From contig SOKE01000008.1 of assembly GCA_004375875.1 (NCBI GenBank), positions 1-41,257 of the forward strand: a stretch of 41,257 nt of DNA, given 5' to 3'. Of this stretch, positions 1 to 41,257 are shown one piece after another; within the stretch, counting starts at the first letter, position 1, and every line of letters starts with the position of its first letter. The stretch is from Candidatus Babelota bacterium (GTDB lineage: Bacteria > Babelota > Babeliae > Babelales > Vermiphilaceae). Under the pieces are notes generated by a model. The model had not been told where the DNA came from. It saw only the letters and a list, made by a program, of their open reading frames with translations, and did no database searches. The position numbers and the translations under genes are program-made.

Positions 1-305
1 AAACCGTCCATTGCAACCTGAGGATCATCTGCATTTTGTCCAGCTGCAGAAAGATTTGTAACCGCTGACCACGTATCTGTTGCTTCATCATACCTTCTTG
101 TTTGTACTATATATTTGCTACCATCAAATCCTCGCCAAACTGCAACTGCATTTCCCGCACTATCCATTGCAACCTGAGACCTATATGCATTTTTGGTCTC
201 ATCAGAAAGGTCTGTTGCTGGTAATTCCCATCCTATCGATAAACATGAAAATGATGGAAAAAATAACCAGCTTGCGAGTAGAAATATTTTTATTTTTTTA
301 TTCAT
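1..305 (-). CDS. Secreted beta-propeller-like repeat protein, N-terminal part only
   Basis: The reading frame starts with ATG at 305 (minus strand) and stays open to the left window edge, giving about 101 residues. An AAGGAAG ribosome binding site lies just upstream of the start. The N-terminus is a signal peptide: lysines at 3, 4 and 6, then a hydrophobic stretch to about residue 25. After it come a full and a partial copy of a repeat whose units begin QVAMDSAGNAVAVW and QVAMDG, with RRYDEATDTWSAVTNLS between them. Repeats of this kind, about 55-60 residues with a GNAxAVW core, occur in secreted bacterial proteins thought to fold as propellers. The substrate or partner is unknown. The C-terminal part lies outside the window. 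Confidence 0.75.
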   Translation of the reverse strand, partial: MNKKIKIFLLASWLFFPSFSCLSIGWELPATDLSDETKNAYRSQVAMDSAGNAVAVWRGFDGSKYIVQTRRYDEATDTWSAVTNLSAAGQNADDPQVAMDG

Positions 306-429
306 AAAAGCTTCTTCCTTTCCATTTTTTATAAAAAAGTCACTATTTTTTATATATCTTTACAAACAACTATTGTCAAATATTTAGAGCTTATCTGAAA
401 ATTAATTTAGGTTAAAAAACCCTTAAAAA

Positions 430-447
430 TTGGTTATAATTAACCAA
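430..447. promoter_or_regulatory. Palindrome centred on a TATAAT -10 box
   Basis: Arms TTGGTTA (430-436) and TAACCAA (441-447) flank a TAAT spacer, and a perfect TATAAT sits at 435-440. The site lies between two divergent genes (starts at 305 minus and 595 plus). It could be a promoter with an overlapping operator. No convincing -35 box is visible, so the reading is tentative. Confidence 0.35.
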
Positions 448-594
448 AAACAAACAACTTAAAAAGTGGCTCGCATGAAGCATATCATAGCTATTCCTAT
501 TCAAAGGTTCCTTGACTTCTAATAAATGTTTTTTATAGCTTGTTCTTGTAATAATTTTTAGCCTAACGTTATTTTTACCTGTCAAGGAGTGGTG

Positions 595-1392
595 ATGAAA
601 AATGCTCTTCTTTTCTCATTTTTTCCTCTTTGGATATTCGGCCCAAATTGCATGTATAAAGATTGGGACGCACAGCATTATAAACTGAATTCCCAACTTC
701 ATTATGAAAATGCAATGAATGTTATTAATCAACTTTCGTTTCGTGGCGATGAAGTTGTTTTAGATATCGGTTGTGGTGATGGCAGAATTACCTATGACAT
801 TGCAAAGAGAGTTCCTCATGGAAGTATGATTGGAATTGATCCGTCTGCAAATATGATTGAAGAAGCAAAAAAGAGTTTTGCGGACGTTAAAAATATGTCA
901 TTTGAACAGATTGGCGCTGAAGATTTTACGTTTGATATTCTGTTCGATCTGATTGTAAGTTTTTTTGCACTTCATTATGTTTCTAATCATGAAAAAGTAT
1001 TAGAAAATATCTTTACTGCCTTGAAACCTAATGGAACTTTTATTGCGTTAATGGCCCTACGTCAACCTGATATAGCAACATACGATTATTGGAGTGATAT
1101 ATTTGCAGGACAAGAAAAATGGAATACCAAAACTGAAGCTGAATATAAATATATGCTGGAAAAAGCTGGATTTAAAAACATCATTGTAAAAGCAGAAGAA
1201 ACTTCTTATTTTTTTGCAACCAAAAAAGATTTATTTAATTGGATTTGGGGATGTGCGCCTTATATAGCTGGTTTTGATCAAGAAAAAGCTCTCCAAATTG
1301 CCACTGAAATAGTTGATACTATTGCTAACGGAAAAGAAGAAAACATTGAAATGAAGGGGCCAAACCTATACGTAAAGGCTGAAAAGACATAA
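595..1392 (+). CDS. Class I SAM-dependent methyltransferase with hydrophobic N-terminus
   Basis: The protein has 265 residues. SAM motif I is VVLDIGCGDGRIT, followed by an acidic GIDPSANMIEEA strand and a motif-IV-like FDLIVSFFALHYV, all typical of class I small-molecule methyltransferases such as trans-aconitate methyltransferase or BioC. The substrate cannot be told. I chose ATG 595 because AAGGAG lies 5 nt upstream; the GTG at 589 would overlap that site. The first 19 residues (MKNALLFSFFPLWIFGPNC) are strongly hydrophobic, as in a signal sequence or membrane anchor, which is odd for this family. A second Met at residue 20 would remove this stretch and leave a normal cytosolic enzyme, but no good ribosome binding site precedes it. 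Confidence 0.8.
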   Translation: MKNALLFSFFPLWIFGPNCMYKDWDAQHYKLNSQLHYENAMNVINQLSFRGDEVVLDIGCGDGRITYDIAKRVPHGSMIGIDPSANMIEEAKKSFADVKNMSFEQIGAEDFTFDILFDLIVSFFALHYVSNHEKVLENIFTALKPNGTFIALMALRQPDIATYDYWSDIFAGQEKWNTKTEAEYKYMLEKAGFKNIIVKAEETSYFFATKKDLFNWIWGCAPYIAGFDQEKALQIATEIVDTIANGKEENIEMKGPNLYVKAEKT

Positions 1393-1742
1393 GAAGTAGC
1401 TCTATTTAATGGAGAAATAGTTCAAAAGAGATAAAAATGAAAGGCAATCAAAGCTTCAGCGAGCAGGACAATCTTTTTATCGGTTTAAATTGAAAAAAAG
1501 CTCAAATATAGTATACTTTATAAGATTAGTTTATATAAAAACCGAATTTCACCTGTACCCTTATATTCTCATAATTCATTCTCCTAAATTAAAATGGCTC
1601 GTTTATGAGGGTCAGTATACCCAGTTCAAAGTATATAAAACCTTATACATGTAACAACTTCACTTTTTTTGTTATTTACAGTTGAAAGTTGTTCATTCCT
1701 ATTGTTAGATTAAACAAAAATTATTAAACGAAAGAAATTTTT
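1393..1742 (+). other. 350-nt gap: promoter and long leader of the helicase gene
   Basis: No coding frame is supported here. The gap holds a good promoter (1490-1517) and then about 220 nt of apparent leader. Within the leader, ACAACTT (1654-1660) and AAGTTGT (1686-1692) can form a 7-bp stem near the start codon, and TCGGTTT (1480-1486) can pair with AAACCGA (1538-1544). Long structured leaders are known for cold-shock RNA helicase genes in other bacteria; applying that here is inference. Confidence 0.4.
1490..1517 (+). promoter_or_regulatory. Candidate sigma-70-type promoter for the DEAD-box helicase
   Basis: TTGAAA (1490-1495), a 16-nt spacer and TATACT (1512-1517). It points at the helicase start at 1743, implying a 5' leader of about 220 nt. 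Confidence 0.45.
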
Positions 1743-3416
1743 ATGAAAACTTTTGCCGACTTACCATTACTTCCTGAGATTCAGAAATCTCTGGATGCAC
1801 TTGGATTGACAAAACCAACTGAAATTCAAGCAAAAGTCATTCCATTTCTTCTTGATTTAAAACAGGACATTCATGCTCAAGCACAAACCGGTACAGGAAA
1901 GACAATCGCATTTGGCATACCATTGCTTCATGCTATAGATCAATCTCTCAGAGCCGTTCAAGGGCTAATAGTTGCCCCTACCCGTGAGTTAGTATTACAA
2001 ATTTATGAAGATCTTAGAGATATTTCTCGAGGAACCAACATTATTATAGAGCCTGTTTATGGCGGCATGCCAATAAACCGACAGATTGCAAATATTAGAC
2101 GTGGAGCTCAGATTATCGTTGGAACACCTGGGCGTCTTAATGATCATTTACGCCGTAAGACAATGTCACTTAAGTCCCTTAAGGTACTTATCCTTGATGA
2201 AGCAGATATTATGCTTGATATGGGATTTAAAGAAGAAGTTGACAGCATCCTTAAGCACGCCCCAAAAGATCGTCTCATTTGGTTGTTTTCAGCCACGAGT
2301 AAACCTGGAATTAAACAACTCATCAACTCACATATGAAAGATGTCATTTTGATAAGAGCGGAAAAAAAAGAATTTCTTAGTCCGCAGGTTAAACAATATT
2401 TTTGTGTAGTACCTATGCGCAATCGAACAGCCGCTCTTGCACGATTTATAAAAGCAGCGCCAGATTTTTATGGTATTATCTTCTGTAAAACAAAAATTCT
2501 TACAAGTGAAATAATGGAACGGCTCGTAAGTAGAGGATTTAAGGCAAACTGTCTTCATGGTGATATGAGTCAGGCGCTACGCAATCAGGTTATTAAAGGA
2601 TTTAAGAACAAAGATTTTAATATTTTAGTAGCAACCGATGTTGCGGCGCGTGGTATTGATGTTTCCAATCTCACGTATGTTATTAATTTTTCTATACCAG
2701 ATGAACATGAAAGCTATATACACCGCATTGGAAGAACTGGGCGTGCAGGTAAAAAAGGTATAGCAATTGTATTTGTTGCACCTTCTGAATTGTATCGAAT
2801 CAAGCAACTTGAAAAAACTGCACATACAACTTTGCAAGAAATCCCCATCCCACCTCTTGATACAATTATAAATGTAAAAATGGGTGCCGTTTCAGATTTT
2901 ATTGAACAATCAAAGAAAACAGACAAGAAATTTCCAGCTGTTCATAATGCCCTTAATACTCTCATAGATTCATTTACGCAAGAGGAAATCCGACATGCTT
3001 TAGTAATTGCGCTTGAAGACAAATTTTTCAAGGATATTATTCATGAAGATGTGCGTGAGATCAGTCCCGATATCACAAGCAAACCTCAAGAAATTTGCAT
3101 GGAAATTGGACAAGATACAGGATTTACTGAGAAAATAATACGCAACTACCTCTACACTACCTGCAAATTACTACCGCAAGAAACACGCAAGGTTCGCGTC
3201 CTGAGAAATAAAACCTTTATTTCGATTCCTAAAAGCCGTTTAGCTGATTGTCTAAAAGCAATGCTTAAAACACCTATTACTGAAAAAAGGCATAAAATCT
3301 ATCTTGTTGAAGATACCTATCGGTATAAACAAGATAGACCGCGATGGGAATCTGATCGATTTAGTAAACACAAAAGAAGTAAAAAGCGAAGCACATATTA
3401 CAAAAGCAAGCGCTAG
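1743..3416 (+). CDS. deaD: DEAD-box ATP-dependent RNA helicase (DeaD/CsdA type)
   Basis: The 557-residue protein unwinds RNA duplexes with ATP, in ribosome assembly or RNA decay. All core motifs are present: Q motif GLTKPTEIQ (21-29), Walker A AQTGTGKT (47-54), PTREL (79-83), TPGR, DEAD (152-155), SAT (183-185), RGIDV and HRIGRTGRAG near 330. After the two RecA-like domains, about 160 residues include a segment (RVLRNKTFISIPKSRL) like the DbpA RNA-binding fold. A basic Arg/Lys/Ser tail follows, usual for RNA tethering. The layout matches DeaD/CsdA better than the shorter RhlE or RhlB. The gene ends 1 nt before the stop of the convergent giant gene, so there is no room for a terminator between them. 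Confidence 0.93.
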   Translation: MKTFADLPLLPEIQKSLDALGLTKPTEIQAKVIPFLLDLKQDIHAQAQTGTGKTIAFGIPLLHAIDQSLRAVQGLIVAPTRELVLQIYEDLRDISRGTNIIIEPVYGGMPINRQIANIRRGAQIIVGTPGRLNDHLRRKTMSLKSLKVLILDEADIMLDMGFKEEVDSILKHAPKDRLIWLFSATSKPGIKQLINSHMKDVILIRAEKKEFLSPQVKQYFCVVPMRNRTAALARFIKAAPDFYGIIFCKTKILTSEIMERLVSRGFKANCLHGDMSQALRNQVIKGFKNKDFNILVATDVAARGIDVSNLTYVINFSIPDEHESYIHRIGRTGRAGKKGIAIVFVAPSELYRIKQLEKTAHTTLQEIPIPPLDTIINVKMGAVSDFIEQSKKTDKKFPAVHNALNTLIDSFTQEEIRHALVIALEDKFFKDIIHEDVREISPDITSKPQEICMEIGQDTGFTEKIIRNYLYTTCKLLPQETRKVRVLRNKTFISIPKSRLADCLKAMLKTPITEKRHKIYLVEDTYRYKQDRPRWESDRFSKHKRSKKRSTYYKSKR

Positions 3417-3417
3417 T

Positions 3418-6400
3418 TTATCCTCGACCAGATCGATACCATGTATTATCAGGGGAATAGTACCAATACGTGACTGAAGCTCCATTTTGAGTTGCGGTTG
3501 GAGCAGCATCAGCTTCTAATTGAGTGATAGGATTGACAATAGCAGCACCACCTACACCTCCAGTATTAATTATATTAATCCACTGAGTAGTGTTCGCTGT
3601 TACAATGGTAAATAATTGTCCATTAGTTGGCGATGGTGGGAACGTAATGGTATAGTTATTAACATTTCCTGTATATTTTAACAACAAGATAGATGTTGAA
3701 CTCAGAACGGTAACCGAGCCACCAGTATTTGCTGTTACTACTTCTACCCCTTGATTACATAGTAATGTGTTTAAAACTAATTTTACTGCTGCCGTGATGG
3801 TTGTATCGCTTACACTCATTCGTTCATTGCCGCTGGTATCAAAAGAAAGTACATTGGGAGTTCCAGCAGAAATACCCGTGTTAGTGCTTCCAGTAAATTT
3901 CACCGATGGACTTGCTGCAGTTCCTGCAGGTAAGATAAGTGTTCCCGTCATGGTGTCTCCTACCTTAGCAACCTTACCATCAATCTGCGTTTGTATGGAA
4001 GATGTAACACCAGATAAATAACCTAATTCAGTGTCAGTTGTAGCGCTGGAGGAAAGTTTTTTGTTGACATCTGTAGCAACTGCTCTGTTTGCGGTAAGAC
4101 CATCAATAATAAGATCATCATCTGTTTTTAAAGTATTGGCTGAATCGCGGTATAAATTTGTGTCGCCTGCCCATACTAATTTTGCTGTCGTGTTGGTAGG
4201 TAATGGCGCATTAGTTGCAGTAGGAAATTCTACTTGATTGTCAAAACCGTTTAACTGCATAACACTATTTGCTCCGCGGGCTGCGAGGCCTGATGTATCA
4301 TTATTAGTATATGTAAATGCTAAATCAGCTTGTGTACCACGTTTCGCAATTGTCCATCCGCGTATATTATCATCAACTCCGACATTTCCTGTGTCAGATA
4401 TAAGGTTTACACTTGCTTCTTTTGTCCGGTCGCCGGTAATAACATAATAACGAGCATTATTACTTGCTGCTTGTGTCCCATTAAATGTTGGATCACCATT
4501 TGGATTTTTATACACTGTGCCTTTATTACCATAATAATCAGCCTCATAACAAAGCCCTGGAGGTAAAGGTTTCCCATTTAATACTTGATAGAGGATATGA
4601 GATGCGTCTGTAGAATCACCAATAGCCAAATATGCATGATCACTACTATTAAATGCTGAAATGTGAATATTAGTAGCATCTTCGAAATCCAATTTATCTG
4701 CCTCAAAAGTACCTCCCACAAAATGCATTATTGAGGAACCAACTTGTTTTATATTCGTTGTGCATTCTATTAAATTAACACTGGATGCTTGCAAAACTGT
4801 TGTATTTGTATCTCCAGCTGCACCGCACTCGATACCAAGCACCGCTTTTTCGATGGTAATATCGCTGGCAATAAGAGATGCTCCTGTTGTTACTTTTATA
4901 GCCGTTCCTCGAGAAACATCTGCTGCATCTTCACAATCAAAAAGACATCCTTCTATATAAGCTTTTGTCCCAACTCCTGTTACAGTTAAATTCACGCTCG
5001 TAGCTGTATTTTCTTTAAAATTAGCTCCTACTATTTGACATTTACTTCCACCCGAACATACAATTCCATTTACTGTTATCTCAATATTGCTATTTAACAC
5101 ACGCATGTGAGAACCTCCGCTTATATCTATGGCGTTATCATAGGCTGTAAAAAAACAATCTAAAATTGCAATGTCGGTTCCTGCTCCAGTTGTATATATT
5201 CCCCTATTCGCTGGAACATTAATTGATTGCCCTCCAAAAATGTTGCTTTGTATAATTGATCGCATATTGGTATATGAAATACAGGTTTCGTTATCGACAA
5301 GTATACTGTTTTTCAGTACTATTACGGGGTTTCCTGATAAGCTACTTGCGCTAATGCCCGTTTGAAAGAAGAAAATGTCGAGCTCCTTAAAGAGCGGCGA
5401 CCCGAAAGATTCTGTAGTGACATTAATAGCACTTGCTGTTGAGGATGGTCCGGGATTTGCTTGCAAGGTAAGATTGGTTAATTCTACAAGAACCACTGTT
5501 ATATCAAAAAGATTGATTGATGCGGTAGATGGAATTACCATAGTACCAACCTGAGCGCTTCCTTTGATAGAAATGCCATCCGCAGTTATCGTAATTGGAC
5601 CTCCTGAGTTGTCTTCGATGAAAGTACCCGCCCCAACATCAATAACTACTCGATTATTTGAACTTGCCACTGCATTGGCTTGATTAACTGCATGTTTAAT
5701 CGTTCTAAATGGAGCAGATAGTGAACCATCATTACTATCGTCACCAATAAGTGTAACATAATACGTTTTGGTCAACGCCGGTGGTGCATAAACAACTGTC
5801 CATGTGGTAGCGAATGACGATAGTGCTTTTAAATACTGACCAGCCACTGGCGGATTTGCTGGTAAATCTACGGTATAACTACTGCCAACCGCTGCTGGCG
5901 CACGTAATCCCACATATTCTCCACCAGCTGCATCCTGATAACGAACTTGTGATTGCGTTGCCATATTAAGATTACCAATCATGGTATCACCAGCTTTAAG
6001 TACATTTTGTGAAGCTGCTCCTGTTAAACTTCCTGCAAAGGTGCCGGTACCATCACGCGCAACAATTGTACTTGGTGTATTAACACTGGTTGCATCTGTT
6101 CCAATCGTTACATCATCAGCATTATTGGTAATCACCATGTGTGTGTTTTCTGCAAGCGTTTTAAAGTTGAGGGTAACACCTGTTTTATCTCTAAATATTT
6201 GACCAACACCGGTACCAACGTTTGCACCAGTTGTTTGCCCTGGAGCAGTAAATTGTACAAATTCAATAGAATCGGTATCAATGACAGCTGTTGGAGTGCT
6301 ACACAACCAACCAGTACCTGCCTTCGTAGCTCCTGAAGTAGTGAGCACATATGCCTGTCCTGCAGTATTTCCCGAAGCAAAATCATTTGGTCGTGTCCAC

Positions 6401-8025
6401 GTACTTACTTGAGTAAGCCACAGTCCATTTTCGATAGGACCAGTTTGCCCTACTAATAACACACGATCATCTACAGAAAGTGCAACGCCATCAATAGTTT
6501 GTGTACCTGATAATATGATATTATTTAAACCAACAACTAAGGCAGGCTCTTTTGGAATAATACCTGTACTCGCTGCATTATCTACGTAATCTTTTGTTGC
6601 CGCATCAGTAGCATTAATAATGCTACCAGTAATATTAATTTTATTTGTGATAAAATTACCGGAACCATTACGTTTAACAATAGTATTTGGTGTATTTGTA
6701 TCAGTAGCAGCATTTGCAGCGATGGTAGCAGAGGCAACATTAGCAGCTGTTTGCCCTCCAACAGTGTCTACTACCGTAGCACCTTGCGTGCCAGAAACAT
6801 CCCCCGTTAAAGCTCCACTAAAATTTGTAGCAGTACCTGCGGTTACTGCACTTGTAGCAGTATCTGCATTTCCTGTTAAATTTCCTGTTACATTTCCCGA
6901 TAAATTTGCAGTGATAGTTCCCGCACTAAAATTGCCAGAACCATCCCGTTTAACGATCGTGCTTGCAGTATTACTGCTCGTAGCAGCATTGGCAGCAACT
7001 GTAGCAGATGCAACATTAGCAGCAGACTGCCCTCCAACCGCGATAACCTGTGTAGTTGATTGATTTCCGGTAACATCACCGGTTAAAGGGCCGGTAAAAT
7101 TTGTAGCATTAGTTGCATTAGTAGCTGTTGTAGCATTACCGCTGAGATTTCCTGTTACATTTCCTGTTAAATTTGCAGTGATAGTGCCCGCAATAAAATT
7201 ACCGGAACCATTACGCTTAACAATTGTATTTGGTGTATTGGTATCAGTAGCAGCATTTGCAGCGATGGTAGCAGAGGCAACATTAACAGAAGTTTGTCCT
7301 CCAACTTCATCTACTACTGTTGCAGCTTGCGTACCTGAAACATCCCCTGCTAAAGATCCAGTAAAATCTGTAGCAGTTGTTGCATTACCATTGAGTGTAG
7401 GAGCATTTACCGTATTTGCCGTTAATGCATTTACTCCTGTTATATTATTACTACCATCAACATAAACAGTTGTATCTTTAACATTTTCAGTTCCATTTGG
7501 TAGATCGGTTGTCAACAGTGCATTATTGGTTCCAAATGGAGCCACCGTTGATACATTTCCAGCTCCAGCTGGTGTTCCATAAACAAGATTACCCACTCCA
7601 TCACTTTCTAAAAAATGACCAGCTGGACCAGTTGTTGATGGCCAACTAATAGTAATGCCATTCTTTGTAATACCATCGATTTGGATATTACCTATATCAT
7701 CAACAAGTACTAATGAATTTTTTATACGTGTGCCAGACGTATTTGCAAATCGAGCTACCGCATTGACAGTTGATGACCCATCACTATTAACCAATGCTTG
7801 ACCATTAATGCTCCCTCCTACAGAAAGATCCCCAGAAAAATTTCCATTTGATGCATCTAGGTCACCAGCAATATCTACATTATCTGATGCAAAGATTTTT
7901 TTTGCTTCTAAGTTATTAGCAAATAAGTTAACAACTCGAACGTTGGTAAATATTTTGCTGCGTGGTTTAGTGAATGAGCATGTTGGAACACACAGAAGAA
8001 ATAATATTGCTAATATCAACCCCAT
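3418..8025 (-). CDS. Giant secreted phage-tail-fibre-like / right-handed beta-helix surface protein
   Basis: 1535 residues. ATG 8025 has an AAGGAA site at suitable spacing, and the N-terminus is a signal peptide (about residues 1-18, ending CVPTCSFT). Residues 40-210 are fibre-like (SGDLSVGGSINGQ). Residues 212-467 hold three tandem repeats of about 85-90 residues, each with a GDVSGTQ-like core, NVASATIAANAAT and TIVKRNGSGNF; a partial fourth lies near 643-672. Residues 755-1110 start with YYVTLIGDDSNDGSLSAPFR, the DUF1565-type entry to a pectate-lyase-like beta-helix. Residues 1330-1362 carry ELGYLSGVTSSIQTQIDG and VGDTMTGTL, typical of phage tail fibres. No autotransporter barrel or sortase motif is visible at the C-terminus. 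Likely an extracellular fibre or adhesin; the carbohydrate-binding role is inferred. Confidence 0.85.
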   Translation of the reverse strand: MGLILAILFLLCVPTCSFTKPRSKIFTNVRVVNLFANNLEAKKIFASDNVDIAGDLDASNGNFSGDLSVGGSINGQALVNSDGSSTVNAVARFANTSGTRIKNSLVLVDDIGNIQIDGITKNGITISWPSTTGPAGHFLESDGVGNLVYGTPAGAGNVSTVAPFGTNNALLTTDLPNGTENVKDTTVYVDGSNNITGVNALTANTVNAPTLNGNATTATDFTGSLAGDVSGTQAATVVDEVGGQTSVNVASATIAANAATDTNTPNTIVKRNGSGNFIAGTITANLTGNVTGNLSGNATTATNATNATNFTGPLTGDVTGNQSTTQVIAVGGQSAANVASATVAANAATSSNTASTIVKRDGSGNFSAGTITANLSGNVTGNLTGNADTATSAVTAGTATNFSGALTGDVSGTQGATVVDTVGGQTAANVASATIAANAATDTNTPNTIVKRNGSGNFITNKINITGSIINATDAATKDYVDNAASTGIIPKEPALVVGLNNIILSGTQTIDGVALSVDDRVLLVGQTGPIENGLWLTQVSTWTRPNDFASGNTAGQAYVLTTSGATKAGTGWLCSTPTAVIDTDSIEFVQFTAPGQTTGANVGTGVGQIFRDKTGVTLNFKTLAENTHMVITNNADDVTIGTDATSVNTPSTIVARDGTGTFAGSLTGAASQNVLKAGDTMIGNLNMATQSQVRYQDAAGGEYVGLRAPAAVGSSYTVDLPANPPVAGQYLKALSSFATTWTVVYAPPALTKTYYVTLIGDDSNDGSLSAPFRTIKHAVNQANAVASSNNRVVIDVGAGTFIEDNSGGPITITADGISIKGSAQVGTMVIPSTASINLFDITVVLVELTNLTLQANPGPSSTASAINVTTESFGSPLFKELDIFFFQTGISASSLSGNPVIVLKNSILVDNETCISYTNMRSIIQSNIFGGQSINVPANRGIYTTGAGTDIAILDCFFTAYDNAIDISGGSHMRVLNSNIEITVNGIVCSGGSKCQIVGANFKENTATSVNLTVTGVGTKAYIEGCLFDCEDAADVSRGTAIKVTTGASLIASDITIEKAVLGIECGAAGDTNTTVLQASSVNLIECTTNIKQVGSSIMHFVGGTFEADKLDFEDATNIHISAFNSSDHAYLAIGDSTDASHILYQVLNGKPLPPGLCYEADYYGNKGTVYKNPNGDPTFNGTQAASNNARYYVITGDRTKEASVNLISDTGNVGVDDNIRGWTIAKRGTQADLAFTYTNNDTSGLAARGANSVMQLNGFDNQVEFPTATNAPLPTNTTAKLVWAGDTNLYRDSANTLKTDDDLIIDGLTANRAVATDVNKKLSSSATTDTELGYLSGVTSSIQTQIDGKVAKVGDTMTGTLILPAGTAASPSVKFTGSTNTGISAGTPNVLSFDTSGNERMSVSDTTITAAVKLVLNTLLCNQGVEVVTANTGGSVTVLSSTSILLLKYTGNVNNYTITFPPSPTNGQLFTIVTANTTQWINIINTGGVGGAAIVNPITQLEADAAPTATQNGASVTYWYYSPDNTWYRSGRG
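6625..7392 (-). repeat. Three in-frame tandem coding repeats of about 250-270 bp
   Basis: These encode residues 212-467 of the giant protein. The three units share long near-identical stretches, for example ASATIAANAATDTNTPNTIV in units 1 and 3. They differ by small indels of ATN/TAG-type triplets at their joins. The similarity points to recent internal duplication or gene conversion. Confidence 0.8.
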
Positions 8026-8187
8026 ATACGTATTCCTTTTTTTAGATTCACAGAAATTATATTATTGTTATTATTATTTATTATTTTAAAAAAAAGCAAT
8101 GAATTTTACAAAATTAGAAGCTAATAAAATGTTTTTTTTCTAAATAGCGAAATGTACCTTTCATAGTCTGAAATCCTATAGAGAAAT

Positions 8188-9288
8188 ATGAAGAACATCA
8201 AGAAGACAATTCTGAGATATTGCGCATATCTATTGCTTATGTACCAAATTGGTGCTCTTTCAGCTCATATGCAAGCCATCAAAAAAAATGGATGCTATTA
8301 TTATTCTGAAGAAGATACTTACCAACACATCGATTTAAAACGAATATCGAAATCTTTAGTAAAAAAGATATTTTCGCCATATTGGTTGGTTAAAGGAATA
8401 ACTTCCTGGTTGTATCCTGCTAATAATGAAACACTAAATGCAAACAAAATATTAAAACCAACTTTCGTTGTTCCACAAAAGAACTCTATCGAACCCAAAA
8501 TTATTTGGATTGGACATTCTTCATTTTTAATTCAAATAAATGGTTTTAATATATTGACAGATCCTATTTTTGGAGATGTCAAGGCAGGGCCAATCACGAT
8601 AACCAAACGAGCTATGAATCCTGGTATCAAACTTGAGGATTTACCATCAATTGATATAATTCTCATTTCTCACAATCACAGCGATCATATCGATACTAAT
8701 ACACTGTTGGAGCTAAGTAAAAAACATAACCCTATTGTCTATGTACCTGAAGGGAACAAAGAACTGCTAGAAAGTATGGGATTTTCTCATGTGGTTGAAA
8801 ATAATTGGTGGAATGAAAATGAACTAAACAAAAACAATCGTGGCATAAAAATTACCTGCCTACCAGCATATCATTGGTCTATACGTTTTTCATTGGAAAG
8901 CTATCGTAAATCATTATGGTCAAGCTGGATGATAACTGCGAATAACACCACTATCTATTTTGCAGGTGATACTGCGTACGGTAACCATTTTAAAGAAATT
9001 GCACAAGATTTCCTTTCCATTGATGTTGCTCTAATGCCTATTGGCCCAACAAGTGAGGGTGAAAATACATACAAGGAGCTTCATGTTGATGCCAAGGAGG
9101 CAGTTGATGCTTTTCTTGATCTTGAAGCTCATTGTTTTATTCCAATACATTATGGAACTTTTTTTATAGGGAAGGATACCCTTACCAATCCTATTAAAAA
9201 ACTTCATACTTATTGGCAAGAAAAACAGACTCAACTAAGCAATAAAAAATTGCTATTTACAAGATGCGGCCAAGAATATACCATCTAA
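8188..9288 (+). CDS. Secreted metallo-beta-lactamase-fold hydrolase, NAPE-PLD-like
   Basis: 366 residues with an N-terminal signal or anchor (MKNIKKTILRYCAYLLLMYQ). The fold is a metallo-beta-lactamase: WIGHSSFLIQINGFNILTDP, then the metal motif HNHSDH (162-167), H229, GDTAYG with D261, and H321 in IPIHYGTF. All expected zinc ligands are present. ISHNHSDHID and the surrounding segments match the N-acyl-phosphatidylethanolamine phospholipase D (NAPE-PLD) branch, which frees N-acylethanolamines from membrane lipids. The more distant UlaG/YfhO-like lactonases are an alternative. The signal sequence suggests action in the periplasm or outside the cell. It lies between the giant surface protein (divergent) and the OprB porin (same strand, 128 nt downstream). 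Confidence 0.85.
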   Translation: MKNIKKTILRYCAYLLLMYQIGALSAHMQAIKKNGCYYYSEEDTYQHIDLKRISKSLVKKIFSPYWLVKGITSWLYPANNETLNANKILKPTFVVPQKNSIEPKIIWIGHSSFLIQINGFNILTDPIFGDVKAGPITITKRAMNPGIKLEDLPSIDIILISHNHSDHIDTNTLLELSKKHNPIVYVPEGNKELLESMGFSHVVENNWWNENELNKNNRGIKITCLPAYHWSIRFSLESYRKSLWSSWMITANNTTIYFAGDTAYGNHFKEIAQDFLSIDVALMPIGPTSEGENTYKELHVDAKEAVDAFLDLEAHCFIPIHYGTFFIGKDTLTNPIKKLHTYWQEKQTQLSNKKLLFTRCGQEYTI

Positions 9289-9416
9289 CCAGATCAGATC
9301 TTTCTAAAATTTGACGAGGTCTTGTTTCTATCACGAATGATTTATAAGAGATCTTTACAGTTTTTAAGCACAGGCACTTTGTAAATTAGATAAATTGTAT
9401 AAAAGGTAAAGCTAAG

Positions 9417-10841
9417 ATGAGTAGAAAATTTTTTATATTATCTCTATTTATTTGTATTACAGGTTCAAATGCAAAATTACTTATATCAAAAAGCTGTGCA
9501 AGAAATACCAACAAATCAAGTATAAAGAAAAAAAAAGAATCAATAGATCAGGGATACTTGTTTTCCTTACGACACTATCCCAAATTTTACGGTGATACAA
9601 ATACCATCTATGGAAATATTCTTGAACGTTCTTATTTATTAGGTTTGCCTAATGGGTTTCGCAGTCTTCTTGCAAATCATGGTATATATGTTGATACAAC
9701 CCTCTTTCAATTCTTAGGTTCAAATCTTACAGGAGGAGCAAAACATGGGTACCTGCGTTACAATGGAAATGCTGAATACTGGTTGCTTATTGACACCGGT
9801 AAGCTTGGAATTTGGTCCAGAGGCGCATTTTTACTCCATGCAGAAAGTTCTTGGACGGTAAAGGATAGCATCAATGATGATGTAGGATCTCTCTTGGCTG
9901 CTAACTCTAGATCCAGAGTGCCGACACCAGGCAAATCAGACACAACCTTATCTGAAGTTGTACTTGCACAATTTTTATCGGATCAATTTGTCTTTCGTGT
10001 AGGTAAAATTGACGCTACCGGACCTATTGATGCAACTAATTTTGCCAATAATAGTCGATTTCAATTTTTATATTCAGGGCTTGTAAACAATCCAATTATT
10101 TATACGTTCACTAAATATACAACACTGGGATTGTTACCCGTCTGGATACCTAACAAAAAAAATCAAATTTTATTTTTTATTGCAGACGCTGAAGGAAAAG
10201 CTAACAAATCAGGTTCTGACACTGCCTTTAATGGTAACACAACTTATTGTATTCAATATACCTTTTCGCCTACTATATGTGAAAATTTATCTGGAAACTA
10301 TAGATTAATATATGCTCATTCAAAAAAACCAATAACCAGTTACGATATCGATGAACGACATCTTATCGGAGAAAATATTGGGACAATATCTATTCCAAAA
10401 AAATGTAATAACTATGCCTGGTTAATGAACTTTGATCAGTATGTGTGGGTAAATAGAAACAATGACAATGTACCTTATCGTAACTACTTGCCACCAGTAG
10501 GAATCTTACTTTTTGGTCGTGCTGGATGGGCACCAAAAGATAGAAATGTGATCGACCAGTTTTATAGCATTGGAATTGGCAGCTACGGGGGACCGAGAAA
10601 CCGCTACTATGACCAATGGGGCATCGGGTACGCAGCAACTCATATTTCTTCCGAACTTCGCAGAGATCTCATGATGCAAAAAGTAGCTTTTAATAAATTT
10701 GAACATGCTTTTGAAGCGTTTTATAATATTCAAATTACTCCAGCCTTACATCTAACCATAGATGCACAGATAATAAGGCCGCCTCTAAAATCAAGACATA
10801 CTGCATTTGTTATTAATTCACGACTTCAGGCAGATTTTTAG
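9417..10841 (+). CDS. oprB: Carbohydrate-selective porin, OprB family
   Basis: 474 residues. The signal peptide is MSRKFFILSLFICITGSNA. From about residue 75 the sequence follows the OprB family: LLANHGIYVDTTLFQFLGSN, a Gly-rich RYNGNAEYWLLIDTGKLG segment, VFRVGKIDATGPIDATNFAN, and a final ITPALHLTIDAQIIRPP. It ends in phenylalanine (QADF), the usual last residue of outer-membrane barrels. Family members pass sugars across the outer membrane. This is direct evidence for a two-membrane envelope. The gene is convergent with aspT, 20 nt apart. The sugar preference cannot be read from sequence. Confidence 0.88.
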   Translation: MSRKFFILSLFICITGSNAKLLISKSCARNTNKSSIKKKKESIDQGYLFSLRHYPKFYGDTNTIYGNILERSYLLGLPNGFRSLLANHGIYVDTTLFQFLGSNLTGGAKHGYLRYNGNAEYWLLIDTGKLGIWSRGAFLLHAESSWTVKDSINDDVGSLLAANSRSRVPTPGKSDTTLSEVVLAQFLSDQFVFRVGKIDATGPIDATNFANNSRFQFLYSGLVNNPIIYTFTKYTTLGLLPVWIPNKKNQILFFIADAEGKANKSGSDTAFNGNTTYCIQYTFSPTICENLSGNYRLIYAHSKKPITSYDIDERHLIGENIGTISIPKKCNNYAWLMNFDQYVWVNRNNDNVPYRNYLPPVGILLFGRAGWAPKDRNVIDQFYSIGIGSYGGPRNRYYDQWGIGYAATHISSELRRDLMMQKVAFNKFEHAFEAFYNIQITPALHLTIDAQIIRPPLKSRHTAFVINSRLQADF

Positions 10842-10861
10842 AAAACTAATCATCAGATTGT

Positions 10862-12550
10862 CTACATAAGACTAACAATAACTGTGCCCCAAATGGTAAG
10901 TATAAAATTACCTATCGCATACGGTACGGTATATCCAAGAACAGGCGTTAAGCTATCAGTTTCATTTTTTAACACATTTAATGATGGCGTCGCTGTTCCT
11001 GCACCAGTTAGTGCTCCTAAAAGGAGAATATAATTTAACTTAAGAACTATTCTACCAAACATGAGACCCAAAATATGAGGTAAAAGAGTTAATGCAACAC
11101 CAGCAAAAAATAATGTTGAGCCATGGGCTTGCAACGCATGAATAGCTTTCGGTCCTGCTGTAAGGCCAACACACGCAATAAATAGATTAAGCCCCAAGTC
11201 TGTAAGTATCCATTGAGCTCCATTCGGAATTTGCCCAAAGGTAGGATATAAAGATCGCAACCAACCGAAAAATAGACCTGCTAATAGTATGCCTCCACCT
11301 ATTCCGAGGGTAAGCGGTATAGTTCCAATTTTTATAGCCGCCAAACCTAACAAAGTCCCCAAGAAACATCCTAATCCAACAATTACCAAATCAGTAGCAT
11401 GAGTTTTTCTTTCAAGATAACCAATATTTTTAGCAAAGCTTTCTACATCTTTTTTTAAACCAATTACATGCAAAACATTACCTTTATAAACAATCATATT
11501 TTTCTTAAGAGGTAGTTCATGTCCCTGTTCCGTAATTTTGCTTATAAAGCAATGCTGGCCGTATTTTTTAAGTATTTCTCCTAATTTTTTTCCTTCTACC
11601 TGAGGTTTTGTGACACAAATTTTTATTATTTCAATAGGCAAATCCATTAAAGCAGGGTCATCTATCTCAGGCCCAATAATATTTTTAACATCGATAATTT
11701 GTTCCCTATCTCCAATAACCGCAATTAAATCATTCGGTTTTATTGTTATATCAGGTTTAGGCTCAATTAAATTATCACCACGTTTAATTTTTTCTATGAT
11801 TACTCTTTTTGGAAGCAAGATTTGCACATCACTTACTTTTTTTTCTTCTATGTTTTTGTTTGTAACACGATAAATTCTTATGCTAGGGTGCTTATTAAAA
11901 TCATCGATGGCTGCCTGGGTAGCCGTTGCCCCGGATAGTTTTGCTTCTAATTTTTGTGCTTCATCTTTGAGATCTACCTTTAGAAATTTTGGCACTATTT
12001 TGTAAAAAAGAATAAGCCCTGCAACCCCAAAAATATACGTTATAGCATAGGATACAGCTATATTAGAAGTTAAAATAGCTTTTTGTGCACTGGAAATAGA
12101 TAAGTTTTTTATGGCATCTTCAGCTGTTCCTATTATGGAAGATTGTGTCATTGCTCCAGCAAGAAACCCCGCTGTTGTTCCTTTGTCAAAACCAAAAAAT
12201 TTACCTAATACGATTGTAGTTACAAGACCAACTATTGCTACAAAAAATGTAAGAACCGTATATTTAAGGGCATCTTTTTTTAAACCACCAAAAAATTGTG
12301 GTCCAACTTTGTAGCCTATGGTGAAAATAAATAAAGCAAATGCAACTGACTTTATCAATGGAGTTATTTCAACATCCATCTGACCTAAAACTATTGCTGC
12401 AAGCAAGACACTTGCAGTTGATCCAAGCTTAAACCCAAAAAATTCTATTTTCCCTGCATAGTACCCAATCGCAAGTGAAAGAAATATTAAAATTTGTGGG
12501 TAATTACGACAAACTGTCGCGATATCATCAAATATATTATGTAACATCAT
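10862..12550 (-). CDS. aspT: Aspartate:alanine antiporter (AspT/YidE family)
   Basis: 562 residues. Two blocks of membrane helices (about 15-185 and 385-560) flank two soluble RCK_C/TrkA-C domains (about 205-370, ending LKKNMIVYKGNVLHVIGLKK). This is the layout of the aspartate-alanine exchanger family, and GPQFFGGLKKDALKY fits it. AspT swaps external aspartate for internal alanine. The start follows the asdA stop by 12 nt, so the two genes are cotranscribed; two adjacent ATGs (12550 and 12547) are possible starts. The neighbour makes AspT more likely than an orphan YidE transporter. Confidence 0.9.
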   Translation of the reverse strand: MMLHNIFDDIATVCRNYPQILIFLSLAIGYYAGKIEFFGFKLGSTASVLLAAIVLGQMDVEITPLIKSVAFALFIFTIGYKVGPQFFGGLKKDALKYTVLTFFVAIVGLVTTIVLGKFFGFDKGTTAGFLAGAMTQSSIIGTAEDAIKNLSISSAQKAILTSNIAVSYAITYIFGVAGLILFYKIVPKFLKVDLKDEAQKLEAKLSGATATQAAIDDFNKHPSIRIYRVTNKNIEEKKVSDVQILLPKRVIIEKIKRGDNLIEPKPDITIKPNDLIAVIGDREQIIDVKNIIGPEIDDPALMDLPIEIIKICVTKPQVEGKKLGEILKKYGQHCFISKITEQGHELPLKKNMIVYKGNVLHVIGLKKDVESFAKNIGYLERKTHATDLVIVGLGCFLGTLLGLAAIKIGTIPLTLGIGGGILLAGLFFGWLRSLYPTFGQIPNGAQWILTDLGLNLFIACVGLTAGPKAIHALQAHGSTLFFAGVALTLLPHILGLMFGRIVLKLNYILLLGALTGAGTATPSLNVLKNETDSLTPVLGYTVPYAIGNFILTIWGTVIVSLM

Positions 12551-12562
12551 TACTTACTTTCC

Positions 12563-14146
12563 CTATCTTTTTGATTTCCAATGGTTATAGTATTGCTCTA
12601 ATAGCCAACTTATAGATTTACCAATTTCTTCATATGCATCATCTGGAAGATTTGCAAGTGAAATACGAACAGACATATTTGGAGCATCAAAACCGCCGCC
12701 ATCAAGGAGAACAATTGCTCGTTCTTCTGCTAATCTCATTACAAAATCAATTGGTTCAAAAGTATTTACAAGATAATTGGCAAATTCTTGTCCATATCTA
12801 TTTTTAGCCAGTTTAGGAATATCAATTATAGTATAATAATGTGTACCATAAGGATCTTTTGGACAGTCAATGCCAATAGCATTGTATAAAGTTTCAAATC
12901 TTTTACGGACAATATCCTGTACCAGTTTTTTGTATTCTCCTTCTTTATCTATAAGACAAAATATAGAAAATAGAGTCATTAAAACCTGTTGTGGTGTTGA
13001 AGCTCCTGAAGTATGGCGAAGAGCTACTGCTCGGCTATCGGCTACCATTCTTTCTATAAATTTAAGTTTTTCTGGATAAAGGGCTATGGTACTGTATCGT
13101 TTGTTTAGTTCTTGTTTATCTTTATCAGGTAATTCTGATATTTTTTTATCAAAAATATTATTTTCATGAATTGCAATTACGCCAAGCCTCCACCCAGTTG
13201 CACCAAAATATTTTGAATAAGAGTATACGAGTATTGTGTTATGAGGAGCAGCTACAGCAAGAGACTTAAACCCATTTACAAATGTTCCATAAACATCATC
13301 TGTAAGGATTATAAGGTCTCGATGCTTATTTTTTACTAGATCGGCTATTTTTTCAAAACTTTTTGGATTTATGCTGACTGATGTTGGATTAGATGGATGT
13401 ACAAGAAAGAAGGCCTTAATTGCAGGATCTGCCAATTTTTCTATTTCTTTATCTGGATACTGCCATTCTTCATTCTCATCTTGCTCTACTTTTATTGTTA
13501 CAAATTTGTAATCATTTAAATGAGGAATCTCAATATAAGGTGTAAAAATGGGTGTTCCTAATGCAATAGTATCCCCTTTATGAAGAATTTTATTTTCCAT
13601 GAGACTATTAAAAATATAAGCCATTGCAGCGGTACCACCTTCTGTGGCAAATAAATCAAATTTTCCAGATTCCTCACCACCCAAAATCTCTTGATTAATA
13701 TATGAATGAACCGCTTTTTCATTAAAATCTAAAATTCGATCTGGCGTTGGATAATGATCTCCTAAAATTGCATCTACAATTTGACTGAGAAAATGTGCTG
13801 GTGCAATTCCTAACTCTTTATGAGCATAGGTTACTGCTTTCTTTAAAAATGGAACTCCAGGAGAATCTGCACTTTGTTTTAAAAATTCATCAAATCTTTT
13901 TTCTAAGCCTTTTTTTTCTGCAGGGCTTCCAAATCCGGGCCTAAGCAAATGCCTTTTCGATTCTTCCATGGCAAATAAACCTAATTGAAAAAATGCCTCC
14001 CTCGGCTCAATTGTTAGCCAGTTTGGGTTTCCACGACCTGCATTGAGCATCATTCTTTCAGCATTAGATTGTGCCATAGAAAGAAGTTTGTTTTTGAGCT
14101 CAAATGGACTTAATTTCTCATACCTTTTTTCTTCTGTAATTTTCAT
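12563..14146 (-). CDS. asdA: Aspartate 4-decarboxylase / aspartate aminotransferase
   Basis: 527 residues, a full-length fold-type I PLP enzyme. It turns L-aspartate into L-alanine plus CO2 (EC 4.1.1.12). Visible features: RGNPNW (38-43), HPSNPTS (250-256), LTDDVYGTF (281-289) for PLP binding, the Schiff-base lysine K312 in YSYSKYFGATGWR, and the C-terminal MSVRISLANL arginine. The long N-terminal part (SPFELKNKLLSMAQ) and the overall length separate AsdA from ordinary 400-residue aminotransferases. ATG 14146 has AAGGAA upstream. Decarboxylation uses up a cytoplasmic proton, and with AspT exchange it builds proton-motive force. Confidence 0.93.
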   Translation of the reverse strand: MKITEEKRYEKLSPFELKNKLLSMAQSNAERMMLNAGRGNPNWLTIEPREAFFQLGLFAMEESKRHLLRPGFGSPAEKKGLEKRFDEFLKQSADSPGVPFLKKAVTYAHKELGIAPAHFLSQIVDAILGDHYPTPDRILDFNEKAVHSYINQEILGGEESGKFDLFATEGGTAAMAYIFNSLMENKILHKGDTIALGTPIFTPYIEIPHLNDYKFVTIKVEQDENEEWQYPDKEIEKLADPAIKAFFLVHPSNPTSVSINPKSFEKIADLVKNKHRDLIILTDDVYGTFVNGFKSLAVAAPHNTILVYSYSKYFGATGWRLGVIAIHENNIFDKKISELPDKDKQELNKRYSTIALYPEKLKFIERMVADSRAVALRHTSGASTPQQVLMTLFSIFCLIDKEGEYKKLVQDIVRKRFETLYNAIGIDCPKDPYGTHYYTIIDIPKLAKNRYGQEFANYLVNTFEPIDFVMRLAEERAIVLLDGGGFDAPNMSVRISLANLPDDAYEEIGKSISWLLEQYYNHWKSKR

Positions 14147-14526
14147 ACTTTCCTTTTTCTTCTATCTTAAATCAAATTACTAAATTCCTAACAGCTTATT
14201 ATTATATTCCCCTACCGATTTATCCCAGCATACACTTTTATTTACATTTGAGTCAATTTCTAAATTATGCATATCATTTCTCCCCAAAAAGAGTACAAAA
14301 AAAACTCCTTGAAGCCAAAAAACAGCTCGGCAAAATTTAAAGTTCAGGTCTTCAATTTGCCAAGTTTTCCAATGTGTAGCATCGCATCGCCATAGAAAAA
14401 GTGTTTTGCATCAAGGATAAGTAGTGGTGGCCTTCAATTTCTGCATTTTCCGCAAAGGCTTGTTTTTTACCACTATTTTACATTAGGATAAGTAATAAAG
14501 AGCTAGAAATTAGGGGAGTAGTAGTA
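14147..14526. other. 380-nt structured gap between divergent asdA and glycosyltransferase genes
   Basis: No coding frame is supported. Plus-strand hairpins are possible at 14329-14361 (GGCAAA with TTTGCC) and 14422-14475 (TAGTGGT with ACCACTA, inner GCCTT with AAGGC). The second hairpin is flanked by a direct repeat, AGGATAAGTA, at 14414-14423 and 14485-14494. The segments 14349-14370 and 14431-14451 are also similar to each other (both contain CTTCAATTT and end TTTTCC). The promoters of both genes must lie here. I match no known riboswitch. Confidence 0.4.
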
Positions 14527-15732
14527 ATGAAGAAAGTACTTATCCTCACTAGTACTGGTGGGGGCGGCCATATTTCAGTAAGCAATGCACTAAACACCTA
14601 TCTTTGCAGTACCTATGATGTAAAAGAAGTCCTTGTATTTAAACATATTTTAAAATCTCTAGATCCATTTATGTCTTTTATCTTCGCTCACATAAATGGA
14701 GAAAACATATACAATTACCTCATTCGAAAAAAATGGTACTTTTTAGCAAATCTACTTTATAACTTTGGGGAACATTATTTTGCATTTCGCTCTAATAAAA
14801 TTGGTAAAATTCTCGATACTTATTTTATAAAAGAAAAACCTGATCTTGTTATTTCCGTTATTCCAATTATCAACCAAGATATTTTACTTGCAACAAAAAA
14901 ATTGAATATCCCTTTTTTGCTCATACCAACCGATCTAGATACAACAACATTTCTTTACCGGCTCAATGGATCAAATCATCCAAATTTTAAGCTCTCTCTT
15001 GCATTTGATGATGAAGATATTCATCGTATAACCAAACAAGCTAGTATCAGCCAAAATCAGATCACTATCAATGGTTTTCCACTTCGTACAGATTTTTTCA
15101 AAGATAAAAACAAAGCACAAATACATAAAAAATTTAATATTCCAGATGATAAGCCAGTTATTCTCTTGCTTATGGGAACACAAGGTTCTAATAATATGTC
15201 TCGATTTGTTAAAGAACTAGCTATGCTTACCACCCCAACCCACTTAATTTGTTGTATTGGAAAAAACAAGGCTATCAGCCCACTGATTAGCACTATACCT
15301 TTACCCGATCATATTTCTTTATCAATAATAGAATTCACCCAACAAATTTCAGATCTTATGGATATATCTGATTTAATTATAACAAAATCAGGTTCGGTCA
15401 GCGTATGCGAAACTATATACAGCAATATACCACCCATGCTTGATGCAACATCAACTATACTACGCTGGGAACAATTTAATCATCATTTCATTACAAAACA
15501 TCAGCTTGGCGGAATTATTTCAGGAAAGACATCTATTGCAAAACAAGTTGAAATGGTACTCAGTAATAAAGAACTTCTTACAACATTCCGAAATAATTTA
15601 CTCGCCTATAAAAAAAAACAATCCCCAAACGAAATACCTCAACTTATCGCAAGTATGCTTGCTTACAAACCTACTAAACAAAAAGAAGCATCGTGTGAAA
15701 AACGTTACACAGAACCCATACTGCAAAATTAA
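14527..15732 (+). CDS. GT28-family glycosyltransferase (MGDG synthase / UgtP / MurG-like)
   Basis: 401 residues. The N-terminal LILTSTGGGGHISVSNAL is the acceptor-side Gly-rich loop of GT28 enzymes. The C-terminal half has LLLMGTQGSNN and the nucleotide-sugar site IITKSGSVSVCETIYSNIPPM. The middle segment INGFPLRTDFF resembles the GIPV/GIPI hinge of diacylglycerol glucosyltransferases. Sugar transfer to diacylglycerol in the membrane is more likely than MurG activity, because the N-terminal half fits MGDG synthases better. An AGGGGAG site precedes ATG 14527. The last 25 residues are polar and look dispensable. Confidence 0.8.
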   Translation: MKKVLILTSTGGGGHISVSNALNTYLCSTYDVKEVLVFKHILKSLDPFMSFIFAHINGENIYNYLIRKKWYFLANLLYNFGEHYFAFRSNKIGKILDTYFIKEKPDLVISVIPIINQDILLATKKLNIPFLLIPTDLDTTTFLYRLNGSNHPNFKLSLAFDDEDIHRITKQASISQNQITINGFPLRTDFFKDKNKAQIHKKFNIPDDKPVILLLMGTQGSNNMSRFVKELAMLTTPTHLICCIGKNKAISPLISTIPLPDHISLSIIEFTQQISDLMDISDLIITKSGSVSVCETIYSNIPPMLDATSTILRWEQFNHHFITKHQLGGIISGKTSIAKQVEMVLSNKELLTTFRNNLLAYKKKQSPNEIPQLIASMLAYKPTKQKEASCEKRYTEPILQN

Positions 15733-15765
15733 GTAAACATAAAATGACGTTAAAATTTCTTATTA

Positions 15766-16443
15766 TCAACAATGTGATGGCTGTACAATGTGTATTACAA
15801 CACGTCTATTTAGCCATTGTTCTTCTCTAGACCCTTTTATCGGTTTACCATCTACAATAGCAGGATATTCTTCACCGCGCCCTACAACCTTTATATTCTC
15901 TTTTGGAATACCTGCAGCAATAAATTTATCAGCAACAATCCGCGCACGGTCTTCTGATAATGCAAAATTATATATACGAGAGTTGGTTATACTACAAGAA
16001 TGCCCCTCAACAATAACAGTAGATTTATGCCCCTTTTCATCATGTACTAGGTCCTTTGCTCGCTTTATATTGTCTTTTAAACTATCTTCTTGATCAGAAC
16101 GAATATCATATTTATCAAAATCGAAATAAACAATATCAAAATCCTTATTCGCTTCTTCCTCTTCTACCCAAGCAAATTCGTCTTCATATTCTTGGGATAT
16201 CAAAGAATCATTTGAAGCAGTTTTAGCTTGATTAGCATCAATATCATCAAGTACTGCAAATTCCCCGATCTCTTCATCAAAGAAACTTCGCACTGCATCA
16301 TCCGCAACTGGAATGTCAACCATTGCCAATTTTTCTTTTTTCGCCTTCTTTTCACTTATACCTGGACCAGTTTTTTTCTTTTTTGGGACACAACCAGCCA
16401 AGACAAGTACCATAGCTAAAGGCAGAATGTATAAACGCTTCAT
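15766..16443 (-). CDS. OmpA-domain (Pal-like) outer-membrane lipoprotein
   Basis: 225 residues from ATG 16443, which has AGGA upstream; the GTG at 16455 would overlap that site. Signal peptide MKRLYILPLAMVLVLAGC has the lipobox LAGC with C18. A Lys-rich then acidic linker runs to about residue 105. A C-terminal OmpA domain follows: VYFDFDKYDIRSDQED, VEGHSCSITNSRIYNFALSEDRA, GRGEEYPA and NRRVVIHI. The Arg after the Asn/Ala/Leu segment and the conserved Asp bind peptidoglycan in this family. Its role is to hold the outer membrane to the wall, as Pal does. No tolB is in the window, so the name pal is not certain. Confidence 0.88.
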   Translation of the reverse strand: MKRLYILPLAMVLVLAGCVPKKKKTGPGISEKKAKKEKLAMVDIPVADDAVRSFFDEEIGEFAVLDDIDANQAKTASNDSLISQEYEDEFAWVEEEEANKDFDIVYFDFDKYDIRSDQEDSLKDNIKRAKDLVHDEKGHKSTVIVEGHSCSITNSRIYNFALSEDRARIVADKFIAAGIPKENIKVVGRGEEYPAIVDGKPIKGSREEQWLNRRVVIHIVQPSHC

Positions 16444-16610
16444 AATTTTCCTCACAGTATCGAAAAACAGTTATATAAAAAACTACTCAATCTCAATAGA
16501 TAAAAGGACTTTACCATATTTTTTTTCGAATTTCTACTCATATATACAAATATCATTTATATTAAATAGTAGGAGACTTCTTTTGAAGGTTTAGGGACCG
16601 GATAACTATT

Positions 16611-18125
16611 ATGAAAAAAATTTTAATTAATAAAAATCCATGGCAAACTCGGGTCGCTATTATTGAAGATAGCAAATTAGAAAACATCTATTTTGAAGCC
16701 TATGATGAAGAACCACTCGAGCGGGCATTTATCAAAGGCATCATCACTGCAGTCCTGCCTGGGATACAGACTACCTTTGTTGATATTGGACAAGAACGAG
16801 CAGGATTTTTGCACATTTCAGAAGTAGATCGCGAACTTGCCATCAAAAAAATTGCTGCATTTAGTATCCTCGGCGAGCAAGAAGAACTACAAAAAAAATC
16901 ATCCCCTTCAAAAAGACAACTTTCCATTGAGAAAATTTTTAAAGAAGGAGATGCTGTTCTAGTGCAGGTCAGTAAAGAACCAGTCTACGAAAAAGGTGCA
17001 AAAATAACTACTTGTTACACCCTTCCAGGACGCTTTGTTGTGCTTATGCCAAATATTTCACGCCTCGGCATTTCAAAAAAAATAGAAAGTAGAAATGAGC
17101 GTATTCGATTGAAAGAAATTGTCAAACAGTTACTACCAGAAGGTATGGGTGCCATTATTCGTACGACCGCTGAAAACAGAACAGCCAAAGAATTAGCAAA
17201 AGATATCAATTTCTCAATTAGTACCTGGAATACTATCCAGCAAAAATATACAAAGGCAAACCCAAAAGAAAAAATCCATGAAGACTTAGAGCTTTCATTA
17301 CAAGTAGTACGCGATCATCTCGATAGTGATGTCGAAGAAATTATTACAGATAATAAGAATAATCAACAGGCTATTTATCGTTTTGTAAAATTAATAGCAC
17401 CTGAGTTTCGGCAACGTATTAAACTTTATGATAAGTTAATCAATATTTTCGACTATTTTGGTATAGAAAAACAAATTAATACACTCCTTGACAAAAAGGT
17501 ACTGCTTAAGTCTGGTGGTTCACTTATTATTGAAACAACTGAAGCTATGACTGTTATCGATGTCAATACTGGACGCTTTGTCGGAAAGAAAAGTCTTGAA
17601 GAAACCATACTTAAAACTAACTTAGAAGCTGCAGAAGAAATTGTCAGACAGTTAAGGTTGCGCAATATTGGCGGCCTAATCGTTATTGATTTTATTGATA
17701 TGGTAGAAGCTTCTAATCGCTACCATCTTTTTAATTTTTTTGAAAAGATGTTAAAGGAACGTGATAAATATCAATCTGTAGTACTAAAGGTATCTGAGTT
17801 TGGTTTGCTGCAAATGACACGAAAACGAACAGGAAAACCTCTCATTCAAAAACTTACACAAGCCTGCCCCACGTGCAAGGGATATGGCTTTATTAAATCA
17901 GTTGCGGCAGAAAGTTATGCTGTTTTGCAAAAACTCAAAGAAACATTGGCAACAAAAAAAATTGGCAAAGAAATTAATATTACACTCAATCCTCGAATAT
18001 TTACTTATCTTACAACCATTCAATACAACTCAATACTACAGCTCGAAAAAGAATACAAATGCAAAATCACTCTAATCACTAACGAAAAGTTCGAAACACA
18101 TCATTACAAAATAGAAAAAGTATGA
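16611..18125 (+). CDS. rng: Ribonuclease E/G
   Basis: 504 residues, the size of RNase G or of the catalytic core of RNase E. The N-terminal S1 domain starts about residue 38 (GIITAVLPGIQTTFVDIGQE, GFLHISEV). The RNase-H-like catalytic part holds the two metal-binding aspartate motifs VIDVNTGRFVG and VIDFIDM. The zinc-link CPTCKGYG is near residue 420. The long scaffold tail of E. coli RNase E is missing. It matures rRNA and starts mRNA decay. gatB follows on the same strand 75 nt later, so the two may be cotranscribed. Confidence 0.93.
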   Translation: MKKILINKNPWQTRVAIIEDSKLENIYFEAYDEEPLERAFIKGIITAVLPGIQTTFVDIGQERAGFLHISEVDRELAIKKIAAFSILGEQEELQKKSSPSKRQLSIEKIFKEGDAVLVQVSKEPVYEKGAKITTCYTLPGRFVVLMPNISRLGISKKIESRNERIRLKEIVKQLLPEGMGAIIRTTAENRTAKELAKDINFSISTWNTIQQKYTKANPKEKIHEDLELSLQVVRDHLDSDVEEIITDNKNNQQAIYRFVKLIAPEFRQRIKLYDKLINIFDYFGIEKQINTLLDKKVLLKSGGSLIIETTEAMTVIDVNTGRFVGKKSLEETILKTNLEAAEEIVRQLRLRNIGGLIVIDFIDMVEASNRYHLFNFFEKMLKERDKYQSVVLKVSEFGLLQMTRKRTGKPLIQKLTQACPTCKGYGFIKSVAAESYAVLQKLKETLATKKIGKEINITLNPRIFTYLTTIQYNSILQLEKEYKCKITLITNEKFETHHYKIEKV

Positions 18126-18200
18126 TAAATTAACACAAAAATACCTATAATCCACACTTGTTAGCTTCAAGCAAGAACATATGTACCTAAAGGGGAAATA

Positions 18201-19664
18201 ATGCCAAAAACAACCTTTGTTAATAATTCATATTCACACTATGAAACCATTATTGGCATAGAGGTACATGTTCAACTCACTACAAAAAGTAAAATTTTCT
18301 GTTTATGTAACAATGAGATAAGCAAAAAGCCAAACAGTAATATCTGTGAGATTTGTGCTGGTTATCCCGGATCATTGCCAACATTGAATAAAAAGGTGGT
18401 TGATTATGCAATTCTTGCTGGTTTAGCAACAAACTGCTCTATTGCAAAACGCAGTTCTTTTGCTCGAAAACATTATTTTTATCCAGATCTTCCAAAAGGA
18501 TACCAAATCACACAACATACTGATCCAATTTGCATTGAAGGGTATATCCCTATCAGATTAGAAAATGGAAATATTAAAAAGATACGGCTTATTCGCATTC
18601 ATATGGAAGAAGATGCGGGTAAAAGTATTCATATACCTGAAAGCAATGAAAGTTTTGTGGATCTTAATCGCACTGGCACACCACTCCTCGAAATTGTTAG
18701 TTATCCTGATATTTCCAATTCATACGAAGCAAAAGCCTATTTAAAAACATTACGTTCAATTGTGCAATATTTAAATATTGGTACTGGTAACATGGAAGAA
18801 GGGGCATTTCGCGCAGATACAAATGTCTCTATACGAAAAAAAGGAACAACAAAATTAGGTATTAGATGTGAATTAAAAAATATCAACTCATTCAAATTTA
18901 TTGGCGATGCCATCGAATATGAAATTAATCGTCAAGTAACTCTTCTCGAGCATGGTGAAGATATTGTACAAGAAACACGATTATGGAACGCAAAGAATAA
19001 AAAAACATTTTCAATGCGCACCAAAGAAGAAGCTGCCGACTATCGTTACTTTCAAGAACCAGATTTACCGTTACTTGAAATCACAAATGAATGGATTGAT
19101 CGTATAAAACAACACCTACCAGAACTACCTCATGAAAAATTTGAGCGCCTATGTACACAACAGGGATTATCACCTTATGAGGCAGAAATTCTTGTTGATG
19201 ATATAATACTCGCAAACTACTTTGAAGAAGCACACCAATACAGTAAAAGTAAACAGATTATTAATTGGATTTTACGCGACGTCCTTGGTTATCTAAAAGA
19301 GCACGGCATACCTTTATCCGAATTTAAAGTTACTCCTAAAAAACTTTCTGAAATTATTGAATTGATTGAAACAGGAATAATCAATGTACATGCAGCTAAA
19401 GAGCTATTTACTATTGTTGCACAAACTGGTCAAGCACCAGCAGATATAGTAAAAGAAAAAGGTTTTGAACAGATAGTTTCTATAGAAAAGCTTGAACCAA
19501 TTGTTAAAGAAGTTATCGCCTCCTATCCTAACGAAAAGAAGGCATATCTCGCTGGCAAAGAAAAACTGTTTAGTTTTTTCGTTGGACAAATCATGAAGAA
19601 AACAAAAGGCAAGGCAAGTCCCCAAGTTATTCAAGAACTACTTAAAAAAGAATTAAAAAAATAA
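18201..19664 (+). CDS. gatB: Asp-tRNA(Asn)/Glu-tRNA(Gln) amidotransferase subunit B
   Basis: 487 residues, normal family length. YETIIGIEVHVQLTTKSKIF is the GatB N-terminal signature. The cysteines FCLCNNE and ICEICAGYPG form the zinc site. Further marks are HYFYPDLPKGYQITQ, HMEEDAGKS, NRTGTPLLEIV and DYRYFQEPDLPLLEI; the last 150 residues are the helical and YqeY-like tRNA-binding tail. It works with GatA and GatC, which are not in the window, so the subunits are not in one operon. AAAGGGG precedes ATG 18201. Its presence implies an indirect route to Gln-tRNA or Asn-tRNA. Confidence 0.96.
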   Translation: MPKTTFVNNSYSHYETIIGIEVHVQLTTKSKIFCLCNNEISKKPNSNICEICAGYPGSLPTLNKKVVDYAILAGLATNCSIAKRSSFARKHYFYPDLPKGYQITQHTDPICIEGYIPIRLENGNIKKIRLIRIHMEEDAGKSIHIPESNESFVDLNRTGTPLLEIVSYPDISNSYEAKAYLKTLRSIVQYLNIGTGNMEEGAFRADTNVSIRKKGTTKLGIRCELKNINSFKFIGDAIEYEINRQVTLLEHGEDIVQETRLWNAKNKKTFSMRTKEEAADYRYFQEPDLPLLEITNEWIDRIKQHLPELPHEKFERLCTQQGLSPYEAEILVDDIILANYFEEAHQYSKSKQIINWILRDVLGYLKEHGIPLSEFKVTPKKLSEIIELIETGIINVHAAKELFTIVAQTGQAPADIVKEKGFEQIVSIEKLEPIVKEVIASYPNEKKAYLAGKEKLFSFFVGQIMKKTKGKASPQVIQELLKKELKK

Positions 19665-19678
19665 AAATAAGTTGATGT

Positions 19679-21589
19679 CTACTGGAAAAGCTTCTTTTCT
19701 ACTTTATGATCACCCAGTAATATTCCGTTATCTGTAAATATTCTGTTTTTATGTTCGTACTGACGTCCTTTATTCCATGTAGAAACAGGCGTAAAGTAAC
19801 CAATAATACGTGTATATTGATCAACAATTGGCTCACTACACAACGGACATCGCTCAGATGGACCTGCAATGGTAATATGTTTGTTAACACAAGAACAGAA
19901 ATTATAATTTATGGCAAAATGTTCACAGCCGCATGTTACCGCATATTTGATTATTTTCTTCATCTGATGTTGCGATGTAAGTCGTTCACCAAGGTTGAGA
20001 TGTGTAATACCTCCACCAGTGAGTGATCGTGAAAATTCACCATCAATTTTAATACGATCAACAATATCGCATGGTACCCATAGTGGAATAAATTGATTGG
20101 CATAGATCGAATAATTCATACCATAAACTAACCTATCTTTTGATGCAAGGCTCACCGCTAAACCTTCTCCAGGAACTTGCTCAATATTAAATGAAGATCC
20201 TGTTTCTTTGCTGCAGGTATGTGCAAACTGTTTAATCTCACCAATAAGCTGATGTGCTCCCTCTCTCCCCTGTTTTGTGGTAAGTGGCATACCAATTTCT
20301 TCCATACATTCATAAATACCACTAATTCCAAAGGTGCTAAAAAATCTATCAATATGCATAACATCATAATTAAAAAATTTCAGAAATCCCTGATTAATAC
20401 GATCTTTCAAAAGATTTCGATGACTTATCAAAATATCACGAGCATCAATTAATCTCTCTTTAAGAAGTTCAATAGCATGCTCTACTGATTGTGCTAACCG
20501 ACCAATACGAGCAAGATTCAGAGTCACAACACGATGTGAACCAAGGGATATACCGCCATTACCAAAACTATCACATCCAGCAAGTTCTAAATCATTAATG
20601 AGGCGACAACAACTTGCAATTTTATTGCCTGTCGAAATGTAAATATTAAAGCATCCTTTATCAACATTAATAGAAGAAAAATATTCTAACGATTTTTTAT
20701 CAAGAATCTGCCTTTTTTTATCAACACGTAAATTGAGAGTAACAACTGGAAAACGATAGGGTAATCCACTAACCGGATCTCCTTTAGAAAACCAATTACA
20801 GAAAATTCGCTGAATTTCCTCGATTAGATCAAAATCAGGAATTGAGCCATCGGGGTAACGTAATTCACCAAATAGATATTCCAAATTTGGACGATCAAAA
20901 ATAGAAAAATTAGTAAATGGAGATTGATATGATATGCGCAATTTTTTATTAAGAGTATGAACTAATGATTGAAAATCATTTTCTATATCTTTGCGTACTG
21001 CAGGATCAGTTATATCAAGTTTTTCTTTCTGAATAAAATAAGCATAATTAACAAAAAGATCGCTAATAGCAACAGCCCCGGCAATACCTTGAGCAATCTC
21101 AATAGTAACCTCTTTTACTTGATCAATAAAAGAACGACTTCGCGTAGGTGGCAATGATTGTAATGGTCCCCAAAAATTTCCACGTTCTAACAAAAAATGA
21201 GTCGAATAAGCCCAACAATACGGAATCTGTATAGCAGTGCTATCATGTACATATAAATCACCATTCCAAACTGATTTTAATAAATGCTGTGCTCGTTCAA
21301 CTCCAAACAGATAAGCAATTTTTCGGTATAAATCATAATACCCTTGTAGCTTTAACCATCCTTTTACTACCTCGGATATATATCCACCATATGATTTTCC
21401 TTCATTGCTATTCGCATTAACATCAATGGACATATCAGCAATACGTTCACTAAAATATCGTGCTGACATTGCCGAGACATTTAAATGCTCAGGATCTATA
21501 CCCTCTAAACGCAACAATGCTTCATCCACTTCATAATAGATTTTTTGAAAATCCTGCGAAAATCCAGCTAAGTAGTTTGACTTTTCCAT
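19679..21589 (-). CDS. nrdD: Anaerobic (class III) ribonucleoside-triphosphate reductase
   Basis: 636 residues. It reduces NTPs to dNTPs using a glycyl radical. The glycyl-radical loop near the C-terminus is RIIGYFTPVSTWNKGR, with Gly at about 597. Just before it, CGCEHF, FCSC and CPLC supply zinc-site cysteines. The body carries DLYVHDSTAIQIPYC and TNFSIFDRPN. It is shorter than E. coli NrdD (about 712), and the start lacks an ATP-cone, so dATP feedback through that domain is probably absent. It overlaps nrdG by 22 nt, a translationally coupled pair. Confidence 0.95.
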   Translation of the reverse strand: MEKSNYLAGFSQDFQKIYYEVDEALLRLEGIDPEHLNVSAMSARYFSERIADMSIDVNANSNEGKSYGGYISEVVKGWLKLQGYYDLYRKIAYLFGVERAQHLLKSVWNGDLYVHDSTAIQIPYCWAYSTHFLLERGNFWGPLQSLPPTRSRSFIDQVKEVTIEIAQGIAGAVAISDLFVNYAYFIQKEKLDITDPAVRKDIENDFQSLVHTLNKKLRISYQSPFTNFSIFDRPNLEYLFGELRYPDGSIPDFDLIEEIQRIFCNWFSKGDPVSGLPYRFPVVTLNLRVDKKRQILDKKSLEYFSSINVDKGCFNIYISTGNKIASCCRLINDLELAGCDSFGNGGISLGSHRVVTLNLARIGRLAQSVEHAIELLKERLIDARDILISHRNLLKDRINQGFLKFFNYDVMHIDRFFSTFGISGIYECMEEIGMPLTTKQGREGAHQLIGEIKQFAHTCSKETGSSFNIEQVPGEGLAVSLASKDRLVYGMNYSIYANQFIPLWVPCDIVDRIKIDGEFSRSLTGGGITHLNLGERLTSQHQMKKIIKYAVTCGCEHFAINYNFCSCVNKHITIAGPSERCPLCSEPIVDQYTRIIGYFTPVSTWNKGRQYEHKNRIFTDNGILLGDHKVEKKLFQ

Positions 21590-22020
21590 AAAGAACCTTT
21601 CTTAACAAAAACACGTTGATTTTTTGATGCCGGCCAGCTATCAATGTGAAGATCAGAGCGATAAGGACCACAAATAATCATATCAAGATGTTCAATCAAA
21701 GATGGAGGTAACTCTTCAAATTCACGTCCGGTATACAATACTCTTTCCTTGTCACGTATCTTTTGACAAAGTGTCTTCAAAAAAGGCATTTGATCAGTCG
21801 GCTCCCCTCCTAAAAAAACAACTGAATCTGCCAATTGATGTGCATTAATCTGCTGATCTACTGTATCAAGCGTCATAAGAATACCACTGTGAGGATCCCA
21901 CAATTCTTTATTTTGACAATCTTTACACCGCAAAGAACACCCTGCAAAATAAACAGCGACAGCTATCTTCCCAGGAACATCTATAAAAGAAGTACATATA
22001 CGGGCTATATAGGCATTCAT
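21568..22020 (-). CDS. nrdG: Anaerobic ribonucleotide reductase activating protein
   Basis: 150 residues. A radical-SAM enzyme that puts the glycyl radical on NrdD. The CxxxCxxC cluster motif is GCSLRCKDC (about residues 28-36), and VVFLGGEPTDQ holds the GGE motif for SAM binding. ATG 22020 has AGGA 5 nt upstream. It lies upstream of nrdD, the reverse of the E. coli order. No NrdR box was recognised in the upstream region. Confidence 0.94.
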   Translation of the reverse strand: MNAYIARICTSFIDVPGKIAVAVYFAGCSLRCKDCQNKELWDPHSGILMTLDTVDQQINAHQLADSVVFLGGEPTDQMPFLKTLCQKIRDKERVLYTGREFEELPPSLIEHLDMIICGPYRSDLHIDSWPASKNQRVFVKKGSLWKSQTT

Positions 22021-22293
22021 ATAAATCCTAATTCCTTACCTAATTTCATCATGCACGGAGGCATGTAAACGTAAATTATTCTTCTTGGGACAGGATTTTA
22101 AATCTGTTGATAATTAATAATCTTAAGTTATAAAGTAAAACCTTTTTTATATAAAGTAAATAGATGAAATAAAATCACCGAAATAACGTTCAGATAAGCT
22201 GAACAATCAATAATAAGTTCAACTATTTCTCGAACATAATGAAATATAAAAAACAGTAATTTTCTATGTTTGATGACAAAAATTATACCCATA

Positions 22294-22692
22294 TCAACCA
22301 CATAAAGAACGCGATGCAAGAAATTTCTTTTCAATAAATCGTATGAACCTTGCATTAATAGAGAAAATATACGTAGTAACTGTACCAACTATTTTTGCAC
22401 AGTCACAAAATTGCTTATACGTTCCACTTACAAGTAATCCAAGCACAATAACACAGAGTATAGGATGTTCTTCAATATAATAGTTAATAGTTCCTTTTAT
22501 GCACTCCCACGGTTCCTTTTGTACTGAAAGAACAAGAATTGCCGCAGTAAGAAATGGATGTTGTTTAATAAAATTCCAAACAAAAATAATCGGCTTGATA
22601 TAGTGATATTCTACCCGCAGATGCTCTGCTTGCAGTTCATCTGAAGAAAAAAATAAAAATATAACTAGCCCTAATGAATAATACCTGCACAT
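22294..22692 (-). CDS. Small membrane protein of unknown function
   Basis: 132 residues, not recognised. An AAGGTGA site 5-6 nt before ATG 22692 supports it as a real gene. The first 22 residues look like a signal peptide (YSLGLVIFLFFSSDELQA), and two further hydrophobic helices lie near 46-58 and 75-92. The short motif pair KQHPFLTAAIL and EEHPILCVIVL looks like an internal repeat. A second hydrophobic frame (22128-22388, 86 codons) overlaps its 3' end and could be a frameshifted continuation giving a protein of about 190 residues. The gap 22021-22293 holds only that frame and the nrdG upstream region. Confidence 0.5.
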   Translation of the reverse strand: MCRYYSLGLVIFLFFSSDELQAEHLRVEYHYIKPIIFVWNFIKQHPFLTAAILVLSVQKEPWECIKGTINYYIEEHPILCVIVLGLLVSGTYKQFCDCAKIVGTVTTYIFSINARFIRFIEKKFLASRSLCG

Positions 22693-22845
22693 AAAATCAC
22701 CTTTAAAAAAGCACCCTCTGTTAGATTAATCAAAAGCATCAAAACAAAACAAGAATTAATGATTAATTCATTGCACTAAAAAAGGCATTTCGGTAGGGTA
22801 TAGGATAAAACCGCTTTTGCAGAAACGTTGAAAGAAAGAGTATTT

Positions 22846-23544
22846 ATGACACAAACTATTTTAGAGGTAAAAAATCTTGGTGTTACGCTCAATGATGAGA
22901 TAATCCTTCATGATATAACATTTTCTGTAAACGAGAGAGATATTATTGTCATTGTCGGCCCAAACGGAGCCGGCAAAACAACACTCCTTCGTGCACTTTT
23001 AGGTTTAATACCTCATACCGGAACCGTTACATGGCATACTAAAAACCTAAGTTATTTGCCCCCGCATGAAATGCTTCATCGTAAAGATATTCCTCCATTA
23101 ACTATTCAAGAATTCTTTTTATGTAAAAAATCTATAGAGAAACAAAAAATACCATCAATGCTCAAAACAGTCGGTTTAGATCCTGCCATCGCAATGAAAC
23201 AATTTACTGAATTATCAACTGGCCAATTTCAGCGCATGCTTATTGCATGGGCATTGATTAGCAATCCTTCGATAATTTTATTTGATGATCCAGCAACTGC
23301 AATCGATATAAGCGGACAAGCCAAACTTTATGCACTTTTGAAAAAATTATGGCAAGATCGTCCTTTAACTATAATTTTAATTACTCATAACCTTAACATC
23401 GTATGGGAACATGCAACACACGTATTATGTTTAAATAAAACAATCATCTGTCAAGGCAAACCAGAAGTTACCTTAACACCAGAAAATCTCGAAAAAATTT
23501 ATGGATGGGGAGTAAAACTATATGAACATCGGCATGATAAGTAA
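22846..23544 (+). CDS. Metal-type ABC transporter, ATP-binding subunit (ZnuC/MntB-like)
   Basis: 232 residues. Walker A is GPNGAGKT (38-45), the ABC signature is LSTGQ (123-127), Walker B is IILFDD (143-148), and the switch His lies in ITHN. The catalytic glutamate after Walker B is replaced by Asp (D148; codons GAT GAT). ATG 22846 is preferred over the TTG at 22828 because AAAGAG lies 6 nt upstream of it. The gene overlaps the permease by 23 nt. ABC-3 permeases take up zinc, manganese or iron; the substrate-binding protein is not in the window. Confidence 0.88.
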   Translation: MTQTILEVKNLGVTLNDEIILHDITFSVNERDIIVIVGPNGAGKTTLLRALLGLIPHTGTVTWHTKNLSYLPPHEMLHRKDIPPLTIQEFFLCKKSIEKQKIPSMLKTVGLDPAIAMKQFTELSTGQFQRMLIAWALISNPSIILFDDPATAIDISGQAKLYALLKKLWQDRPLTIILITHNLNIVWEHATHVLCLNKTIICQGKPEVTLTPENLEKIYGWGVKLYEHRHDK

Positions 23545-24301
23545 TATTCAATTTTTTGCAGTTCTCATTATGGGAGCATGCATTGGAGGTATCGCAGGAT
23601 ATATTGGATCACTTATGGTCACCAAACGAATGGCGCTCATGGGTGGTGCACTTGGCCATTTAACGTTGCCCGGGGTTTCGCTTGGTTTGTTATATGGTTT
23701 TGATATATCTTTAGGAGCACTACTTTTTCTTGGTGGTGGTATTTTTCTTATATGGCTTCTTGAACAACGTACAAAACTACCATTAGAAGCACTCACTGCT
23801 GTTGTCTTTGCTTCATCACTCGCAATTGCCTTTTTGTTCTTACCAGAAAAAGAGGCATACATCGCTCTAATAGGGAATATTTCCAATATTCCCTTCTTTG
23901 CTATTATAAGTTCGGTACTCATTTCCCTTATTATTTTTTTTATCGTGCGGACCATTATGCCACGTTTAGTATTAGCTGGTATTTCATCCGACCTTGCTTG
24001 CATGGAAGGGTACAATGTTTCTCGCTTGACTCTTGTATACCTTGTTTGTATCGCCTTGGTGGTAGCTATGGGTGTCCGAATTGTAGGAGGATTAATGACG
24101 GCAGCACTCGTTTCCATACCAGCCTGCACAAGCAACAATATTAGCAAGAATCTTTCAAGATATTGCTATGCAAGCACATTGTTTGGAATATTATCATGCA
24201 TCATAGGTATGAGCATCTCATTGATAGTTGAAATTCCCGCAGGTCCATTGATCATTATAACAAGTTCTCTATTTTTTCTTATTTCCCTCGTATTCAAATA
24301 A
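23522..24301 (+). CDS. Metal-type ABC transporter permease (ABC-3 family, ZnuB-like)
   Basis: 259 residues with about eight hydrophobic helices. It has the ABC-3 family pattern: IGSLMVTKRMALMGGALGHL near the start (the usual RMSLxGDALSHAxLPG motif; here LTLPGVSLG follows) and VRIVGGLMTAALVSIPA near residue 190. It forms the membrane channel for the ATPase encoded just upstream. The metal is unknown. Confidence 0.9.
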   Translation: MNIGMISNIQFFAVLIMGACIGGIAGYIGSLMVTKRMALMGGALGHLTLPGVSLGLLYGFDISLGALLFLGGGIFLIWLLEQRTKLPLEALTAVVFASSLAIAFLFLPEKEAYIALIGNISNIPFFAIISSVLISLIIFFIVRTIMPRLVLAGISSDLACMEGYNVSRLTLVYLVCIALVVAMGVRIVGGLMTAALVSIPACTSNNISKNLSRYCYASTLFGILSCIIGMSISLIVEIPAGPLIIITSSLFFLISLVFK

Positions 24302-24303
24302 AA

Positions 24304-24342
24304 ATATCAAATTTATTGCAATTTGTAATCCTGCTTTGATAT
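24304..24342. terminator. Hairpin between the convergent permease and herA genes
   Basis: ATATCAAA (24304-24311) pairs perfectly with TTTGATAT (24335-24342), with a 23-nt loop, immediately after the permease stop codon. No U-run follows, so a factor-independent terminator is only a possibility. Confidence 0.3.
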
Positions 24343-24472
24343 CCTAAGAATTAGAGAAATAGGGGGTCAGTATAAAGCTTAATTTTTATACAATAACTTT
24401 AATCAGGAAATACGAGTAGCAATACAAAGAATGTTGCCAAATACAAAAATTAGTTTCAATTAATTTCTAAAA

Positions 24473-26086
24473 TCAGAAAATTTCTTCGATTAATGTATCT
24501 ATCTGTTTAGTTGTAATATTCACCTGCATAGCACGATAAAAATCTTCATTATATTCTCGCGTCTGCACAACTATAGGCATTGGCAGTGCATGACCAAGAA
24601 AAAGCGCTTGTTTTTTACTTTCAAGAGAAGCTAAAATGGCACGAATGCTTGAAGCATTACTAACCCCTGTGAGCACCGCCTGAATATCCTTTTCGTCATT
24701 AAGTTGTGCAATTACTTTTGTACCAATTTGAGAAAGTACTTCAGAATCTATACCGGATGGACGCTGATCAACAACTAATAGCGAAACATAATATTTACGC
24801 ATCTCACGTGCAATGATGCCAAAAATTGTTTGCCGTGCTGCTTGGCTATTTAAAAATTTATGAGCTTCTTCAATTGTAATCATCAATTTCTTCGGTTCAT
24901 CTTCTTTACGCTGGGAACCTAAAAATTTTTCTGTTTTTCGAACATATTCTGAATGGATACGTCTGGTAATAATATTGGCAAGTAATAGATAACAAAAGCT
25001 CGCAGTAAAATTTCCAAATTCAATAACAATGCTAATGCCTTTATCAATATACTCGAGCATTTGAGCAATCACGTCATTTCCACGATATGCAGCTTGTTTA
25101 TCACAATCAACAAAAAACGGAAACCTTTCGATGCGTTTTAATTTTCTATATAACGCTGCAATAGACTCAGGATGCGCTCCCAATGATTGTGCAAAATCTT
25201 TAATATCATCTCCATGATTGAGTAAGGCGCTTAACCATAACTGTTTGTATTTGGCCGCAATAAGATATGCTGCTTCTAACGCCGTAGGATGCAAGTTTAG
25301 TTCATCCTGTAATGAAACAATATCTTCTACCTGCAGGGCATGATATGGAATAACAACTTCAACATCGGGAGAACCACCACGTCGTCGTGTTGATGATGGA
25401 TCAATTGAAAAAATTGCAACCCTATCAGGAAAAAGCGTTTTAAGACCTTTAACAAAGGATTGCTCTTTTCCTTCTTTACGTGCTTGCAAACCATATTCAC
25501 TGTGCATATCAAAAATAATATTTACTGCCTTTTCATGTTTAATAAGCCCCGCCAAAACAAGACGAGTTAAAAATGTTTTTCCAGTACCTGTTTTCCCAAA
25601 AATCCCGTTGCTTCGTTCGGTTAATCGTTCCAAATTTATACAAATTGGTGTATTCATATCCAACGGTCGGCCAATAACAAAATAGTTTTTCGTCGGTTCA
25701 GATTCATCACCAAAAATCAATGCTACATCTTTACTACTAGCTTCATAAACATCTGCAAAATGAAAAGGAATTGTTTTTACCGGCATTGGCTTACAAGCAT
25801 CATCCACCATAAGCATTGGTCGCAATATTGCAAGCGCATATATATCTTTTTTTCTTAAAATAGTATTAAGTAACTTTTCTTTTTCTGTTGGCGGAAAAAG
25901 TAAAATATCAGAATGACTAACAGCTAAACTTAAATCGGTAATCAACGAAAAAAAGGTATATCTTTTGCCACTAATTGAAACAAATTTTCCTGTTTTTATC
26001 TCTTCAATATCAGCTTCATGATGAATACGCATCGTAAAGCCTTCGGCCAACGATCCACCAACAATAGTACCAAGCGGCTTTCTCAT
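24473..26086 (-). CDS. herA: HerA-like DNA-translocating ATPase (DUF87, HAS-barrel)
   Basis: 537 residues. The N-terminal about 110 residues fit a HAS-barrel (start GTIVGGSLAEGFTMRI). Walker A is GIFGKTGTGKT (161-171), Walker B is LMITIEEAHKF (401-411), and VDQRPSGID lies downstream. HerA proteins are hexameric pumps that thread DNA and usually work with the NurA nuclease in end resection; some act in phage defence. No nurA or nuclease gene is nearby. The start lies 2 nt after the atpC stop, so it is the last gene of atpD-atpC-herA. A role in DNA repair or chromosome handling is inferred. Confidence 0.88.
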   Translation of the reverse strand: MRKPLGTIVGGSLAEGFTMRIHHEADIEEIKTGKFVSISGKRYTFFSLITDLSLAVSHSDILLFPPTEKEKLLNTILRKKDIYALAILRPMLMVDDACKPMPVKTIPFHFADVYEASSKDVALIFGDESEPTKNYFVIGRPLDMNTPICINLERLTERSNGIFGKTGTGKTFLTRLVLAGLIKHEKAVNIIFDMHSEYGLQARKEGKEQSFVKGLKTLFPDRVAIFSIDPSSTRRRGGSPDVEVVIPYHALQVEDIVSLQDELNLHPTALEAAYLIAAKYKQLWLSALLNHGDDIKDFAQSLGAHPESIAALYRKLKRIERFPFFVDCDKQAAYRGNDVIAQMLEYIDKGISIVIEFGNFTASFCYLLLANIITRRIHSEYVRKTEKFLGSQRKEDEPKKLMITIEEAHKFLNSQAARQTIFGIIAREMRKYYVSLLVVDQRPSGIDSEVLSQIGTKVIAQLNDEKDIQAVLTGVSNASSIRAILASLESKKQALFLGHALPMPIVVQTREYNEDFYRAMQVNITTKQIDTLIEEIF

Positions 26087-26088
26087 AC

Positions 26089-26328
26089 TTACTCACTGAT
26101 GATAATCGTCGCTCCTTCTCGCGTTATCTCTGCAATACCACGAACAATAGCAATCGATCTTTGCTCACCTGTTTTAAGTTTAAAAATGATATCATGAGTC
26201 GGAAGTAAGGTTAACAATGTTGGAGCATGACCACTATGAATAACAAAATTACCAACTGGCGTTTCAACTTCAAGCCAAACAATTGAAAATTGTTCTTCCT
26301 CATCAGGCCGAATAATGCGCAATTTCAT
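26089..26328 (-). CDS. atpC: F1 ATP synthase epsilon subunit, short form
   Basis: 79 residues. The N-terminal beta-sandwich is complete: LRIIRPDEEEQF at the start, then VETPVGNFVIHSGHAPTLLTL (residues 21-41 region) and IAIVRGIAEI. The usual C-terminal two-helix domain (about 50 residues), which brakes ATP hydrolysis, is missing. Similar short forms are known in some other bacteria. It lies 3 nt after the atpD stop and 2 nt before herA. Confidence 0.92.
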   Translation of the reverse strand: MKLRIIRPDEEEQFSIVWLEVETPVGNFVIHSGHAPTLLTLLPTHDIIFKLKTGEQRSIAIVRGIAEITREGATIIISE

Positions 26329-26331
26329 TGC

Positions 26332-27837
<1,506 letters not shown>

Positions 27838-27934
27838 CTATGAGAATTATTTCTAGTATACTTCTTAAATTAATAATTTGAAAATGGGAAGAATAGAGTT
27901 CTCTCTTCTTTTTATTCATAGTTATATTCTCTCT

Positions 27935-27962
27935 TTGTAAATCAATACCAACTTGCTACACT
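27935..27962 (+). promoter_or_regulatory. Candidate promoter of the endonuclease IV gene
   Basis: TTGTAA (27935-27940), a 16-nt spacer and TACACT (27957-27962), about 55 nt before ATG 28017. It lies in the 242-nt gap between divergent atpD and nfo. Confidence 0.4.
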
Positions 27963-28016
27963 ATTTCAAAAAAATAAAGGTAATGAATAGGTCTGTTTTT
28001 TAGGATGGATTAAAAT

Positions 28017-28925
28017 ATGCAAAAAAAGCAACGCCTTTTACTTGGTGCCCACATGTCAATTGCTGGCGGCATAGAAAAATCAATTGAACGAGGAGAATCA
28101 ATAGGGTGCACCACTATCCAAATCTTTACCAAAAGCAATCGCCAATGGTATGCACGACCTTTCTCTCAGGAAGAAATAACACTATTTAAACAAACAGCCA
28201 AAGAAAGCTTTGTAAATCCAGTTGTAGCACACACAAGCTACTTACTTAACCTTGGCTCTCCAGATAAGACTGTTTATAAAAAATCAGTTAAATCGTTTAT
28301 AGAAGAAATGGATCGTTGTCATCACCTTGATATTCCGTATTTAGTTATGCATCCCGGGGCATATCTAGATGGAACAGTAGAGGATTGTTTCCAACGAATT
28401 ATTGATACTCTCAACGAATTATTCTCTAAGCATTCTTGGAATACCATGCTTTTATTTGAAAATACTGCAGGTCAAGGTACTAATATTGGCTATACCTTTA
28501 AACAACTATCCAAACTTTATCAAACATCAAAATATAAACGAAAGATTGGTTTCTGTTTTGACACCTGTCATGCTTTTGCTGCCGGCTATTCCTTTGGCAC
28601 AGAAAAAGAATACAAAGCTATGTGGAAAGAATTCAATGATACAGTTGGACTGCAACAACTTAAAGTTATTCACTTGAACGATTCAAAAGGAGAATGCGGC
28701 TCTCGTATCGATAGACATGATCATATTGGCAAGGGTAAGATAGGCTTGGAGGCATTCAGACTTATCATGAATGATTCATATTTCTTTACAATCCCCAAAA
28801 TTCTGGAAACTCCAAAAAAGGATACTTTAAAAGGGGATAAACAAAATATGCAAACACTAGTGAAGCTCATTTCTGAAAAAAATCTCAAAAAACTCTTCAT
28901 AAGCAAGATACTCTTAAAAAAATAA
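28017..28925 (+). CDS. nfo: Endonuclease IV (AP endonuclease)
   Basis: 302 residues. It cuts DNA at abasic sites in base-excision repair. The three-zinc TIM barrel is clear: LGAHMSIAGGIEKSIERG, MHPGAY, LLFENTAGQGTNIG, GFCFDTCHAFAAGY, HLNDSKGECGSRIDRHDHIGKG and ILETPK carry the His, Glu and Asp ligands. Length is normal. The final 15 residues are Lys-rich. It complements the uracil-DNA glycosylase encoded at 33949-34527. Confidence 0.95.
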   Translation: MQKKQRLLLGAHMSIAGGIEKSIERGESIGCTTIQIFTKSNRQWYARPFSQEEITLFKQTAKESFVNPVVAHTSYLLNLGSPDKTVYKKSVKSFIEEMDRCHHLDIPYLVMHPGAYLDGTVEDCFQRIIDTLNELFSKHSWNTMLLFENTAGQGTNIGYTFKQLSKLYQTSKYKRKIGFCFDTCHAFAAGYSFGTEKEYKAMWKEFNDTVGLQQLKVIHLNDSKGECGSRIDRHDHIGKGKIGLEAFRLIMNDSYFFTIPKILETPKKDTLKGDKQNMQTLVKLISEKNLKKLFISKILLKK

Positions 28926-28993
28926 AAGTAATAGATAAGACGGGCTAAGAAGAAATTGTAATCAAGTAGTCTGTATCTATTACTTTTATTTTT
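28918..28993. terminator. Strong 20-bp perfect stem-loop at the end of nfo
   Basis: 28918-28937 is the exact reverse complement of 28974-28993 (20 bp), and AGAC (28938-28941) can also pair with GTCT (28969-28972). The stem starts just before the nfo stop codon. It ends in a T-run on the plus strand, and the matching A-run at 28916-28922 gives one on the minus strand. It looks like a two-way terminator, though it is AT-rich. Confidence 0.6.
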
Positions 28994-29237
28994 AGCAGTG
29001 CTTCCAACCTTCTTTCGAGGAGAAGCTGCATACTTGGGTATGCATGTTCCCCTAGCATGCTCCTTGAAAAAAACATTTTCAATATTTTTGCCAAGTACTC
29101 ATGCGCAACAACAAAAAAACATCATTCATTTTAGATCTTTAGGAAAAAAGAGCTGTTTTATTTTAAAAAAACTAAAAAAGCAACATCTCTCATTAAGGAG
29201 ATTGATAAGTTCAATAAATACAATAAGGATAGATTTT
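28926..29237. other. 312-nt gap between convergent nfo and WecA-like genes
   Basis: Besides the hairpin above, no gene is firmly supported. A plus-strand frame without a good start codon runs from about 28962 and reads like a signal peptide (LYLLLLFLAVLPTFFRGEA), then becomes Lys-rich. It may be a remnant of a secreted protein gene. GCATAC and GTATGC (about 29032-29047) form a 6-bp stem with a 4-nt loop. Confidence 0.3.
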
Positions 29238-30221
29238 TTACAGATTTAAGAACCAATTAATTAAAAATAAGATACCCATAATAAGGAGTAACCAAAATGA
29301 AATTTTACCAGTAACAAATAAAAGGGAAGCTCCACAAAGCAAAAGGTATAAAACAGCTATATACCATAAAATAGAAACCTTTTTCCAACCACGAGCTTGT
29401 AAATACAAAGAAAAATGATCTGGACTACCCTTATAAAAAGGAATTCCTTTATAACTCCGAATCAGTACTAAGCTTGTTATTTCAAGAAGCGGAATTGAAA
29501 GTACTATAATTGGCGTAAGATAACCAAGCTGATTATAGGCTCCCCAATTAAAAAAAAACGGAATCACTGCTAAAAAACCACCAATAAAAAGTGAACCTGC
29601 ATCCCCTAAATAAATTTTTGCATCAGGTCGATTAAATAAAAAAAAAGCTGAGAGAGCTCCTATAAATGCACCTAATAGAGGCATAACTGACTGCAATTGT
29701 AAACATAGAGCAATAATAAAAAATATTATAGCCGCCGCAAGCGCTATTAAGCTCGCCAATCCATCCATAACATCAACAAAATTAAAGGCGTTGATAATAG
29801 ATAAAATCCACAGCGCTGAGATAGGAATATTCCAAAAATTGAAAAAAAAATGTTCTTTAAGATACAACCCAGCCTTCAAGAAACAAAAGGTTGCAATAAG
29901 TTGACCGAACAATTTTTGTAATGGGCGCATTACCACAATATCATCTAAAAGACCCACAAACAATAATATTGTCAATCCAATAAGCAATAAGAATAATTGG
30001 CTATTTGCAGGACACACAAAGGCCAATGCTATGAGAAAACCACAAAAAATTGCAACACCACCTAAATAAGGAATTGCAGTTTTATGCTTTTTTATTATCC
30101 CATCTGGTCTATCAACAAACTGTAACCGCTGAGCAATAATACAAAAAAATGGAATTAAGTAAAACGTAATCAAAAACGAAAGGATTAGGGAAAAAATAAT
30201 ATTTATCATGAAGGAATTCAT
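29238..30221 (-). CDS. Undecaprenyl-phosphate sugar-1-phosphate transferase (WecA/TagO-like)
   Basis: 327 residues, about ten membrane helices. Family marks are KKHKTAIPYLGGVAIF, the Mg-binding GLLDDI, NAFNFVDVMDGLA, IYLGDAGSLF, and GSPDHFSLYLQARG near 265. WecA/TagO enzymes move GlcNAc- or similar sugar-1-phosphate from UDP to undecaprenyl phosphate to start O-antigen or wall polymers. MraY is less likely because the last motif and loop fit WecA. It is the third gene of nusA-infB-this gene (gap 55 nt), an unusual neighbour for infB. The start at 30221 has GAGGG upstream. Confidence 0.87.
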   Translation of the reverse strand: MNSFMINIIFSLILSFLITFYLIPFFCIIAQRLQFVDRPDGIIKKHKTAIPYLGGVAIFCGFLIALAFVCPANSQLFLLLIGLTILLFVGLLDDIVVMRPLQKLFGQLIATFCFLKAGLYLKEHFFFNFWNIPISALWILSIINAFNFVDVMDGLASLIALAAAIIFFIIALCLQLQSVMPLLGAFIGALSAFFLFNRPDAKIYLGDAGSLFIGGFLAVIPFFFNWGAYNQLGYLTPIIVLSIPLLEITSLVLIRSYKGIPFYKGSPDHFSLYLQARGWKKVSILWYIAVLYLLLCGASLLFVTGKISFWLLLIMGILFLINWFLNL

Positions 30222-30276
30222 ATACCCTCATAATCCTTTTTATACAAACCGGAAAGACACTTTTTTCTCTATCTAA

Positions 30277-32268
30277 TTAACTTTTTTTCTGGCTTTCGGG
30301 AATTTTTAAGAAACATTCTACCCTATCATCAATAGCCCAATCAGTAAAATCATCGACGAGAAAACCACATTCAAAACCAGCATGAACCTCCTTGACTGGT
30401 CGCCGTTCACGTTGCAAACTCTTAATTGAACCCGATCCAATCTTTTGTTTCCCGCGCCAAATAACAACGGTACCATCTCGTGAAAAACGCCCTTCTCGAA
30501 CATAACACCCAGCTATAACGCCAATACCCTTAATGTCAAATACTTTACGAACTACTGCTTCCCCAACTTTTACCAGAACCTTTTTAACCTTTTTATGCTT
30601 CTCAACAAACTCTTCAAGCGACTCAAGGAGTTTATAAATTACATCAAAGGTTTGAATAGTAACAGCATATCGTTGTGTCAATAAAAGCGCATTATGTTCA
30701 AGCTTTACGTAAAATGCAAAAATCGATGCACCTGTATTAGCAGCTAAAACTACATCGCTTTCAGTTACATCTCCTACACCGGCATAAATAATATTAAATT
30801 CCTTTTCAAGCTTACGGCCAAGTTTAGCTATAGCACCTAACAAAGCTTCTTTGGATGAGTTAGTATCAGCTTTAATCAAAAGATTCAAAGCACCTTCCAC
30901 CAATAAAACTGGTTTACGCTCAACAGCTCGTGATTTTGTCTTACGATATTCTTCCTTGGAAACAACTTCAAAAAGATCCCCAACCTCAGCTAATGCATCA
31001 AACCCGGCAACTTGAACCGGAATGTAAGGTCCTACCTCCTTAATTTTTTTACTAAATGAATCTATAAGAGAATTCACTCTACCACCAGTTTTGCCACATA
31101 CAAAATAGTCGCCTATTTTAAGCCTGCCATGTTGACAAATCAAAGTAGCAACAGGACCTAACCCCTTCTCCGGTTTAGATTCAAGTACATATCCTTTCGC
31201 TAATCCAGAAATTTCAGCCTTAAGTTCCATCAATTGCGATTGAAGCACAATCATCTCGAACAAATGATCAACACCTTGACCAAATTTAGCTGAAATAGGG
31301 ACAACAATAACATCACCACCCCACTCCTCTGGTAATAAATCATATTGCACAAGCGATTGTTTAACTACATCAACTCGTGATGCTTCAACCTTATCAACCT
31401 TATTGATTGCAACAACTATTGGAATTCCTGCAACTTTTGCATGATTAATCGCCTCAACTGTCTGAGGCATAACTCCATCATCGGCTGCTATAATAAGAAC
31501 GGCAATATCTGCTACTCCAACTCCGCGACCACGAATCTTATAAAAAGCTTCATGACCAGGCGTGTCAAGAAATATTATATTACCCTGTTTTACTTTTACC
31601 TCATAAGCCCCTAAATGTTGCGTTATACCTCCTTTTTCTTTTGCTGCAACCTTTGTCTTTCGAATATAATCAAGGAGCGTTGTTTTTCCATGATCAACAT
31701 GCCCAAGCACAACAACAACTGGAGGTCGTTCTTTAAAAACTCCCTCTTTAACCTCAATATCTTTAAATGTAGGAGCTTTTTCTACCCTCGGTTTTGCTGT
31801 TGAAATTCCTAACTGTTCAGCCAAACGTGCAACAACATCTTTCAACAATATTTGATTTTTTGTTGCAACAATACCCATTTTTAAAAGCGTTACAATAAGT
31901 TCATTAACAGGTTTTTCCGTTCTTTGTGCAAAATCTGCCAGGCTCATCGATTCTATGATAATCTCCTTGGGGTGAGCAATAGGCTCTTTTGGAACTTCTT
32001 GGTAGATATCTGCGATAGGTTTTGGAAATTCTTCTGAGACAACAGCTTGTTTTTTAGGTGATTTTTTGACAACAGGAGATACCTTTTTCTGTGCCACTTT
32101 CTTTTTTGCTGTTGTCGGCATTTCTTTGACATGACCTAGCAAAAGATCAATGGCTTTCTGATTAAGTACAGACATATGACTTTTTATATCAAAGCCTGCA
32201 TTCTGCAGAAAGTGTAGAATTTCTTTTGAAGGAACATTATGTTTTCTAGAAAACTCATATATACGCAT
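30277..32268 (-). CDS. infB: Translation initiation factor IF-2
   Basis: 663 residues, on the short side. The N-terminus has an IF2_N-type helical unit (RIYEFSRKHNVPSKEIL), a Lys/Pro linker of only about 50 residues, and a second IF2_N unit (SLADFAQRTEKPVNELIVTLLK). The G domain holds GHVDHGKTTLLD, LDTPGHEAF and NKVDKVE; domains II-IV follow (IKGIGVIAGCYVREG). It brings fMet-tRNA to the 30S subunit. It follows nusA by 58 nt, the classic nusA-infB order; rbfA and truB do not follow. Confidence 0.96.
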   Translation of the reverse strand: MRIYEFSRKHNVPSKEILHFLQNAGFDIKSHMSVLNQKAIDLLLGHVKEMPTTAKKKVAQKKVSPVVKKSPKKQAVVSEEFPKPIADIYQEVPKEPIAHPKEIIIESMSLADFAQRTEKPVNELIVTLLKMGIVATKNQILLKDVVARLAEQLGISTAKPRVEKAPTFKDIEVKEGVFKERPPVVVVLGHVDHGKTTLLDYIRKTKVAAKEKGGITQHLGAYEVKVKQGNIIFLDTPGHEAFYKIRGRGVGVADIAVLIIAADDGVMPQTVEAINHAKVAGIPIVVAINKVDKVEASRVDVVKQSLVQYDLLPEEWGGDVIVVPISAKFGQGVDHLFEMIVLQSQLMELKAEISGLAKGYVLESKPEKGLGPVATLICQHGRLKIGDYFVCGKTGGRVNSLIDSFSKKIKEVGPYIPVQVAGFDALAEVGDLFEVVSKEEYRKTKSRAVERKPVLLVEGALNLLIKADTNSSKEALLGAIAKLGRKLEKEFNIIYAGVGDVTESDVVLAANTGASIFAFYVKLEHNALLLTQRYAVTIQTFDVIYKLLESLEEFVEKHKKVKKVLVKVGEAVVRKVFDIKGIGVIAGCYVREGRFSRDGTVVIWRGKQKIGSGSIKSLQRERRPVKEVHAGFECGFLVDDFTDWAIDDRVECFLKIPESQKKS

Positions 32269-32326
32269 GAGCCTATCTCACTCATCTATTTAATCACAAA
32301 CAATCGTTACATAAGAAGCATAAAAA

Positions 32327-33394
32327 TTAAATATCATTCTCTGATTTCTCCAGCAGATCACTCTTTTTTAATTCTTCCTCTTTCTTTCCTGGCATTAAAT
32401 GAATATTAACACCAGTAAGTTTAGACGCTAATGCTATGTTTTGCCCCATTTTTCCAATGGCTAGTGAACGTTGGTCCTCGTCAACCGAGACATTGGCCGT
32501 CTGCGAATCAACAAGCTCAACTACATTAACACGCGCTGGCTTTAGAGCATTTGCTATCAGTTTCTCAAGTGATTCACTCCAAGAAATCACATCAATTTTT
32601 TCTCCACCAAGCTCCTTCAGAATAGGTTTAATGCGCGATCCCCCTACACCAACACAGGTTCCTACCGGATCAATATTCTCATCATGTGAAATAAGGGCCA
32701 CCTTTGATTTATAACCTGGAATACGCACAATTTTTTTAATCTCAACAAGCCTCTCAAACACCTCTGGAATCTCTAATTCGAATAGTTTTGCTAAAAAGAA
32801 ATTAGAAACTCTATCCAAAATAAGCTGATTTTCATATCGGGGTTCAGCAAGAACCTCCTTTAACAATGCACGAATAGGAAATCCTACCGTACACTTATCC
32901 CCAGGAATCGAAAGCGATTTTGGCAAAAACGCCAGAGTATCACGCAGTTTAATAATGGTCCCACCATGCTCACACTTGTGAATAACGCCATACACAATAG
33001 AGCCTTCTTTATCTTTAAATTCTTGATAGGTTGCATCAGCTTCCATTTTACGAATTTGACTTGCAATAACTTGCTTAGCTCGTAAAATTTCTATACGCCC
33101 AACAACTCCTTCAAACGGTAGAAATACCCCATCGCCAATCTTAGATTTTTTATCAATGGAACGTGCTTTTCTAAGGCTAATTTGCAGATCTCCATCTTCT
33201 ACCGAAGAAACCACTTCTTTTTGTACTTTAACTTGAATTTCATCTGTTTTTTTATCATATTCAACGCTAAATACCAAATTGGGATACTTTTTTTGATACG
33301 CGGCAAGAATTCCCTTAGTAATAATAGAAGCTAAGGTATCCCTATCAAGCCCTCGTTCCTCAGTGAGCTCAGCAATTACATCAGTAAGCTTCAC
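32327..33394 (-). CDS. nusA: Transcription elongation/termination factor NusA
   Basis: 355 residues. An N-terminal RNA-polymerase-binding domain (1-125) is followed by S1 (GSIVYGVIHKCEHGGTIIKL) and two KH domains (CVGVGGSRIKPILKELGGEKIDVI and SLAIGKMGQNIALASKLTGVNI). The C-terminal acidic repeats of E. coli NusA are absent, as in many bacteria. The start is GTG at 33394 with AAAGGA 4-5 nt upstream. It heads the nusA-infB operon and is transcribed away from the predicted origin. Confidence 0.95.
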   Translation of the reverse strand: MKLTDVIAELTEERGLDRDTLASIITKGILAAYQKKYPNLVFSVEYDKKTDEIQVKVQKEVVSSVEDGDLQISLRKARSIDKKSKIGDGVFLPFEGVVGRIEILRAKQVIASQIRKMEADATYQEFKDKEGSIVYGVIHKCEHGGTIIKLRDTLAFLPKSLSIPGDKCTVGFPIRALLKEVLAEPRYENQLILDRVSNFFLAKLFELEIPEVFERLVEIKKIVRIPGYKSKVALISHDENIDPVGTCVGVGGSRIKPILKELGGEKIDVISWSESLEKLIANALKPARVNVVELVDSQTANVSVDEDQRSLAIGKMGQNIALASKLTGVNIHLMPGKKEEELKKSDLLEKSENDI

Positions 33395-33616
33395 AATATC
33401 CTTTACTCAAAAAATTAAGATTATTCTAAATTTGCTTTAGAGGGGTAAAGCTGATTGTACGCTAAAAATCTTTATAGATATTTTATTATAAAGCAGAAAT
33501 TTTTGCAAGCACATTTTATTATTTGAAAAGCAATTTATTTGGTTTGTTGAGGAAATAATTAATTCATTCACCATATGGGAAAAATAAACATACAATAATC
33601 AGGCCCTAGGCTTTGC

Positions 33617-33666
33617 TTATTATTATATATATTAATATATATTAATATAATAATAATATAATAATA
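33617..33666. other. 50-nt A/T-only stretch, likely DNA-unwinding element
   Basis: Every base from 33617 to 33666 is A or T, made of TATTA, TATATATTAA and TAATAA units. TAGGCT (33607-33612) and AGCCTA (33673-33678) flank it as an inverted repeat. It sits just left of the first DnaA-like box at 33682. Confidence 0.6.
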
Positions 33667-33681
33667 GGTGAGAGCCTAAGT

Positions 33682-33824
33682 GGTGGATAACTTGGGTAGT
33701 TACGTATCTGATATTCTGATTAGATCGATATATTGTAAGTGCAAATGACTGGTGGATAAGTGGTGGATAACTATATAAGATTTGTTATGATTCCGCTCCT
33801 AGTGAAGATATTGCTGGTGGATAA
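33682..33824 (-). repeat. Four DnaA-like boxes, minus orientation
   Basis: GGTGGATAA occurs at 33682-33690, 33751-33759, 33762-33770 and 33816-33824. Read on the minus strand, each is TTATCCACC. The middle two are spaced 11 bp apart, the same period as the plus-strand array. Confidence 0.7.
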
Positions 33825-33883
33825 CTTTGAAAACTGCGATCAGCTTGAGCCATTCAAAGGTAGGGGTAAATCGATTTGTAAAC

Positions 33884-33947
33884 TTATCCACCACTTATCC
33901 ACCACTTATCCACCACTTATCCACCACTTATCCACCACTTGTCTCCA
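33884..33947 (+). repeat. Tandem array of DnaA-like boxes with 11-bp period, plus orientation
   Basis: TTATCCACC starts at 33884, 33895, 33906, 33917 and 33928, each separated by AC. A sixth, decayed copy (TTGTCTCCA) is at 33939-33947. The period is close to one DNA turn, so bound proteins would sit on one face of the helix. The array ends 1 nt before the UDG stop codon. Confidence 0.8.
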
Positions 33948-33948
33948 T

Positions 33949-34527
33949 TTAGGAGCAGAGGCTGTAAGCAAAGGCTAGATCGGCAATAAGTGTTTTTAAT
34001 TCTTTAGGATTGCGTAATATATAGGCTGGATGGTAGGTTGGGACTACTATTATCTCTTCTATTAGGATCTTTTCGCCTCTTATTTGGGAAATTTTTAATG
34101 TTTCCCTACCTAGTAGTCCCCGAATAGCGGCAGAACCAAGAGTACAAATAACTTTTGGACAGATGATTTGTATTTGTTTAATAAGTAGTAAATTTTTACA
34201 GGTTTGGCTTTCTGTTGGAGTTGGTGTTCTGTTGCTTGGAGGGCGACATTTTACAATATTTGTGATGAAAACATCTTTACGTTGAATGCCTATTGCTTCA
34301 AGTGAACGATTTAATAATTGGCCGGCTCTGCCGATAAATGGTTTTCCTTGTAGGTCTTCTTCTTTTCCAGGTCCTTCTCCTATGAACATGAGCTTGGCAT
34401 CTGGATTACCTTCGCCAAAAACAATATGTTTTCTGCCAAGAGTTCCTAATGGGCATGCCTCACAATTATAGTATGGTTTATACAGTTGATTAAGCAGTTC
34501 TAGCTTAAATGATTTTTCAAGATCCAT
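33949..34527 (-). CDS. Family 4 uracil-DNA glycosylase (4Fe-4S)
   Basis: 192 residues, normal for family 4. It cuts uracil from DNA. The cluster cysteines are C22 and C25 (CEACPLG), C94 (IVKCRPPSNR) and C110. The active-site loop is GEGPGKEEDLQGKPFIGRAG (50-69), and the C-terminal site is PTYHPAYILRNP. The common name is UdgA/type-4 UDG; it is not Ung. No strong ribosome binding site precedes ATG 34527. Confidence 0.94.
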   Translation of the reverse strand: MDLEKSFKLELLNQLYKPYYNCEACPLGTLGRKHIVFGEGNPDAKLMFIGEGPGKEEDLQGKPFIGRAGQLLNRSLEAIGIQRKDVFITNIVKCRPPSNRTPTPTESQTCKNLLLIKQIQIICPKVICTLGSAAIRGLLGRETLKISQIRGEKILIEEIIVVPTYHPAYILRNPKELKTLIADLAFAYSLCS

Positions 34528-34650
34528 GATGCAAGCTTGTATAATTATTAAAAAGTTACAAGGAAAACTTACTATTTCTTTTTATGTTTGTAAAACAATG
34601 TGTTTATTTACTAAACAAAGAGCAATTTTTAAATTTAGTTTCCCCTTTTT

Positions 34651-36192
34651 TTAAGAAAGAAGATACAATGTTAAGAAAGATAACCAATGATTACTAGTAG
34701 CAAATGAAGTTTTCTTATATGAAGGATGAATTCTCTGTTCAGGAAAATATATTGAAAGACCTGATGCATTTCGCAAGTTTTTACCAACCTTGTTGGCGAT
34801 AACAATTTCGCGAATAATTTTTCTTCCTTCTTCAAGTAATGTCTTAAGAGACCTTTTTATTTCTTGTTCTTCATGTGTATTTTTAAATTGGAATTGTCCT
34901 AGATTAGTTAAGACGTTACTATAAAGATGCCCCAGATCTATATAGCTAGGTTCATCAAAATGTGTACAATTGCGCTTATTACGACTTGTTTGTAATGCTC
35001 TTTTTACTGCACCGTTACGTTGTTTTTTTAAACTTTCGATAAGAAGTGTTGCTACTGAATTAATATTTTTTTCGAGCAACTCTACATGATTTAGGCTAAT
35101 GGCAGCTTGTGTATAATCATTGGTAATGACGTTGTATGTTTCGTCATATGCTTGAACGATATGTTTCGCAAAAGCTACTGGATCAAGAGAGTGGTGCAAA
35201 AATGGAACTAGTACTTTTTGATAATTCCATCCTGATCCAAGTACAACTTCTTGAGAACCAACCATAATATGCGTATATTTTTTTATAGTTGCTGCTATTT
35301 CGATGCTATTCATAAGACAAGCATCAAAACCTAATAGATCAATCTTGCCCCCCCTAAGGCATTCTTTACAAATTGTTCTAAGAGCAAAATCTAGTTTTTG
35401 ATTAGTCAGATAGTTACCAGTTGAATCATCCCAACAAATTCCACGCTGTTCTAATTTACTGAGAGATTCTATTATGCTTATGTATTCAAGAAATCCTATA
35501 CTTCTATCCAAATCTAGCTTATTAGTAGTAGCATTGTACGTAAATAACTCATTTGCATTAAAAATTCTCCCGGTTACTGGATCAAGTGGACCGGTACCAT
35601 GATCCCATAGGAAAAGGGCAAATTTATTTGCAGGAAAATTGGTTATACCCCATTTGAAACATGAGATGAGAGTCTGTGGATCGCCACTGTCCATTTTTTG
35701 TGTTATAGGATCATTAATATTTACTTGTATTAGTTTTTCTTTTTCTACATAAAATCGCCTTGTTACTTTTTTCTTTCCAAGTGTTTTTATGTCTAGATGA
35801 ATAATTATATTCATATTGGCTGTAGAGCCAACATTTGCCATCTGTTTTATGTTTCTAACAGCAAAAGGACCTAAATCATTATCGGCTGCTAGATAAAAGA
35901 TGAGAGTCCAGTCCTTCTTTGGTTTTTGTGCTTTGGATAGTTCGGATTCTCTGTTTATTGTTACATTATCTATTTGATATGTATTGAGAAGATTTTCTTC
36001 GCGAAGCCAGGAATTTAAATCAATTACTGCTGAATGATTGTTGTGCTCGAATAGTAGTTTGGATTGCTCCTCTTCTTGTTTAGAATTAAGTTTAGTTGTT
36101 ATTAAGAATATGGGAAAAATTATTGCTAGTAATGTACTGTATAATGTAACATAAAAATTTTTCCTCGAGTTAATATATTTTCGTGGCTTCAT
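34651..36192 (-). CDS. Secreted clostripain-family (C11) cysteine protease
   Basis: 513 residues. An N-terminal basic stretch and helix (residues 14-33) act as signal or anchor, followed by a polar segment and then the C11 domain (about 95-510). WTLIFYLAADNDL opens the caspase-like fold, the catalytic His is H198 in LWDHGTG, and the catalytic Cys is C292 in GFDACLMNSIEIA. C11 enzymes cut after Arg or Lys and are often self-activated; no clear cleavage site was assigned. The start has a strong AGGGGGG site. A role on host or competitor proteins is inferred. Confidence 0.88.
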   Translation of the reverse strand: MKPRKYINSRKNFYVTLYSTLLAIIFPIFLITTKLNSKQEEEQSKLLFEHNNHSAVIDLNSWLREENLLNTYQIDNVTINRESELSKAQKPKKDWTLIFYLAADNDLGPFAVRNIKQMANVGSTANMNIIIHLDIKTLGKKKVTRRFYVEKEKLIQVNINDPITQKMDSGDPQTLISCFKWGITNFPANKFALFLWDHGTGPLDPVTGRIFNANELFTYNATTNKLDLDRSIGFLEYISIIESLSKLEQRGICWDDSTGNYLTNQKLDFALRTICKECLRGGKIDLLGFDACLMNSIEIAATIKKYTHIMVGSQEVVLGSGWNYQKVLVPFLHHSLDPVAFAKHIVQAYDETYNVITNDYTQAAISLNHVELLEKNINSVATLLIESLKKQRNGAVKRALQTSRNKRNCTHFDEPSYIDLGHLYSNVLTNLGQFQFKNTHEEQEIKRSLKTLLEEGRKIIREIVIANKVGKNLRNASGLSIYFPEQRIHPSYKKTSFATSNHWLSFLTLYLLS

Positions 36193-36283
36193 TGTATCCC
36201 CCCTAAACGTATATAGTTCTAATTGCTATTATGTTATAAAATTGTGAAAGGAAGAATCAATAATTTTGAATTATTGGCAATTT

Positions 36284-37384
36284 TTAATCGTGAATTACAT
36301 TAAAAAAGGCAAGTGAAGCAGTTAGGCCAAAGCTAAGTTGAAAATCAAGAAAGAATAGTTGCATTGGATTGATGAGTAAAGTTATAAAGCAGATGATTGC
36401 CAAAAGATGAAGAAGATTTGTTTGAAGATGTAAAAGAGCACCTAGTTTGTATAGAACAAAAATTAACAAGGCTCGTACAAATGGAATACTTGACCATGAT
36501 AATAAGCTATAAATGGTTACTATACCAAGAAGTAAAAATTGTCTTAATTTATAAGAAATTGGAAAAAGTCGCAGTAATAAATGCCAAAGTAAAATAAAAA
36601 GTATCAGATGAAGTCCAGAGCGAGCAAGATAATGCATAATCCCCCATGCTTTAAAGGCATACTTTATTTCATTTATTTTTTGTTTTTCAGTGGGATTACC
36701 CAAAAAAATTGTAGCAAAGAGTTTGAAAACAGGAGGAGATAATTTTTGTTTTAAGCGGTTTATTAGGGCCTTTTTATAGCATGCGAGCCATCTGGAAAAC
36801 GAATAACTGGGTCGGTTGATGAGTTTGCATTGGTGAATAGTAAGAAAAATGCTTGCTGCAAAGTTTTCTTTGATTAAATACTGACTAAAAGATTGAGAAC
36901 GTGGTTTCTTGAAACTAACATTTTTTATCATAATTAGGTCAGCTACATAAATGGACTGAGCAGATTGCAGATAAATAGATAATTTTCTGTTTAAGTCAGT
37001 CCATTTTTCATTGTTGTGATGGTTTTTTATTTGTTTAATGTGAACAATGAGGTGCGCACCAAAATTGGTATGTGCTGTTGTATCAATGGTAAGTATGGTT
37101 CCAATGAGATCGTATGAATTATGACTGTATTTTTTATAAAAATCATTAAAATGATATTGCTGTTGTTGATAACGAATATAACCGAGGGAAAATACTACGC
37201 TAAAAAGAAGTAATAGTTTAATGGTTTGTATCTTTTTTCTTTTTAAAAGAGCTATAAGGAATAGTCCAAAAAGACAAATTAAAACAGGATAAAGTGGATA
37301 ATTTTGTGATTGCCACCATATGCCAAGTATAAGAATAATTGTTACAAAAAATGAATAGTTAAGACGTAGCCAAGGATTATTCAT
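36284..37384 (-). CDS. comEC: ComEC-like competence membrane protein, truncated
   Basis: 366 residues against the usual 700-800. The DUF4131 N-terminal region covers about residues 1-210. The Competence domain then starts (AFKAWGIMHYLARSGLHLILF; normally HLLAISGLH) and stops after FQLSFGLTASLAFF, about half way through. The remaining helices and the C-terminal beta-lactamase-like domain are absent, and no continuation is seen in the 91 nt downstream. ComEC forms the DNA channel in natural transformation. This copy is probably non-functional or a reduced form. The start lacks a clear ribosome binding site. Confidence 0.75.
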   Translation of the reverse strand: MNNPWLRLNYSFFVTIILILGIWWQSQNYPLYPVLICLFGLFLIALLKRKKIQTIKLLLLFSVVFSLGYIRYQQQQYHFNDFYKKYSHNSYDLIGTILTIDTTAHTNFGAHLIVHIKQIKNHHNNEKWTDLNRKLSIYLQSAQSIYVADLIMIKNVSFKKPRSQSFSQYLIKENFAASIFLTIHQCKLINRPSYSFSRWLACYKKALINRLKQKLSPPVFKLFATIFLGNPTEKQKINEIKYAFKAWGIMHYLARSGLHLILFILLWHLLLRLFPISYKLRQFLLLGIVTIYSLLSWSSIPFVRALLIFVLYKLGALLHLQTNLLHLLAIICFITLLINPMQLFFLDFQLSFGLTASLAFFNVIHD

Positions 37385-37622
37385 ATGAAGTATCTTTTTT
37401 TTGTGTATGTTATAGAAAAAAGTATGAAGACTAATTTTATCATATAAAAAACAATCATGTTTTTTTTATTTGAAAGGTGACAAATAAGCTTTATCTTGGT
37501 CGATAACTGATTAGGGAGTTTTTATAGAAGGCTTGGAAAAAATTCATTTTTTTTATTTTTAGATTATATTAAATAATCTAGTCTAAAGTATAACTTTTTT
37601 AAGTTCCTTGGAGTTAAAAAAA

Positions 37623-40502
37623 ATGATTTGGTATTGGCAAAAAAGGGTAGTTTTATGTGGAGTTATTTTCTCTATCTTTGGATTTTTTATTTTTGGTACT
37701 GCAGAATTATCAGGGAAAATATATGGTCTTAAAAAGAACGAACAAGGTACAGATTATAAGGGGGATAAGAAAATAATGAAATTGCAGTCAGAAAAATCTT
37801 CTCAAAAGAAAGAACAATCAATTAAAGATTTTGTTTGTAGGAAAGGGTATAAGCCAGTATATAAAAAAGTTTTAAAAAATGGTTTGACTATTCTAGTTCG
37901 ACCTATACATACCATTCCAGAAGTTTCTTTACAGATTTGGTATAAGGTGGGGTCAAAAGATGAAAAAAGTGGAGAACGGGGCATTGCACATTTAATTGAA
38001 CATATGATATTCAAAGGAACTCAAGGTACAGGATCACTTCCTCTTTCTGAATCTGATATAAATATTGTTGTGCATAAGCTCTCAGGAAGTTGTAATGCCT
38101 TTACTTCCTATGATTATACTGGTTATATCTTCAATTTTCCTACCCATCACTGGAAAGAAGCTTTGCCAATTATGGCTGATTGTATGCAACATTGCGCTTT
38201 CAAAGATGATCATCTCAGTTCCGAAATGAAGGCCGTAATTCAAGAACTTAAGCTGTATCGAGATGAGTATGTTGATTTACTTTTAAATGAACTGCTTGCT
38301 GTAATTTTTCCTGATCATCCGTATCATTATCCGATTATTGGGCATAAACAAGATTTGTGGAGTGTTAGTGGGGAAGATTTACGGTCGTTTTATAAAAAAC
38401 ATTACATTCCAAACAATGCGACGCTTGTTGTTGTAGGAGATGTTGATTACAAAGAAGTATTTGCTTTAGCTGAGCAATATTTGGGTAATATTCAACCAAA
38501 TAAAAAATATCAACGAGCAAAATCTTATCATGCCGATGATATTAGTTCTAAATCGGTTACGCTATATCGCGACATACAACAACCATTTGCATTAATTACA
38601 TATGCAGTTCCTGGTTTAGAGAAAGATGGTGACTATGTATTTGACGTTATTGCTTGGATTTTAGGAAAAGGTAAAGGATCACGTTTATATAGTAAACTTG
38701 TTGATGAATTAAAGCTAGTTACATCTTTTAAGGTTTCTTATGTTGATCTTTTTGAGCATGGACTTTTTGTTTTTTCTTTTGAACCTAAAAAGGTAGAAGA
38801 TTTTGATAAAATAGAGGAGGTAATTCAAAGAGAGATTGATTCCATTGTAAAAGATGGGGCACCTGAGAAGGAACTTGAGCGTGCGCAGAAAAATGTCCGA
38901 ATACGCCTTTATAATCTATTAGAAAGTGCACAAGGACAGGCTTATGAGATTGGTAAATATTATACCGCATTTGGAAATGAACAATATATCTTTACTATGC
39001 TTGATGAGCCATTAGATTTATTGGCAGATAGAATTCAGAAGTTACTCAAAATGTATTTTAGACCTACTGTGCGGCATAAAGGAGCTGTTTTATCATTACC
39101 TGAAGAGGAGAAAAAAGAGTTGCTTCGATTGCAGGAACATTCAGATAAAGAGGATGAAAAAATTTTATCTGCACGGATTAGGACATCGCCGATTGAACCA
39201 CCCGTATATGCTGAACGAGTGACTATTAAGGATCCAGGAATATTTGATTTTCCAAAACCAGAAGTTTTTACCCTTTCTAATGGATTGAAGGTTCTAACCT
39301 ATTGTAATACGGTTACGCCAAAAATTAATCTTGTGATAGAATTCAAGGCTAATTGGTACTATGATTCGACGTCCAAGCCAGGGTTGTACGCTTTTTTGAC
39401 AAAAATGATGATGGAGGGAACTGAAAAATATACAGTGGCACAGCTTGCTGATGAAATTGAATCGCGTGGTATGTCCTTAACGATTTATCCCGGTGGTGTA
39501 ATAATGAGCATGCTGAGTTCAGATTTAGATAAAGGTTTTGAGCTACTTGAAGAAGTTTTATCTCATCCACGATTTGGTAAAGATGAAATTGAAAAAGTTC
39601 GTGTACAGCAGCTGGCTGATATTAAAAATTTCTGGGATGAGCCTCGTTATTTTTCTAATCAATTGGTTAAAGAACGAATATATAAACGCCATCCATACAG
39701 TAAAAATATTTTGGGGACTGAAGAATCTGTAAAAAGTATTACCCGAGATGATTTGATTGCATTTCATGATACATATATTTCTCCTAAGGGGGCGTGCTTA
39801 GCTATTGTTGGTGATCTAAAAGAGTACGACGTCAAAACACAATTAGAAAAAGGACTTGGCACATTCACTGGTTCAGAAATTGCTGATATTGAATTTCCAT
39901 CACTCTCGGTTGTGAAACCGCATGATATTAATTATCGTATCAATCGAGATCAAGTTGTTCTTTGTTTTGCCGGTCTTTCTATTAAACGAAAGAGTGAAGA
40001 CTTTGATAAGCTTTTACTGTTCGATCAAATTTTTGGTGGAGGAGTACTTGGCTCTCTGCACTCGCGATTATTTCAACTTCGAGAGCAGTCAGGTCTTTTC
40101 TATGGGATTAATGGTACTTTGCTTGCTCAGTCAAGTGAACAACCTGGCATGGTAATGGTAAAAACTCTTGTATCGTTGGATAGACTAGAAGAGGCAGAAA
40201 AAGCTATTCGTCAAGTAGTTGCAACAGTTATAGATGACATAAAGGAAGAAGAACTTGCGAATGCTAAACGAGCAGTTGTTAATTCATTGACGAGGAATTT
40301 TGAAACAAATATGCGCATTGCTCAATCGTTTCTTTTTTTAGATCGTTACGATTTTCCGAGAGATTTTTTTGACACCAGGGCTCTAACATTATCAAAAATT
40401 TCGCTTGATGAGGTTAAAGAAGTAGTTAAAAAATATCTGAGGAATGATGCATTGCTTGTATTACGGGTAGGTCGAATAAAGGAAGAGAAGTCAAAAGAAT
40501 AA
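37623..40502 (+). CDS. Exported M16-family zinc peptidase, two-domain
   Basis: 959 residues from ATG 37623, which has GGAG 9 nt upstream; the TTG at 37608 overlaps that site. The N-terminal segment (VVLCGVIFSIFGFFIF) is a signal or anchor. The first M16 domain is active: HLIEH (H123, E126, H127) with the distal Glu near 201. The second half (from about 540, PEVFTLSNGLKVLTYCN) lacks HxxEH, as usual for the paired inactive unit, but keeps HSRLFQLREQSGLFYGING for substrate binding. Such fused pitrilysin-like proteins degrade peptides in the periplasm. The last 20 codons take part in a tandem duplication. Confidence 0.93.
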   Translation: MIWYWQKRVVLCGVIFSIFGFFIFGTAELSGKIYGLKKNEQGTDYKGDKKIMKLQSEKSSQKKEQSIKDFVCRKGYKPVYKKVLKNGLTILVRPIHTIPEVSLQIWYKVGSKDEKSGERGIAHLIEHMIFKGTQGTGSLPLSESDINIVVHKLSGSCNAFTSYDYTGYIFNFPTHHWKEALPIMADCMQHCAFKDDHLSSEMKAVIQELKLYRDEYVDLLLNELLAVIFPDHPYHYPIIGHKQDLWSVSGEDLRSFYKKHYIPNNATLVVVGDVDYKEVFALAEQYLGNIQPNKKYQRAKSYHADDISSKSVTLYRDIQQPFALITYAVPGLEKDGDYVFDVIAWILGKGKGSRLYSKLVDELKLVTSFKVSYVDLFEHGLFVFSFEPKKVEDFDKIEEVIQREIDSIVKDGAPEKELERAQKNVRIRLYNLLESAQGQAYEIGKYYTAFGNEQYIFTMLDEPLDLLADRIQKLLKMYFRPTVRHKGAVLSLPEEEKKELLRLQEHSDKEDEKILSARIRTSPIEPPVYAERVTIKDPGIFDFPKPEVFTLSNGLKVLTYCNTVTPKINLVIEFKANWYYDSTSKPGLYAFLTKMMMEGTEKYTVAQLADEIESRGMSLTIYPGGVIMSMLSSDLDKGFELLEEVLSHPRFGKDEIEKVRVQQLADIKNFWDEPRYFSNQLVKERIYKRHPYSKNILGTEESVKSITRDDLIAFHDTYISPKGACLAIVGDLKEYDVKTQLEKGLGTFTGSEIADIEFPSLSVVKPHDINYRINRDQVVLCFAGLSIKRKSEDFDKLLLFDQIFGGGVLGSLHSRLFQLREQSGLFYGINGTLLAQSSEQPGMVMVKTLVSLDRLEEAEKAIRQVVATVIDDIKEEELANAKRAVVNSLTRNFETNMRIAQSFLFLDRYDFPRDFFDTRALTLSKISLDEVKEVVKKYLRNDALLVLRVGRIKEEKSKE

Positions 40503-40618
40503 TTATTTTTATAAGTAGACATTATGGAAATAATGATGCATTGTTAACATTACGGGTAGGTGAAATCAAGGAAAAATGATAAAAAGAATAATTTTTTTAT
40601 AAGGAGTATTATGAAAAT
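40443..40618 (+). repeat. Degraded 89-bp tandem duplication at the peptidase / ArsM junction
   Basis: Copy 1 (40443-40531) covers the last codons of the peptidase gene plus spacer. Copy 2 (40532-40618) repeats them up to the start of the next gene. Shared blocks are AATGATGCATTG, ATTACGGGTAGGT, AGAATAAT and ATTATG. Copy 2 still spells NDALLTLRVGEIKEK and then a stop, a ghost of the peptidase tail. Copy 2 keeps the good AAGGAG site; copy 1 has AAGTAG. Confidence 0.85.
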
Positions 40619-41257
40619 AATGTATTATCTTATTCTAATGTGTTTGTGTATTTTTACACAATTAAATTACTGTGGATGTTCATGTAGGCCGGGATGTTGT
40701 GGACCGCAAAATACTACAACGCGGCCAGTTGAAAACAAAACGACAGAAAAGACGCAAAAGGAGATAATCCAAGAGGCATATGGAAAAGTCGCAATGGATG
40801 GAGAATCTTGCTGTGTTATTGGTGGTGGATGTTGTGGAGGTGGAGCAGATCTTTCTCAAGATATTGGATATTCAAAGAAGGAGTTGGAAGCATTAGCTGA
40901 AGCAAATTTGGGATTGGGATGTGGCAATCCAATCAGTTTAGGTGAAATTAAACAGGGATATACCGTAGTAGATCTTGGATCAGGAGCAGGATTAGATTGT
41001 TTTTTAGCTGCAGAAAAGGTTGGGAAGGATGGAAGAGTCATAGGCATAGATATGACCCCTGCTATGATTGAAAAAGCAAAAAAAATGCAGAAAAATATGG
41101 GTATAAAAATGTAGAATTTTGTCTTGGTGATATTGAAAATCTTCCGGTTTCCGATAATTCTGTTGATATAGTTTTGAGTAATTGTGTTATTAATCTTGCT
41201 CCTGATAAAAAGAAGGTTTTTCAAGAAGCATATCGAGTGCTCAAATCAGGTGGAAAA
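40611..41257 (+). pseudogene. arsM: ArsM-like arsenite methyltransferase, frameshifted, runs off the window
   Basis: ATG 40611 has AAGGAG 4 nt upstream. Signal-like MKIMYYLILMCLCIFTQLNYC is followed by a Cys-rich part. ArsM marks follow: SCCVIGGGCCGGG, ALAEANLGLGCGNP, VVDLGSGAGLDCF and [13 protein letters not shown]. At about 41100 the frame breaks: frame 1 stops at 41114, while the -1 frame continues without a stop to the window end with [16 protein letters not shown] and [16 protein letters not shown], both ArsM-like. One missing base explains it. This is either a true lesion or a sequencing error in an A-rich stretch. ArsM adds methyl groups to As(III); a signal sequence on it is odd. Confidence 0.75.

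Follow-up and report, generated by a model that had tools for sequence, protein, structure and literature searches.

Does the gene-free stretch between nusA and a uracil-DNA glycosylase gene, which holds a dense set of identical DnaA-box-like repeats, serve as the origin of chromosome replication in a bacterium whose dnaA lies elsewhere in the genome? The DNA comes from the Dependentiae (TM6; GTDB Babelota), a phylum of parasites most of which are uncultured. Comparing the repeats, the base composition and the corresponding loci of relatives, we consider positions 33395-33948 to be the predicted chromosomal replication origin (oriC) of this organism, with a probability of about 0.94.

Genomic context of the repeat cluster

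The stretch of DNA analysed here, referred to as the window, is the entire contig C3 (41,257 nucleotides) of the draft genome G000, which comprises 927,421 bases in 37 contigs. The intergenic region is 554 nt long and free of genes. It is bounded on one side by nusA (32327-33394, minus strand; TIGR01953, 324 bits), the start codon of which ends at 33394, and on the other side by a type-4 uracil-DNA glycosylase (UDG) gene (33949-34527, minus strand; TIGR00758, 190 bits) with its stop at 33949. The two family matches bear out the gap as a sequence-only reading of the window had drawn it. nusA, which is followed by infB (30277-32268), is the conserved neighbor and flanks the side of the predicted unwinding element (DUE). 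The UDG gene is found on the array side in many relatives, not all. Contig C3 is chromosomal, because it carries nusA, infB and atpD; these genes contradict the plasmid or phage contig which the sequence-only reading had considered as a way to be refuted, and both readings were dropped. An RNA reading of the region was also abandoned, as an Rfam search of the window returned no RNA.

Elsewhere in the window, at 10862-14146 on the minus strand, an aspartate:alanine antiporter (TIGR03802) adjoins an aspartate 4-decarboxylase (TIGR03801), both matching above cut-off. Antiporter and decarboxylase are known as a proton-motive decarboxylation pair, and one would not expect the pair in a reduced parasite, the relatives of which presumably import ATP. 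A protein of 1535 aa that begins with a signal-like sequence and matches no Pfam family is encoded at 3418-8025 (minus strand), and a Clostripain-family (C11) peptidase, probably exported, at 34651-36192 (minus strand).

DnaA boxes and A/T tract within the window

The nine exact copies of TTATCCACC reported in the sequence-only reading, four pointing one way and five the other, were all found at their positions within 33395-33948. On the minus strand, forming the left set, they are located at 33682-33690, 33751-33759, 33762-33770 and 33816-33824. The right array on the plus strand comprises the copies at 33884-33892, 33895-33903, 33906-33914, 33917-33925 and 33928-33936. Neighboring copies follow an 11-bp period in the right array and at 33751-33770 in the left array, and the outermost left copy, referred to as the DUE-proximal box, is 69 bp away from the next one (start to start). 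By chance 0.20 copies would be expected in the whole window, and in none of 100 shuffles were nine observed. The remainder of G000 contains only four copies, each of them single.

More than three strict boxes within 500 bp (TTATCCACN, TTATNCACA or TTWTNCACA) occur nowhere else in the 99.8% of G000 that was covered, which comprises everything except some 1.9 kb of terminal sequence in C32 and C33. With the much relaxed motif TKWTNCANM the nusA/UDG gap again ranks first, with 9 matches versus 7 in the best runners-up of G000. The region therefore holds a non-coding DnaA-box cluster that is unique in the genome, and the search for a better cluster elsewhere in G000, which had been proposed as a check, ended without one.

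Beside the boxes, and outside the left set as described before, lies a tract of 50 nt consisting of A and T only (33617-33666). It is the longest such tract of the window (the next has 28 nt) and represents the predicted DUE. Between this tract and the outermost left box we identified elements that the sequence-only reading had not mentioned: a spacer of 14 nt (33668-33681, minus strand) adjoining the DUE-proximal box, followed by three DnaA-trios, CTA TTA TTA (33659-33667, minus strand; 3’-GAT AAT AAT-5’ on the other strand). Nor had it mentioned that trios recur in mirrored orientation, as TTA TTA TTA on the plus strand, where the A/T tract ends on its other side (33617-33625); in the window these mirrored trios are not accompanied by an exact mirrored box.

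GC skew and position of dnaA

Along contig C3 the cumulative GC skew declines until it reaches its minimum inside the gap, at 33,408, and rises thereafter. With G000 distributed over 37 contigs, skew minima were compared contig by contig, so that they are local and do not derive from one global curve; among all contigs of G000 the V of C3 is the deepest (461 versus at most 222). Two relatives assembled into one or two contigs were skew-sampled almost end to end. In G022 (one contig, 1,222,284 bases) the sampled skew kept a positive sign from position 1 as far as about 468 kb, was negative between 512 and 1,108 kb and had a positive sign once more from 1,152 kb onwards. The local minimum at 1,135,744 and the nusA start at 1,135,275 are about 470 bp apart, the minimum being on the upstream side, and dnaA is found at 432 kb. 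In G034 (C2, 1,059,635 bases) the skew switches from negative to positive at 964,167, in a 20-kb stretch holding nusA (963,766-964,779), with dnaA at 371 kb. The skew turns of both genomes are thus about 600–700 kb away from dnaA. The skew check, laid down beforehand as a possible refutation, accordingly placed the minimum at the locus itself in C3 (as a local minimum) and at the orthologous locus in G022 and G034, not elsewhere.

G000 encodes a DnaA with an intact box-binding domain on contig C37 (PF00308, 207.5 bits; PF08299, 83.9 bits). Near this gene no box cluster was found on C37, and at each of the phylum's 79 dnaA loci a stretch of 300 bp contains three boxes at most. An origin beside dnaA, of the dnaA-dnaN type, was therefore seen neither on C37 nor at these 79 loci, in agreement with the placement away from dnaA in the sequence-only reading.

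Conservation of the array beside nusA

The loci of relatives were collected by UDG and NusA searches, and the phylum set consisted of 101 genomes, all of one order. In almost all relatives collected a convergent array adjoins nusA. By a strict count, for which both arms had to contain three or more TTATNNAC[AC] and only nusA-upstream regions of at least 430 nt were considered, the convergent array is present upstream of nusA in 64 of 77 regions. Most of the 13 failing regions contain smaller or degenerate arrays; degenerate arrays upstream of nusA were seen in G045, G046, G047 and G095. A tandem of three copies was found for TTATCCAC in 53 and for TTATNNAC in 68 of the 101 genomes, and the reversed control pattern gave tandem sites in none of the 101. 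Checked against the coordinates of nusA, the tandem arrays listed adjoin this gene or stand at a contig end. The same array at nusA in the relatives, the unique cluster and the skew minimum at 33,408 all support what the sequence-only reading had called a probable DnaA-type chromosomal origin.

Some loci deviate from the common form, and those with a degenerate array or none count against the origin reading. G067 is the one relative in which no array can be recognised upstream of nusA. A broken second dnaA C-terminal domain lies directly upstream of its nusA (C12, approximately 7140-7342, locus L276), the intact dnaA being on C13, and the origin of this genome has possibly been relocated. In G100 (C8, 12502-12818, locus L266) the origin array is expanded, with 20 boxes in one arm, mostly at an 11-bp period. 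In the drafts G041, G051, G055, G068 and G084 contigs end in or beside the origin array; Dependentiae assemblies tend to break at the origin.

Shared anatomy and a possible mechanism

We parsed the anatomy of the region in 55 relatives, 52 automatically and 3 by hand, reading from the array towards nusA. The common order is array, a gap of about 67 bp, a lone box, 13–14 nt, DnaA-trios, A/T tract and nusA, often with a second, mirrored trio set. The array itself consists of two convergent DnaA-box arrays with a period of 11–12 bp. From the lone DUE-proximal box to the last array box the distance is 65–69 bp in 43 of 55 genomes, with a mode of 67, and the spacer between lone box and trios measures 13–14 nt in 45 of the 52 automatically parsed genomes. 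The spacer leads to three to six triplets of the CTA/TTA type, which are followed by the A/T-rich tract. At the far end of the tract, runs of at least three TA[AG] triplets, i.e. trios on the other strand, are present in 27 of 55 genomes, compared to 2.8 expected from dinucleotide shuffles (largest value 8) and 1 of 55 in a same-strand control. In seven genomes the mirrored trios are followed by a mirrored box, at 14 or 4 nt.

This arrangement suggests how the predicted origin may work. DnaA would fill both arrays, and the segment of about 67 bp would bend or loop, so that array and lone box together nucleate a DnaA filament. From the lone box the filament would run onto the trio strand, the A/T tract would thereby be opened, and helicases could be loaded for two forks. 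More speculatively, a second filament may engage the other strand by way of the mirrored trios at the far edge.

Box sequences vary in step with DnaA residues

Within most genomes the boxes are alike, and they differ between genomes. At bases 5–9 we found the variants CCACC, CCACA, CAACA, CGACA, GAACA, and GCACC together with CAACC. In E. coli DnaA the base-contacting residues are R399, P423, D433, H434, T435 and H439 (PMC7561715, PMC8235120), and D433 is highly conserved in bacteria (PMC7561715, PMC8235120). Residues of the Dependentiae proteins were numbered by alignment to domain IV of E. coli DnaA (1j1v). Asn replaces Asp at 433 in 8 of 80 DnaAs. CC at bases 5–6 of the box is absent in all 7 of these with readable boxes versus 2 of 51 genomes with Asp, so that residue and box are concordant in 56 of 58 genomes. 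Position 423 behaves similarly with respect to base 9: C is found there in more than 20% of the boxes in 27 of 28 genomes with Arg423 and in 0 of the 30 others (57 of 58 concordant). G000 fits both rules, having Arg423, Asp433 and boxes of the form TTATCCACC. Arg423 facing the guanine opposite C9 and Asn433 facing the adenine at base 6 would be chemically plausible contacts. Judging from the sequences compared, DnaA is probably the binder of the boxes, because box bases 5–6 and 9 vary in step with the DnaA contact positions 433 and 423.

A correlation of this kind might simply result from shared ancestry without any co-evolution of specificity, an objection that concerns the correlation and not the origin. 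On a tree of DnaA (domains I–III) and NusA, the traits 433/bases 5–6 and 423/base 9 change 5–6 and 8 times. Independent pairs mostly agree and are never opposite, but only 3–4 of them stand on strongly supported branches, so that sign tests alone cannot reach 0.05. It also speaks for the objection that, among all columns of domain IV, 423 was selected because it fitted best; multiplied by about 100, its p-value is still far below 0.01. The 433 column was spotted by eye in the alignment. Against these points, Pagel tests of correlated evolution, which take the tree into account, gave LR 41.7 (p-value = 1.9e-8) for Arg423/C9 and LR 26.8 (p-value = 2.2e-5) for Asn433/loss of CC, and in 0 of 5000 simulations of independent evolution was the observed concordance matched for either trait pair. 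In addition, 423 and 433 are both among the base-contact positions of E. coli DnaA (PMC7561715). We therefore regard shared ancestry as an unlikely explanation.

Co-evolution of initiator and boxes would proceed by a change of one DnaA residue (Arg at 423 or Asn at 433), along with which most or all of the approximately nine origin boxes would change base 9, or bases 5–6. We lean slightly towards reading the Dependentiae origin as a record of such repeated co-switches, combined with inverted trios at both DUE edges that suggest an engagement of both strands by DnaA. A further case was noticed in G012 (loci L134 and L329), where the box TTMTCCAACA occurs together with a DnaA that, alone among those seen, has Cys in place of Thr at position 436 (E. 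coli numbering); this pairing is possibly a third co-switch.

It has long been asked how an essential initiator and many genomic sites change their specificity jointly, and natural cases are few. The Dependentiae display, at a single fixed locus, several box alphabets that are paired with one or two DnaA residues. Residue swaps at 423 and 433 on short DNA can therefore test the rule directly, using the box forms TTATCCACC, TTATCCACA, TTATCAACA and TTATGAACA.

Other possible functions of the box cluster

Boxes bound by DnaA could also form a regulatory or titration cluster, similar to datA or DARS or controlling the nusA-infB operon, with replication starting elsewhere. The boxes are indeed located directly upstream of nusA, the DUE-proximal box beginning 296 bp from the gene in the window and the lone box usually 170–300 bp from it in relatives, and DnaA is a known transcription factor. 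However, the skew minima coincide with the site in three genomes, a DUE with trios lies at the distance known from the basal origin unwinding system (BUS), and no cluster in G000 competes with this one, which makes a purely regulatory or titrating role very improbable. Regulation of nusA by the boxes may exist on top of the origin function. Regular direct repeats can also be iterons, but an iteron-type plasmid or phage origin served by another initiator is hardly credible for repeats that match the DnaA box and co-vary with DnaA residues 423 and 433, on a contig with nusA, infB and atpD and at a site conserved beside nusA across the phylum.

Comparison with published origins

The preferred reading, a chromosomal origin beside nusA, can be compared with two published origins of the phylum. 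For Chromulinavorax destructans SeV1 the genome report gives a predicted origin at 651641-652233 (PMC6561590). In this genome (G056, 1,174,272 bp) we located the array at C1:651690, inside the published origin, with the nusA match from 652198. The C. destructans origin resembles the window locus in phylum, place by nusA, convergent boxes, DnaA-trios and A/T tract. In its available part, PMC6561590 names skew and the box TTATCCACA only, whereas the boxes of the window all end in C, and contains no remark on the nusA neighbor, array geometry, trios or conservation.

The origin of Babela massiliensis was placed 152 nt upstream of dnaA and was assigned by GC skew (PMC4378268). It shares phylum and skew-based assignment with the window locus, but its place at dnaA is unlike that of the nusA array and counts against the origin reading of the latter. 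In what is presumably the same genome (G039, 1,118,422 bp) we found a box array upstream of nusA, near 651 kb and about 651 kb from dnaA, in which a spacer of 14 nt leads to four CTA trios. Of 150 plus-strand places of the skewed 6-mer AAGGTG in G039, 86 are located in the half that an origin at nusA would predict and 75 in the half predicted by one at dnaA, a difference too small to favor either place. The array with its trios at nusA calls the published origin into question, and its assignment deserves re-examination. For rotating or checking Dependentiae genomes the array at nusA can serve as an origin landmark.

In the open-access literature on origins upstream of nusA and on DnaA or origins in Dependentiae we found nothing beyond PMC6561590 and PMC4378268. 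The kind of origin is already known, as is a predicted origin at the nusA locus in one member of the phylum. New, as far as the open-access literature shows, are the constant position next to nusA throughout the phylum, a geometry of 67 bp plus 13–14 nt that hardly varies, the mirrored trios and the repeated co-switches of initiator and box.

Another close known system is the BUS described for Bacillus subtilis and others (PMC6669920, PMC8287927), in which a box has three or more NAN triplets no further than 16 bp away and the spacer peaks at 10–13 bp (PMC8287927). The window follows this rule with a 14-nt spacer and the trios CTA TTA TTA. In general, the Dependentiae origins share with the BUS a box, a spacer of 13–14 nt and at least three trios on the expected strand, the first triplet usually being CTA or TTA (3’-GAT-5’ or 3’-AAT-5’). 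A tandem box pair before the trios is the most frequent form of the BUS, though not an obligatory one; the window has a single exact DUE-proximal box, for which degenerate partners are possible, and most Dependentiae genomes likewise have a single exact box without tandem partner. Also unlike the BUS, the Dependentiae array is not located beside dnaA, and its trios frequently have a mirrored counterpart across the A/T tract, which a few genomes combine with a mirrored box.
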